DNA of 64,000 nucleotides. Origin: Procambarus clarkii. Lineage: Eukaryota; Arthropoda; Malacostraca; Decapoda; Cambaridae. The position numbers and the translations under genes were made by a program. Below, in pieces: positions 1 to 64,000 of this stretch (its first letter is position 1; each line of letters starts with the position of its first letter). The notes beneath the pieces were generated by a model. That model was not told the origin of the DNA. It saw nothing but the letters and a program-made list of their open reading frames with translations, and ran no database searches. The stretch is from the NCBI RefSeq assembly GCF_040958095.1, contig NC_091181.1:27050783-27114782 (forward strand). The letters are read 5' to 3'.

Positions 1-790
1 TAGCCGTCAGCGAAATATCTCTTTTATTTTCACCGGTGCGCAAGTGTAAAAACGTTGAAGAACGCTACCCTCGCCGGCGTAGCGAGGGTAGATTCAGATT
101 CAGGGTAGATTCATCCTACAAGATTCAGCTGAATCCAAGGATGCAAATCCTTATTTACCATGTCGTGGTGTAGTGGTCCAAGGAGTTTGTTTGGGAGTAT
201 CGTAAGCATAGCTTCGAATCCTCCCCTTTGTTCATTATGACCCTTAACATTAACCGAGGATAAGAAATATGAATTTAAATTCTAAAGTGATTTACAAAAT
301 ATATTGATATATCGAGCACAAACAACGCTTCCAAAGTAATAAAACACAGCACAGCTAAAAGGCTAAAGGTTTACTCAGTGTTGCTTAATTGGGATTCTCA
401 CACCGACAACGGAAAAGGTAAAATCTTGGCCAAAAAGCTACATTTTTGGGATAAAAATATCCGGATGAAACACTGGCCGCACTGGTCACCCCCGAGTCTT
501 AGGGTGATGGGGTAGGGTATATGTATGCCTGAGGTGTCCCAAACAAGCACCTGATGCCTCAAGCAAACCGTGTCTTAAAGGAGAGACGTCTCAAATAAAG
601 GAGGAAATTCATAAACAAAAGAGGGACGTCTCAAAGGAGGGATCTCAAGCAAAGGAGGGGGGGGGGGAATATCATAGGACACCCAGCGTCAAGCATTAGA
701 GAAGATATACCACGGGCGCTCTACACTCCGGGTCTGACTGAACATCAGTTTACTTGGCTTACGTTATCCATTTTCCCATCATCTTCAAGC
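1..790. other. No gene seen
   Basis: No open frame, splice-bounded exon or recognised transposon protein is visible here. A G-run lies near 658-668. A weak tRNA-like segment near 141-222 is listed separately. Confidence 0.5.
141..222 (+). repeat. Possible tRNA-derived SINE fragment
   Basis: The segment has an A-box-like TGGTGTAGTGG and, about 50 bases later, a B-box-like CTTCGAATCC. This spacing resembles a Pol III internal promoter. No cloverleaf was confirmed and no 3' SINE body was recognised, so this is a weak call. Confidence 0.25.
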
Positions 791-852
791 AGACCTAGAA
801 CCTGTTCACCCACCCAGACCTAGAACCTGTTCACCCACCCAGACCTAGAACC
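791..852. repeat. 25-bp tandem repeat, about 2.5 copies
   Basis: A unit beginning AGACCTAGAACCTGTTC and ending CACCCACCC is repeated twice, followed by a partial third copy. It abuts the left end of the TIR element at 852. Confidence 0.75.
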
Positions 853-921
853 AACCTGTCCTCTTAAAAAGAACGTCGCTTTTGGCCGTTTGCTCGTAGG
901 GGCGAATATGGACGTAATTTG

Positions 922-958
<37 letters not shown>

Positions 959-1189
959 TTTTTTTTCAACAACAGTACGTTAAGGGTCCTCTGATAGATT
1001 AGGTGGGCAGGAAAGTCTCAAAGTTTCAAAACGGTGCCTCTTCTAAGCTTGCCAAGTAAGCCGGACGACTCAAACAGAAAACGGAACAGTACGTCACTTT
1101 TTGAGTCGATTTCATTTCAAATTACGTCTAAATTTGAACATAGCGCGCATACGAGCCAAACGTGACGTTATTTTTAAGAGGACGGGTTG
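852..1189 (+). mobile_element. TIR element, CAACCYGTCCTC family, copy A
   Basis: The segment starts CAACCTGTCCTCTTAAAAAG and ends with the reverse complement of a near-identical sequence (ends ...TTTTTAAGAGGACGGGTTG). The terminal inverted repeats run about 65 bp and both contain GACGTAATTTGA. A 33-base poly(A) interrupts it at 922-954. There is no transposase frame, so it is non-autonomous. A second copy lies in inverted orientation at 1519-1879. No convincing target duplication was seen for this copy. The superfamily is not identified. Confidence 0.7.
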
Positions 1190-1518
1190 CCAGTTCACCT
1201 GACCATCCCGTGTGCCGTCCTCAGCCAAGCCCACACACACACGTCAACGGCCTCTCATACACAATTTACCTTCAACTGATAGTTTATTTACAAACTACGG
1301 ACACTATTTAAAGCCAGATACTTCCTTTAGATAAGCATTTTTTTCTATGATTACACGCCAAACTTCAGTATGCTCTCTACTAAGCCTATACATTTTATTT
1401 CACGTATTATTAAATATATTATTGCATCATTTTCTTTGTTTATGACTAAGTCTTTCACGAGTTGTAGTAAGCGTCTAATTTCCGAAGTACAGCTATAACA
1501 AAGACGAGTGTGTGTAAA

Positions 1519-1879
1519 CAACCCGTCCTCTTAAAAATAACGTCACTTTTGGCCCGTATGCGCGATATGGCTAAATTTGGACGTAATTTGAAATGAAATC
1601 GACTCGCAAAAGTGACGTTCTGTTCCGTTTTCTATTTGAGTCGTCCGGCGTACGCGCAGAGGTTATAAGACGACACTTTAAATTAACGTTTTTCATAATG
1701 TTTTGAAACTTTATAAGAATTTCCTGCCCACCTAACCTATCAGAGGACCCTTAACTTACTGTTGTTGAAAAAAAAAATCCCAAATTTATTTTCATTTTTT
1801 TTTCATTTTCAAATTACGTCCAAATTCAGCCATACGGGCAAACGGCCAAAAGCGACGTTCTTTTTAAGAGGACAGGTTG
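1519..1879 (-). mobile_element. TIR element, CAACCYGTCCTC family, copy B
   Basis: This is the inverted counterpart of the element at 852-1189. It starts CAACCCGTCCTCTTAAAAAT and ends ...AAGAGGACAGGTTG. It is flanked by GTGTAAA at 1512-1518 and again at 1880-1886, which looks like a 7-bp target-site duplication. The terminal repeats are about 65 bp. There is no protein-coding content. The two copies form a long interrupted inverted repeat with about 330 bp between them. Confidence 0.7.
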
Positions 1880-1886
1880 GTGTAAA

Positions 1887-3995
1887 AGGCAACCCATCAC
1901 AGCCACATGGATTGATGAAGATCAAGCCGCCCAAGAGGTGGCACGGGCATGAATAGCCCATAAGACCACGTGGAGGGAAACATCTTACCTCACTCACTTG
2001 GTGATAACTGTTCCCAGCCAGTTTAAAGCGACCATGCTCAAGCACTTGTAGTGCTCTTTAAGGTGTAATTTGAGAATCGTCTGAATTATGAACTCTTACC
2101 TAATCTAAAGATTCTGAACAGGCCTATGGTTGATATAGGCTTATGGCGTCTTCTATTTGTAACCAGGTCCATTGAGCACTGCGCTATATGGACACGGTAT
2201 AAATTAAGATGACGTAACCGGTATATATTTAATGAGCAGGGCAATTTAAATTGTTTGTTCTGTATCTGTGTAGTGCAGTTGCTCTATGTGCCTGTATCCG
2301 CACATCGTAGCACCATACGGGCCACTATCCACAATACGCCACGAATCCCTTAAATCCCACCTACACCATCGCCTTACCGTGTGCACGTTACTTTCTGTTC
2401 CTTTACTGACACCTTCTATAGTGAAATATATACCTTAGTCATGCCCAGCAACTAAGTACTGCCCAGCAACAATCGTCACTATACCCTAAGCCATCGTTAC
2501 GTCGCTATTTACAACCTTACTCATCTCACGCTAGGCCGCCATCCAACGCTCTGGGCTCGCACAACCTAACCCACCAAACACACACCGAAACTACGACGTT
2601 GGTACAACGTTCGAACGAGTTTTAACACCTCCTAACCCGTTATAACAACCAATATAGCAAGTTGTAACAACGTTCTAATACGTCATAAACACGCTAAGCC
2701 AAAATGTAACAACTTTATTACAAGTTGTAACAAGCGGAAAATAGAGACAGTTTCGGTTTGTGTTTCCAGGGAAGTAGCCCTAACTCTATACTCTTAACAT
2801 CACGCAATACACCGTACGACGGAAGCCTATCCTTACAACCTCACCCCACACAACCTATGGTAGTCACCCAACATCATCTTACAGCCTTAGCCTAGCCATC
2901 GTCAATCATTTTGGGGCGAAGGTACTAGTAATGTGTGTAGCCACCAGGTACGTATCTGCTTCACGAAGATGACACGTGGCGAAAAGATTAATATACAAAC
3001 CACGATGTCATGTGTTAATATAATAATTTTTTTATAAATTATCCACGAGTCTTCTGATAAGTTTTCTCCAGCACTTTACATGAAATGCCTGTTATTGATA
3101 ATTAATTTTAAGAATAGCGCTTCTAATTGTTACTTACATGTCGTTCAGTAGCAATTGTCTTCTACCTTTCTTGTAGAACCTATAGGTATCACATTAGCTG
3201 CTTTCAACTGCCAACCTCTTACAATGCAATCTTCTGAACGAGGAGTTAACATCAATAAGGGGATGCCTCCCAAGTACCTTTTTCAATATCTGCCTTGAGA
3301 CTCCTTTTGGTCCTATTTTCTAGCTTTCGTCTTACCCAGCTCCTCCAGTTGCTTCCTAACTTCCTCGAGAGTAACTTGTGTTTTATTCATCCAGTCGATA
3401 AATTCTGACAGTTTCGAATTAGTTTAAAGACTTCTTGGTGTCCATATTGAGTAAATAGCATTTTTCTGTCATTTTATGTGTATTCACTCATGTTTAGATC
3501 GATTACCTGCACATTCACAGACACACTCTTTATATGACTGCAGAAGTTTGGATTGAACTTTTGCATGTACAGGTAACGACCTTCCAATACTTTTACACTA
3601 TCGTTGGTGAAAGTACTGCTCTGCCATTATGGACACCTAAGTTCTAACCCTAGAGGAAGCATTTCAGTTTACAGTTGAAACATTATCTATCTATCTACAT
3701 ATACATAAACTTTTTTTCAATCTAAAAGGGGTACCACCTCTGGTGCAAGTGTAGGGACTCATAGCCTTGAAGAAAATAAGAGTACTCAGAGAAGACCTTG
3801 TGGATCTTCACTGAACACTTTGATATTTTCTTCTCCTACCACCCCTATTCATTTTGTATGTGTGTACTGTATATATATCTCACTTTATTTTAAAATTTCA
3901 TTACACAAAACGGGTTACAACATTGGTTACATGCAGGGTACAAGGCTATTTGTCACAGGTTGTAGAGTTCCCCCAGCTCCTCAGATGGCGGGCAG
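1887..3995. other. No gene seen
   Basis: Mixed-composition DNA without recognisable coding exons or transposon proteins. Several degenerate GTTGTAACAACG-like motifs occur at 2600-2740. Nothing else could be supported. Confidence 0.5.
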
Positions 3996-4011
3996 GAACC
4001 AGAGAGACACA

Positions 4012-4019
4012 CGCGCGCG

Positions 4020-4078
<59 letters not shown>
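4012..4078. repeat. (CG)n(CA)n microsatellite
   Basis: About 17 bases of alternating CG (4012-4028) run directly into about 50 bases of CA (4029-4078). Alternating purine-pyrimidine of this length can adopt Z-DNA. The His/Thr-repeat open frames over it are artefacts. Confidence 0.97.
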
Positions 4079-4080
<2 letters not shown>

Positions 4081-4117
4081 CTTGCGGTGACCTTGCGTTG
4101 GTTTCTAGAATCAATGT

Positions 4118-4850
4118 CCCCGCGGCCCGGTCTCTGACCAGGCCTCCTGATTAATGGGTATCAGGTATCTTCTTTGAGGTGTTCATCAAGTTCTCTCTTG
4201 AACACTCTGTGGGGTCGGCCTGTTATGCTCCTTATGTGTAGTTGAAGCGTGTTGAACAGTCTCAGGAAGGAGTAATAAAACTGACCGTTTTCTCTCCAGA
4301 GTACCTATTGCACCTCTCCTTTTCAACAGGGATATTCTGCACATCCTGCCATGCCTTCTGGTCTCATGTGATTTATGTGTGCAGATTTGGAATCAACCCC
4401 TCCAATATTTTCCATGTGTAAATTACTGTATCATGCATTTTCTAACGCCTGCGCTCTAGAGAATGCAGATTTAAGCATTTGAATCGGTCCCAATAATTTA
4501 GATGTTTGAGTGGATTCTAGCAGTAAAGGGGCTCTGCACGTTCTCCAGGTCAGCAATTTATCCAGCTTTGAAAGGGGCCGTTAACGTGCAACAGTATTCC
4601 ACTCCAGAAAGCACTAGCTTTTGAGAAGTATCAGTGGTATGACATCTCTTGTTTAAAAAGTTCTTGTTATTCAACCTGTCATTTTTATTGCAGTTGTGAC
4701 GGCTACTTTATTGTGTTCTTTAAGGGTAAGATCTTCAGACATGATTACAACCAAACCTTTTACATTTTTTTCGTTCTATGGTATGATTTAACTGCGTTTT
4801 GTACGTGGTTTCCGTTTATATATTTTATTTTTTTCTGTAGCGCATGAGCT
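4118..4850 (-). mobile_element. LINE 3' fragment (first of two copies)
   Basis: The segment is collinear with 14450-15085: both contain, in order, a GGCCC/TGGTCTCTGACC tail, TTCTCTCTTGAA, CCTATTGCACCTCT, TTTTGCACATCCTGCC-like and TACTTTATTGTGTTCTTTA blocks. On the minus strand it encodes pieces of a reverse-transcriptase C-terminal tail, including a VFKRELD-type motif. It is broken by stops. The GCGGCCCGGTC tail resembles the tRNA-SINE 3' ends in this window. The exact LINE clade is not settled. Confidence 0.6.
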
Positions 4851-5334
4851 GGAACTTATTTTCATTAAATATATACCGTTTCGCACTGTTTCTGTGGCTC
4901 GCTTCCCTGCCCTACACTGGGCTCCTCTCTCACCAGCGGACCTCATTTGGGGCAATTATCAATGAGCATGAAGTATGCGGTCATATCCGCCTACGCGTGG
5001 ATTCTGGCGCGGGCGGTGTACTTGACTTCTCTCCCACGGTTATGCTGCCGGACACACACACTTAACCCTACCCTGGCCACTCATCATCATACCTGTTATC
5101 GCACCCACCGCACCAACCTCTCAAACCCCACATGGGATAAACCTCACCCCACTACACTTGATACTGTTGTTGCCTCTACGGTGCAATCGTTAAAGTTTGA
5201 GAACATGCCACGTGATCCACTCACTAAGGTTACCAATCCCATGGAACACGCTCGCTCAACCTTCCCCCAACCCACACCGTTACACTGACACAGTCAACAG
5301 TAGCTTCACACATCTGAATTACTACAGCACCTGT

Positions 5335-5470
5335 ACTTTCAAGTGGTCTACGTCCTCGACTTACAACCGCGAGGACCAGAGTTCAATCCCTGGGCGGGAC
5401 AGAAACGGTTGGACACGTTTCCTTTCACCTCGTACCCCTGTTCACCTAACAGTGAAATAGGTGGCCAGGA
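5335..5470 (+). mobile_element. tRNA-derived SINE, variant B
   Basis: It contains a B-box-like AGTTCAATCCCTGGGCGGGA, then the diagnostic SINE body: a C-rich TTCACCTAACAG segment, TGAAATAGGTGGCCAGGA and AATTAGACAA. These match the order seen at 22380, 28530 and 58180. Two strong hairpins follow directly. Confidence 0.6.
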
Positions 5471-5482
5471 ATTAGACAATTC

Positions 5483-5538
5483 CTGGGACACAACCTCTTA
5501 CGATGCAATCGTTTGCATTGTAAGAGGTTGTGTGCCAG
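5483..5538. repeat. Hairpin with 26-bp arms
   Basis: Arm CTGGGACACAACCTCTTACG... (5483-5508) pairs with 5513-5538 with about two mismatches and a 4-base loop. It lies just after a SINE and could come from a tiny foldback duplication. Confidence 0.8.
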
Positions 5539-5570
5539 GATCGATACTGGTTAGGAGTGTAATGCAAGGG

Positions 5571-5616
5571 TACTCTGACCACGGCACCAGCGACCTCTGG
5601 TGCTGTGGTCAGAGTA
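5571..5616. repeat. Hairpin, second of a pair
   Basis: TACTCTGACCACGGCACCAG pairs with CTGGTGCTGTGGTCAGAGTA around a 6-base loop with one mismatch. It lies 33 bases after the previous hairpin. Confidence 0.85.
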
Positions 5617-5710
5617 CCAGCTGATGTGGAGACTCGCGGCGGTCTGGGTTCAAATCGTTAGGGGTCATAGAGTTCAAGTGATTCTATGCTTAGGGACAGA
5701 TAAAGCTTTG

Positions 5711-5713
<3 letters not shown>

Positions 5714-5798
<85 letters not shown>
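5714..5798. repeat. (TA)n microsatellite, left boundary of satellite array
   Basis: About 42 TA units. The tract ends exactly where the inverted 260-bp array starts (ACTGAAAACTC). A second (TA)n bounds the other end of the array. Confidence 0.98.
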
Positions 5799-5799
<1 letters not shown>

Positions 5800-8143
5800 C
5801 TGAAAACTCACACCCCAGAAGTGACTCGAACCCATACTCCCAGAAGCAACGCATCTGGTATGTACAAGACGCCTTAATCCACTTGACCATCACGACCGGA
5901 CATAATGAGGTGATAGCCGAGGCTATTTGAACCACCCCACCGCCGGCACTCGGATAGTTATCTTGGGCATAGCATTTTACCAAATCACCTCATTCTTTGG
6001 GGCAACACGTGAGGAACACAAATGCGAACAAGCCTGAATGGTCCCCAGGACATATGCAACTGAAAACTCACACCCCAGAAGTGACTCGAACCCATACTCC
6101 CAGAAGCAACGCATCTGGTATGTACAAGACGCCTTAATCCACTTGACCATCACGACCGGACATAATGAGGTGATAGCCGAGGCTATTTGAACCACCCCAC
6201 CGCCGGCACTCGGATAGTTATCTTGGGCATAGCATTTTACCAAATCACCTCATTCTTTGGGGCAACACGTGAGGGACACAAATGCGAACAAGCCTGAATG
6301 GTCCCCAGGACATATGCAACTGAAAACTCACACCCCAGAAGTGACTCGAACCCATACTCCCAGAAGCAACGCATCTGGTATGTACAAGACGCCTTAATCC
6401 ACTTGACCATCACGACCGGACATAATGAGGTGATAGCCGAGGCTATTTGAACCACCCCACCGCCGGCACTCGGATAGTTATCTTGGGCATAGCATTTTAC
6501 CAAATCACCTCATTCTTTGGGGCAACACGTGAGGAACACAAATGCGAACAAGCCTGAATGGTCCCCAGGACATATGCAACTGAAAACTCACACCCCAGAA
6601 GTGACTCGAACCCATACTCCCAGAAGCAACGCATCTGGTATGTACAAGACGCCTTAATCCACTTGACCATCACGACCGGACATAATGAGGTGATAGCCGA
6701 GGCTATTTGAACCACCCCACCGCCGGCACTCGGATAGTTATCTTGGGCATAGCATTTTACCAAATCACCTCATTCTTTGGGGCAACACGTGAGGAACACA
6801 AATGCGAACAAGCCTGAATGGTCCCCAGGACATATGCAACTGAAAACTCACACCCCAGAAGTGACTCGAACCCATACTCCCAGAAGCAACGCATCTGGTA
6901 TGTACAAGACGCCTTAATCCACTTGACCATCACGACCGGACATAATGAGGTGATAGCCGAGGCTATTTGAACCACCCCACCGCCGGCACTCGGATAGTTA
7001 TCTTGGGCATAGCATTTTACCAAATCACCTCATTCTTTGGGGCAACACGTGAGGAACACAAATGCGAACAAGCCTGAATGGTCCCCAGGACATATGCAAC
7101 TGAAAACTCACACCCCAGAAGTGACTCGAACCCATACTCCCAGAAGCAACGCATCTGGTATGTACAAGACGCCTTAATCCACTTGACCATCACGACCGGA
7201 CATAATGAGGTGATAGCCGAGGCTATTTGAACCACCCCACCGCCGGCACTCGGATAGTTATCTTGGGCATAGCATTTTACCAAATCACCTCATTCTTTGG
7301 GGCAACACGTGAGGAACACAAATGCGAACAAGCCTGAATGGTCCCCAGGACATATGCAACTGAAAACTCACACCCCAGAAGTGACTCGAACCCATACTCC
7401 CAGAAGCAACGCATCTGGTATGTACAAGACGCCTTAATCCACTTGACCATCACGACCGGACATAATGAGGTGATAGCCGAGGCTATTTGAACCACCCCAC
7501 CGCCGGCACTCGGATAGTTATCTTGGGCATAGCATTTTACCAAATCACCTCATTCTTTGGGGCAACACGTGAGGAACACAAATGCGAACAAGCCTGAATG
7601 GTCCCCAGGACATATGCAACTGAAAACTCACACCCCAGAAGTGACTCGAACCCATACTCCCAGAAGCAACGCATCTGGTATGTACAAGACGCCTTAATCC
7701 ACTTGACCATCACGACCGGACATAATGAGGTGATAGCCGAGGCTATTTGAACCACCCCACCGCCGGCACTCGGATAGTTATCTTGGGCATAGCATTTTAC
7801 CAAATCACCTCATTCTTTGGGGCAACACGTGAGGAACACAAATGCGAACAAGCCTGAATGGTCCCCAGGACATATGCAACTGAAAACTCACACCCCAGAA
7901 GTGACTCGAACCCATACTCCCAGAAGCAACGCATCTGGTATGTACAAGACGCCTTAATCCACTTGACCATCACGACCGGACATAATGAGGTGATAGCCGA
8001 GGCTATTTGAACCACCCCACCGCCGGCACTCGGATAGTTATCTTGGGCATAGCATTTTACCAAATCACCTCATTCTTTGGGGCAACACGTGAGGAACACA
8101 AATGCGAACAAGCCTGAATGGTCCCCAGGACATATGCAACTGA
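5799..8143 (-). repeat. 260-bp tandem satellite with tRNA-like module, left arm
   Basis: About nine head-to-tail 260-bp units on the minus strand. The units look identical except for one A/G change near 6274. Read on the minus strand, each unit contains TGGTCAAGTGG (A-box fit) and, about 50 bases later, GGTTCGAGTCAC (B-box fit, last base off). It also has GGTTCAAATAGCC, a second B-box-like site. The surrounding sequence resembles a class II tRNA (Leu/Ser type), including TTAAGGCG and CACTTCTG. Each unit yields an 88-codon open frame, but it starts at TTG and there is no evidence of translation. Confidence 0.93.
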
Positions 8144-9774
8144 GTATGGGTTCGAGTCACTTCTGGGGTGTGAGTTTTCAGTTGCATATGTCCTGGGGAC
8201 CATTCAGGCTTGTTCGCATTTGTGTTCCTCACGTGTTGCCCCAAAGAATGAGGTGATTTGGTAAAATGCTATGCCCAAGATAACTATCCGAGTGCCGGCG
8301 GTGGGGTGGTTCAAATAGCCTCGGCTATCACCTCATTATGTCCGGTCGTGATGGTCAAGTGGATTAAGGCGTCTTGTACATACCAGATGCGTTGCTTCTG
8401 GGAGTATGGGTTCGAGTCACTTCTGGGGTGTGAGTTTTCAGTTGCATATGTCCTGGGGACCATTCAGGCTTGTTCGCATTTGTGTTCCTCACGTGTTGCC
8501 CCAAAGAATGAGGTGATTTGGTAAAATGCTATGCCCAAGATAACTATCCGAGTGCCGGCGGTGGGGTGGTTCAAATAGCCTCGGCTATCACCTCATTATG
8601 TCCGGTCGTGATGGTCAAGTGGATTAAGGCGTCTTGTACATACCAGATGCGTTGCTTCTGGGAGTATGGGTTCGAGTCACTTCTGGGGTGTGAGTTTTCA
8701 GTTGCATATGTCCTGGGGACCATTCAGGCTTGTTCGCATTTGTGTTCCTCACGTGTTGCCCCAAAGAATGAGGTGATTTGGTAAAATGCTATGCCCAAGA
8801 TAACTATCCGAGTGCCGGCGGTGGGGTGGTTCAAATAGCCTCGGCTATCACCTCATTATGTCCGGTCGTGATGGTCAAGTGGATTAAGGCGTCTTGTACA
8901 TACCAGATGCGTTGCTTCTGGGAGTATGGGTTCGAGTCACTTCTGGGGTGTGAGTTTTCAGTTGCATATGTCCTGGGGACCATTCAGGCTTGTTCGCATT
9001 TGTGTTCCTCACGTGTTGCCCCAAAGAATGAGGTGATTTGGTAAAATGCTATGCCCAAGATAACTATCCGAGTGCCGGCGGTGGGGTGGTTCAAATAGCC
9101 TCGGCTATCACCTCATTATGTCCGGTCGTGATGGTCAAGTGGATTAAGGCGTCTTGTACATACCAGATGCGTTGCTTCTGGGAGTATGGGTTCGAGTCAC
9201 TTCTGGGGTGTGAGTTTTCAGTTGCATATGTCCTGGGGACCATTCAGGCTTGTTCGCATTTGTGTTCCTCACGTGTTGCCCCAAAGAATGAGGTGATTTG
9301 GTAAAATGCTATGCCCAAGATAACTATCCGAGTGCCGGCGGTGGGGTGGTTCAAATAGCCTCGGCTATCACCTCATTATGTCCGGTCGTGATGGTCAAGT
9401 GGATTAAGGCGTCTTGTACATACCAGATGCGTTGCTTCTGGGAGTATGGGTTCGAGTCACTTCTGGGGTGTGAGTTTTCAGTTGCATATGTCCTGGGGAC
9501 CATTCAGGCTTGTTCGCATTTGTGTTCCTCACGTGTTGCCCCAAAGAATGAGGTGATTTGGTAAAATGCTATGCCCAAGATAACTATCCGAGTGCCGGCG
9601 GTGGGGTGGTTCAAATAGCCTCGGCTATCACCTCATTATGTCCGGTCGTGATGGTCAAGTGGATTAAGGCGTCTTGTACATACCAGATGCGTTGCTTCTG
9701 GGAGTATGGGTTCGAGTCACTTCTGGGGTGTGAGTTTTCAGTTGCATATGTCCTGGGGACCATTCAGGCTTGTT

Positions 9775-9779
<5 letters not shown>
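8144..9779 (+). repeat. 260-bp tandem satellite, right arm
   Basis: About 6.3 units of the same 260-bp monomer in the opposite orientation to 5799-8143. The right arm from 8178 mirrors 6542-8143, giving a palindrome with arms of about 1.6 kb and a 34-base unpaired centre (8144-8177). The centre joins ...GCAACTGA to GTATGGGTTCGAG, so the two arrays break at different points of the monomer. The array ends at TTCGCAT, directly in (TA)n. Confidence 0.93.

Positions 9780-9825
<46 letters not shown>
9778..9825. repeat. (TA)n microsatellite, right boundary
   Basis: About 24 TA units fused to the ...GTTCGCAT end of the satellite array. Confidence 0.97.
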
Positions 9826-9828
<3 letters not shown>

Positions 9829-9899
9829 CTGCAATGACCTCTTCGAAGCTAGGTGGCAGCCCAGTACACTGACCACTAAACACTCGATAATGAAAAGTG

Positions 9900-9982
9900 C
9901 TGGATAGTTATTACTCCTTATGCCTCTAACATCTGTCCACTACCGGCCACGGAATCATTACAGGGTGCATAATAAATGACCA
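9900..9982 (+). repeat. Interspersed repeat Y (GGGTGCATAATAAATGA end)
   Basis: It shares TGCCTCTAAC, CCACTACCG and GGGTGCATAATAAATGA with 24545-24655 (plus) and 19590-19690 (minus), and more weakly with 25815-25885. The AATAAA-rich terminus suggests the 3' end of a retroelement. Confidence 0.55.
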
Positions 9983-10324
9983 CAATCAATCATGCACCCG
10001 ACTCCCCACTACACACTTGGAGCCATTGTTAGTTCATCGATTCTTTGAGCATGCTGGGATCGATTAAATAACTGCGGCCTCTCTCTCCCTCCACGAGTGT
10101 AGCGGGGTGTTGGATGCACGCGGAGTATTAATCATCAGCACTTTTCACTACCAATGGTTGAGTGGTCAGAGTACTTATTGAGCACTCACCCTGGCGGCCT
10201 ACGTTTGACAAATAGGCAGAATGGCGTATTTGCAGAATCGAGCTATTAGCTCTTGGACCCCGTCTTTCTAACCAATTTATTTTTCCTCTATTATGTCTAC
10301 TACATATATTTCTCTCTAACACAC

Positions 10325-10480
10325 ACACACATCCCCAGGTGGCAGCCCGTAGCAGTTGTCTAACTCCCATGTACAGTACTTATTTACTGCTAGGTGAACA
10401 GGCACATCAGGGTGAAAGGAACTCTGCCCATTTCTTTCCGCCTTCGCCGGGAGTCGAACCCAGGCCATTAAGCCTACGAC
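10325..10480 (-). mobile_element. tRNA-derived SINE (family 1)
   Basis: On the minus strand it reads B box GGTTCGACTCCC, then AAATGGGCAGAGTTCC, TTCACCCTGATG, AGCAGTAAATAAGTACTG, and GTTAGACAACTGCTACGGGC. This is the order of the family-1 SINE copies at 12040, 28530 and 33396. It is preceded at 10200-10325 by a segment (ATCGAGCTATTAGCTCTTGG) repeated at 12300. Confidence 0.75.
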
Positions 10481-10559
10481 CCTCCAGCGCAAATACACCT
10501 ATTTGTGCTTGCAGGATCGCGCATTGACCCTTGGATCCTATCTTTCTAGCCACCGGTTG

Positions 10560-11000
10560 TTTATAGCTATGACTCTTGTCCCATTTCCCTACCATATCTA
10601 GTTTTAAAATTATGAATAGAGTTTGCTTCCACTACCTGCTCTTTAAGTGCATTACACATTTTCCACAACTCTCACGCTAAAAGAAAACTTCCTAACATCC
10701 CTGTGACTTTAATTTTCCAGTTTCCACCCATGTCCCCTCGTTCTGTTAGCATCCAGTGTGAACATTTCGTTTATTTCCACTATGTCAATCCCCCCTGAGT
10801 ATTTTATGTTTCTATCATTCCCCCTCCCCTCTTCCTTCTGTTTTCTAGTATCGTAAGGTTCAGTTCCTTCAGGCGCTCTTCATATCCCATCCCTCGTAAC
10901 TCTGGGACGAGCCTCGTCGCACACTTCTGAACCTTTTCAAGTTTCCTTATGTGTTTCTTCAGGTGGGGGGCTCCATGATGGGGAGGCATACTCTAAGACT
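10560..11000 (-). mobile_element. CR1-like LINE 3' fragment
   Basis: The minus-strand translation contains KKHIRKLEKVQKCATRLV and ELRGMGYEERLKELNL, the conserved C-terminal tail of CR1-like reverse transcriptases. It lacks the upstream RT domain (5'-truncated) and is interrupted downstream. It directly abuts another copy in the same orientation at 11010. Confidence 0.8.
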
Positions 11001-11009
11001 GGTCTCACG

Positions 11010-11910
11010 TCCATTTGTCAACCACACTGACACTAAAAATGTTCTTTCTAATATCTCTGTGGCTCATTTGGGCACTCAATTTCCACCTGTGTTCCCTAGT
11101 GCGTGTGTCCCTTGGGTTAAATAGCATGTCCTTATCTACCCTATCAATTCCTTTGAGAATCTTGTATGTGGTGATCATGTCCCCCTCATTCTTCTGTCTT
11201 CCAGCGATGTGAGGTTAAACTCCCGTAGTCTCTCCTCGTAACTCATACCTCTCAGCTTGGGTACTAGTCTGGTGGCAAGCCTTTGTACCTTCTCCAATTT
11301 AGTCTTATGCTTGACTAGATTATGGACTCCATGCTGGAGCTGCATACTCCAGAATTGGTCTGACATACGTGGCATACAAAGTTCTGAATGATTCCTTACA
11401 CACACGTTTCTAAATGCCGTTCTTATGTTGGCCAACCGGGCATATGCCGCTGATGTTATCCTCTTGATATGGGTTTCAGGGGACAGGTCTGGTGTGATAT
11501 CAACCCCCAAGTCTTTCTCTCTTCATCACCTTGCATGGTATACAAGTTAAGGATACTGGCCTGTAGTTCAGTACCTCTTGTCTGTCACCCTTTTTGTATA
11601 TTGGGACCACATTAGCCGTCTTCCATATTTCTGGTAGGTCTCCCGTCTCCAGTGACCTACTATACACTATGGAGAGTGGCAAGCAAAGTGCCTCTGCACA
11701 CTCTTTCAATACCCATGGTGAAATCCCGTCTGGACCAACAGCCTTTCTCATATCCAGATCCAACAGGTGTCTCTTGACCTCATCACTCGTAATTTCGAAC
11801 CCTTCCAAGGCCGCCTGGTTTACTGCCCCCTCTCTTAGCTCAGTGACCTCACCTTGTTTTATTGTGAAGACCTCTTGGAACCTCTTGTGGGTGATTGTGT
11901 GTGCGCGCAC
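11010..11910 (-). mobile_element. CR1-like LINE with internal deletion
   Basis: The 5' part (11910-11510) encodes the start of the RT domain: KAVGPDGISPWVLKECAEAL, VVPIYKKGDRQ and NYRPVSLTCIPCK. At about 11510 it jumps straight to KDLGVDITPDLSPETH and then KLEKVQRLATRLVPKLRG. The RT palm motifs A to C, including the (F/Y)xDD box, are missing, so about 200 codons were deleted. It cannot be active. Confidence 0.85.
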
Positions 11911-11924
11911 GTGCGTGCGTGTGT

Positions 11925-12000
11925 GTATTCACCTAGTTGTGCTTACGGGGGTTGAGCTCTGCTCTTTCGGCCCGCCTCTCAACTGTCAATCAACTATTTC
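11925..12000 (-). repeat. CR1 3'-end fragment
   Basis: ATTCACCTAGTTGTGCTTAC, GGGGGTTGAGCTCTG and CGCCTCTCAACTGTCAATCA match the 3' end of the CR1-like copy at 30711. It is preceded by a (GT/GC) run and followed by C13 at 12016-12028. Confidence 0.65.
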
Positions 12001-12039
12001 TAACTACTACTAATTCCCCCCCCCCCCCACATCACACAC

Positions 12040-12212
12040 AAACCCCAGGAAGCAGCCCGTGACAGCTGACTAACTCCCAGGTACCGATTTACTGCTAGGT
12101 AACAGGGGCATAGGGTGGAAAAAACTCTGCCCAATGTTTCTCTCCGGCGCCCGGGATCGAACCCGGGACCACAGGATCACATGTCCAGCGTGCTGTCCAC
12201 TCGGCCCCCCGG

Positions 12213-12213
<1 letters not shown>
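12040..12213 (-). mobile_element. tRNA-derived SINE (family 1), near complete head
   Basis: On the minus strand: GGCCGAGTGGACAGCACGC (A box), GGTCCCGGGTTCGATCCCGG (B box), AGAGTTTTTTCCACCC, CCCTGTTACCTAGCAGTAAA and GTTAGTCAGCTGTCACGGGC. The head looks like a class II tRNA. The (GT)n at 12215 abuts its 5' end. Confidence 0.85.

Positions 12214-12214
<1 letters not shown>

Positions 12215-12281
<67 letters not shown>
12215..12281. repeat. (GT)n microsatellite
   Basis: About 33 GT units between the SINE head and a segment that repeats 10215-10330. The Val/Cys and His/Thr frames over it are artefacts. Confidence 0.98.
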
Positions 12282-12283
<2 letters not shown>

Positions 12284-12289
12284 ACACTG

Positions 12290-12440
12290 TTGTGATTGCA
12301 GGATCGAGCTGTTAGCTCTTGGACCTCGTCTTTCTAACCGTCGGTTGTCTATTGTCACTCTACCACATATATTTCTCTCTAAGACACATCCCCAGGGTGC
12401 TGCCCGTAGAAGCTGTCTAACTCCCAGGAACCTATTTACT
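12290..12440 (-). repeat. Repeat shared with 10215-10410
   Basis: GGATCGAGCTGTTAGCTCTT, CGTCTTTCTAACC, ACATATATTTCTCTCTAA and the SINE-body CCCCAGG...GCTGCCCGTAG recur in the same order at both places. This is probably a SINE or CR1-tail composite. Confidence 0.6.
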
Positions 12441-12894
12441 GGAATACGATCCCAGAGCGCTGTCAATAAATTTTGCAAGACGCTAAGAGATGAGTTTCGT
12501 TGATTCTGTCAGCATTTTCGGAGGCTGAGTGGGAGTGAATACCAGTTCAATGAACCTACCAAATATGTAACCAAAGAGGATTAGGTGAAGTTAGGTGTTA
12601 TCCAGTTGATCTTGGCTTAGGTGTGGTATGAGTTGAATATTCTGTCTTGGGCTTGAGGACAATAGGATGTGCATAAGTATATTCTGACTGTTGGCTGGAT
12701 GAATTTTTGAAAATAGTGTTTCGTCGGTGTCTACTGTCGTTCTATCCGTCGATTATCTCCGTATTTGCTAGTCAGGATATCTGGTGATGGTCTGGTTGTG
12801 TGGAGAAATATTGAGATCATTGGGGCTGTTCCCAAGTGGGCTGGTAAAAGCATAGACATTTGTCTTTTTCAAGGAGTCTCGTTTGGTGTAGTTT

Positions 12895-13080
12895 TTTAAC
12901 AGGAACTTTTTGAGGTTATCTTGAGATGATTTCGGGGCTTTAGTGTCCCCGCGGCCCGGTCCTCGACCAGGCCTCCACCCCCAGGAAGCAGCCCGTGACA
13001 GCTGACTAACTCCCAGGTACCTATTTACTGCTAGGTAACAGGGGCATTCAGGGTGAACGAAACTTTGCCCATTTGTTTCT
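12895..13080 (-). mobile_element. tRNA-derived SINE (family 1), 5'-truncated
   Basis: The 3' half is clear: TTGAGGTTATCTTGAGATGA, CCCCGCGGCCCGGTCC, CAGGAAGCAGCCCGTGACAG and TATTTACTGCTAGGTAACAG. The tRNA-like head is missing, as expected for incomplete reverse transcription. Confidence 0.8.
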
Positions 13081-13389
13081 ATTGAACTAATTTTCAATGG
13101 TTCACAAAACGGAGGAAAGAGTCCTAAAAGACATCACTAACAGAAACGTGACCCCCACCGACCCTAACCAGAACAGACAGTTCACCATTTACTACAAGAC
13201 CAAGAAGATCGCCGGTCCTCAGTGCTAACAAGTAGTAAGTTATTAATTTTAATCAGTGCTGCATAGTCATCCTGGCTTTACCTTGAGCTTACTTTTGAAA
13301 ACTTGTGATTTAGGCACGCCATCCTAGGCTACCAATGCCAAGGACAGGAAACCTGTTAGGCTTATCGATGTTTCCTTAGTCAACAACTG

Positions 13390-13530
13390 ATAATTAACAA
13401 TGATGCGACCCACAACAATCGACTAACTGCCGGGTGCCTATTTACTGCAAGGTGAACAGGATCATCAGGTATAAGGAGCGTGCCTAAACGCCTCGCTCTG
13501 TCCGAGAATTGTCAATCGGTTGAGTCTACT
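13390..13530 (-). mobile_element. Degenerate SINE
   Basis: CGACTAACTGCCGGGTGCCT, TTTACTGCAAGGTGAACAGG and ATCATCAGG follow the family-1 SINE body on the minus strand. The head is divergent. Confidence 0.45.
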
Positions 13531-13589
13531 ACGCAAACCACTACCCCACACGCAGGGGATGAGTCACAATAACGTGGCTGAAGTATAAT

Positions 13590-13681
13590 GACCAGACCAC
13601 ACACTAGAATGTGAAGGGACGACGACGTTTCGGTCTGTCCTGGACCATTCTCAAGTTCACATTCTAGTGTGTGGTCTGGTC
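13590..13681. repeat. Penelope-type terminal hairpin
   Basis: A perfect 26-bp inverted repeat (GACCAGACCACACACTAGAA...; 13590-13615 with 13656-13681) encloses a 40-base loop. The loop, read on the minus strand, contains CTTGAGAATGGTCC, AGGAC, AGACCGAAACGTCGTC. The same core occurs next to the Penelope-like copy at 56755 and at 50336 and 33985, so I assign it to Penelope-like UTR/pLTR sequence. Confidence 0.65.
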
Positions 13682-13724
13682 ACTACCCCACACGTCAGCT
13701 TATACGTATCAGCTTCCTGTGTCC

Positions 13725-13805
13725 CAGTACTTTAAGGATCGTCCCATCCCAAATCCGTATCCTGACCCCTGCCAAGTGCTATATAGTTGCAATGACATAT
13801 TTACC
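13725..13805 (+). mobile_element. SINE family 2, 3' portion
   Basis: CCCATCCCAAATCCGTATCC, TGACCCCTGCCAAGTGC and TATATAGTTGCAATG match the reverse complement of SINE family 2 at 54925-55130 and 32380-32580. Confidence 0.65.
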
Positions 13806-14449
13806 AGAATCTACCAATTAGTAAATACGATTAGTAAAAATTTAAGCATCGTAACTGACGTTTTCTTTCCATCATCTTCAATAATTTAGAAAGGTTGCTT
13901 GGGTTCGTATGTTTATGGTTAGGCAAAACAGTTTCATTTTTTACGGAGTGGCAAATAGAAAAAACAGGCTGCTCGCATGGTCTTGTATTTAACCGACTTC
14001 TATAATTTTGCCCCAAACGCTAGGTACTAAATTTTGTCTCGACGACTTCCTGTTGATTTGTCCTCAATGGTCGTTTCTAGCCTCGTCTTCATTAACGGCC
14101 TCGTACAGACTTTTATTTATTGACTTCAAAAAGACCTGCTATAATTTAGTGTTTCATCCTTCTGAAGTGTAGTTTTGTCCTTAGCCTTCCAATTTTACAC
14201 TTAACAAGCCTCTCACAACCTAATAATTAAAATGAAATGAAATTAAAAAAACCTTGTGTTTGACAGCATCCTAGTTCAGCATAAATCTTCCATAATTTTT
14301 ACCATCTTCCCATTGCAAAGTACCGAACACTTTAGTCGGTATCTTGTAGGTGCTACAGCCTACAATAATAGAAGAATTTAATTTTATTGAAAAACCTACA
14401 GCTTAATCGGCCTTGTATGTAACAGCCTCTACCTGTTGTTGATTCCGGG

Positions 14450-15085
14450 GATTAAGGTCCCCGTAGCCTGGTCTCTGACCGGCCTCCTGGTTGGTGGTGT
14501 GGTCCACCAGGATGTTGGACGCGGGTGCTCGCTGCCTGACCTATGAATCACAGTCTGGTTGATCAAGTATCCTTTGGAGGCATTTATCAAGTTCTCTCTT
14601 GAATACCGTGAGACGTTGGCCTCTTATGTATAGAGGAAGTGTTGAAAAGTCTTGGGGACTTGACGTTGATAAGACCTCTCCCAGGGTACCTATTGCACCT
14701 CTGCTTTTAAACGGGGTTATTTTGCACATCCTGCCAGGCCTCCTGGTTTGATGTGAAGTTATTTCCGTGTGCAGATTTGGAACCAGTTCTTCTAATATTT
14801 TCCAAGTGTATATTATTCTCTCGCCTGCGCTCCAGGGAATACAGGTTTAAAACTTCTAAGCAGAAATTCGGGCAGAAAAGACCTTTGCACGTTTTATAGG
14901 TCAGCAGTTTCTCCAGCTTTGAATGGAGCTGTTAGTGTGGAAACAATATTCCATTTTAGAGAGCACTAGTGTCTTAAAAATTATCAATATTGGTATGGCA
15001 TCTCTTGTTTGAAAGGTTCATATAACATCAACCATTCATTTTTCTTGCAATTGAGACAACTACTTTATTGTGTTCTTTATTGTGC
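14450..15085 (-). mobile_element. LINE 3' fragment (second copy)
   Basis: It is collinear with 4118-4850. The minus strand keeps a 62-codon piece (14729-14541) reading DFSTLPLYIRGQRLTVFKRE and LDKCLQRILDQPDCDS, typical of the tail of a LINE reverse transcriptase. The sequence upstream is broken. The 3' tail carries CCTGGTCTCTGACC, related to the SINE family-1 tail. Confidence 0.65.
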
Positions 15086-15277
15086 ATCCAAAATTATTAT
15101 TCCCATTTTTTTTATATTGGTTTTTCTTTCAATACTAGGTTTGACTGCATTTCTATTAAACAGCCAGCCATAGCATTTAGTAAAGACTTACACTGCCTAG
15201 TACTTACAGCCTCCAATAAACAAGTGCTTGGCAACATTGTGTGTAACCTTATACTAAACAGCTGTCTCTCTAGTTTA

Positions 15278-15527
15278 TTAATTCACAGTCTTTAGCAGCC
15301 TAACTTCTGTGCCTCTCATACTTGACAGCGCCAGGAGGTCTCCCACAGTTTCCACAAAACACTCCACCAATGTGTCTGGCAGACCCCAGCATCCTGGCCT
15401 GCCTCCAACATTCCGCTGACCGTTGTGCCTCAAATTCTGGAGCACTGTTAACGGGAGCTGATAGGCTACTGATTGTGGTTGCTGTAGCCTAACCAACATG
15501 TACTTTTTGTCGAATGCGCCAAAACCT
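15278..15527 (-). CDS. Candidate terminal exon of an unrecognised gene
   Basis: Reading the minus strand, a strong acceptor (TTTATTTTTTCTTCATTGCAG) ends at 15528. An open frame then runs from 15526 to a TAA at 15280-15278, giving about 82 codons starting GFGAFDKKYMLVRLQQ. The stop is overlapped by AATAAA (TTAATAAAC), which could be the poly(A) signal. No domain or homologue is recognised, and upstream exons were not found. A chance open frame beside a fortuitous acceptor is the alternative. Confidence 0.3.
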
Positions 15528-15559
15528 CTGCAATGAAGAAAAAATAAAGCAACTACCGT

Positions 15560-17815
15560 AATAATCGTAATGTAGAAACACTGCCGACGGTACAGCGCAA
15601 CGGAAATTGATCAATAAACACAATTCGTACTTTGTTTAGTAAAGCTGTTATTGAAGCTTCTGGTATCAATACTATCGCTGTCACCGCTTTGATATAAATA
15701 ACTGTTCAATAAACTGAACACTAACAGAAATTCTGATTTGATTAAGTTTTAGGTCTAGACGAGCGTGTATGCAGTAAACAAAGGTAACCGCCTGCCCCAC
15801 TCGCCTCTTCCCCATCCTCCCCCCCCCCCCCCTCCGGACAGGGAAGTAGTCTTATTAATGGCTGTGGTTGGGGGGGTGCGGGGAGATGTATGCTATTATC
15901 CCTCCCCAGCACGCTATACTGCACCCCGAAGCTCCCTAACTCGTGCAGAACTCCCTCGGCGTACCGCTCAATACCTTAACTATGCAATTAATTTGTCATG
16001 ATTATAATCCGTGCCAGCTATTAAATTTTACGGGCGACTTTATTTCCTCCCTCAAACTATATAGAAAGTTTTGTGAATATTATACAATACAATTTTAAGC
16101 GTTCGTATACTGTATCAATTCCACGCTTGCATTTGTGAACTCTAGTTAACGCGGCTAAAAATAACCTTGATCACGTCATGCATGTTTAAGGTTCCCTGTG
16201 GAAACGTGAGAGTGCGTGTATTCAGAGCTTCATCTCTCGAAGTATTATAAATAATTCGCCATTACCCAAATCAATAAATCAACAACAGAAGACTTATTAT
16301 ATTGGTATGCGGTGGGTAAAGTGAAATAACCATAAAAGGTTAATGCTAACAAAAGGCAGATGATAGAAAAGCGAGGCGACCTTCATGGGTGCTGAAGTGG
16401 CGCCGCTCTGTCACTATGCTGTCATCCTTGTTCCAGGAACCAGGTAACTGGTATAAGGTGGTGGTACACCAGCTGTCCTTTGTCAGCATCCAAACATGAC
16501 ACTCATTACTTGGAGGATTACTCATTTTCGGTTACTAAAACTCATTAAACATCTGCGTAGTGAACACACAGCTGTAGCATCCAAACCTGGAAATGACATT
16601 AAGTTGGTTCATACGAAACCTTTTTAAATTCCCACAACGATTAGTATACATTAGTACTTACACCCATTGAAAAAGATATGTTTATAATTGAACAAGTGAA
16701 CTTCAACGGCTAGTACATCCAGATTTGAATAGCTTCCCAATTAATAGAAATTAAAATACATTACCAATGCTTTACTTTCGCCTATTTGTGCGCCTAGTAA
16801 CACAAAGGAGAAATACCGTAACCAGACTGTGTTGGTAAACTTAAGTATGCTGCAGACAAATCCCTCCGACATGACCTCCATAACAAACATTTGTGGAAAA
16901 TTCCACCATACCAATAAGGTATGTTATTGCTCATTGGCTATAAGTTATAAGGTATGTTATAAGGCTCATTAACCATACCAATAACAAAAACTATCTCTGA
17001 TGGCACATGCAAAGTCCTTATACTTGTATGACAATTGTTTTAAAAATAGCACAACAAAATCTAACAAAATTTAATCAAAACCGTGTAATCTAAATGGTTC
17101 AGATAAGAGTAAGCCATGGTAGGTCGAGTAGCATCATTTGGTCTGAGATTTAATGGTTATCCCTGAAGGATGCGAACAATTCAGAGCAATCACTGGCCCT
17201 TTTCTGTCAACAAGGTGGAAGCATAGTGCTCCTTACTTCTCAGAAGTTTGTGGTTCAATTCCAACTCAAAAGGCATTACAGTTTATTCATTTTAGTTATA
17301 TTGCATAAAGAGGTTTGTAGGTAAATGGTTACATTAAGCTTAAGTCTGTCTTCTCAAAGCCATAAGATAGAAATAGTAAACTGGTCACTTTGAACACATC
17401 GAATCGTGTCGAATGTTAGAACTTTGTATTTGAAGTTCATGCTCAACAACTATTTTTTAAAGATTGTATAAGAAATTAGTTATGAGTCTATTGACAAAAA
17501 TAATTATTAAAGTAAGTGTCATTTTGTTCTGACTATTCAATTTGCCTTCAGTCAACATACACAAAGTGTGGCAAATATAACTTCAAGTGTTGTGAACTGC
17601 CAAAGGAATTGCTAATTGTTTATGTCAATCACTGTGCACAAGGGGAAAAAATAACTGAAAATAAGGCCAGCACCCACTAGAGCTGCCAATGCATTTTCCT
17701 TAATATTCCATTTCCTAATATTCATCAGAAAATCTGTTCTTGCAGATTATATCCCAAAATAGGTTTACTTATTTATATTATTAATAGATTATAGATTCAA
17801 TATTTACAGTTGTTG
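15560..17815. other. AT-rich DNA, no gene seen
   Basis: A C-run (15820-15831) and otherwise single-copy-looking AT-rich DNA. A B-box-like GGTTCAATTCC near 17250 follows a plausible A-box region, but no SINE body was recognised. Confidence 0.45.
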
Positions 17816-17823
17816 ATGTTTAA

Positions 17824-18062
17824 GATTCAGCTACTGGGAACAAAACGTTCCAAGTAACACGGGCTATGGTGAGTCCGTAGTGGACTTACCTGGCACAGGA
17901 GCGGGGCTGTAACTTGATTTACAGTTGTTATAGATTCAGCTACTCGGAACACATTCCAAGTAGCACGGGCTATGGTGAGCCCGTAACTTACCTGGCACAG
18001 GAACGGGGCAAGTAGCACGGGTTATGGTGAACCCGTAGTGGACTTACCTGGCACAGGAGGGT
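17824..18062 (-). repeat. Three tandem units carrying splice-donor-like sites
   Basis: Three unequal units share GTAGCACGGGCTATGGTGA and CTTACCTGGCACAGGA. On the minus strand each reads CCTGTGCCAGGTAAGT, a full consensus 5' splice site (CAG|GTAAGT), although the middle unit has lost part of the following block. It is contiguous with the Penelope-like remnant at 18080. Confidence 0.75.
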
Positions 18063-18079
18063 GTCGAGTGTGTCGGTGG

Positions 18080-18557
18080 ATGATGATTTACAGTTCAGTG
18101 GGTGTGGATATATAGGCAGGAAAGAGGTGAGGTGAGGTACAATGACCATGTAATGAGATAATGGGATATTATAAGGTATTAGTGAGAAATGTGTATCGAT
18201 GATCCTACTCAACTCGCCCTTTAACTGATCAGTCAAAAATGAATCTAAATTATACAAACCAATGATAATATTAAAATTACATGATTTCGTAATCTGTATT
18301 AAAGCAGATTCAATAATGTTCCTATTGAAAATGATTTTACAATTCGTTATTGAAGAAGACATCTCACAATCAAATTGGTGAGAACTTTCTGACAAATGAA
18401 CAAACAAATCATTAGACAATTGGCCGTGTCTTACAGAATATTTATGTTGCGAATTTCTAAATTTCAAATCTTTGGATGTTTGTTCTACATAGAACCTATT
18501 ACAGTATTTACAAGGTAATTTGTAAATGACAATTATCACTACGAGGACTGTTTCCAA
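18080..18557 (-). mobile_element. Penelope-like element, GIY-YIG endonuclease remnant
   Basis: The minus-strand frame encodes VIYKLPCKYCNRFYVEQT, then QHKYSVRHG, LFVHLSESSHQFDC and NIIESALIQ. This is the C-terminal GIY-YIG nuclease of Penelope-like elements, with the expected CxxC and the catalytic Glu of IIESAL. The first GIY glycine is Val and YIG reads YVE, so it is probably inactive. The reverse transcriptase is absent (5'-truncated). Confidence 0.75.
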
Positions 18558-18810
18558 CTAATAGTTTTCAAACAGTATTTTCGTAATTAAACAATACATG
18601 TACAGTCTATCAAAGTGTTTCAAGGCCTTGAAAATATTTTCGAACCCAGAAAATTATGGTAAACAACATTTTTTTTGGCGATTTTTTTCACTGCATAAAT
18701 TATTACAATATGTACTACGCGCTTTGCTACAGCAAACTTCCAAAAAACTTAAGTGGATAACAAAGCTTGAGACCAATAGAATCAATATTCTTAAACTCTT
18801 CGTCCAAGAG

Positions 18811-19068
18811 GGCCAGATTCACGAAAGCACTTACGCAAGTACTTACGAACGTGTACATCTTTTCTCAATCTTTGGCGGCTTTGTTCCCAATTATTAAACA
18901 GTTAATGAGCTCCGAAACCACAGGAGGCTGTTTATAACAATAACAACAGTTGATTGGGAAGTTTTCATGCTTGTAAACTGTTTAATAAATGTAACCAAAG
19001 CCGTCAAAGATTGAGAAAAGATGTACACGTTCGTAAGTGCTTGCGTAAATGCTTTCGTGAATATGGCC
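18811..19068. mobile_element. MITE with long terminal inverted repeats
   Basis: GGCCAGATTCACGAAAGC at 18811 is mirrored by CTTTCGTGAATATGGCC ending at 19068. The arms (18811-18883 and 18996-19068) are 73 bp with a few mismatches, and weaker pairing extends inward about 25 bp. It has no protein coding; the open frames across it are chance. No clear target duplication was seen. Confidence 0.8.
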
Positions 19069-19589
19069 GCTGGACTAACAACCCGAAGAGCTTTAAGATA
19101 CATGGAGAAAAATATTTTTTCCTCTATGACCACAACACGTTGCCGACAAATTACAAGCTTAAAATGCCCTTGCTGTATAGTGCATCAATCACTCTTAGCC
19201 AATATGAACAAAGGAACATTTTGCGAGGACCAAGCTTTGCAATTGCCAATTATGGCAGATGATCAGAGCACAAAACATTACTAAACAGAATATTAAAATG
19301 TTCATGTGATACGTCAATTCAGCCTATATTCAAACAATTCTTACCTAGGCCTACCAGTCAAAATTACATACTCTTGCAAATGGTGTATTTCATTCTATGT
19401 CATTTTCATATTCGTAAACCGCGTTTCCTATACAAAAGTCAAGGCTTATAAAACGAGGGCTCTATTTTCAGGCCTATCTAGAAACGTAGTACTGTATATT
19501 TATTTCAGCAAAATAGTGTAAAAAGGAAATTTAAGCAATCGTGTGTATATTTTGTTTGTTTTCCCCCCTTGTTTTTAAGTTTAGCTCAT

Positions 19590-19690
19590 TTATTATGCAC
19601 CCCATACCCATCTTGTGGGCGGTAGTGGAAAGAGTTACAGAGGCACATAATAGGCTCAGGGACTGAACCTTGTGTTGTGACATGTGCCAA
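19590..19690 (-). repeat. Interspersed repeat Y, minus copy
   Basis: GCACCCCATACCC, GGGCGGTAGTGGAAAG, GCACATAATAGGCTCAGGGA and CTGAACC are the reverse complement of 24545-24655. Confidence 0.75.
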
Positions 19691-19699
19691 ATTTGTGTA

Positions 19700-21425
19700 A
19701 TAAGGCGGAGGGGAGTGAAGCAGGCCTACGTGACCGGTGCTTACCTTGGTGTGACTGCTGCAACAGTGGCTGGGCCGCTTGCCAACCTCTGAGACTGCAA
19801 CAAGGGCTTCAAGGGTCGTTGCTGAGTGAATATCCCTAATATACACCACCCTCTTCCTCCCTCCCTGCGCACGTGGGCACAGACACTCAGAGGACATATA
19901 AATGCTCACACTGTGTATCACCAAGGAAACAACAACGAGGGATAAACGGTGCGGGAGGGAGGGTTGAGGGAATTATTGCACCGTGGAAGGCAAGGAGCTT
20001 TAAGAGCCACACGCCGACAACCTCCTCCGGCCACACTACAACAAAGACTCTGGCTCACCTCAGTCCCCACTCCCTCAGCTGCTGGCACCACTGCTTCGAT
20101 CCCCAGGCCACCACACGCCACACTCGCGGGTCCCACGCACTCACATGCACGCACGCACACACAAACCCATATAAAAACAAACATGCACATAAAAACAGAA
20201 AAGACACACATACACATATATATAATTATATATTATATAATTACCATAGCACCAAAGGCTTAGCTTTGACTCTTTTGGCTTACCAAAGAGCCTAAACTCA
20301 AGCACAACCAGGTGAAAAGACACCTAGGTGTTTACTAGGTAAGTACACCTCTACTTATTTTAAGACCGCAATTAAACACCTATACTATATTTACATAAAT
20401 TCTATGTAGTTTTCATAACACTCTTTCAAAACAATTTTTTTTATTAGGCTGTAATTTGGAGTTTCTTTAGGTTAGCTTGATTTTATTAATCGTGTCGTGA
20501 TGTATATTAAAGAATGAAATCCCATCCCTGGGGAACATGAAACTTGTCATGCTAATAGAGGTTTAATTCATTAGCCCAAAACTCTCCATTTCTTAGGAGT
20601 CCAACCAAGAATAACCGACAAACTAGATACCTAATCACTTCTAGGTGAGCAGAGATATCAGATGTTAGGAAACATGTTCAAGTGTCCCGCTTTGCTCGGG
20701 AACCGAACAAGGGGGCCCAAACAGTTGTGAGCCGATTTCACTATTCACTACGCTATTGATCACCTTTTGACAAACTGCTTATCTCCGGCACTACTCAGTA
20801 CAATCCTGGCGCTGCATAATTCAAACACAATATGACTTGTATTTCTGAACCAGCCATATCAGAAATGCTCAATAACAATTTCGAAAATTACTATTATTAT
20901 TGTTATTGATACAATACGTTAATGCGATTTCTTTATGCAGTATTATTATTATTATTATTATTCCAATTCAATGTAGCCTTGCTTACAACTTGAGGAAATA
21001 AAACAAGATATCGCATTAGAGACCTTTTGGATATGTTCATATAATCTCTTAGTTCCAGGCACGAGCTGGAAGTCAGCTGACCATGGAATTAGCATAAATA
21101 CTTTCCCCTTGTGTTTTTCCTGATCCATCCTCCAAAATATTAGTACACGTAGTGACAGACTCATTAAAGATTGCCTATATGAGGCTACGATACAGCAGGC
21201 TCTGGTTTTCATTTATTATTCTCGTTGCTTTGCTATATGGGAGGCCAATATTGACCACTTTGGCCAGGAGACAGTTTTAGACCAACCCACCGTAAACAGA
21301 TTCATAAATAGTACAATAAGTTGAATATTAACTTATTTGCAGAGGCAAAAGTCTCATTTGTACCAATATGTTAACCTGATTATCTTTCGAAGCACCAACT
21401 CGAAATATGCTTCACTTCTAGCCCT
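19700..21425. other. No gene seen; low-complexity and old repeats
   Basis: A CA-rich low-complexity patch (20120-20220), a CR1-end-like stretch (20290-20345), a degenerate SINE-like segment on the minus strand (20600-20760) and (ATT)n at 20941-20962. An 84-codon minus frame at 21212-20958 is not recognised. Confidence 0.45.
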
Positions 21426-21431
21426 TATATA

Positions 21432-21811
21432 CCAGCCCGTCCTCCAAACAAAGATCCAAAAGTGATTCCATGCACCCGCCAAACCCCCTGTTTATGAATG
21501 AAAAGCGGTTTACACACGACTCACAACTGCTGAAGTTCGAACATATCCGGAACAAGTGCTTCACTGACGAATTTTGTTCGAATCACAACGCTATAAATGC
21601 TTCACCCACGTACTACAAATACAAATAATCGCCAACAGAACCTAAACACCTAACCTAACCTATGCCTATATATGCACAATATGCTAATGTATTATAATAT
21701 TAATTTATACTTGAGAAAATTCCCGTTTTGAATGAACAGCATGTTAAAATTTATGAATGCGTCTGTGGGGTCGACCGCTGGATGTAATGGACTTGAGTCG
21801 AGGACGGGTTG
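21432..21811 (+). mobile_element. 380-bp TIR element, first of an inverted pair
   Basis: It starts CCAGCCCGTCCTCCAAAC and ends GAGTCGAGGACGGGTTG, sharing the C(A/C)RCCCGTCCTC ends of the elements at 852 and 1519. TATATA lies immediately before (21426-21431) and after (21812-21817). There is no transposase. Confidence 0.8.
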
Positions 21812-21817
21812 TATATA

Positions 21818-22197
21818 CCAACCCGTCCTCGACTCAAGTCCATTACATCCAGCGGTCGACCCTACAGACGCATTCATAAATTTTAATATGCTGTTCATTC
21901 AAAACGGGAATTTTCTCAAGTATAAATTAATATTATAATATATTAGCATATTGTGCATATATAGGCATAGGTTAGATTAGGTGTTTAGGTTCTGTTGGCG
22001 ATTATTTGTATTTGTAGTACGTGGGTGAAGCATTTATAGCGTTGTGATTCGAACAAAATTCGTCAGTGAAGCACTTGTTCCGGATATGTTCGAACGTCAG
22101 CAGTTGTGAGTCGTGTGTAAACCGCTTTTCATTCATAAACAGGGGGTTTGGCGGGTGCATGGAATCACTTTTGGATCTTTGTTTGGAGGACGGGCTG
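21818..22197 (-). mobile_element. 380-bp TIR element, inverted twin
   Basis: This is a near-perfect reverse complement of 21432-21811 with the same length. It starts CCAACCCGTCCTCGACTC and ends GGAGGACGGGCTG. TATATA follows at 22198-22203, and another CAGCCTGTCCTC start follows at 22204. Together the twins make a palindrome of about 766 bp with a 6-base centre. Confidence 0.8.
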
Positions 22198-22276
22198 TAT
22201 ATACAGCCTGTCCTCATTAACAAAGGCATAATGCTAGTTAATCCAGCTGCCAACCCCCCTGTTTATGAATGAAAGA

Positions 22277-22311
22277 CTGTCCCCCCGACATTGATTATAT
22301 CGGGGGGACAG
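22277..22311. repeat. Hairpin CTGTCCCCCCGA
   Basis: A perfect 12-bp inverted repeat (22277-22288, 22300-22311) with an 11-base loop, just after the 380-bp twins. Confidence 0.8.
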
Positions 22312-22379
22312 AAAGCCATAGTGTATTCATGCACGTTTTTGTTTTTATCGAGGTTCCCCCCCCCCCCCCAAGGCCGAAT

Positions 22380-22562
22380 TACTGACCCCGCCCAGGATGC
22401 AACCCCACAACAAGCTTACTAACTCCTGCGTACCTACTTACTGCTAGGTGAACAGACCCATTAGGTGAAAGGAAATGTACCATATATGTCCCGCCTGGGA
22501 TTCGAACCTGGAATTCTCGATTATGCGTCGAAAACGAACCCGACTGTACTACCGGGACGCTA
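22380..22562 (-). mobile_element. tRNA-derived SINE, variant B
   Basis: On the minus strand: GTCCCGGTAGTACAGTCGGG (A-box region), CCAGGTTCGAATCCCAGGC (B box), then CACCTAATGGGTCTGTTCAC, TAGGTACGCAGGAGTTAGT and TTGTGGGGTTGCATCCTGGG. The same variant recurs at 58180 and 58500. Confidence 0.8.
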
Positions 22563-22744
22563 ATATGTATGTGTACTAACCACACAAAACCGAACATCAC
22601 ACATCCACTCATACAAAAACTAACAGATAACACATGAGACACTAACAGATAACTTCGATCCTTTGCGGATAAGTGGTACAAGGAAAAAAAAGGATGAGAT
22701 GTTACGATATGAATTTATAAGTCATCTCATGGCCGGCCTCATGG

Positions 22745-23470
22745 TCACGGTAGCCTCAGCCCTTGTCCACTCCGCCCCACCTATCCTGCCAGCCCCCGCA
22801 CACTCAACACACATACCTTGTCATAACCTCCCCCGCCCCCCCCCCCCCCCTCCCTCGATCACATATTCCGCTCAGCTTACCACCTACATCTTCCACCCAA
22901 CCACTAACCCAGTCCACTATTACCTTCCCCGCCAACTCTACCACTCACCCTAATACACACCCCGCACACCACTATATGGGGAGCACACGAGAAACGGAAC
23001 ACAGATGGAAACTAAGTATCCGATTGCGCTGGAGACATTGGGCATATTTTTGTCCAGTTTCAGAATAATGAATAAATGGAATGAGTTAAGAAGCGGTGTA
23101 GCTCATCCCCCACTACGTACAACTAGGTGAATACAACATACCTCCCCCTTTCCACTAACCTGCAATATCAAACACCCTCTCTACCCCCTTCCCCTCCCAC
23201 TGTACCTCCTACCCTACCTACACAACATTACATCCCACTTCCCCTATCAGCCTCCCCTCCCACACTACATCACAGATCCTGGCCACTCCACACCTCACCC
23301 TGCCCTCCACAAGATCATCTACCTTACCCACATATGCTTCAGCAAACCTAACCTACTTCATTCACTACGCAACTCTGCAATTCCCGCCTACTTCACCAAT
23401 AATCTCCCCACACCCCTCCACAGTCTCACTCATTGACTCAACACCTATCCAGCCAACCCTTGTTCAATTC
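22745..23470. repeat. C/pyrimidine-rich low-complexity region
   Basis: The plus strand is strongly C- and T-rich over about 700 bases, with a C-run near 22837-22850. Open frames here are Pro/Thr/Ser-rich artefacts. Confidence 0.6.
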
Positions 23471-24093
23471 ACCTCCTTCCGCCACTCATCCAGTCCACTA
23501 CTTACTTTCCCTACTCGTCTACTCCACCACCAGAAGAAAATGTATACGCTGGTTAACATTGTATAAATGAATGGCCGCGTCTGTGGTAGAAAATAAACTT
23601 TAAAGAAAAAGAAACACCGTCCAACAACCAACATCATCTGCCAACCTTGGGCCACTGCTTCATCTACCGCTGATTGCAACCCTCGTCCACTCCTTCACCG
23701 GGTTGCAACATACGTGGAGGGTAAAAATAAGTGTTGTAACGACTCAAACCACAATTGAGTATGGCTTGCAAAGTCCCTCTTCTGAGTAAAGAATATGAGA
23801 CAAGGAGTGTTCTAGTAAAATAACTATCTGAGGAAGAGTCCAGCGTTTCTGTTGTGCCACAGTGCTTTGTCCCAGATGACTGTCTGGCCGAAAGAATATG
23901 GGTTTGGGAGGGAAAGTGATGATTCCTGACTGAAATGTTGTCAGGGATATTTGAAGGATCCACATATTAGATATTCTTAGTTATAAAATGTCGAATAACA
24001 AGTCAGTTTAATTATTTTATTGTAATTATAAGGTGCCTATGGTCCTGGCCAATGCTGAGGTCCACCTTTATCCTCCACCATGGCCTTCCCTTC

Positions 24094-24358
24094 CAGCCCG
24101 CTCGTGCGGAGCGTTCCCAACGTCACAAAGCTGCTGTACTAAATTGTCTGAACCTAACCTACCCGAGTACCCACGAACAGAAAACGGGACATTACTTCAA
24201 ATTCGCGAGCCGCTGCCATATTCGGTACATCGGTTTTTTGGCCCTAGGGAAATTATACGTAAAATTGCGATGTACTATTCAGGAGAACGAGTTGACCGTT
24301 TTCCTGAATAGTACCCAGGAGAACCCGGGGTCAGCCCGTTCTCCTGAATAGTACATCG
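24094..24358. mobile_element. CAGCCCGTYCTC-family element(s)
   Basis: It starts CAGCCCGCTCGTGCGGAGCG. CGATGTACTATTCAGGAGAA (from 24268) is the mirror of the stretch at 24331-24358 with two mismatches, so two element ends face each other. The left part (AGCGTTCCCAACGTCA, CCCACGAA, GAGCCGCT) also matches 26793-27093. Confidence 0.55.
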
Positions 24359-24544
24359 TACATCCTGAATAGTACCGGTTCAACCATGGCTGAGTTGAAC
24401 CAGTACCCAGCCATGGCCCCCTCTCATTCACCCAACCATGGCACCTGCTGAGTCAGCCCTTTACCCTTTTAGGATTATAGTTAAAAATTAGCATCTTGCA
24501 GCACCTAAAAAATCGCATTTTCAACTTGCGGTATTACTTGCTTA

Positions 24545-24655
24545 GCTAAATGAATTGTGGGGTTCAGTCCCTGAGCCCATTATGTGCCTCTGTAACCCTT
24601 TCCACTACCGCCCACACGATGGGTATGGGGTGCATAATAAATGAACTAAACTAAA
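24545..24655 (+). repeat. Interspersed repeat Y, best copy
   Basis: GTTCAGTCCCTGAGCCCATT, ATGTGCCTCTGTAACCC, CCACTACCGCCCACACG and GGGGTGCATAATAAATGAAC. It ends in AACTAAACTAAAAAAAAA, resembling a retroelement tail. Confidence 0.75.
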
Positions 24656-24694
24656 AAAAAAAGGCTATTGTTTTCTTTTATTGGTTATAATTTA

Positions 24695-24719
24695 ATATAT
24701 ATATATATATATATATACA

Positions 24720-24775
<56 letters not shown>
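24695..24775. repeat. (TA)n microsatellite, interrupted once
   Basis: Two TA tracts (24695-24717 and 24721-24775) are separated by CAG. Confidence 0.97.
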
Positions 24776-24778
<3 letters not shown>

Positions 24779-24799
24779 TTTATCGATCATTAAAAAACC

Positions 24800-26690
24800 T
24801 ATCTTCATGAAATGTTGAAATAAAACTTGTAGACTTTAATTCATACACGTATTATCTAACACTGAAGCCTAGGCTTGGCTCAATTACCAAGTCATGCCGT
24901 CCCGCCGTGGTCAACGGGTGAACTGCACCCCGCCATTCCTACACAGTCTGCCTGCAAGAACCATATACATCTAACACCTTACACAAGACACCACCTAGAC
25001 TCCCAGGGTACGTATCTTTTTCGAACGCAGGACCTCATGATGCAGGCATACCGACATATGTTAAAAGTGGTCTAGTTTGTAAACAAAATTCCCACCCGGA
25101 ATAGCTCGTACGATAAGAAAACTTTTGCAAATATATGTAAAAGATTTTACTATCAGTCACATCCGATAATAAAGGTTTTTAATATTACGGTTTTATTGGA
25201 TTAATGAGTTATACTATTATTAGTTTATAATAACATATACTGTATATGCAAAAATATTAATTAGAGAGTTTACAAGCAGCTGTAACTGATGAGGACTTTT
25301 ATTAAATTGACCAAATTAAGTCGACTGAAAACTCCGTAATTAAAGGGGATCCATGAAATCCTGCAATTAAAAGACAAACAACATTCTGTAATTAAAGAGT
25401 GCCTATAAAATTAGGCACAAAAATAGTGTACTTGGAAACATTAACAAAAAACAGTTTATCTTCGGAGGGAGAGAAGGAAGAGTCCAATCTTGGGTTCTTT
25501 GTCGTGGCTATTGACCCATGTCCACTCTGACGAGTCATTATGCTTCCTTGGCAAGGTGGATATTGCAATGGTTGCACACGTCTGATGCATGTGCGAGTAA
25601 TTTTCCGATAATATAGTCATTCATTCCAAACAAGCCCGTGATGCAAAATTGAGTATCCTCACGTATTGTGTGCACCCCTGAGTCCATTATGGCTGTATAT
25701 CCAGTATATCTGCCATCGCCGCCCCCTCCACCAACCCAGCCTGGATGGGTACGGAGTTTATAATGTAACTTGTTAACATGAAATGTAAAGTGTTTGGTTT
25801 AAAGAACATTGGTGTCCAGTTCCTGAATCCATTATATGTGATTAACCTTTCCGCCCACATGATGTATAAGGCCCATAATATTTAAATTAGCTTCACTACA
25901 TTGGCGATGAATTCGACCAAAATTATTATACAATATTCTTGGTAACTACCGCCACTCCTTCCCTTCCCTTCCCGCCACACATTCATTTAATCAATATATA
26001 GAACGTTGCAACAGCTGTATGCCTATTTCAGGTTATTAATCGAAGAGTGAACGTATAGCAATCATAAAACTCCCTAACGGTTTAATACACCGTGTAGTTT
26101 AATCTTCGTGAGCAGCGAATGTCCAACACATGTTAACATAAGCCATGGACAAAATCTGCCGGTGGCCGGAATCTTCAACAGGCTATAGTCTCTGATATCT
26201 GTATGCCCCTAGCGAGCACTGAAAGCTTCAATGGTGTTAAAGCGAGCATTGAAAACTCCATGTTAAAGGTTTGTTGATAACGTTTCATCCAATAAAACGT
26301 AGGCCATAGCTTAACACCACTAAAGTGTCAGAATCTTAAGACCTACCTAAGAAGTGAGCTCATACATGTTAAAATTTGCACATGACTCTCATGACTATAT
26401 AGGCATATATAGGCCAGTCAAACTTGAATTTGAAATCGCCTGTGTAATTTGCATGTGATAATGTTAGTAATTAATTTAATACGTTGCTAAGGTGACAAGC
26501 TGTATGCAAAATTACTTTTTGAGCATGGAAATGGAATTAAGTTGAATAACTATTGATAGCAAAACATATGCATAATTAATAGCTTATAGGTTATATGCAA
26601 ATATATGAACGTCTAAGCTAATGTAGAAAAATTATGAGTGTAGTGTTTGCATTTTAATCTATAGATGTTGGCCAATTTGTATAGGAACTG
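24800..26690. other. AT-rich DNA, no gene seen
   Basis: No coding exon was recognised. A weak repeat-Y relative lies at 25815-25885. Confidence 0.45.
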
Positions 26691-26792
26691 TTAAGGAGTT
26701 GAGTTGTGAAGAAGTTACAAGTAAAACAGAGTTTGGAAATGATCAATTGTCTGAGAGTCAGGTCATTCTTGATTCTATCAACCGTGTCTTTT

Positions 26793-27093
26793 CAGCCCGT
26801 TCTAGTGAGCGTTCCCAACGTCAAGAAACTATCGTACTAAAGTGCCCTTATCCTAACCTTCCAGAGGACCCACGAAAGAAAACGATACATTATGTCAATC
26901 TCGTGAGCCGCTACCACTTTCTAGTGCGGCAGTTTTCTGCCTTAGGTAAACTTGCCTTCTCGCCATGCCCTGTGGCTGGGGGGATTGGTGCCCTGAAGCT
27001 ACATAAACACCCTATACCCCCCGAAGTGGCAAGGGGAGTTAGGGGACAAAAAAATTACGTCAAAATGCGATGTGCTATTAGGAGGACGGGTTG
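26793..27093. mobile_element. CAGCCCGTTCT...GGACGGGTTG element
   Basis: It starts CAGCCCGTTCTAGTGAGCG and ends CTATTAGGAGGACGGGTTG. Its left half matches 24094 onward (GCGTTCCCAACGTCA, CCCACGAA, GTGAGCCGCT), and its right end contains TTACGTCAAAATGCGATGTG. A 176-codon frame crosses it (26699-27229) but starts at a non-ATG codon and has no recognisable domain. Confidence 0.6.
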
Positions 27094-27599
27094 TCGGCTA
27101 GCGACAGCTAGAGTAGTCAAAGAAATGATGTCAGGTAACTGTGCCGGTTCTCCCACTTGGAATTTAAACAGTTGCGAGGAAGTATTATATTCAGAAAACT
27201 GTTTAGTATTGCGGGAAGGTTTGCGTTAAAATTATTGTTAACACCTGTAGGTGATTGTCACTATTTGGCGAAGTTATTTAACTTATATGTTAATGAGATA
27301 AGCTAGCCTACTGTAAATGTAAGTTATTTAGATGTAGCAACCATAGAGGTCGTTTGCACAGATGCTGGCCTGCTTGTGTTGAAAGGCCTCAGTGGCAGTG
27401 TGGATGGACAAGACTTAGGCAGAATGTGCAAAGTGTTCAACTGAGTAACTTAAAGTATTTAAGTACCTATGTTCAGTTATTATATTGTGGATGCAGATGT
27501 TTTCCTCTTGATTTGATTTAAAGTGCACATTAGGTGTTAATACTTAGTTAATATATTGAGAAATAAATACCTTTCTGGGGGTTGCCACTTTTTTCATAG

Positions 27600-28145
27600 A
27601 TTTTTCCAGGCATATTATTTCCTGGTGACCGTTAGTTGCTAGCAAGCTTTTGTCTGTGAGACACACTCATTCCTGCATACCGGACCCGGAGATTTTATTA
27701 ACAACAGTGTACATAATCAGTAAGGCACGATCACCGAATGTCCAGTTATTAGACCTTTCAGACAAGTTGGCATGAGGTACCTGGAGCTTTGCAATTAGTT
27801 TATTCACTCTCGTATTCTTGAAGATATCCTCACAGTGTACCCAAAATTTGCCAGTGCAGGCTACTAAACATATAGCCCTGTATGACTAACCATCCTGCGA
27901 GATGGGGACTTTTATTACCACTGCTACCTTATTCAATCTTGTGTTGATATCCTCAAAATGCATCTGGAGTCTGCCAGTGAAGACTGCTTATCACATGCCT
28001 CTGTATGACTAACCATCCTGTGTGATGGGGATCTTTTAGCATCACCTAGTTAGCTTTTTTTTTTTTGACACACTGTACTCCACTTCATATAGTCTAGGGG
28101 TAGCTGCACTAATGCAGATGTACCTCATGTACTAATAAAAAAAAA
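27600..28145 (+). mobile_element. Possible retroelement 3' region with internal duplication
   Basis: CTGTATGACTAACCATCCTG followed by (T/C)G(A/T)GATGGGGA occurs twice, about 125 bases apart. The segment ends ATGTACTAATAAAAAAAAA, as a 3' UTR and tail would. No coding region is left. Confidence 0.35.
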
Positions 28146-28286
28146 GGTACCAAGGTGTAGGAATTATACATGAATTTTGTTTTTAATATGTAATACATTT
28201 TGTTAATTATTACTGGTAGTCTTATTTATCCTAATACCTTCCATCCACTCATGGACTGCAGGGTTTTCCATAATATTTTTAATTCA

Positions 28287-28343
28287 GTAAGTAATTATCA
28301 AAAGAGGGCACCAAGCCGGGGAGACTATATGTAGCTCCATATA
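28287..28343 (-). mobile_element. I/Nimb-like LINE 3' fragment
   Basis: CAGTAAGTAATTATCAAAAG and GGCACCAAGCCGGGGAGACT match the 3' end of the full LINE at 36093-36150 in the same orientation. About 57 bp remain. Confidence 0.7.
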
Positions 28344-28529
28344 TTGTGTAAGCTGGTTAAGGGGCGGACCCGGAAGGTGATAAGACTGATAAAAAAAAGA
28401 ATAGTGCTTTTCTAGCAAGTTTTAACAATTTCGACCTTTCTAGTAAGTTCACCTATGATTTGGAGATTAACAGTGCTGATATTTGTTTAGATATTATCAG
28501 AGGCTATGGTTGAGGGGGAGGGGGGGGGA

Positions 28530-28775
28530 GGAAACAGCTGAGTGGACAGCGTTTCGGATTCGTAGTCCTGAGGTTCCTGGTTCGATCCCCGGTGGAGGGG
28601 GAACCAAATGAGCAGAGTTTCTTTCACCCTGTGACCTAGCAGTAAACAGGTACGTGAGAGTTAGACAGCTGCCTCGGGCTGCTTCGTGGGGATGTGTAAC
28701 AAAACGGAGGCCTGGTCGAGGACCGGGCCGCGGGGACGCTAAGCCCCGAAATCATCTCAAGAAGATGGTTCAGGA
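28530..28775 (+). mobile_element. tRNA-derived SINE (family 1), near full length
   Basis: Head AGCTGAGTGGACAGCG (A box) and CCTGGTTCGATCCCCGG (B box). Body GCAGAGTTTCTTTCACCC, AGCAGTAAACAGGTACGTGA, GTTAGACAGCTGCC. Tail GGCCTGGTCGAGGACCGGGC and CCCGAAATCATCTCAAGAAG. This is the most complete copy of the family in the window. Confidence 0.88.
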
Positions 28776-29019
28776 ACCCCGCAAGCATATTTTTCCATGC
28801 ACTGAGCTATACCTTTATCAGTATAAGCCATGAATGTATTTACAAAACCATGAATATATTCATAATATTACTTACAATTCACAGAACACAGATTCTCGCC
28901 TTGGAATTTCCCTGTAGGTGACAAAACGCCAGTATGACTGGCTATATAAGTCTGCTGCCTCGTACTGGTGGTGGCCAAGACTGTAACTGTCCACTCCCCC
29001 ACTATCCACAGGTTAGGAA

Positions 29020-29140
29020 ACAATTTGGGTTCATGGGTTCATGGGAAACAATTTGGGGTCATGGGTTCGTATCCTGGCCGGGGAGGATTTACTGGGCGCA
29101 ATTCCTTAACTGTAGCCACTGTTTAACGCAACAGTAAAAT
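29020..29140 (+). mobile_element. SINE family 3 (GGGTTCGTATCC)
   Basis: A B-box GGGTTCGTATCCTGGCC is followed by GGATTTACTGGGCGCAATTC, CTTAACTGTAGCC and TGTTTAACGCAACAG. The copy at 62145-62290 has the same B box and a full tRNA-like head. A short direct duplication (GGGTTCATGG / AAACAATTTGGG) occurs in the head. Confidence 0.6.
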
Positions 29141-29189
29141 GTGTACTTGGATGAAAAAACGATTCTTCGCGGCAGGGGATCGTATTCCA

Positions 29190-29275
29190 GAGACCTGCTC
29201 GAAACGCTACGCGTACTAGTGGCTGTATAAGAATGTAACAACTCTTGTATATATCTCAAAAAAAAAAAATTAACC
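29190..29275 (+). repeat. Interspersed repeat X
   Basis: CGAAACGCTACGCGTACTAG and TGGCTGTATAAGAATGT, ending in an A-run. Related copies lie at 34028 (plus), 59450 and 59935 (minus). It looks like a retroelement 3' end. Confidence 0.65.
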
Positions 29276-29735
29276 TAAAACTTTTGGGGTTTTATTTACA
29301 ATGGTTCCTATGATGTTAAGAGGTGCCAACTCATGTCATTTTCACTAACCTCATCACTTAATTCCAAGTCAGCAACTCATGTCCACTACTACAATACCAA
29401 CCCCAACATTTATGGTATTTTAATGATTAATTTATAAAATAATACTTTTATATATTTTGTTAAAGCGACGGTAGTTTTTAATGAGAACGTTTAAAAAGAA
29501 CTATCTGCATCATATTTTGTTTAGCAATTCAGCAATTAAATATTCTCATGCTGGAACACTCATGGTTTTGTTGGTGCTGATGAACTTGTTTTGTTTTAGT
29601 ACTAGGCTTTAATCTGCTCATATTAGTAACGAGAGTACAGTGACATAACACTATTTTCTCGGCTTGACGTACAGTACTGCATTTATACACACACTAGGAG
29701 GGCTACCCGGGTCTGTCTTTTATATGTTAATATAT

Positions 29736-29829
29736 CCATCCAAATCTATCTATCTATTTATCTATTCATCCATCTATCTAAACATCTGTATGTTTATCCA
29801 TGCAAATATCCATCTATCTATTCATATTT

Positions 29830-29890
<61 letters not shown>
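29736..29890. repeat. (ATCT)-rich tract followed by (TA)n
   Basis: Degenerate ATCTATCC/ATCTATCT repeats (29736-29820) precede a 59-base (TA)n (29832-29890). A MITE begins directly at 29891. Confidence 0.93.
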
Positions 29891-29894
<4 letters not shown>

Positions 29895-30281
29895 GTACCT
29901 AGTAGCCAGAACGCACTTCTCAGCCTACTATGCAAGGCCCGATTTGCCTAATAAGCCAAGTTTTCATGAATTAATTGTTTTTCGACTACCTAACCTACCT
30001 AACCTAACCTAACCTAACCTAACTTTTTCAACTACCTAGCCTAACCTAACCTATAAAGATAGGTTAGGTTAGGTTAGGTAGGGTTGGTTAGGTTCGGTCA
30101 TATATCTACATTAATTTTAACTCCAATAAAAAAAATTGACCTCATACATAATGAAATGGGTAGCTTTATCATTTCATAAGAAAAAAATTAGAGAAAATAT
30201 ATTAATTCAGGAAAACTTGGCTTATTAGGCAAATCAGGCCTTGCATAGTGGGCTGAGAAGTGCGTTCTGGCTACTAGGTAC

Positions 30282-30285
<4 letters not shown>
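29891..30285. mobile_element. 395-bp MITE embedded in (TA)n with CCTAA core
   Basis: TGTCGTACCTAGTAGCCAGA at 29891 is mirrored by the end of the element at 30285. The 85-bp terminal inverted repeats (29891-29975, 30201-30285) differ at about three sites. (TA)n flanks both sides. The middle holds (CCTAA)n followed by (TTAGG)n. No transposase is encoded. The TA flanks fit a TA-targeting DNA transposon, but the superfamily is not shown. Confidence 0.9.
29996..30101. repeat. Telomere-like (CCTAA)n/(TTAGG)n inverted tracts
   Basis: CCTAA runs to about 30052 and then, after ATAAAGAT, reverses to AGGTTAGG runs. TTAGG is the common arthropod telomere repeat. Here it lies inside a MITE, so it is an interstitial, element-borne tract and not a chromosome end. 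Confidence 0.85.
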
Positions 30286-30329
<44 letters not shown>

Positions 30330-30333
<4 letters not shown>

Positions 30334-30453
30334 CACAGACACAAACTAGGGTTTTACACAACTTCCCCATGCACTCAAGATATGTCAATAGGCCGTTCTA
30401 CCTCTTCGCCCTTACATCAGTTGTATATAGTCCTGGGGACCATTCAGGCTTGT
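30330..30453 (+). repeat. Module M copy 1 between (TA)n tracts
   Basis: CAGACACAAACTAGGG, ACTTCCCCATGCACTC, AATAGGCCGTTCTACC and CCTGGGGACCATTCAGGCTT, flanked by (TA)n at 30286-30329 and 30454-30478. The last block is identical to part of the 260-bp satellite monomer. Confidence 0.85.
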
Positions 30454-30493
<40 letters not shown>

Positions 30494-30518
30494 CATTCAT
30501 ATATATATATATATATAC

Positions 30519-30645
30519 ACACACAGACACAAACTAGGGTTTTACACAACTTCCCCATGCACTCGAGATATGTCAATAGGCCGTTCTACCTCTTCGCCCT
30601 TACATCAGTTGTATATAGTCCTGGGGACCATTCAGGCTTGTTTGC
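30519..30645 (+). repeat. Module M copy 2
   Basis: This is almost identical to 30330-30453 (one A/G change in CACTCRAGA and a few end bases), again with (TA)n on both sides (30646-30670 on the right). It ends GGCTTGTTTGCATATATA, as the satellite arm does at 9779. Confidence 0.85.
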
Positions 30646-30710
30646 ATATATATATATATATATATATATAATCAATTTATCTATCCTTCCATCTACTCAT
30701 CTATCTATCC

Positions 30711-31245
30711 ATCTGTACTCACCTAGTTGAGCTTCGGCTCTAGTCCCGCCTCTCAACTGTCAATCAACTCGTGTACAGGTTCCTGAGCCTTTTGGGCTCT
30801 ATTATATGTACATTTGAAACTGTGTATGGAATCTGCCTCTACTACATCACTGCCTAATGTATTCCATTTGTTAACTACCATGACACTAAACAAAAATTCT
30901 TTCTAATGTCTCTGGATCATTTGGGTACTCAGTTTCTACCTGTGTCCCCTTGTTTTGTGTTCTACCAGTGCTAAATAGTTTGTCTTTGTCCGCCCTGTCA
31001 ATTCCTCTTGAGAATTTTGTAGCTGGTGATCATGTCTCCCCTAACTCTTCTGTCTTCCAGGAACGTGAGGTTTAATTCCTGTAGCCTTAACTTGTAACTC
31101 ATACATGTCAGTTCTGGAACTATTCTGGTGGCATACCTCTGAATCTTCTCTAACCTTGTCTTGTGTTTAACTAGGTACGGACTCCAGGCTGGAGCTGCTT
31201 ACTACAGGAATTGGTCTGACTTATGTGGTACACAAGGTTCTGAAT
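30711..31245 (-). mobile_element. CR1-like LINE, 3' part, split by an insertion
   Basis: It has the same 3' end as 11925 (TCACCTAGTTGAGCTTCGGC, CGCCTCTCAACTGTCAATCA) and the minus-strand CR1 tail with LKAQ/LEKIQ-like and PELTCMSYKLRLQELNL-like segments. The sequence resumes at 31700 after a 442-bp insertion. Confidence 0.8.
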
Positions 31246-31687
31246 TAACAAATCCACAAGGGCAGTGATGAAGATTCGAACCTTCGTCCGAGAGCATCCC
31301 AGACGCTGCCTTAATCGACTGAGCTACATGGTAAAGAGTTGAAACCAGAAGTTCTACTAAACTTACTTGGATCCTGCAGACACAAACTAGGGTTTTACAC
31401 AACTTCCCCATGCACTCGAGATATGTCAATAGGCCGTTCTACCTCTTCGCCCTTACATCATTACACACAAAAATCACAATAGCGTGATACATCAAATGAA
31501 CAAGTTTCAGAGAGGCTGCAGGATCCAAGTAAGTTCAGTAGAACTTCTGGTTTCAACTCTTTACCATGTCGTAGCTCAGTCGATTAATGCAGCGTCTGGG
31601 ATGCTCTCGGACGTAGGTTCGAATCCTCGTCACGGCCCTTGTGAATTTGTTCATTTGATGCATCACGCTATTGTGATTTCTGTGTGT
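31246..31687. mobile_element. Foldback SINE composite inserted in CR1
   Basis: Flanked by AAGGTTCTGAAT at 31234-31245 and 31688-31699, a 12-bp target duplication. It has two tRNA-like SINE copies in opposite orientation (31379-31268 minus and 31516-31630 plus, about 95% alike). The plus copy has GTAGCTCAGTCGATTAATGC (A box) and GTAGGTTCGAATCC (B box), plus a GTCTG/CGGAC anticodon-like stem. Between them lies part of module M (31377-31460). The plus copy also has its own 45-bp inverted repeat (TTACACACA...; 31463-31507 with 31645-31688). Confidence 0.85.
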
Positions 31688-31699
31688 AAGGTTCTGAAT

Positions 31700-31990
31700 G
31701 ATTCCTTACACAAGTTTCTAAAGGCAGTTCTTTAGAAACATCTAGCATATGCCGCTGATCCTTTTGATGTGGGCCTCTGGGGACAGGTTCGGTGTGATAT
31801 CAATCTCCAGATCTTTCTTTCTATTTGACTCTTGTAGGATTTTACCTTCCAGATAGTACCTTGTGTTCAGCCTTTTGCTCCCTTCACCTAATTTCATTAC
31901 ATTGCACTTACCTGAGTTAAGTAGCCATTTTCTAGACCATTCTTCCAGTTTATCCAGGTCGTCTTCTTGTATTGCTGAATTCCTGGGTGC
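31700..31990 (-). mobile_element. CR1-like LINE, upstream part of the split copy
   Basis: The minus strand encodes DLDKLEEWSRKWLLNSGKCN, VMKLGEGSKRLNTRYYLEGK and DITPNLSPEAHIKRI, the region just after the RT catalytic core in CR1-like elements. It joins collinearly to 31245 once the insertion is ignored. Confidence 0.82.
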
Positions 31991-32127
31991 CTTCCCTGGT
32001 GGTGGCATTAATAATGAAATATATATAAATGCCACTGCTCCATGTGCCTCTGTGAGGTGGGCTTTGCCCCGGTAGGCAGAACACTGTAGCTTCAGGGAGC
32101 CACTGGGGCTCACCCAAAAATTGGCGT

Positions 32128-32177
32128 CTCATTACATTCAATGCTGTTTTTTTTTAAACAGCATTGAATGTAATGAG
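32128..32177. repeat. Perfect 22-bp hairpin
   Basis: CTCATTACATTCAATGCTGT and its complement flank a 6-T loop (arms 32128-32149 and 32156-32177). A smaller hairpin TATGAAACTGCAA follows at 32211-32240. Confidence 0.88.
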
Positions 32178-32379
32178 TCTCCTAAAGTGTTTCTATTTCC
32201 TGAAACTGCCTCTATGAAACTGCAACCCTTGTTGCAGTTTCATAAGAGGTAATTTCGTTAGTAGTCAACCATCTACATCCACAAAGAGTGCCTTAATAGT
32301 TAACAAATTAGTCATGCCTCCATCACCTTAAGAAACTCACATAACATCAGAATTAAGGAAACTGCAGAAGGCCTATTGG

Positions 32380-32580
32380 CCCATACAAGGAAGGTAAGGG
32401 AACTCTCAACGAAAAGTGCCATGACAATACGTTTATATATATCACTTGGAAGATATCAGGATAAAGATTTGAGATAGGATAGGGAGAGAAGGAATGGTGA
32501 CAAACCATTTGGAAAGTCAGGGATTGAACGCTAACCTGCATGAGGCGAGACCATCACTCCCGCTTCATGCAGGTTAATCT
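32380..32580 (-). mobile_element. SINE family 2
   Basis: It shares CTCAACGAAAAGTGCCATGA, TATATCACTTGGAAGATATC, AGGATAAAGATTTGAGAT and ACCATTTGGAAAGTC with 54925-55130. The head ends in a 15-bp inverted repeat around AACCTGCATGA. Confidence 0.7.
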
Positions 32581-32660
32581 TTATAATATATTACTGAATG
32601 TAATACATGTGCGGCCTGTATAAGCATGGGGCCCCCTAAAAAAAAAAGTCTAAGTGACAA

Positions 32661-33394
32661 AAGTAAGTAATTATCAAAAGAAGGCACCAAACTGGGAAGG
32701 CTATGTAGCTATGAGTTAAGCGAGTATAGCCAATACGCAACCTCACCAGAGCCGTTTCCCATCGCCAGTTACGGTGGTAGGAGGATGGGCATGAGAATAC
32801 ACAACTCTTAAGAGTACGCAGTTTGTTACTAGTAACAAAAGATCAACAATCCTGCCAACGGGTAAGGATGGAGGAATGAATAACTGGATAAAAGTCGGAA
32901 TAAGGAATACTTTTACGAGAGATGGGACAAGAGCGGACAGCTTCCCTAATGGCAGCATTCCGCACGCTCATTTAAAAGACACCAATATGGCTGGGAACCC
33001 AGCAAAACTCAACTGACTTAAATTTACTGTGAATAAGAAACAGCCAATGCTGAATCTCGACAACCACTGGATGAACCGGTTTAAAGGACCCGAGAGCCAT
33101 GAGGGCACTACGAGAGTCAACGACAACTACAAAGGGAGATTGACAACGAGAAAGCAGGAGACGAAGAGCATAGAGAATAGCATAAAGTTTCGCTGTGAAA
33201 ATGCTAGTCTACGGAGGTAGGCGATTAATCTTAGTAGCCACATATAAGTTCTGTCAGGAAAAACAACAGAGTAGCCTACACCGTCCGCAGACTTAGACCC
33301 ATCGGTGAAGATGGAAACGGAATGGGAGTGCGAAGAAAAGTGCTCAAGGAAAAGGCATTTCAGAACCGTAGGAGTGGTAAAAGCTTTAGTGATC
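32661..33394 (-). mobile_element. I/Nimb-like LINE, truncated copy (RNase H part)
   Basis: It matches the 3' part of the LINE at 36093-42340. The minus strand keeps FTDGSKSADGVGYSVVFPD of RNase H. It lacks the bases equivalent to about 36148-36412 (C-terminal zinc knuckle) and has frameshifts. A SINE interrupts it at about 33396. Confidence 0.88.
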
Positions 33395-33395
33395 T

Positions 33396-33645
33396 TCTTG
33401 AGGTTATCTTGAGATGATTTCGGGGCTTTTTTTAGTGTCCCCGCGGCCCGGTCCTCGACCAGGCCTCCACCCCCAGGAAGCAGCCCGTGACAGCTGACTA
33501 ACACCCAGGTACCTATTTTACTGCTAGGTAACAGGGGCATAGGGTGAAAGAAACTGCCCATTGTTTCTCGCCGGCGCCTGGGATCGAACCCAGGACCACA
33601 GGATCACAAGTCCAGCGTGCTGTCCGCTCGACCGACCGGCTCCCA
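33396..33645 (-). mobile_element. tRNA-derived SINE (family 1) nested in LINE
   Basis: A complete minus-strand family-1 SINE: tail CTTGAGGTTATCTTGAGATG, GCGGCCCGGTCCTCG, body CAGCCCGTGACAGCTGACTA, and head with CGCCTGGGATCGAACCC and CCAGCGTGCTGTCCGCTCGA. LINE sequence resumes after it. A GTGAT on both sides may be a short target duplication. Confidence 0.9.
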
Positions 33646-33649
33646 TGTG

Positions 33650-33810
33650 ATGATGTAGGTAAAGTAGGTACAAAACTGCGGGGGCGGGGACTCTCCACGG
33701 GGGCATGGAAGGAACAACACGAGGAGAAAGATTAGAAATACGAACTGAAAGAGAATGTAAGTGACAGAGCAAATGGCAAGGCCCGAGACATGACATGCAA
33801 ATATTAATTC
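33650..33810 (-). mobile_element. I/Nimb-like LINE, continuation past the SINE
   Basis: GTACAAAACTGCGGGGGCGG, CTCCACGGGGGCATGGAAGG and GAACAACACGAGGAGAAA correspond to 37090-37150 of the full element. Confidence 0.8.
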
Positions 33811-33984
33811 AAGTTTACTAAAGGACCACCCATCTCAAGTGACCTCAACAGGGACAGAAGGCCAGTAACTTGTCAAAGGTCTCCCCATTATTTCCAAAAA
33901 AATAATTTGCAGCTGAATTTTGAACCATAGTATTAGTGCGATCTTCCTCCTGTCACCAACATTAATTGGAAATCATTAGACTGC

Positions 33985-34165
33985 AATAATAGTCCAGGAT
34001 GGACCAAAAAGTCATCACACCCTTTATTTTCAGATTCCAAAACGCTATGCGTATTAGTGGCTTTAGGCACAGTATGTACTAGCTCTGTCTAGAAATCCAA
34101 TATTCTGTTTGTTACGCATCTTGTATGTACTTTTACCTGAATAAACATTTATTTATTATTATTAT
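33985..34165 (+). repeat. Penelope UTR fragment plus repeat X
   Basis: AATAGTCCAGGATGGACCAA (33990) matches the Penelope-associated core. AACGCTATGCGTATTAGTGG (34038) opens repeat X, which ends in TTACCTGAATAAACATTTAT and (ATT)n. Confidence 0.6.
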
Positions 34166-34169
34166 TATT

Positions 34170-35660
34170 TATGTGTGGGTTGGATGTCTTATGTAAATAC
34201 ACATACAAAACAAAACAATGTATATGCATATACGTAGAATACAACTATAACATGCACTGGTCAACAAGGAGGTCTGGTCAGAGACTGGGCCGCAGGATCG
34301 TTTATCCCCAAAATCAACACAAGGGAACTGGCACACAAGAGAACATGGATAAATGAATAAAAACATTACAGTATATTGTATATGAATATACAATAGGCTG
34401 TATGAGTTATATCTTCCCTTTGCATGTTCAATTTAATAAAAACAGTGGAAGGAAATTAATAGACTAGTAACGTTTCTGGGAAGCATGTATTTATTTATTA
34501 AATGTGACATGATACGCAATATTGAAAATGATTAGCCATGAGGTTATGGATGAATGTCAGATCATACACAGATGAAGAGTCAGTGGCATCTACAACACAC
34601 AATGTTAACAGTTCATACATTTCACAGGAATATATCATATTACTTACGGTAGTAACAGATGTTACAGGTCTTTTTACGCATTGTTTTACACACACGTGTT
34701 GATCCCTTGAACTTTTCTTGTCATTCTTTCCTATGTTATTAGATATATTTTCCAAGTACAAAATAATTAGTAATCATAAATTCTTAAAAATTTGTACCAC
34801 TGTTAATAGCCGATTTATTCTCTCACAAAATATTTACAATTACAATTTTATAAAGCAAAAAGATGTAAGAATGATAATATTTGTATAAGGTTTTTAATTA
34901 TATACTGGACATAAATAAGTAGATACAGTTTAAGTAACTTTCTTGACATGCACAGAACAATTCATAATATACAGGTACAGTATATAATACAGCACTTCGT
35001 AAAACAAAATAAAGTTAATGTTGGTCAGATTGGAGATTGACTAGTATTGTATATACAAAGTTTAGTTCAAGCACAATCCACATTAGCAACACTACAGAGC
35101 AACTAGCATCACTAAAACTAAAACCTTGTTGTATTTTGTAAAACTTTGTTCACTTATTTAGGCAGTTAATGTATATAAATGCATACAGTAATGTATTGTA
35201 TATGTCTTGCCTATTTTAATCAAATTCACCAGTGAAACAACTTTTTAACTGTTATATTTAACTAAGCTTTCCAATATTAAAAAAGAAACTTTCAAAGCCA
35301 AACAATTATACATTTCACAACATTATAAATAAAGTGATCATTGTGTTAGGCTAGCAAATGAGGGAGTGTTGGTCTCTAATTATGTTTACTACATCTTCTG
35401 GAATATGGTACAATATAACCATATCTACACTGGCTTGTCATAAGAACTCCAAATTTATGTACAGTATACCCAGCCAAATAAGGTAGATATACTGTCCAAT
35501 CTTATTTGGCCTGGTCTGTGGTAGTACCATGACCCAAATAATGGGTTGGCACATTAATACTGTTCACAAGCCTGCAATGAGGCAATTTAATTGCCCCTGC
35601 TGGAGGGTCTCGTCAAAAGAATATCCATTTCACTTGGTGTAAGGTTTCTCACATTCCTCA
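34170..35660. other. AT-rich DNA, no gene seen
   Basis: A SINE-tail-like GGTCTGGTCAGAGACTGGGC lies at about 34270. Otherwise AT-rich and apparently single copy. It lies downstream of SYS1 (minus strand), so part could be transcribed. Confidence 0.4.
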
Positions 35661-35905
35661 CCCATATCCTCAACCACTGAAAAAACCTGTTCACATGCAA
35701 ACATGTGACATTAGAAAGAACTTTTTCAGTGTCAGAGTAGTTAGTAAATGGAATGCACTAGGAAGTGATATGGTGGAGGCTGGCTTCATACACAGTTTCA
35801 AATGTAGATATGATGGAGCCTAGTAGGCTCAGGAATCTATACACCAATTGATTTACGGGACCAAAGAGCCAAAGCTCAACCTTTGCAAGCACAACTAGGC
35901 GAGTA
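35660..35905 (+). mobile_element. CR1-like LINE 3' end
   Basis: The plus strand reads FFSVSRVVSKWNALGSDMVE then FIHSFKCRYD, the extreme C-terminus of CR1-like ORF2, followed by GGGACCAAAGAGCCAAAGCT and GCACAACTAGGCGAGTA, the complement of the 3' ends at 30711 and 11925. Confidence 0.75.
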
Positions 35906-36079
35906 AATAAGAGTAGAATAAGTGGAAAATGCACAAGAGGTTAGTGAGACAGTGGAATAAAGTGTAATACAAACAATGATGTGAGGGGTGTGTGACACAC
36001 ACTAATACAATTAGTAGAAGGCAACTCCTCACAGAAGGCAAAATTATATCAAAACAAAATCTGAGGAGTTGGCAAGGCA

Positions 36080-36092
36080 TTATGTTGACTAA
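36080..36092. repeat. Target-site duplication, 3' side of LINE
   Basis: TTATGTTGACTAA, identical to 42341-42353. It marks the insertion of the LINE between them. Confidence 0.92.
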
Positions 36093-36174
36093 GTAAGTAA
36101 GTAATTATCAAAAGAAGGCACCAAACCGGGAAGGCTATGTAGCACCATCAAATACGCAAAATAATCAGAGGGCG

Positions 36175-39100
36175 CTAAATATCACCAAGGATGCCAATAC
36201 GAGAACAAAAACGCATAAGGCGAACGATATCAAAAGTATCCGAGTCACCAAGAATTCTATCGAGGGACAGGTGACCGCGAGGGGCGGTCGGAAAGCAAGA
36301 CACACGCTCGTCCTGGAAGTCAGGACATTCAAGAAGGACATGCACGACCGTAAGAGGGACAATGCAACTAGGACAATAAGGAGCAGGGCGGCGCTCCATC
36401 AAGTGACCATGGGTTAAGCGAGTATGGCCAATACGCAACCTCGCTAGAGCTGTTTCCCACCGCCGGTTACGGTGGAAGGAGGACGGCCACGAGGAAACAC
36501 AACATTTAAGAGTACGTAGCTTGTTACCAGTAACAGACAACCAAGAAGCCTGCCAACGGGTAAGGACTGAGGAATGGATAACCGGGTAAAAGTCGGAATA
36601 CGGAATGCCTTTACGAGAGATGGGACAAGAGCGGACAGCTTCCTTAGCGGCAGCATCCGCACGCTCATTTAAAGACACGCCAATATGGCTGGGAACCCAA
36701 CAAAACTCAACCGACTTAAATTTACTGTGAACGAGAAACAGCCAATGCTGGATCTCGACAACTACCGGATGAACTGGATTAAAGCACCCGAGAGCCATGA
36801 GGGCACTACGAGAGTCAACAACAACCACAAAGGAAGACTGACAACGAGAAAGCAGGAGACGAAGAGCATAGAGAATAGCATAAAGTTCCGCTGTAAAGAT
36901 GCTAGTCTCCGGAGGCAAGCGACACATATAAGTGCGATCAGGAAAAACAACAGAGTAGCCAACACCGTCCGCTGACTTAGACCCATCGGTGAAGACAGAA
37001 ACGGAGCGGGAGTGAGAAGAAAAGTGCTCGAGGAAAAGGCGTTTTAGAACTGTAGGAGGGGTAAAAGCTTTAGTGATACGAGTCAAGGATGTACAAAACC
37101 GCGGAAGAGGGACCCTCCACGGGGGCAAAGAAGGAACAACACGAGGAGAAACATCAGAAATACGAACGGAAAGAGAATCCTGCAGGCGAGATAACCGGAC
37201 AGAAAGAGGGAGGTGGTGAAGAGGAACAGGAACCGCAGGAGGGGTAAAAGTTAAAGCACGACAGAGACGAGAGGAAGGATGTTGCAAGGACCGCGCAAGA
37301 TAGCGAAGACAGTAGCGATCACGGCGGTCCTGGAGAGACAGGAAGCCAGTGTCAACATACAAGCTAAGGACGGGAGTCGAACGAAAGGCACCAGAACTGA
37401 GGCGCAACCCAGTATGGTGCAAAGCATCAAGACGGCGAAGAGTAGAAGGAGAAGCAGACGAGTAAGCAGGGCAACCATAATCGAGCTTAGACAGGACGAG
37501 AGAGGAATGTAAAGCAAGGAGAGTGCGCCTATCTGCCCCCCAAGAAGTATGGGACAAGACCCGAAGGAGGGTAAGGGACTTAGAGCACTCAACACGGAGG
37601 TAAGAGATATGGGGAGACCAAGACAAACGAGTGTCAAGGAATAACCCCAAAAGCTTCGCGGAATCTTTGTATTCAAGGGGATGACCATAAAGTGACAAAG
37701 AGGGACGAAGAACAACCCGTTTCCGCGTAAAAGTCATGGCACAAGTCTTAGAAGTAGAGAACTTGAAGCCATGACCTGTGGCCCAAGACGACACGGCATC
37801 AATCGCAAGTTGAAGCCGGCGTTGAAGGAGAGGCGAATCATCACCCTGACAACAAAGGGTAAGATCATCGACATAGAGAGCGGAGAAGACACCAGAAGGA
37901 AGAGAGGAAAGAAGACCATTGAGGGCAACCAGAAAAAGAGTAGTGCTCAGAACACTACCCTGGGGCACACCTTCGTATTGCTGAAAAGGGGGAGAGAGAG
38001 CGGTACCAAGGCGCACCCGAAAGGAACGACGAGAGAGGAAGCTGCGGAGAAAGAGAGGGAGATGACCACGAAGGCCAAAAGAATGAAGTTGAGATAGGAT
38101 ATGATAACGCCAAGTGGTGTCGTAAGCCTTTTCTAGGTCAAAAAGGACGGCAACAACGGAGGTCTTTGCAGCAAAAGCAGTACGTATATAGACCTCCAAG
38201 TTCACCAGGACATCTGTCGTGCTGCGGCACTTGCGGAAACCAAATTGAGAAGGGGAGAGGAGGTGATGGTGTTCCAGGAACCACATCAGACGAACGTTAA
38301 CCATACGTTCAAAGAGTTTGCAGACACAACTTGTGAGAGCAATAGGGCGAAAGTCCTTAGGGGAAGTACCCAGAGACCCTGGTTTGCGAACAGGGAGGAC
38401 AACGGCATCGAGCCAGTCCTCAGGGACTGACGACGACTCCCAGATCCGATTATACAGACTCAGTAAATACTGAGACGTGCTCGGAGGGAGATGGCGAAGC
38501 ATCTCATAATGAATACCATCGGAGCCCGCCGCCGTAGAACCGCAGAGGGCCAGGGCAGAACGAAGTTCAGAGAGAGAGAAGGGATCATTATAGGGAAGCT
38601 GAAGATGAGTGCAGAAATCTAAAGGACGAGACTCAAGGACAGGTTTACGAAGAAGGAAAGATTGGGGAAGATGAAGACCAGAGCTAACAGAAGAAAAGTG
38701 GGAACCCAGTTCGGAAGCGACCTGCAACGGGTCCGCCACAAGAGTATCATGGAGGTGAAGGACCGGTGAAACATCGGGAACGAACTTGCCCGCTATCTTG
38801 CGGATACGCTTCCAGATCTGGGCCAGAGGGGTTTCGGACGTAATTGTCGAGACATAAGATGCCCAACATTCACGTTTAGCCGTACGGATGGCCCTACGGG
38901 CCACCGCACTCGCTTTCCGAAAGAAAAGAAAAGAATCGGTCGTCTGCCTACGGCGGTGCTTCTTCCAGGCTGCACGCTTACAGCGGACAGCCCGAGCACA
39001 GTCCGCATTCCACCAGGGAACGCACTTCCGTGGACCCCGAGAGGAAGAGCGAGGAATAGAGCGGAGGGCAGCGTCGAAGACAGTGTCATGAAAAAGGAGG

Positions 39101-39900
39101 AGAGCGCGAGAGAGGGGCAGAAGGGAGAGGTCAGAGAGAGTAGCACTGAGGGAAAACAGGGTCCAGTCCGCCTTAGCAAACTGCCACCTAGGGAAAGAGA
39201 GGGAAGGGCGAAAAGAGAAAAAGGAAACAAGGATGGGGAAATGATCACTTCCATGGAGGTCATCAAGAACCTGCCATGTGAAATCTAAGTAAAGAGAAGA
39301 AGAGCAGAGAGAAAGATCAAGACAAGAAAGGGTGCGAGTTCGAGAGTCCAAATGAGTGGGCTCACCAGAATTCAGAAGAGACAGGGAAGAAGAGAGGAGA
39401 AACGGCTCAAGGAGGCGACCCCGGGTATTCGTCAGAACGTCACCCCAAAGAGAATGACGACAATTGAAGTCACCCAGCAGGAGCACAGGCTCCGGCAAGG
39501 AGTCTAGGAGGTGTTTCAAATCAGGAAGAGAGAGCGGGACACTCGGGGGGAGATAAATGGAACAAACTGTGTAACATTTCCCCACAAAGATACGAGCAGC
39601 AGAACAATGGAGAGGCGAAGGAAAAAGTAAAGGAACAAAGGGAACATCAGCCCGAATCAAGAGAGCAGAAGAATTAGAAGCCCCAGCAATGGCTGGGGGG
39701 GGGGAGAGAAAGGAATAGCCACGAAAACGACCAGGACGAGCACCAAGCATCGGCTCCTGGAGACAGACACAAAGGGGCGAAAACCGCGAAACCAGAAGTT
39801 GGAGTTCGAGGAAATTGGCGTAATAACCTCGAACGTTCCATTGAAGAATGGACAACGACGAGAAGAGAAAGGACAAAAACAGAGAACAAGGAAGAAACAA
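36175..39900 (-). CDS. LINE ORF2: endonuclease, reverse transcriptase, RNase H
   Basis: A 1241-residue frame without stops. Residues about 17-228 are an APE-type endonuclease (LQWNVRG, LQEP, LLGDFNCRHSLWG, GSDHFP). Residues about 495-765 are the reverse transcriptase: motif A VLFDLEKAYD (D588), EGVPQGSVLS, and ALYVDDLTL (D678, D679). Residues about 966-1090 are RNase H: FTDGSK (D972), TAELYA (E1005), VVDSRSA (D1029), NERADAAAK (D1082). A C-terminal knuckle C1176-x2-C-x7-H-x4-C1192 follows. The protein would nick target DNA, copy the LINE RNA in place and degrade template RNA. The first ATG is assumed to be the start. It begins about 190 bases after the ORF1 stop. Confidence 0.93.
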   Translation of the reverse strand: MFLPCSLFLSFLFSSLSILQWNVRGYYANFLELQLLVSRFSPLCVCLQEPMLGARPGRFRGYSFLSPPPAIAGASNSSALLIRADVPFVPLLFPSPLHCSAARIFVGKCYTVCSIYLPPSVPLSLPDLKHLLDSLPEPVLLLGDFNCRHSLWGDVLTNTRGRLLEPFLLSSSLSLLNSGEPTHLDSRTRTLSCLDLSLCSSSLYLDFTWQVLDDLHGSDHFPILVSFFSFRPSLSFPRWQFAKADWTLFSLSATLSDLSLLPLSRALLLFHDTVFDAALRSIPRSSSRGPRKCVPWWNADCARAVRCKRAAWKKHRRRQTTDSFLFFRKASAVARRAIRTAKRECWASYVSTITSETPLAQIWKRIRKIAGKFVPDVSPVLHLHDTLVADPLQVASELGSHFSSVSSGLHLPQSFLLRKPVLESRPLDFCTHLQLPYNDPFSLSELRSALALCGSTAAGSDGIHYEMLRHLPPSTSQYLLSLYNRIWESSSVPEDWLDAVVLPVRKPGSLGTSPKDFRPIALTSCVCKLFERMVNVRLMWFLEHHHLLSPSQFGFRKCRSTTDVLVNLEVYIRTAFAAKTSVVAVLFDLEKAYDTTWRYHILSQLHSFGLRGHLPLFLRSFLSRRSFRVRLGTALSPPFQQYEGVPQGSVLSTTLFLVALNGLLSSLPSGVFSALYVDDLTLCCQGDDSPLLQRRLQLAIDAVSSWATGHGFKFSTSKTCAMTFTRKRVVLRPSLSLYGHPLEYKDSAKLLGLFLDTRLSWSPHISYLRVECSKSLTLLRVLSHTSWGADRRTLLALHSSLVLSKLDYGCPAYSSASPSTLRRLDALHHTGLRLSSGAFRSTPVLSLYVDTGFLSLQDRRDRYCLRYLARSLQHPSSRLCRALTFTPPAVPVPLHHLPLSVRLSRLQDSLSVRISDVSPRVVPSLPPWRVPLPRFCTSLTRITKAFTPPTVLKRLFLEHFSSHSRSVSVFTDGSKSADGVGYSVVFPDRTYMCRLPPETSIFTAELYAILYALRLLLSRCQSSFVVVVDSRSALMALGCFNPVHPVVVEIQHWLFLVHSKFKSVEFCWVPSHIGVSLNERADAAAKEAVRSCPISRKGIPYSDFYPVIHSSVLTRWQASWLSVTGNKLRTLKCCVSSWPSSFHRNRRWETALARLRIGHTRLTHGHLMERRPAPYCPSCIVPLTVVHVLLECPDFQDERVSCFPTAPRGHLSLDRILGDSDTFDIVRLMRFCSRIGILGDI

Positions 39901-40092
39901 AGGCGAAAGACCAACAGAGCACGTTAAAGAATATCAGGGTCGGGATCAGGGTCAGCAAAGTCAGGGTTAGGGGGCATGGGTAAACTGAGCAAAGACGGAG
40001 GGAAGGAAACGGGAGAACAGATCAGAGGTGGGCGGGCAGGGTCCGGAGGAGGAGGAGGAGGAGGAGGAGGAGGAGACAACGGAGAGGAGCAG

Positions 40093-41841
40093 TCAAGGGG
40101 GAGTAGAAAGAGAGGAGCGCACCCCAGCAAGAGCAGCAACCGAAAGGGAAGCAGGGGCCAAAGAAACCTCCATAGCAGGAACAGGGGGCGCAAGCACTGA
40201 AACGGGAGTGGAAGGAGCAACAGAGCCAGAAGGAGGAGCTGAGGAAGAAAGCGAAGCCTTCTTACCCGCCGGGGAAGAGGAAGGAGAGGAGCCAGGCTTA
40301 CGCTTCTGACTTAAAGAGACCGGTGTCCCAGCAACTACGTACCGGGCAACGGACTCCAGTGTCTCAACAGGAGAAGCCGAACGAGAGCACACACGACGGC
40401 CGTTAGGAGAGCGATGGACATCCGCCCGCACCGACAGGCGGCGGGGAGAGCCGATAGATGGAGGAAGAGGATGGGAAGGAGGATCGGAGGGGGACGAGGA
40501 AGGAGACACAGAAGACACGACAGACCGGGTAGAAGGAAGGGGAACCCCAGACAGAGGACCAGGAGGAGGATCCTTCGGGAGAGAACCCAAAGGGACAGAG
40601 GAGGGGGCAGTGGGCGCATCAGGGTCCAAGGCCTGGAAACGGTTGTGAGTCTGAGGAAGGCGGGAAGGACGAGGAGAGGAAGAGCGCAACACGCGAGCAT
40701 AAGAGATATTAGCATAAGGCGGGAGCCGGCGAACCTGGCGCCTCACCTCAGGAAAAGATAAACGCTCCCGGTGCTTCAAGTTGAGGACGGCTGCCTCAAG
40801 CTTGTAATGGACACACGCACGGGAGAAGGTAGGATGGGCCTCACCGCAGTTGAGGCAACGAGCCTGGGGAGAAGCGCACTCCGACTTAGAGTGACCTTCG
40901 CCACCACACAAAGGACAGAGAGAGACAGTCCCGGAGCAGCGGAGGGCACCATGCCCAAACCTCCAGCACTTGTTGCAGAGCCGAGGAGAAGGAATGTACT
41001 CCTGGACAGAGCACCTGGCACCAGCAAGAATGACAGAGGGTGGAAGGGTCCTACCATCAAAGGTAATCTTCACAACCCGGAGGGGTTGACGGCGACTACC
41101 ACGAGGGGGACGAGTAAACGTGTCCACCTGGAGAATAGAATGGCCCTGGGCAGCGAGGATATGTCGAATATCGTCGTGGCAGTCGCGTAGGTCCCGAACA
41201 CCGGTCGCAACATGGGGCGGGAGCAAAATAGTGCCAACACTGGCATTCAACTGGACGTTCTTCGAGACCCGAACGGGGGTCTCGCCAAGGCAGGATAAGG
41301 CAGCCAAGCGGGAAGCAGCATCCTGAGAAGGAGCAGCAACGACACGCGTACCGAGACGAGTGGGGTTAAAAGTAATGGAGGCATCCACGGAATCAATGAG
41401 ATGTCGATGAAGGGAGAAATCGTCAGGAGGCGCAGAATCAAGAGGGAGGAGATCAAAATATTTGGCCCACGAAGCGGGACCAAACAAGGCTTGATAGGTA
41501 GCAGAACTGGAAGGAATCGAGCGAGGGCGGCCGTGACGAGAACGGCGGTGAGAACCCCCAGAGAGAGAGGGGTTAAAAGGCGCAGTAGTAACAACTAGAG
41601 AAGGAGCCGCGCCAGGGGACGAGGTAGTCACCACTGGGGGCTTGGGGCTCGACCCAACCACAGAGGAGGGAGGGGAGCCAGGGGAAGGAGTCAGAGAGGC
41701 CAAAGGAGGAGCAAGGTCGGGGCCCAATGCAGCGGAGGCTACAGAGCCCGGTCTTCCAATACGGACCGACTCGGGGGCTTGGTCGCCCACCCCACGAGCC
41801 TGAAAAGGTAAGCCAGAAGCAGCCGAAACAGGGGTTATCAT
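40093..41841 (-). CDS. LINE ORF1: gag-like nucleic-acid binding protein
   Basis: A 582-residue frame. The N-terminal about 100 residues and the C-terminal about 200 are Pro/Ser-rich and probably disordered. The middle (about 110-285) is the conserved domain of I-type ORF1 proteins. Three zinc knuckles follow at about 289-343: CNKCWRFGHGALRC, CPLCGGEGHSKSEC and CLNCGEAHPTFSRAC. It should bind LINE RNA and form the ribonucleoprotein with ORF2. A (GGA)n tract at 40048-40074 just downstream of its stop lies in an overlapping frame that stays open to 39924, so a short frameshift extension cannot be excluded. Confidence 0.9.
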   Translation of the reverse strand: MITPVSAASGLPFQARGVGDQAPESVRIGRPGSVASAALGPDLAPPLASLTPSPGSPPSSVVGSSPKPPVVTTSSPGAAPSLVVTTAPFNPSLSGGSHRRSRHGRPRSIPSSSATYQALFGPASWAKYFDLLPLDSAPPDDFSLHRHLIDSVDASITFNPTRLGTRVVAAPSQDAASRLAALSCLGETPVRVSKNVQLNASVGTILLPPHVATGVRDLRDCHDDIRHILAAQGHSILQVDTFTRPPRGSRRQPLRVVKITFDGRTLPPSVILAGARCSVQEYIPSPRLCNKCWRFGHGALRCSGTVSLCPLCGGEGHSKSECASPQARCLNCGEAHPTFSRACVHYKLEAAVLNLKHRERLSFPEVRRQVRRLPPYANISYARVLRSSSPRPSRLPQTHNRFQALDPDAPTAPSSVPLGSLPKDPPPGPLSGVPLPSTRSVVSSVSPSSSPSDPPSHPLPPSIGSPRRLSVRADVHRSPNGRRVCSRSASPVETLESVARYVVAGTPVSLSQKRKPGSSPSSSPAGKKASLSSSAPPSGSVAPSTPVSVLAPPVPAMEVSLAPASLSVAALAGVRSSLSTPP

Positions 41842-42340
41842 CTTGACGAAATTACGAATTCACTCACGAATGTGCCCCCACACCCACCATGGAGCCACAA
41901 TTAGAGGCAGGACACCCAACAAGAAGCTATCGCCGATCTTGTCGGGGCCTCCTAGGGGTGCGTCGTGAGTATACGCCCCACAAACGCCACCTTAAGAAAC
42001 CGACAGTCCGTCGAGATCGGGTTCAGTGACGAAGTGGGGATTGACAATAAAAGGTTCCCCTCGCGCTCGACGTCGGGTACTGCAGTTCTACGGGTGCAAG
42101 AGTATGCCTCCTCAAGCACCCGGGCGTCAAAGTAGAAGAAGTCCAAGGGAAGAACCAGAACGAGCAAAAGGTCGGCAGGAAACGGCAAGCAGATAGGAGA
42201 AGAGGGGGGAGAAAAACGAAACAGAAGGAAAAGGAAAAGATGCCCAGCAGAATTGGAGAGGACGGCAGCAGGAGCACAAGGCTAGAAAAGGACAGAGGAC
42301 TGTCCCAAGGAGCATCACACTCCGGCAGCCGCCCACTAAG
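41842..42340 (-). promoter_or_regulatory. LINE 5' UTR, presumed internal promoter
   Basis: A GC-rich leader of 499 bases between the target duplication and ORF1. I-type elements usually carry an internal Pol II promoter here, but no motif was identified. Open frames on the minus strand in this region are short. Confidence 0.5.
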
Positions 42341-42353
42341 TTATGTTGACTAA
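42341..42353. repeat. Target-site duplication, 5' side of LINE
   Basis: TTATGTTGACTAA, identical to 36080-36092. Confidence 0.92.
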
Positions 42354-42798
42354 ATCAAGGTCAAGAGGCAAAGCCTAGACTGATCACCCTCACCATTAAA
42401 GGCCAAGAAGCAAGAACCATGGAAAACACCTTGCTAAATTCAAATAAATTAGACGAAAACAAATTACAGTACCAATTTATATCTTGTCACATATCCAAAT
42501 ATGCCGCTTCATGATTTCTGAAACCTTGGATATGAATGTTTTCAAATCTAAGGCTTTCCTAGCCTTTTGTCTGTGATTTACTTAAGGTTGATTTAGAGTT
42601 TTCTACTTTCCTAAAGGGATGAATAAAGAAAAATGATGGAATCCCAGACCAGTCTGCTCTCCACTTTCTAACAAGAGATGTGGGGCTGTTAGCACCATTG
42701 AATGGTGGACTTGCCCATTGCTTCCTGTAAACTCTTAAATACTGAACAACAGTATTTTGAAATGAGAAATGATGATTAGTATATACTGTATATGCAAG

Positions 42799-42925
42799 TA
42801 CGTAATTATCAAGTAATTATCAAAAGAAGGCACCAAACCGGGAAGGCTATGTAGCACTATCAAATGTGTGGGATATTCAAAAGGCGCTAAATATCACTAA
42901 GGATGATGCCAATATGACTGTACTA
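42799..42925 (-). mobile_element. I/Nimb-like LINE 3' fragment
   Basis: AATTATCAAAAGAAGGCACC, AAACCGGGAAGGCTATGTAG and GGCGCTAAATATCACTAAGG match 36100-36195 of the full LINE. It is 5'-truncated with a duplicated AGTAATTATCA at the tail. Confidence 0.85.
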
Positions 42926-42929
42926 AACA

Positions 42930-45223
42930 GTATATGCAAAAGATGCAAAAAACTTTGGTAAAAAGGATATTCGTACAGTAAATTTTTTCATTGCTAAAAT
43001 ATTTATAATGCCGAATATGCTAAGAAAGGACTGAAGAGCTCCAGACTAGGAGTCCATTCTAATATAAAATATCTGACATGCATGACCAACACCTACATAT
43101 ATTACTATTATGGCAATATTATAATTACATATACAGTATAGTATATATCATATACATTTTGTTAGGTTTAAACATCAGAGTAAGCCTTAATTTCTGAAAA
43201 TATAGTCAACTACAAATTCTACCCAAAGAAACAGGATGTATTTCATGACCAAGAATTTTTTTTATAATAATGTCAAAATTTTAAGACTTATTTTAAAGTT
43301 TATCATATTATACTGTTAATAAGAAAAAATTAGAGTAACAAAATACAGTACCTTGCAAATAAGTCTAGTGTAAAATAGTCTGAAGGCATTATTTTTTACC
43401 AAACTACAGTACAGGTACAAACCAGGGCCCGAAAAGACTTCCACATAATGGCATAAAAATTAGAAGTTGGAGCCATGGGAAAAAGCTACCAAGCACAGGT
43501 ATACAACTAAAATCTAGAAAGAAAATTATATTAATTATCAGGATATATAACTATGATTTTGCTCAGAAAACTCAGTGTGAGAAGTAAGAGTATGAACAGC
43601 ATCTCTAACATTGTTAGGAATGCCTTGAAGGATTTTCATAAATTGGCCCCAAGATTAAAAGAAAGAGTTAAGGCCATAAGAAAGCCACTGAACAAGTTAC
43701 ACAGCTGTTTTCATTTTGAATTTATGATGTTAGCCAACTACCTGCACTAAAGTGCAAGTTCACAATGCACTTTAGATTGAAGAATGGGTGTGTATTGTTA
43801 CTCTGTACAATAGTGGAAGCCACAAAACCACTGAATAGAACTGGGTCTACTGTATATTACAAACTGTTCTTCAACCATTCATCCTTCACAACATCAATAT
43901 AGTAATTTTTTCATGCATTATTCAGAAAATTCACATAACTATATTATCATAACTAAAAGCTTTTCACGTTGTACTAAGGTTTATGACACTTCGTCTAGTT
44001 CTTAACTGGAAGCATGTAATGTATATAACTTTGCTAATGAAAAATAATTTAACCAAAAACCATTGCAAAATATTAATTCATGTAATGCCTTAACATACAA
44101 CACACATTCTATGGGCACTCCAAAACATGTAGGAACTGGGAAGTTTAAAAAATAAAGAAATATATATGTTAAAATTTTTGTGTAAAAAAAATAAATTTTT
44201 TTCTCAAACTCGGCAAAATGTGTCCCGATTCACTAAATACATACGTACATATCATGCACACCTTCATTTACTCATTGATATTATGCATGCTTAGAGTATG
44301 AACATCTTTTATTGCTAAACTTTGGTATACATAGCATTAATTCTGTGTTGCTAACATATGGATAAACTACAAACAATAGAAATGCTGAGCTGCACCAAGA
44401 CTAGTTCTGCAACGTTTCATCCAGTCTTTCTTACACAACCTGACAAAGAAGTGCAATTCTAATCATATTACAAAACCAAATGCTGAACTTTGAATCTGAG
44501 ACGCATAGTCAATATGGATAAAGCCAATGCATTGGCATATGGTAGTTGGACCATAAAAAAAAAAAAAAGTTTCTTTCAAAATTTTCAATCATACAATGAA
44601 AAACTCGGTAAGATTTGACACCATATATAATTTTTGTTTACTTTAACAGTGTACCTTTCATTTTATTTATTTATTTTTGAATAGACAAGTGTCAAATTTT
44701 CACGAATTATATTTAGTTTTAACAACGTTCCTTCAATTGACTACAATCAAACTTACTTTCTAGTCTTGACTTACTTTGTATTACAGTATGTATTGACAAC
44801 TTTATTTCCATCTGTACTGCTTGACAATTGACAGAATAAATCGATATATTTTCAAAATCCTAATCTGCAACCATACATAGACAATTCATATTCAAATGCA
44901 ACTACAGCACCATATTTACAAATTAAAAAAAATAAATACAAATAATAATGACAGTATTTGATAGTACTAAATCATTACATACCATATAGAGAGAGACTGA
45001 CTATCATATGCATTCAAGATTCTAATGTCTCCATAAAAAATATAAATATAAATTCACATTTCCCACTATTTTATGTAAATAAAATTATTACCATGCTGAA
45101 GCGTTTACACTAACCTTGTTACAGTATTATAAGACAATGTCTGTAGATATTTTTATAGTTCCATATTAAGATAATAAAAGTACTACGTACCCGGTATAGC
45201 CTATTATTCATATCACCAACCAA
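42930..45223. other. AT-rich 3' flank of SYS1, no gene seen
   Basis: Uniformly AT-rich. A 65-codon plus frame at 43553-43750 is not recognised. On the minus strand an AATAAATAAATAAAATG near 44662-44678 could serve as a poly(A) signal for SYS1, about 1.1 kb past its stop. Confidence 0.4.
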
Positions 45224-45227
45224 TTAA

Positions 45228-45518
45228 CACTTTGGCAGTCTAGCCTCTCCACACGTTCCCGATTGTAAACATTCCGGGCTATCTGGACCGCTCAGAGATG
45301 TAATATTTTTTTACAATCATTTTATCTCTTCTAAGTTATTTGTTGAGTTCTAACTATAAATTTGGTGTCGAAATGTTCATAAATTAATTTTCTAGAGAAC
45401 AGAAGCAAAAACAAAAGTACAGTATTTGTAATAGACTATGTGTGACAGTGATGAATATACAAATGTTTATGAATAGCAATTTGATGGCGTATTTACGTAT
45501 TAACGGAGCATGAAAGTG
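45228..45518. mobile_element. Short TTAA-flanked (piggyBac-like) MITE
   Basis: TTAA at 45224-45227 and 45519-45522 flank CACTTTGGCAG... and ...CATGAAAGTG. The CACTTT termini match the larger element at 47996-49064. It is 291 bp with no transposase. It lies about 230 bp past the SYS1 stop, probably in its 3' UTR. Confidence 0.6.
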
Positions 45519-45748
45519 TTAATATGTTATCAATAATCTTTTTGTTTACAAAAATATCACAAGCTAGTAATATGTGTAAGTTATATGTTCATTAGAGTAA
45601 CTGATGATAAAATGGAAAAGCACTCATGCATTTTTCATAAATATGAAAAATATTTAAACATGTAATCTGAACCGAGAATGCTTTCACATCATATAACGTA
45701 AGATATCACTTTAGGTTGGAATACCATTATTATGTCATATTATTAATT

Positions 45749-45986
45749 TTACAAATCTACCTTGGAACTCATTACTGGAATGTGCTGCATTTCAGTTCTC
45801 ATACACAAGTATTCACCAAGAACGCACATTAATGTGATGGTGACGAGATTCAGTAGCCAAACAGAGGGCTGAGAAGGAAGATGGCCATTATATAACCAGC
45901 TTGCCACCAAGTGAAGAAAATGAGCAGTTATTGTGAAATCTAGACACTGCTTTGTACGTTGAACGACCTTCCATAATCCTAGTGAC
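45749..45986 (-). CDS. SYS1: SYS1 coding exon 4 (last)
   Basis: Residues 78-155, preceded by acceptor ...CTGCAG|GTCACTAGG and ending TTGTAA. It holds the KQCLDFT and GEYLCMRTE signatures and the last two membrane segments. The split Gly codon joins GG from exon 3 to G here. Confidence 0.94.
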
Positions 45987-48900
45987 CTGCAGATATTAAG
46001 TGCACACAATTATAAAAGACAAACAGGAGTTCTGATAAATGATGCAAAATATACTGTACTGTATATCCAGTGCCACTGAAATTAGGCTTAAATGAGATTT
46101 AACCAAAGTACAGTATAACATACAGATGAACAATCTCACACAAAATATACTCTACATTAGTAATTATCAAGTGCTAAACTATGTAAGCTACAGACGATTA
46201 AAGTCTCTTAGATATCACTTTGGATACCTATATAGTAGCAGAACAAATGCTTATTTATATATGTATTAGATTAAAAACACAGTACTGTATATGAAGTAAA
46301 AAGACAGTTGGGATGCAAATTTTCTGACCATCCAGAAAATATGAACATTCTATTAGGAGATGGAATAATGAAATTTGGACAGTAAGAGACAAGTTTCAGT
46401 TACACTTAGTGCCCAAGAGTTAACCTTGCATGGCCAATATATAACTGGGCTAAGGGCATTTTCCCAATTACTGTACTTACGAAGGACATAGGAATAGATT
46501 ACATTTAATGACTTATTATTGGTTGTAGCCTTAAATACAGTATACTGTATATTTTTGTACAGATATTGGTACACCAATACTTCCTCTAGTCACTAGTGCA
46601 TATGGCAACAAAAATAAAGATTACTTAATACACGACTTTCCTGTTAAGTTTCTTTTTTATCATGTTAAGAGATGAATGTTAGTATAGATTTATATATAGT
46701 ACTATACCTAGTTATGCTGAAGGCAGAGGACTACAAGAGTAATTTAGATTATATTTCAATATACTACTCTCCTGATAAGGTATGTAAAACTTTTTTTAAT
46801 TTTACGCTGAATGTACTAATACAAAATATTTTAGTTATACGTATATACTTTTCCTAAAGTACCGTTCAATACTCAAAATGAATATTTATGTGGATTTGTT
46901 CATGATACTGGAAACCTGTGTATGCATTAAAGTGTTTGTAGACCCTTGTAAAATGGTAAAAAAAAATTCGAGTGAGAACAGGCACAGGGGCACTGTTCAG
47001 GAAATACAGTACAAGTGTTCCCCTGAGAGTTTAACAATGAACACAGGCGAAATTTAACTTCACTCAAGAGCTTATGAGCAACAAAAGAGCAGCCATTTCC
47101 ACAAGGAAATTAGATATTGGCTGCCAGGGAAGAGTAATCAGTGAGCAACAGGTACATACAACAGCTTTAAGAGGAATCGAGTACTAAAGTGTAGCTCTAA
47201 GTTCCCAAGATAATATTGCATGCTATGATGGACCTTCTGAACATGCAGGATAGACAGAAAAATGTTTAATGAGGTGGTTCACTTTCTCTACAAACAGATA
47301 TAATAAACCAGATATGAGGTAGCAACAAGAAATGACCTACCTGATTTTGGACAAGACACAATATTCCAACCGCTTGGAAGTAGACACCATCAGGGTTGGG
47401 AAACTAAAGCCACAAAGTGTAAATAGTAAATCAACAAAATCCTCACCTATAACACAAACAGGACATCCACCAACAAGTGGAAATAGAAGTAACACCAGTG
47501 CCTAGGAAAGAATGCATTTTGGAAGAAGCTATTTCTTGGTGATGAAGCAAAGATGGATCTTTCCACCCTGAAGAAGGCAAAACAGTAAAGTCTAGCAGGG
47601 GCAAATACAACCCCTGCATTCCACCATTAGACAAAAGTGGCATCAAGCACCTATGTGAAGGAAGCTTGAAGTATCTTGAGCCCCACAATCACAGCAGGGT
47701 TATGAGAACCAGAAACTGAAGCAACCAATGTCCGAACTCAGAGCAACACCCTGTCCAGAACAGCTGACAGCAAGAAAAGCGAGAATCCCTATAAAATAAA
47801 GACGATCATGTAATGAAACGGTAAATTCTAGAAACTGGGATTGCCTGGGCAATGAGAATTTCACCCAAAATATCCTAGGAGATGAGATCAATTTGCATTT
47901 GGTACTGTTGTTGAAAAGTGGTACCATTTTCAAGTTTTCCATCACTCTCTGCAAACAGTCCTTACTCATGTGATAACAGCTGGCATCACAAGTTCTTAAC
48001 ACTTTCGCGCTTTCCGCAAAGGTCACTCAGCCAACCGAATGTGCGCGCAGCGTTTTTATCGCTTAAGCGTAAAAACAAAAATGTGTATACTCTTTTTACT
48101 CTTCTGACCTTAGTTCTCATGCTACGTATTTCATTTTGGTACCAACGTGTTCGCAATAAAATTCTCTAGAAGAACATCAGTAAAAAAAGTCACGAAACGT
48201 ATAGGGATACCAGCACCAAATAAATAACTACGAAGATGACTCGCCGTGAGCGCCCATCAGCAACAAAATGTTTTTACTCTTGGGATTGTAATCACCTCCA
48301 CACTTATTCTACAGCGTTAATTTTGGTATCAATGGACTCGCAATGAAATTCCCAACACGGTGATATGAATATAAGCGTAGAATAATGATGCGGCCCGCCC
48401 GCAAGAGTGTGGGAAGTGGTGAAATTGTTACCCGGTATCGGTGACGGGACGACGCACGGCGCTTTGAAAGTTTATACTTATTTCACTCTCATGACATTAA
48501 TTTTCTATGTACGCCATTCATTTTTGTGTCAATGTGTTCGCAATAGAATGTTCTATGTGCCCATAGGTAAAAAATATCAACAAAGCGTAAGTTAGAATAG
48601 CGCCAAATATAAAACAACGCTGGAACATATCAGTGAGCGTCAAACACACACGAAATGTTTTTACTTTTGTTATGTTTGTCAAGTTTATACTTGTTGCACA
48701 CAGTTATTTTTGGTTGTATATTGATCGGAATAAAATTCCCTAAACAGACATATGCATATAATACATGATATGGGGGAAGCATTACCAGTATAAACGGCTA
48801 AAGTCACCCACCTGCAACCCGTTTGGGACAAAATACCATTTGATCGAAGTTATCCACACCTTTCATGAACTTATTGTACCATGCAGCCTAGTGGTGAGAA

Positions 48901-51900
48901 AGAGAGCCTCATAGCGCGCAGTTTGAAACAAACCCAAAGTAAATCGGATAAAAATTGAATTTTATACAAATATTTTAAAAGAGGACTCAACTTTATGTCC
49001 ACTATGCGTTAGCGTTAGACGAAACGGGACGCGCCGGCGCGTCCAGATAGCGCGAAAGTGTTAAATGCTTCATTGAAGGGGAAAGCCAATTTGGCAGTCT
49101 CCAAAGAAAAATTGGCAGATTTTAATTGTATATCAAGCCTATTTTAAGTAATCTGAATAACTACTGTAGTGTATACTTGACTGACACCGAACCCAATTTT
49201 ATTGTTTATCTGTAAATTTAGATTAGTGTGTTTTGGGTTACCAAGCTTATAATCCACTTTTACACTATGTAAATGTTATTTAAAATTCTTCTAAACTCAC
49301 ACAAACCTGCTTTTAACTTTAAATTAGTGCAAAATGCTTCATTTTGGTACATTTTCCCATCTTATATCCATTAGAAATACATTATCTACATATTTTTAGT
49401 CAAACACTTTAACAACCAAATTAAAAACCAAATTAATATTGACTTACCCCGTGAGAGCATTAAGGATAAATGCAGCCATTATAGCACGCCCATGAACTTC
49501 CTTTATCTGGATCTCCTGTAATCAGTCATCATATTGCCTCAAGTTGTAAATTGAAATGTAGTTGGATATTTATCTTTACAATATACAAGTATCTGAATCT
49601 GGTGACAATCACTGATGTTTCAGTAAAAGGGGAGTTCAAAGCAAGAGCTCAATCTTAACAAGGAAGAAATTCTGACGGAAACTGACAACAAAGAATAAGA
49701 CGGTTCATTTGTTGTCCATTGAAGTTATTGGAATGATCATTAACACATGCATATGACTCTTTAAAACAAAAGGTTCTAAGAAGTCTCTTTAAGAGTGGAT
49801 AACCACTATAGTTAAGATAAAACTGAAATGACTAAATGATTAATGCACAAAAGTCCGCACATTGCAAGAAAACTCTACACAACACTAAAAGAAAGAACGA
49901 ACTTGAAATACTTATCCATATCAATGCATTCTAAAAAAAACCTTTAATGGAAGTAACAAAATTTTATTATTTTCAGGTGCAATAAGAAAGTTTAACTTCA
50001 CAAACATACATTCCCACCTGGTACTTGAAGATGCTGTCCAGTGATCTATGATGGCCAGTAAAAAGATCCAGCATGGCTATCCACATACCAAGCCCAACAT
50101 AGTACACTGCCTGAAAACAAAAGAAAATAATAAAGCACCCTGGACTCCCAATTGATCAGATAGATTTGTACCATATCCCAGCCACTGCATCCAAAGTTTG
50201 CTATATTTTGTTATACAGTACTAAGAAAACTGCAGTATTCTTGCTGCAAATGATAAACACACCTGTGTGTATGACAAGTCATACATTATATGACAAATAT
50301 TATACGCGATCTAGAGTACTGTATTTTGAACATAATGTGTTGGTCTGTCTTGGACCATTATTATGACTTGATAATGGTCCAGGACAAACCAAAACATTGT
50401 TAATCTATTCATTTTCAGATTTGTGTGTTGGGTGTCTAATCTTCAGTCATATTATTGTGACTTACTATCTGCATTTAAACTATGTAATTATGTCTGGAAC
50501 TCGTTCTCCTCCTGCTAATTCCCATCAAGTCTTATTAATAGTAGCACCTGAATTGGATTCTCTGCCTATATTATTCACATCAGTTTTCCATGATGGGACA
50601 TCACTGGGCATACATGGGGTTTGAACTAAATTGTCACCAGGAATTCTCTTAGTTGCTCTTTGCTATTTATGCCTGGTCTCCTTCTCTTCTGCAGGCGAGA
50701 TGTGCCAGAATTTGACAAAAGCTGGAGCAACTTGTAGCTGTGATGTGATGAGTTCAGTGTTTCCCCCTAGGGGTGGTGGATAATGGGATACTTCCATTTT
50801 GCCGCTTTTGTTACAGTATACCTCCCGTGCTGCAGCTGTATCATCTAGATAGCCATTCATCTATCATATCATCATCTAGAGCCATTCACTTGGACTTGAC
50901 TTGTCATTTAATCTTGCTTCTCAGAGTGTGTGGACTTGACCTTCCCAGATGGAGCTGGCTGTTGCCCTGCTACTGGAATCTCTGCCCTACTTCTGGATTG
51001 TTGGGTTGTTGTTGGGACTTCTGCCTGCCCATTTGATCATGTCCTAGTCTCAGGACGTCTCCTGATCCCAGGATTGTGCACTCTTATTCTGGGCTCTGGG
51101 CCCTGGTCCTAAGGGCTGTATGTCCTGGATCCTAGACTTGGTTCCTGCCCCTGTAGTTTTTCTTCCATGTTTCCAGTGTTTTGTGCACTGGGGTCCCCTG
51201 GCTATGTGACCAGCCCCTGGGAAAAAAATCCTGGCCTTCTGGACTGTGTGTCCTGGCACCCCAAACTATATCCAGGTTGGCAGGCTGTTTGCACTGGTTT
51301 TACAAGTACTAGTATGTCTGCCCTATGCTCTCTTGCTGTATGCCCTGGGCTTGTGCCTTGGACCATGGTCTGTATCTCCTCACTTTTCTATCATTGTTCT
51401 GATTATCTGGTTTGCTCCCTATTTACCTAGGCTGACACAGCTACTGTATGGTTGTAGCTGTGTCAGCCTAGCTGTGATTCATGCTCATGCAATCTAGTTT
51501 GCTAGGACTCTGTGACCTGGTTTCTTGGGCCATGTGATCTACTTTGAGACCTGGACTGTGTGTTCCCGAGTTTTTCATCTGGTTGCTTGAACTATTGTGA
51601 CCTGCTCTTTGGGGGTGGTATGTATGTACAGGCATACCTCAGAATAAGAGTTTAATCCGTTCCTGGAGACGCCTCGCCTTCCGAAAACTCGCATCCCGAA
51701 GTTAATTTCCCCATAAGAAATAAAGGGAAATGAATTAATCCGTTCCTGACTACCCCAAAAACCCCACATCAAACTAAATTTTTATACCTAATTTACCTAA
51801 TTCATCTAAATAAACCTACAAAACTGTGTTCCAGTTATTACTTACCTTGCTGTCGAGTGCTGTAGGCGTATGGAAGATGGTGAGGAGGGGGGAGGAGGAG

Positions 51901-54900
51901 AGGAGTTACCGTTTGGAAGGGGAGTCCCCTTCCATAATCACATCACATAACCCCATGCCTTGTAACACTATGGATACCACTTCTCTTTCTAAATTTTTCA
52001 AACCAGCCCCTGCTTGCCTTAAACTCTTTCTTATCTGCATCACTCGTTGCAGGGGTATTCTTTAGAAGGTCTTCGTGCAACACCCTGGCTTTCTCACAAA
52101 TAATGGCCTCCGAAACACTATCACCCCTCAACTCCTTGTCGTGTATCCAAATTAATAACAACTTTTCCACTTCTTCAAGTATTTGTGGTCTTTGTGCCAT
52201 TAATGTTCTTACTCCTTTTGCCACTTTAGCACCCATAATCTTATTTTTCTTCTTAAGTATAGTGCATATTGTTGATGTGGCTTTGTTGTACTGCCTACAA
52301 AGTTCAACAACACGTGTACCGTTCTCATGCTTCCGAATGATCTCTTGTTTCTCCTCTATTGTCATCCTCACATGAGCTTTCTGGCCTTTATCCTTACCAC
52401 TGGCTTTCTTGGGACCCATGGTGAGATATATAATAACAAATTGTATAGACTAATCACCAAAAATCCAACAAAACACTGAAAATCCGCGAGAAGAATTGAT
52501 GTGGGGGTAGTCACTGAGCGCGAGACAATAATAAACTGAGGGGCGGCGGGGCGGAGGGGCGACGATCGCCGAACCACCACGCGCTAGGTTGGCTGTACGC
52601 GTATCAACAAACTCGCGTCCAAACTCGCCTCCCGAAGTAACCATCGCCTTCCGAGACAAATTTTTGGAGTAAATACACCTCGCCTTCCGAAAACCTCGCA
52701 TACAGGGACAATCGCATTCCGAGGTACCACTGTACAGTATATGTTCTGCCATTTACCCTAGTGTTTCAATCTGTTTGCCCTAGGTTCTTGGGATTTGAGC
52801 TTTGAGTTGTTCAATATGTTACCCGATTTATTCTAGTTGGTTACCTCTGGATTCCAGCCTACGTGATCTGGTAATCCAGTTTGTCAGTTAGCTGACTCGG
52901 TTGAGTTACCTGACTCGCCTGCTCGACTGGGCGAGTTACCCCTTCTGCTTGTGAGGATTGTTAACATTTCAGTCTAAGTATTCCCATGACCTTCATAGAG
53001 AGTGAGAACTTTTGATTCCTTTGGGCGTCCTTGGCCTGATGTATTCCCCCATCACCACTGTGTTTTGCCTGTTGTGTTTACTTTTTCTTTGTGAGAGCAG
53101 CCGAGTCCCAGTCCTTGTACGAGTTTGCCTTCTAGCAGCAGGTTTGTCTGCCTGTGTCCCTTGGGTGAAGTCTACGTGGTCCCTCTACCGAGCCTGAATT
53201 TGGGCAGTTCTCCTTGGTTTGTGCCCCTTCCTGGAACCAATACTCAGGTTCAGACTCTGGTTCTTTTCTATGGTACTCTTCTGTTGCCCAGGGGGTACCA
53301 GGTGCACTTTAATGCTTTTCCGTTCAAATGTCATTTTTGCCTCTTGCCTGTTCCTCCGGGTTTATTTCCTGGAATTTCCATGCAGTTTATCTGGTCTACT
53401 TACCGGCTGGGTTTTGAGCATTTCTGCTGTTGGGTGTTGCTTTCCACATTCTATCTTCTAGCTGTTCATTCACGATTTGACTCTTAAGTTATTTGGATGC
53501 CACATCAAATAAAATTTGATGTTAATGATCTTTGATACCCTGTACCACCAGATTAAGTCAGAGTTCAAATGAACCAAGTGCTGTTGCCCTAGGTACTTCG
53601 CTCCTTGTTGATAACCACTGTGGACGGTCGATCGTCTGGTCCTTACACCGCTGCTCACTGACTTGGTCCAAGTAAAGCACTTTTGAACACTTTGTGTTGG
53701 TCACTTGTTTTCTTTGGACATTCTTCATCACAAAACTTGTGTGGTACTTGGGTGGGTAACTCAAGTGTTGATTCTATCATTCACCTCCCAGAATCCTGCC
53801 TTTGTTTCCCAGAGGTCTGCGCTGAACATTTTTCTGTTTATAATTCAAACTTTTTTCAGGAAAAACGTAAACCTCTATTGCAATACTGTAGCGAGATAGT
53901 TAAGGGAATCCACCAAGAGGTACAGAACAGAAATAGTATCTAATGAAATGAAATGAAACTTATAAATAACCCTCAGTGGCTCCCAGTTAAACGAGTGTCT
54001 CACTAGCTGGCAACTCTGTAACCTGAGCTCCACCTGGTGGTAATTATGGAAGGTGAGAGAAAGGGTCGGTAACCATGTCTTATTGTTTCTACAAGTATTG
54101 GATACGTATTTTATATGAAGCTTTAAGTTTTAGTGTAATTCATGTTGACATCAGTGGCATTAGATCTCTATGCTTCCCTTGTCTGAGAACGCCATAGTCT
54201 GGTCCTTTGTGTAAATTTGGTGTAAATCTGGTCCTTTGTGTTTGGTAGAAGTCAAGCTGGGAGAAGGGTGAATGATGTCACCAGGTGCTGGCCCAAATTA
54301 AAATGTGTTGGGTTGATGCATTGTAAATGACAAAATGGACACTTACAGCAGTAATAAGGTTGGACCAAGGAGAACATTTCAGTGGTGATAGTTGCTTCAG
54401 TTATATTTTCTGACAAATATATAAAATTCCTTGGTGACTATGATTTGGCACAGTATCAAGTTATTGGGAACCGTTTTTATCTTATTCAGCAATGATATAC
54501 TGAACACTCAAAATTTATATTTATTTTGTGTGATTTACTGTACTGTTTTAAAAACATGTGCTTTAATTTTTATTGTAGTGCAGTATATATGAAAGATTAC
54601 AAATATTCTTATTAGAAATGTAGTAAAGGAATTTCTCATACCCTGTACGGATGGTCATCAAGTTAAATGTCTTGAAAATTGATATTACTTCCATCCGCAA
54701 TTTTGAGAAAAATAAGAAAATTTGAACGTCAAGATAGATAATAGGCACACTAGGTGTTAAAAGCTAGCAGGCAAGGTACAGAGATAGATCTCACTCTACC
54801 CTAGTCGCCGACAGGCAAGCAACTAAATTAAGAGGAATAAGCTATGGGGGACAGGTTAAGAGAACTCAGTATAACAACCAATAAGAGAGCAGGAGCAGTG

Positions 54901-55430
54901 TTGTTATAATCACAAGGTACAGCACATGATAGGGGAAGGGGAGGGAACTATCAGGAGAAAGTGCCAAGCCATTACAACTATATAGCACTTGGAAGGAATC
55001 AGGATAAGTATTTGAGATGGGACAGGGGGAAGGAATGGTGTCCAACCACTTGGACGGTTGGCGATTGAACGCCAACCTGCATGATGTGAGACCATTGCAC
55101 TACCGTCCAGCCCAAATGGTTGGGCTGGATGCATAAGGTAATGAAGGTTAATCCCCTCAAACAAAGAAAATAGGAAACGAGGACATTGGTTGAAGTTAGA
55201 AATGAGTTTAAGAAAAATAGGGAAGTACTAGTGCTCAGTATGGGTGGTAAAAAAAATTAATACAGTGATCGAAAATGTCATGAATGCCACTTACATCCAC
55301 AACTTCAAAAGCAAATAGTTCTATAGTCATTAAAAGAAAAGCACTGTAGTAGGAACCATACCTGCATAGTAATTATCTGTGATACAATGAGTGGTGGGTC
55401 CCATATCTTGTATCTGAAGCCTCCAGCCAT
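45749..55430 (-). CDS. SYS1: SYS1 homologue, Golgi membrane protein (four coding exons)
   Basis: Coding exons 55430-55362, 50110-50018, 49515-49448 and 45986-45749 join to 468 bases (155 residues), close to the about 156 residues of animal SYS1. The product opens MAGGFRYKIWDPPLIVSQ and keeps the family signature GKQCLDFT/GEYLCMRTE as TKQCLDFTITAHF and GEYLCMRTEMQ. About four membrane segments are expected (roughly residues 10-33, 64-85, 97-115, 122-143). SYS1 sits in the trans-Golgi membrane and recruits the small GTPase ARFRP1 (Arl3 in yeast), which leads to ARL1 and GRIP-golgin recruitment. All three introns have GT/AG ends. Intron 1 (5.25 kb) holds a Tigger remnant and a SINE, and intron 3 (3.46 kb) a piggyBac-like element. 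Confidence 0.93.
45990..47995. other. SYS1 intron 3, no additional gene seen
   Basis: AT-rich intron sequence. Minus-strand frames at 47443-47688 and 47700-48026 are not recognised. Confidence 0.5.
47996..49064. mobile_element. TTAA-flanked piggyBac-like element with internal tandem repeats
   Basis: TTAA at 47996-47999 and 49061-49064 flank CACTTTCGCGCT and its mirror AGCGCGAAAGTG. The interior (1061 bp) has no transposase. It carries about four degenerate copies of a block with TTTTTAC, TTAATTTTGGTATCAATG, GTTCGCAATAAAATTC (48085, 48269, 48470, 48650), spaced about 190 bp. TTAA duplication is the hallmark of piggyBac-type insertion. It lies in SYS1 intron 3. Confidence 0.75.
49448..49515 (-). 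CDS. SYS1: SYS1 coding exon 3
   Basis: 68 bases encoding EIQIKEVHGRAIMAAFILNA and LTG, with acceptor CTGATTACAG and donor GGG|GTAAGTC. It matches the GRxxMxxFILNALT segment of animal SYS1. Confidence 0.93.
50018..50110 (-). CDS. SYS1: SYS1 coding exon 2
   Basis: 93 bases, phase 0, encoding AVYYVGLGMWIAMLDLFTGH and on to SIFKYQ. Acceptor TTGTTTTCAG, donor CAG|GTGGGA. It matches the VYYxxLGLW region of animal SYS1. Confidence 0.94.
50336..50400. repeat. Penelope-associated palindrome in SYS1 intron 1
   Basis: TGGTCTGTCTTGGACCATTA and GATAATGGTCCAGGACAAAC form an inverted repeat of about 20 bp. The right half matches the Penelope core at 13640 and 56800. Confidence 0.6.
50490..51620 (+). repeat. 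Unidentified CCTGG/pyrimidine-rich segment, left part
   Basis: Rich in CCTGG, TTGG and CTGTG. It may continue at 52740-53960 beyond the Tigger element, which would make it one older repeat split by that insertion. No conserved domain was recognised in any frame. Confidence 0.35.
51428..51470. repeat. Perfect 17-bp hairpin in SYS1 intron 1
   Basis: TAGGCTGACACAGCTAC (51428-51444) pairs with GTAGCTGTGTCAGCCTA (51454-51470) around a 9-base loop. Confidence 0.85.
51629..52732 (-). mobile_element. Deleted Tigger/pogo-type DNA transposon
   Basis: CAGGCATACCTCAGAATAAG at 51629 is mirrored by CAGTGGTACCTCGGAATGCG read inward from 52732. TA flanks both ends (51627-51628, 52733-52734), the duplication of Tc1/mariner-pogo elements. 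It carries only the N-terminal part of a transposase and sits in SYS1 intron 1. Internal repeats of CTCGCCTTCCGAAAAC lie near both ends. Confidence 0.9.
51943..52419 (-). pseudogene. Truncated Tigger transposase (DNA-binding part)
   Basis: 158 residues starting MGPKKASGKDKGQK. Residues about 15-65 form the CENP-B/psq-type helix-turn-helix (MTIEEKQEIIRKHENGTRVV, STICTILKKKNKI). Residues about 75-150 form the second Tc5/CENP-B-type HTH (WIHDKELRGDSVSEAIICEK, FKASRGWFEKFRKR). The frame stops right after GIHSVTRHGVM, and the catalytic DDE domain is gone. It could at most bind Tigger ends. Confidence 0.88.
52740..53960 (+). repeat. Unidentified pyrimidine-rich segment, right part
   Basis: Similar composition to 50490-51620. 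It ends with a (GAAAT)n-like run (TAATGAAATGAAATGAAAC, 53941-53959), suggesting a retroelement-like 3' terminus. No protein was recognised. Confidence 0.35.
53960..54920. other. SYS1 intron 1 sequence, nothing recognised
   Basis: AT-rich intronic DNA with no recognised repeat or exon. Confidence 0.45.
54925..55130 (-). mobile_element. SINE family 2 in SYS1 intron 1
   Basis: On the minus strand: GGGCTGGACGGTAGTGCAAT (A-box region), GGTTGGCGTTCAATCGCCAA (B-box region), then CATTCCTTCCCCCTGTCCC, AAATACTTATCCTGATTCCT and CCAAGTGCTATATAGTTGTA, ending in GATAGTTCCCTCCCC. It ends about 230 bp from the SYS1 start exon. Confidence 0.78.
55362..55430 (-). CDS. SYS1: SYS1 coding exon 1 (start)
   Basis: 69 bases from ATG at 55430-55428 to donor ATGCAG|GTATGG. 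It encodes the conserved N-terminus with WDPPLIVSQIITMQ. Seven bases upstream of the ATG is an acceptor (TTGTTCTTCAG|GTTAATA), so at least one 5' non-coding exon lies further upstream. Confidence 0.92.
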
Positions 55431-55669
55431 TATTAACCTGAAGAACAAAATAAATTTAAAAATAAAGACTTGTAAATAATTAATATCCTTTTCAGATATA
55501 CGAGTGTTCTTTTCATCAAATACAATTATTGTTTTAATTATGAATGAATTAACTAAAGGTTTTTTGAGGGCAGCTGATCAAGGGAAGTATCCTTCGTGCT
55601 ATGCTAGGCATATCTCTTAATGTAATTAAATGCCTTTTCTTGATGGGTCCTTAGTGGTTACTTGTTACT

Positions 55670-56149
55670 AGCAATCTGGATAGCTCTACCCAATTCTAAG
55701 CACACCAGGCCCTTACAGCCCCAAACATAGAAAACAAGACTGCAACAATCCATCCAGTCACTAAGGTACTAGAACTAGTCACTACTAGTTCACCCACTAG
55801 TAGGTAGCTGTACACCCAGCTACTGGACCTGCTTCTCCCCCACTTTGCCATGTCAAGTCATTGCGTCAGGAAGACAGAAGGCCCAAATATAGAGGGACCA
55901 AGAGTGGCAAAATGGACCAGATGTTCCTCCAAAGTGCTTTCACTGGGATGAATCCTGAAAGGGCTAGCATGAAGAACCTCAAGCAAGTACACCTCTCCAT
56001 GATGCTGCTACACCCAGGCTCGCTCACATCAAAGGCTTTCAAGCACACAGACTAAAACATTTGCCACCAGCTGGAAAACGTGCAATAGGCCAATGTGATT
56101 GCTTAGTTTGTAGAAAAAAAAAAAAAAAAAAAAAAAAAATAGAGATTAG
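55670..56149 (+). other. Sequence ending in a 36-A tract, possible retroposed copy
   Basis: A moderately GC-rich stretch ends in A36 (56114-56149). A 64-codon frame (55861-56055) is not recognised. The A-tract suggests retroposition, but no source gene was identified and no flanking duplication was seen. Confidence 0.25.
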
Positions 56150-56754
56150 AAACATAAACATGGTGTAAAGTGTGTGCAGTTTCATTATGTACTGTCAACT
56201 GCTTCAACGACTACCACTCTCTCCAAGACTTCTAAATGTGCAATAATAGTGCAAAAACCTGTAAATAGTGTGTGCATGTGTGTAAATATAATAATGAACA
56301 ATGTGAATACATATTAAATGGGAGTAATTGAAAAATTTGTGTGCACATGTGTATACTCAATGTATGCAACATTTATTACCATTGAACATGATGTAACATC
56401 ATATGCAACACAATTAGTGAATAATATGTGATAAAATAGGCCTAGACAATGTAAATAATGCCGCGAAAATAAATTCGTGGTAACTCTGGTTGCTTGATGA
56501 CTGCGCGCGACGCCTCTGGGATGCACCTTGCATGAGTGAGCATGCAGGGTGTGACGTCATCGCTCATATTATGGGCTCATTTACGTCATTGGTAAGTACA
56601 ATTAATTTTTTTTCTCGTGTTCAGGGAACACAAATTAACAGGTTAGGAAGATTTTTTTTTTTGTTATGAGTCTGCGGGTGACAATAGCATATTTGCCCTT
56701 AGCAACACAAGGGTTAATGAAGGGTCCCAGTAGTACAGTTGTGTTTGTTGTTGA

Positions 56755-58155
56755 CCAAACCACACACTAGAAATTGAAGAGACAATGATGTTTCGCTCCA
56801 TCCTGGACCATTATCAAGTCAATTGTGAAGAGACGAGAAAGACACAGACATTAGTAAGGCATGAAAGAGGTGAGGAGTAGGAAATCTTGGAGGAAGGTAA
56901 AAGCAAGGCGAAAGATAGGGGTAATGGGTATGAAGGGGGTAATAAAAGGAGTAAATAGATATGAAAGAAAAAGTAAAAGAAAAAGAAAGAGAAAAAGGAT
57001 GGGTAGGCCACGTTTAGGTCACGTTTGTTAGAAGTTTAGAAAAGTTTAGAACATTTGTGTATGTACTGTGAAAGGGAAGTGTCAACAGAAACAAAGCCAG
57101 GACTCTGGTTCATGTTGAGTAGGTTGTGTATCAGAGCCGATTCAACAAGATGGTGTCTGAACAGTAGAGGCAGGAAAGATTATTTTAGAAGAAGCCCAAT
57201 CAATAGGTTGATTAGAATCCCTAACATGACAGAAGAGAGCATTGTTTGTGTCTTCAGACATAACACTTCTTTTGTGTTCCTTAAGTCTGTCATTAAGTGT
57301 ATGGCTAGGTTACCCAAGTATTGGAGAGGACGAGACGAACAGGAAATAGAGAAGACACCCGCGGCATTAGAAGCAGGAGGAGAAGTGTGAACAAGATTAC
57401 TACGAAGAGTGTTAGTTTGTCGAAAGGTGAGCTTTATGTCAAGAGGACGAAGGGTATTAGTAAGAGTTTTGAGTTCAGATATAAAGGGAAGGCAGAGCAC
57501 AGAGCTAGTAGTGTTGGAAGCAGGTTTAGGATGAAAGAAATTATGTTTAGCTTGAGAATAGGCACAGTTGATAAAATGTAAGGGGTAAACAAAGGCGAGA
57601 GAAAGATTTGTAAATACTGTAAAGTAAATTTCAAAATTAAGAAACTGAGGGGTCACTGATGTGTAGAGCGCGGAGGAAGCGAGACGAGGACACTTTTATT
57701 TAAAAGGAGGAGGATGGTAGGAAAAGAAGTGAATATATATATCACTATGCATGGGTTTGTGACAGAGAGAAAGAGAACCCGGTCAAAGAGCTGTGAACAT
57801 ACATGAACGTCAAGAAAAGGAAGGACGGCATTTGATTCCCATTCAATTTGGAAATGGCTGGAAGGAGCCAAATTGTTAAGAGAGGAGAGGAAAGGCTGGA
57901 AAAGAGTAAGGTCATGGGGCCAAAGGCAAAAATATCATCAACATAGCGAAGTCACAGAGGGACGATTATCAACAGTGGGAAAAAGAACGGTTTCGAAGTA
58001 TTCCATATAGAGATTGGCAAGAACAGGAAAGAGAGGGGAACCCATACCGACACCGAAAGTTTGATAGAAGTACTTACCATTGAAAGAGAAGGAATTAAGA
58101 GTCAACACAGAGTATGACGAGTTCAAGGAGGACGTCAGTGGGAAGCGGTAGATGA
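56755..58155 (-). mobile_element. Penelope-like element, frameshifted
   Basis: Minus-strand pieces in order: FNGKYFYQTFGVGMGSPLFP and LANLYMEYFETV (RT), LRYVDDIFAFG in another frame with the YVDD codons at 57946-57935, WESNAVLPFLDVHV (later RT), LRPLDIKLTFRQTNTLRS (thumb-like), then a degraded GIY-YIG nuclease (VFSISC...YLG). Several frameshifts separate these parts. The 3' end carries CTTGATAATGGTCCAGGATG and GCGAAACATC at 56790-56825. The order RT then GIY-YIG is diagnostic of Penelope-like elements. Confidence 0.82.
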
Positions 58156-58179
58156 AGTTGTGTTTGTTCTCGACTCAAT

Positions 58180-58325
58180 AAAAAATTTCAGGTTTGAATC
58201 CCGGATGGACAGAAATAGTTTGGTGCATTTCCTATTACCTAATGCACCTGTCCACCTAGCAGTAAATAGGTACCCAGGAGTTAGTCAGCTTGTTGTGGGG
58301 TTGCATCCTGGGAGGGTCACTAATT
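58180..58325 (+). mobile_element. tRNA-derived SINE variant B, plus copy
   Basis: CAGGTTTGAATCCCGGATGG (B box), CACCTGTCCACCTAGCAGTA, AATAGGTACCCAGGAGTTAG and TTGTGGGGTTGCATCCTGGG. It is paired with an inverted copy at 58500-58702. Confidence 0.8.
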
Positions 58326-58499
58326 CAATCTTGGGGAGGACCTTGATATAAGCCTAACATGTACTGTATGTATAAACTAGTTGCTTGTCCCCTGACACAA
58401 TAAGTGGGAGCATACCAGAGATTTATAGAATGTATTGTGTTAGGGGGCCAGGTAGCCAGTATATATATATATACAGTACATGTTAGGCTTATATCGAGG

Positions 58500-58702
58500 T
58501 GCAAAGGGTTGAATTACTGACCCCGCCAAGGATGCAACCCCACAACAAGCTGACTAACTCCTGAGTACATATTTACTGATAGGTGGATAGGAGCATTGGA
58601 TGAAAGTTAATGTGCTCAACCATTCCTGTGCCACCTGGGATTTGAACCTGGAAATCTTGATTGAAAGTCGTTAACAAACCTAACTGCACTACTGGGACTC
58701 TC
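58500..58702 (-). mobile_element. tRNA-derived SINE variant B, minus copy
   Basis: GAATTACTGACCCCGCCAAG, GATGCAACCCCACAACAAGC, TTTACTGATAGGTGGATAGG and CTGGGATTTGAACCTGGAAA. Together with the plus copy and the mirrored ATATAAGCCTAACATGTACT (58349 and 58470) it makes an inverted repeat. Confidence 0.82.
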
Positions 58703-58935
58703 TATTTTTTTTTTTTTTTAGTTGAATACCCAAAATGCTCAACATATTAGTGGCTTGATGTATTGTACTTCTCTTACCTTCAAATTCTCCAATGTTCAAG
58801 TATCATATATATATGTACCCCTTGCATCTACAATGTACGATTAAAGTGAAATCCCAAATATGAAGACAAACGAGCAGAATTAGGTTCAGGCCTTGTTGAG
58901 CTCGACCTGGTCACCTCCAGCCCTCACACACTCAC

Positions 58936-59100
58936 CAGCCGAGTGACTCACAAGAAGCACTCGCAAGGTACGGGTGGGTAGAGGCAGCGAGGCACTCTAA
59001 GGGCAACTATGGGTCTGTGACTGAGTGCTGGACCCTCGTCATCAGTGTTGTTGTGGTGAGGCGTCAGGGACCACTCCCTCAACCTCCACCTCACACCTTA
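58936..59100 (-). promoter_or_regulatory. Candidate 5' non-coding exon/promoter of SYS1
   Basis: A GC-rich patch in AT-rich surroundings. On the minus strand it ends at a strong donor, CGGCTG|GTGAGTG (exon end 58936). The SYS1 start exon is preceded by an acceptor 7 bases before its ATG, so a non-coding first exon must exist upstream. This is the best-looking candidate but is unproven. Confidence 0.3.
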
Positions 59101-59449
59101 ACCCACAATTTATTGTCAGTATCTTATTTGTAATTTAACGATTGTTTAATTCATTAATAGTAATTAATGAAACAAATAATCTGCAAATAATTGCAGATTA
59201 TTTGTTTTATATAGTTGATCTCTTTTTTACTCGATTCATATGGCCAGAAATTTCATTTTTCCTGAATTTACCTAAATTTACCCGAGGACCTCAACGAGGA
59301 CAGGAAGCCGGCAGATTTTCGAAGGTATTTCTACTTGACCTAATGATTTTGTCAAGCTAGAGTTTGAAATTCAACAGCGATTTAACATTTACAGTTTCGG
59401 CGGGTAGGTTGTTCCACGGGCTTATTACCGTGCGGGTGAAATGTTTATT

Positions 59450-59545
59450 TTATTTATTTATGTATAGAAGAGTTCTTACATTCTTGTAAAGCCACTAGCA
59501 CGCATAGCGTTTCGGGCAGGTCCTTAATCCAAAATTTTCCCCGGA
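59450..59545 (-). repeat. Interspersed repeat X, minus copy
   Basis: TTTATTTATGTATAGAAGAG, GTAAAGCCACTAGCACGCAT and AGCGTTTCGGGCAGGTCCTT. It is related to 59935, 29190 and 34028. Confidence 0.75.
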
Positions 59546-59559
59546 ATACGACCCGCGAC

Positions 59560-59930
59560 CCCATCATAGCCCCTGACACAAGACTCACTCCCTTCCCTAC
59601 CACACAGGGAACTTCCACAAGGTCGACCACTAAATCGATCTCAACTCAGACTTCAGCTCCACCAAGGACCCAGGCTGCACAAACAACATCTTCCACTCCA
59701 GCCCCCAAAGCTTTCACCATCTCAGCAAATGCGCTCATTGAAGTGCTATCCTCGACCACCATCACCATCACCGACGTGACTGAACCAGTTTCAACCACCA
59801 CACTGCTACTCCAGAGCCAACCTCAGCCTCAGGTTGTGAGACCAAAGTAAAATCCACCAATTACAGACTACGCTACGGACGCCTCAGACGAGGAACTCGC
59901 AGTAGCAGCTCCATCGCCGCCGCACTCCAC
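59560..59930 (+). pseudogene. Possible retroelement ORF1 remnant
   Basis: An open frame without ATG reads Thr/Ser/Pro/Gln-rich sequence (STQTSAPPRTQAAQTTSSTP, TISANALIEVLSSTTIT), meets one stop (RPK*) and continues in the same frame as ITDYATDASDEELAVAAPS. It lies between two repeat-X copies and upstream of LINE RT debris, so a gag-like ORF1 fragment is the likely source. No zinc knuckle is visible. Confidence 0.35.
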
Positions 59931-59934
59931 TTTA

Positions 59935-60110
59935 TTTTATTTATTTATTTATTTATATACAAGAAGGTACATTGGGTTTATGAGAGTACATAGCATGGTG
60001 CGTTTACATTTTTGTAAAGTCACTAGTACGCATAGCGTTTCGGGCAGATCCTTAATCTAACAGATTGATTGATTGATTGATTGATTGATTTATTTAAGTG
60101 TGGCACTTCG
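59935..60110 (-). repeat. Repeat X copy plus (GATT)n
   Basis: (TTTA)n, ATACAAGAAGGTACATTGGG, AGTCACTAGTACGCATAGCG and TTTCGGGCAGATCCTTAATC, followed by (GATT)n at 60065-60090. Confidence 0.8.
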
Positions 60111-60599
60111 TACAAGATTTCCTCATGGAGCCCACCACACCAAACTTCAATGACAGCACAGCTATGTCAACTCGAAGCAAAGTTCATACTAAGAAAAACC
60201 GCAAGATCTAGAGACATTCACAAATTCACAAGCTCTAAAATTGGTACAGCCAGCATTCTGAGACAGCCCCCCATCCACACACACTTCTAAACAAAACAAA
60301 ACAAATAATAATAGGTAAGGTACGGTAAGGTATGGACGTCTGGCTGCCGCTCGCACTTTTCCGCCCCCCTGGTGCTTTGGATGGTCCATCAATTCCACGA
60401 CAAATACTTAAGAATCATCGGCCAGCTGGGTTCAGCCCTCGCTCTTTTTCTCTAAAGAAAAAGAGGTTCCTCCTCTCCAGACTGTTCTTCCGTCTGTACC
60501 CACTTTCTGCTCCCTCTTTACCTGTACAATACATTGATTGTACTATGTACAATAGTATGATTGTACATAAAATACTAAGAAATTAAATTTCACCAAATT

Positions 60600-61850
60600 A
60601 AGGACAACATTAAGAAAACATGGAGCACTATTTTAAAAATATTATGATAAAAAACAGATTTTTAATAAAAAAAACAATACTGTACTCCTATCCAATGACG
60701 ATGGTGTGCTTTCAGTCTCTGACACTATTAAAATCAATAGCTTCTTCTCATCCATTGGCAAATTATATTCCATCCTCCATAACAAACGTTAAGAACTTAC
60801 AGGAAACTATCCAGAGCCTCTGTACCTAACTCCCGCTAATTCCTCTGATGTTAATGAGATAATCCTTTCTCTTAAAACAAAGTCAAGTGCCCTTGCTGAG
60901 ATACTAACTCTAATTTAGAAAAAAACATCGAGATTTCTAGCTTCAGTCATTGTATTGCTCTACAACAAACCGCTTGAACTCTAAACCTTTCCGGATATTC
61001 TAAAAAAAAAGCGAGAGTAACCCCAGTTCATAAATGTGGTGATCTCACTGATGTCAACAATTTCAGACCTATATCAATTCTGCCAACCTTGTCAAAAATA
61101 TTTGAAAAGCTAATCTACAAGCAGCTTTACTCTTATCTAACTAAACACAATATACTTAGCTCTTGCCAATATGGCTTCAGATCCCAAAAAAGCACTATCA
61201 ATGTACTGATTAGTATGATTAACTTGATACATGCAGCTCTCGATAAAAATGAAATTCCTGTTGGGTTATTTGTTGACTTACGTAAGGCTTTTAACACTGT
61301 CAACCACCAAAACCTTCTTCTTAAATTACAACATTATGGAGTCAGAGGTCACTCCCTCCAATACCTTCAATCGTATATAAGTGACAGGCTCCAGTATGTT
61401 TCTGTGAATGATTCTATTTCTCCCATCCTACCCATCAACATTAGTGTTCCACAGAGCAGCATACTTAGCCCTCTCCTCTTTCTCATCTACATTAATGACC
61501 TTCCAAATGCCCCTCAACACCTCAACCCAATTTTATTTGCTGATGACACAATCTTCATTTTCTCCAGTCCTAACTCTTACTCTGAATGATACAGTGAATA
61601 CTTAACTAAATGAAGTCCATCTTTGGGTATCTGCTAACAAACTCACCCTTAACATTGACAAAACCTTCTATATTTTGTTTAGTAATAAATTCTCAGATCA
61701 ACTTAATCTAAGAACAAGCAATATCCAAATTAATAACAAAGTAGATGGTAAATTCCTTTGTGTTCACATCAATAACAAGCTGAATTTCCAGGGCCACATT
61801 CAAAATATGGACACTGCTTGTATGCAGGCAGTGGAATTTCTGGTGGGGGG
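60600..61850 (+). mobile_element. LINE reverse-transcriptase pseudogene
   Basis: Plus-strand RT in several frames: VTPVHKCGDLTDVNNFRPIS, then a clean 166-codon frame (61089-61589) with SKIFEKLIYKQL, CQYGFRSQKST, GLFVDLRKAFNTVNHQ (motif A), SILSPLLFLIYINDLPN and LFADDTIF (motif C). The usual VPQGS is VPQSS. Stops follow, then LNIDKTFYILFSNK and LCVHINNKLNFQGHI. The tail is lost. It belongs to the Jockey/CR1/L2 group of RTs; the clade is not resolved. Confidence 0.8.
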
Positions 61851-62144
61851 GAAGAAAAAATCACATGTGCAGCAGGCGTTGCGCACGCAGCAAATGGGGG
61901 ATACAAACGGGGACCGAGACGGTCCCCCACTCGTCACGCTCGTTCAAGCCACACGCTCCTCATCAAAAGGCGCTACACTAGGCTCATTTAAGCTTCATGA
62001 ATATTCCTGTGGCTTAGTTTACTTATTATATTTGTTTAACTTACATATTTAAGTTTTTTGGTATATACGGTAGGCAGTTCCATGGGTTAATAACCTGTGG
62101 GTGAAAAAGAGCTGATCGATTGAAGATTAAGCCACCCAAGAGAT

Positions 62145-62290
62145 GGCATGAGCTGCAGTTCCCGTGGCACAGTGGTAAAACACTTGCCTATTGCTTCATG
62201 AGCAATTTGGCCTGGGTTCGTATCCTGCCCTGAGTGGATTGACTAGGCCCCAATCCTTAGCTGTACACCCAGTAGTGAATGGGTACCTGT
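62145..62290 (+). mobile_element. SINE family 3, with full tRNA-like head
   Basis: CCCGTGGCACAGTGGTAAAA (A box), CCTGGGTTCGTATCCTGCCC (B box), then GATTGACTAGGCCCCAATCC, TTAGCTGTACACCCAGTAGT and AATGGGTACCTGTTG. A-to-B spacing is tRNA-like. Confidence 0.78.
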
Positions 62291-62299
62291 TGTTAAACA

Positions 62300-63485
62300 C
62301 TGTGGTGGGTTTTAGTATTTGACAAGGTTCTGAATGTCAGTTTCTGTGGAGTGTTAACAACTGAGCCTGAGCAACTCACATTGGTGACCCATTGAAGAGA
62401 TGAACTTAGATGTGAGGCGACAGCAGAGAAGATAATGAAACAGCTAACAAAACTGGATGAAACTAAAGCAGTAGGACCAGACAAAGTATCACCGTGGATA
62501 CTAATAGAGGCAGTGCAAGCCCTCAGCATGCCTCAAGCAAGGATCTTTAATGGGTCACTCATGAAGGAAGAGTGCCCAGTTGATGGAAGGTGGCAAAATG
62601 GTACCAATTTTCAAAAAAGGAGATAATGAAGAAGCATTTAACTAAAGACTAGTATCACTGACAAATATCCCCTTCAAAGAACTTGAAGGAATGATCAGGT
62701 TAAGACTGGTTACACACTTAATTAAGAGATAATTAGGTACTTAAAACACTCAACATGGGTTCAGGAAGGAAAATCATGCCTAACAAACCTTCTGGAATTC
62801 TATGATTAAGTAACAAGAATAAGGCAGGTCAGGGAAGGATAAGCAGACTGTATATTTCTGGACTGCCAAAAAGCCTTTGATGTAGTACCACACAAAAGAC
62901 TGTTATTTAAACTTGAGAGGCAGGCAGGAGTAAGTGGAAAAACCCTAGCATGAGTAAGAAATTACCTAACAAGCAGGAGCCAGAGATTAACAGTAAGGGG
63001 CAAGAAGTCGGACTGTGGAACAGTAGCAAGTGGAGTACCTCAAGGATCGGTGCTGAGACCAGTTCTATTTCTAATATACATAAACAACATGTATACAGGA
63101 GTTGAGTCCTATATGTCAATGTTTGTGAATGACATGAAATTAATGAGACGAGTTGTGACATGAGAATTGTAGGATCCTCCAAAAGGACTTGAACAAGTTG
63201 CAGAGATGATCGGAGAAATGGCTACTGGAGTTTAATACGAGCAAGTGTAAAATTATTGAAATGATACCAAAGGGACAGTACACAATGAAGGGAATCTACC
63301 TACCTGTGATGATTTGAGAAAGAGACCTGAGAATGGACATAACACCAAATTTAACTCCTGAGGAACATATAAATAGGATAACATCAGCAGTGTACTCTAT
63401 GCTAGCAAAAGTTAGAATATCATTCAGAAACCTAAGTAAGGAGGCATTTAGAGCACTTTACATTGCCTATGTACTGGAATTATAC
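62300..63485 (+). mobile_element. CR1-like LINE pseudogene, main part
   Basis: Plus-strand RT pieces: KAVGPDKVSPWIL, YKPxSLTNI-like, QHGFRK-like, DCPKAFDVVPHKRLLFKL (motif A), SGVPQGSVLRPVLFLIYINN and MFVNDMKLM where FADD should be (catalytic Asp changed to Asn). Then LEFNTSKCKI and MDITPNLTPEEHINRITS. Numerous stops make it inactive. It is cut at 63485 by another LINE fragment and resumes at 63860. Confidence 0.82.
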
Positions 63486-63489
63486 CTAG

Positions 63490-63850
63490 ATGGGAATCTG
63501 GGAGTTCTACTTCTCCCCAAGCCCGGTCTGGGGCTAGGCTTGACTTGTGAGATCTTGGTCCAACAGGTTGTTGCTTGGAGTGGCCTGCAGGACCACATAA
63601 CCACCACAGCCCGGTTGGTCTGGCACTTCGTGAAGAAAACTACCTAGTTTTCTCTTGAAGGTGTTCACATTTATTCCGGCAATGTTTTTTATACACACTG
63701 GAAGTATTGTTGAACAACCGTGAACCTCTGGTGTTCATGCTGTTTTCTCCGATTGTGCCTGTGGCCCCCCTGCTATTCACTGATCCTATTCTGCATTTTC
63801 TTCCATATAGTTCACCCCAATATGTTGTTATTTTACTGTATAGATTTGGG
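63490..63850 (-). mobile_element. LINE 3' fragment nested in CR1
   Basis: The minus strand reads NIAGINVNTFKRKLGSFLHE, VPDQPGCGGYVVLQATPSNN and LLDQDLTSQA then stop: the C-terminal tail of a LINE RT, different from the surrounding CR1. It splits the CR1 frame between IAYVLEL and WDLTPEYATPS-type sequence. Confidence 0.72.
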
Positions 63851-63854
63851 ACCT

Positions 63855-63998
63855 GACCCCAGAGTATGCCACCCCATCATGGAGCCCCCACCTGAAGAAA
63901 CACATAAGGAAACTGGAAAAGGTTCAAAAGTTTGCAACGAGGCTCATCCTAGAATTGAGAGGGATGAGGTATAAAAAAAAAGGGGGGGGGGGCAGGGA
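63855..63998 (+). mobile_element. CR1-like LINE, continuation to the window end
   Basis: The plus strand reads PEYATPSWSPHLKKHIRKLE, KVQKFATRLILELRGMR, which follows on from the copy ending at 63485. It ends near a poly(A)/poly(G) run at 63974-63993 by the window edge. Confidence 0.78.
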
Positions 63999-64000
63999 GA

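Follow-up and report, generated by a model that had tools for sequence, protein, structure and literature searches.

How does a satellite unit of 260 bp come to stand as a palindrome, with nine copies on one strand running into six on the other and almost no sequence difference among them? The question is raised by a locus in a 64,000-nucleotide stretch of the Procambarus clarkii genome (contig NC_091181.1, positions 27,050,783 to 27,114,782; here, the window). The palindrome, ~4 kb in total, consists of 9 plus and 6.3 minus units, in agreement with an initial annotation made from the letters alone, which had described about nine and about six near-identical units on opposite strands. An (AT)n tract (5714-5798), the left half of the target microsatellite, leads into the plus-strand left arm (5798-8143; 9 full 260-bp units and 6 nt, or 9.02 units), which starts at unit position 1, AACTGAAAAC, the untailed end Y. 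The minus-strand right arm (8142-9779; 6.3 units) finishes at unit position 227, GCGAACAAGCC, the tailed end X, and is followed by the right half of the target, a second (AT)n tract (9778-9825). The two arms share a 2-base overlap, GA, at their junction (8142-8143); positions 8144-8177, read earlier as the stretch where the arms meet, are not a foreign spacer and form the start of the minus-arm unit. We refer to the 34 nt from start site Y to X as the tail, which lies on the minus strand of every full unit (6024-6057 in the first plus unit). The arms as first delimited (6542-8143 and 8178-9779; 1602 bp) are 100% complementary, and a longer exact pairing joins 6282-7919 to 8142-9779 (1638 bp). 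A single base difference, A>G on the plus strand, distinguishes the 15 full units (9 plus, 6 minus); it lies at 6275, the annotation having placed it near 6274 with coordinates right to within a base. An 18-base piece of the unit had 18 matches in the window in a search that tolerated 3 mismatches, and every one of them was exact; the expectation from shuffles was 0.01.

Elsewhere in the window, a 1241-aa uninterrupted frame on the minus strand (36175-39900) has endonuclease, reverse transcriptase, and RNase H matches and represents a LINE-type retrotransposon; the frame upstream of it (40093-41841) had no Pfam match. Transposase DNA-binding domains of the Tc5/CENP-B type are encoded at 51943-52419 (minus strand), and a reverse transcriptase fragment of a LINE-type element at 61089-61589 (plus strand).

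The palindrome belongs to a large family of plus-then-minus arrays

The genome containing the window (4.03 Gb in 2308 contigs) holds 136,731 exact occurrences of a 25-base tail motif of the unit and none of the reversed control. Multiplied by ~255 bp, this count gives an estimate of ~35 Mb, just under 1% of the genome, for the exact motif. A 1.4-kb piece of the palindrome, for which 40 of the 167 first-look candidates were scored, returned at least 46 matches spread over many contigs. We fetched 20 stretches, which are the best DNA matches and not a random sample, and a further 11 drawn from consecutive listed places on contig C1. A switch from plus to minus was found in 12 of the 20, and a switch from minus to plus within an array in none; the other eight (L011, L013, L014, L017, L019, L023, L025, and L026) show one orientation only, mostly because the stretch was cut inside an array. 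L016, one of the fetched stretches, additionally has a 59-bp minus piece 4.3 kb left of its array, past (AT)n and sequence of a Penelope-like element (PLE). By eye, all eight two-strand clusters among the first 100 motif places listed, which are all on C1, also run plus then minus. Motif spacings at these 100 places are mainly 260, with others of 252 and 251, indicating that related units behave alike.

A local assembly artifact had been named as the main alternative to a genuine palindrome. That an artifact of this kind, or a foldback read chimera, produced the locus is very unlikely, to the point of being negligible, because the same unit runs plus then minus elsewhere with other flanks, arm lengths, and junctions: none of the switches among the fetched stretches or the listed clusters is reversed, flanks and centers differ among loci, duplicated loci share their center, and the arms of one element derive from different monomers (see below). 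The earlier argument from the outer flanks, whose difference makes simple foldback chimerism less likely, was sound. The window palindrome is confirmed as real, and the genome has many thousands of mobile satellite arrays like it, each apparently built by repeated copying of a short RNA from the two cut strands of an AT-repeat, as PLEs do.

A second site in the window carries a related sequence. A 188-bp repeat of 2.1 copies on the minus strand (30285-30670) has the same tail motif (30435-30452 and 30623-30640) beside (AT)n and a different body. By eye, its left flank before (AT)n, TAGGTACGACAT, also flanks an element on C1 (L051/L054), which indicates that the same target repeat was hit at both places. 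Another element, L029, is followed to the right of its second (AT)n tract, at ~1750, by a diverged tail, GGCTTGGGAACAAGATTGAATGGTCCCCAAGCC, with a different and longer possible hairpin, and then by another tRNA-like stretch (by eye); this is perhaps a related element class.

Arrays end at two fixed, unlike junctions in (AT)n

At complete ends, (AT)n and the array adjoin at unit position 1 (Y) or at unit position 227 (X), two points separated by 34 nt. Exact junctions number 9,768 for Y and 12,375 for X genome-wide, unequal counts obtained with patterns of different length (45 and 38 letters), each of which misses variants; at the one control phase searched, the genome has no (AT)n junction. 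We then considered neighboring ends no more than 12 kb apart over the first 35.88 Mb of C1; of the 100 Y places listed, 36 that lay past the last listed X place were left out. They comprised 31 facing X-Y pairs, 3 facing X-X pairs, no facing Y-Y pair, and 13 pairs in other orientations, X-Y pairs thus making up 31 of the 34 facing pairs. Shuffling the labels of the C1 ends gave a mean of 16.3 facing X-Y pairs and a maximum of 27, and none of 10,000 shuffles reached 31. On this part of C1, the distance between facing X-Y ends ranges from 308 to 9,892 bp, with a median of 1,231 bp.

The fetched elements follow the same rule. A scan of the ends in 34 entries found 14 with facing X and Y, two (L051 and L054) that are the halves of a fifteenth such element, 9 with one strict end, one (L047) with two X ends, and 8 with none. 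Every fetched element with two strict facing ends in view has one X and one Y (15 of 15, of which 13 are independent, L020/L021 and L027/L028 being duplicated pairs). L029 has less than one unit per arm and yet carries one X and one Y end. Two loci are exceptions, namely, L047, whose two X ends point in the same direction, and L050, whose right end matches neither of the two junctions. A complete element has a single X and a single Y junction, both fixed in phase, and its units run plus then minus. The initial annotation, which made no mention of the flanking (AT)n tracts, did not describe the palindrome as a copy of a dispersed element that has two fixed ends of different kinds and is targeted to (AT)n; its interpretation stands in part.

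The target itself can be seen before insertion. L042, L046, and L053 sit between the same two outer flanks, which in L043 enclose an uninterrupted (AT)n; this empty site in a paralogous copy identifies (AT)n as the target, together with L048, a single truncated copy whose X end lies in (CATA)n. The target is AT-rich, and L048 is the exception to (AT)n at the ends read; inside (AT)n, a target site duplication is indistinguishable from the repeat. Some copies of the shared-flank repeat site hold satellite palindromes and one holds a PLE palindrome. A paralogous (AT)n-bearing repeat has been hit repeatedly by satellite or PLE palindromes at ~0.90-1.11 Mb and 3.90 Mb of C1 (L029, L042-L047, and L053). 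L029 and L043 have the element's left flank in common and a different monomer.

Penelope-like elements of the same genome share architecture and target

PLEs are abundant in decapods (PMC10454600). In the rotifer Adineta vaga, Penelope elements are reported to have head-to-head inverted pLTRs, which functioned in trans, a 31-bp tail optionally present at one of them, and a preference for AT-rich targets (PMC3846280). In the crayfish genome, L053 is an inverted duplicate of a PLE with arms 98% alike, 3′ ends outward, and both ends in (AT)n, one with a tail of ~40 nt and the other untailed; L009 holds a second PLE copy, likewise tailed at one end and untailed at the other, right beside a satellite palindrome. 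All 10 neighboring pairs of a PLE endonuclease piece no more than 20 kb apart run minus then plus (150 scored copies among 12,097 first-look candidates). The window has two decayed PLE coding fragments on the minus strand, matched by tblastn with the L052 protein (18183-18822 and 57294-58093), the first of which gave the 12,097 candidates. Satellite elements thus present features known from PLEs, i.e., head-to-head inversion with 3′ ends outward, an optional tail at one end (34 nt), and an AT-rich target, and in this genome the two kinds of element have the same architecture and the same target.

Two loci combine PLE and satellite sequences. In L015, one arm consists of sequence from another PLE clade, starting at the left (AT)n, and then one satellite unit, and the satellite arm that it faces terminates at X. 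L022 has a satellite array, also with an X end, that continues through a snapback into sequence from that PLE clade. Both matched the L052 protein in tblastn (E values of 5e-24 for L015 and 3e-16 for L022), and the PLE-like piece of L022 had no Pfam match. Both loci have the look of template jumps from one kind of RNA, PLE or satellite, to the other; nested insertion keeps a residual likelihood. The satellite tail was not found in the PLEs of L052/L053 or, by eye, in the clade of L015/L016/L022. A search for a partner PLE by means of the tail followed by another next base counted 142 places, of which 100 were listed; the two that were read are both satellite, one being a further palindrome center.

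We consider it probable that the window locus is one insertion of a nonautonomous retroelement that works like a PLE. Since no autonomous PLE with the satellite's own tail was found (the tails of the PLEs read differ), we do not file the satellite element as a member of the PLEs but only as working like one. Broken (AT)n ends could also invade a circular satellite monomer made of DNA at its AT-rich spots, copy round it, and join, with neither RNA nor PLE involved. Such copying would yield inward-facing homogeneous arms with microhomology centers and could use AT letters at both sites. It would not, however, be expected to fix the junctions to the base at X and Y with one of each per element, to start one copy (L048) at X in (CATA)n, or to go along with PLE chimeras and PLE inverted duplicates that obey the same end rule; we regard it as improbable.

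Each arm is copied from one monomer

Arm consensuses are identical in 15 of the 16 elements with at least one full unit per arm (14 independent, given the duplicated pairs L020/L021 and L027/L028), and the consensuses of these 16 differ from one another at 0 to 29 columns. Six elements have one common consensus, so that the identity of their arms says little; the others carry the information. For example, diagnostic variants are fixed in both arms of L010 (18/18 and 11/11) and L024 (3/3 and 5/5). The sixteenth element, L051/L054 (C1:2830700-2837100), begins on the left at Y, finishes on the right at X, and lacks (AT)n at its center. All eight of its plus units are within 1 edit of monomer F1 and all 12 minus units within 1 edit of monomer F2, F1 and F2 being 25 edits apart. 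Arms that are pure for different monomers must have been copied separately. Each arm was thus copied many times from one monomer, and the two arms separately. This element also argues against a DNA hairpin, an inverted duplication, or conversion between arms as the origin of the palindromes, and these readings were rejected on that ground. The initial proposal of very recent amplification or conversion therefore holds for its first half, i.e., a recent amplification from one unit; neither conversion nor a DNA foldback is needed, and the different monomers of L051/L054 argue against both.

Centers differ among loci. The arms overlap by 0 to 3 bases in 9 of the 16 elements and are separated by inserts of 4 to 25 bases in 6, several of which are snapbacks by eye. 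The procedure used to find centers needs a full unit in each arm, and in L012 it stops at a variant unit, which overstates the gap, so that this element is not properly measured. The duplicated loci (L027/L028 and L020/L021) retain their centers. These data bear on a foldback DNA transposon with inverted repeats made of satellite arrays, like Tetris, FB, or Galileo, moved by a transposase. Inverted arrays whose outer ends never change sense would suit such an element, and satellites are known in foldback arms (PMC4079207). Nevertheless, the termini differ in sequence and are separated by 34 nt in the unit, the center differs per locus and is not inherited, and the arms may have different monomers, all of which makes a foldback transposon highly improbable.

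A PLE-type insertion might also have dispensed with a circle, by using a long linear multimer RNA of an already homogeneous array or by inserting a monomer, each arm being expanded and homogenized later. PLE transcripts can be multimeric (PMC11167929), and local duplication after insertion would give minority variants repeated within one arm. Outside L051, 13 of the 14 minority variants present in at least two units are indeed confined to one arm. However, the variants of a heterogeneous multimer serving both arms should turn up in both, and only 1 of the 14 (in L018) does; moreover, the arms of L051/L054 are each pure for a different monomer. We hold the circle-free route to be unlikely, if still a serious contender. 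For the PLE-like insertion that we favor, the monomer RNA used as a template was probably circular.

A proposed route from satellite RNA to palindrome

The arrangement of ends, arms, and centers suggests the following sequence of events. An (AT)n microsatellite would be cut on both strands, and each 3′ end would prime reverse transcription on satellite RNA, which would be the minus strand of the unit. One target strand would start at X and the other at Y, which lies upstream of X on the RNA by 34 nt, and each polymerase would copy the 260-nt unit many times, most simply by running round a circular monomer. The outcome would be two homogeneous arrays pointing into each other, whose cDNAs could be joined through 0 to 3 bases of microhomology or through short inserts, often snapbacks. 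From the sequence arrangement, we infer that the template was RNA, that it was circular, that the enzyme was that of a PLE, and that both polymerases usually worked on one molecule.

Biochemical work on a purified Anolis PLE (Poseidon) offers a precedent. That report (PMC11167929) describes cleavage and extension of both strands of AT-rich DNA and starts at two adjacent internal RNA sites whose spacing equals the genomic tail of 30 to 40 bp, a length that the 34 nt of the satellite tail matches; no difference in start site was seen between strands. We tentatively suggest, at somewhat less than even confidence, that a single circular satellite RNA is bound by a dimer of PLE protein, that its two start sites lie next to each other there, and that each cut strand primes at one of them. 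Both polymerases would then run round the same circle many times, the PLE tail would be the spacing between two active sites, and L051/L054 would be the rare case of polymerases on different RNAs. Against a PLE mechanism stand the missing PLE with the satellite's own tail, the missing hammerhead, the three X-X pairs, L047, and L050. The absence of a strand difference in start site from the published assay also counts against the PLE reading, since X-Y pairing is strict here.

The unit itself was inspected for RNA features. Many PLEs and retrozymes carry hammerhead ribozymes. The unit gave no Rfam match at E values up to 10 and has no CTGANGA core, a search that variant ribozymes could escape, and with the motif absent, a hammerhead retrozyme was rejected. 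Weak Rfam matches lie on or start in AT repeats, far below family cutoffs. Weak tRNA-like A and B boxes (6398-6409 and 6342-6352, within 6342-6409 of the third plus unit, on the minus, presumed RNA, strand), as would suit the pol III promoter of a tRNA-derived SINE, agree with the consensus at 21 of 23 positions, as do 4 of 1,000 mononucleotide shuffles equally well. Neither ARAGORN nor Rfam found a tRNA in the unit, and a tRNA gene was rejected accordingly. RNA folding of the tail region said little (z = −2.1 for the unit stretch and −0.8 for the PLE tail).

If the dimer version is true, one insertion makes a homogeneous palindromic satellite array, and satellites would be seeded and homogenized by retrotransposition and not by unequal crossing-over. 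More generally, the proposed route would let dispersed palindromic satellite arrays arise homogeneous in a single step. Some ten thousand natural insertion products would make the little-known PLE reaction readable in its strand starts, cDNA joining, and template switches, and with the pairing of X and Y, ideas about the puzzling tail of PLEs can be put to a direct test.

Comparison with known systems

In the literature searched, which excluded most subscription journals, we met no palindromic satellite array attributed to PLEs. In LINE-1 twin priming, both target strands prime on the RNA, giving an inverted join with microhomology, an occasional 5′ inversion. In satellite elements, by contrast, the inverted product is the usual one and involves repeated copying of one monomer. 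Foldback transposons such as Tetris (PMC4079207) have long inverted repeats of satellite-like tandem repeats in common with satellite elements, which nevertheless differ in their unlike termini, a center that arises per copy with no inherited middle, and an (AT)n target. Compared with the metazoan retrozymes described in PMC7229834, the satellite has no hammerhead motif but has palindromic arms and two fixed ends.

The closest resemblance is to GIY-YIG PLEs such as Poseidon and Penelope. Head-to-head insertion, a tail of 30 to 40 bp at one 3′ end, and an AT-rich target are the same, and in those PLEs both target strands are extended and cis ends work in trans. Unlike them, the satellite element codes for no protein, its tail sequence differs from the PLE tails read, no hammerhead was found, and its arms are tandem arrays of one short unit, in which the pairing of a tailed with an untailed end is nearly strict.
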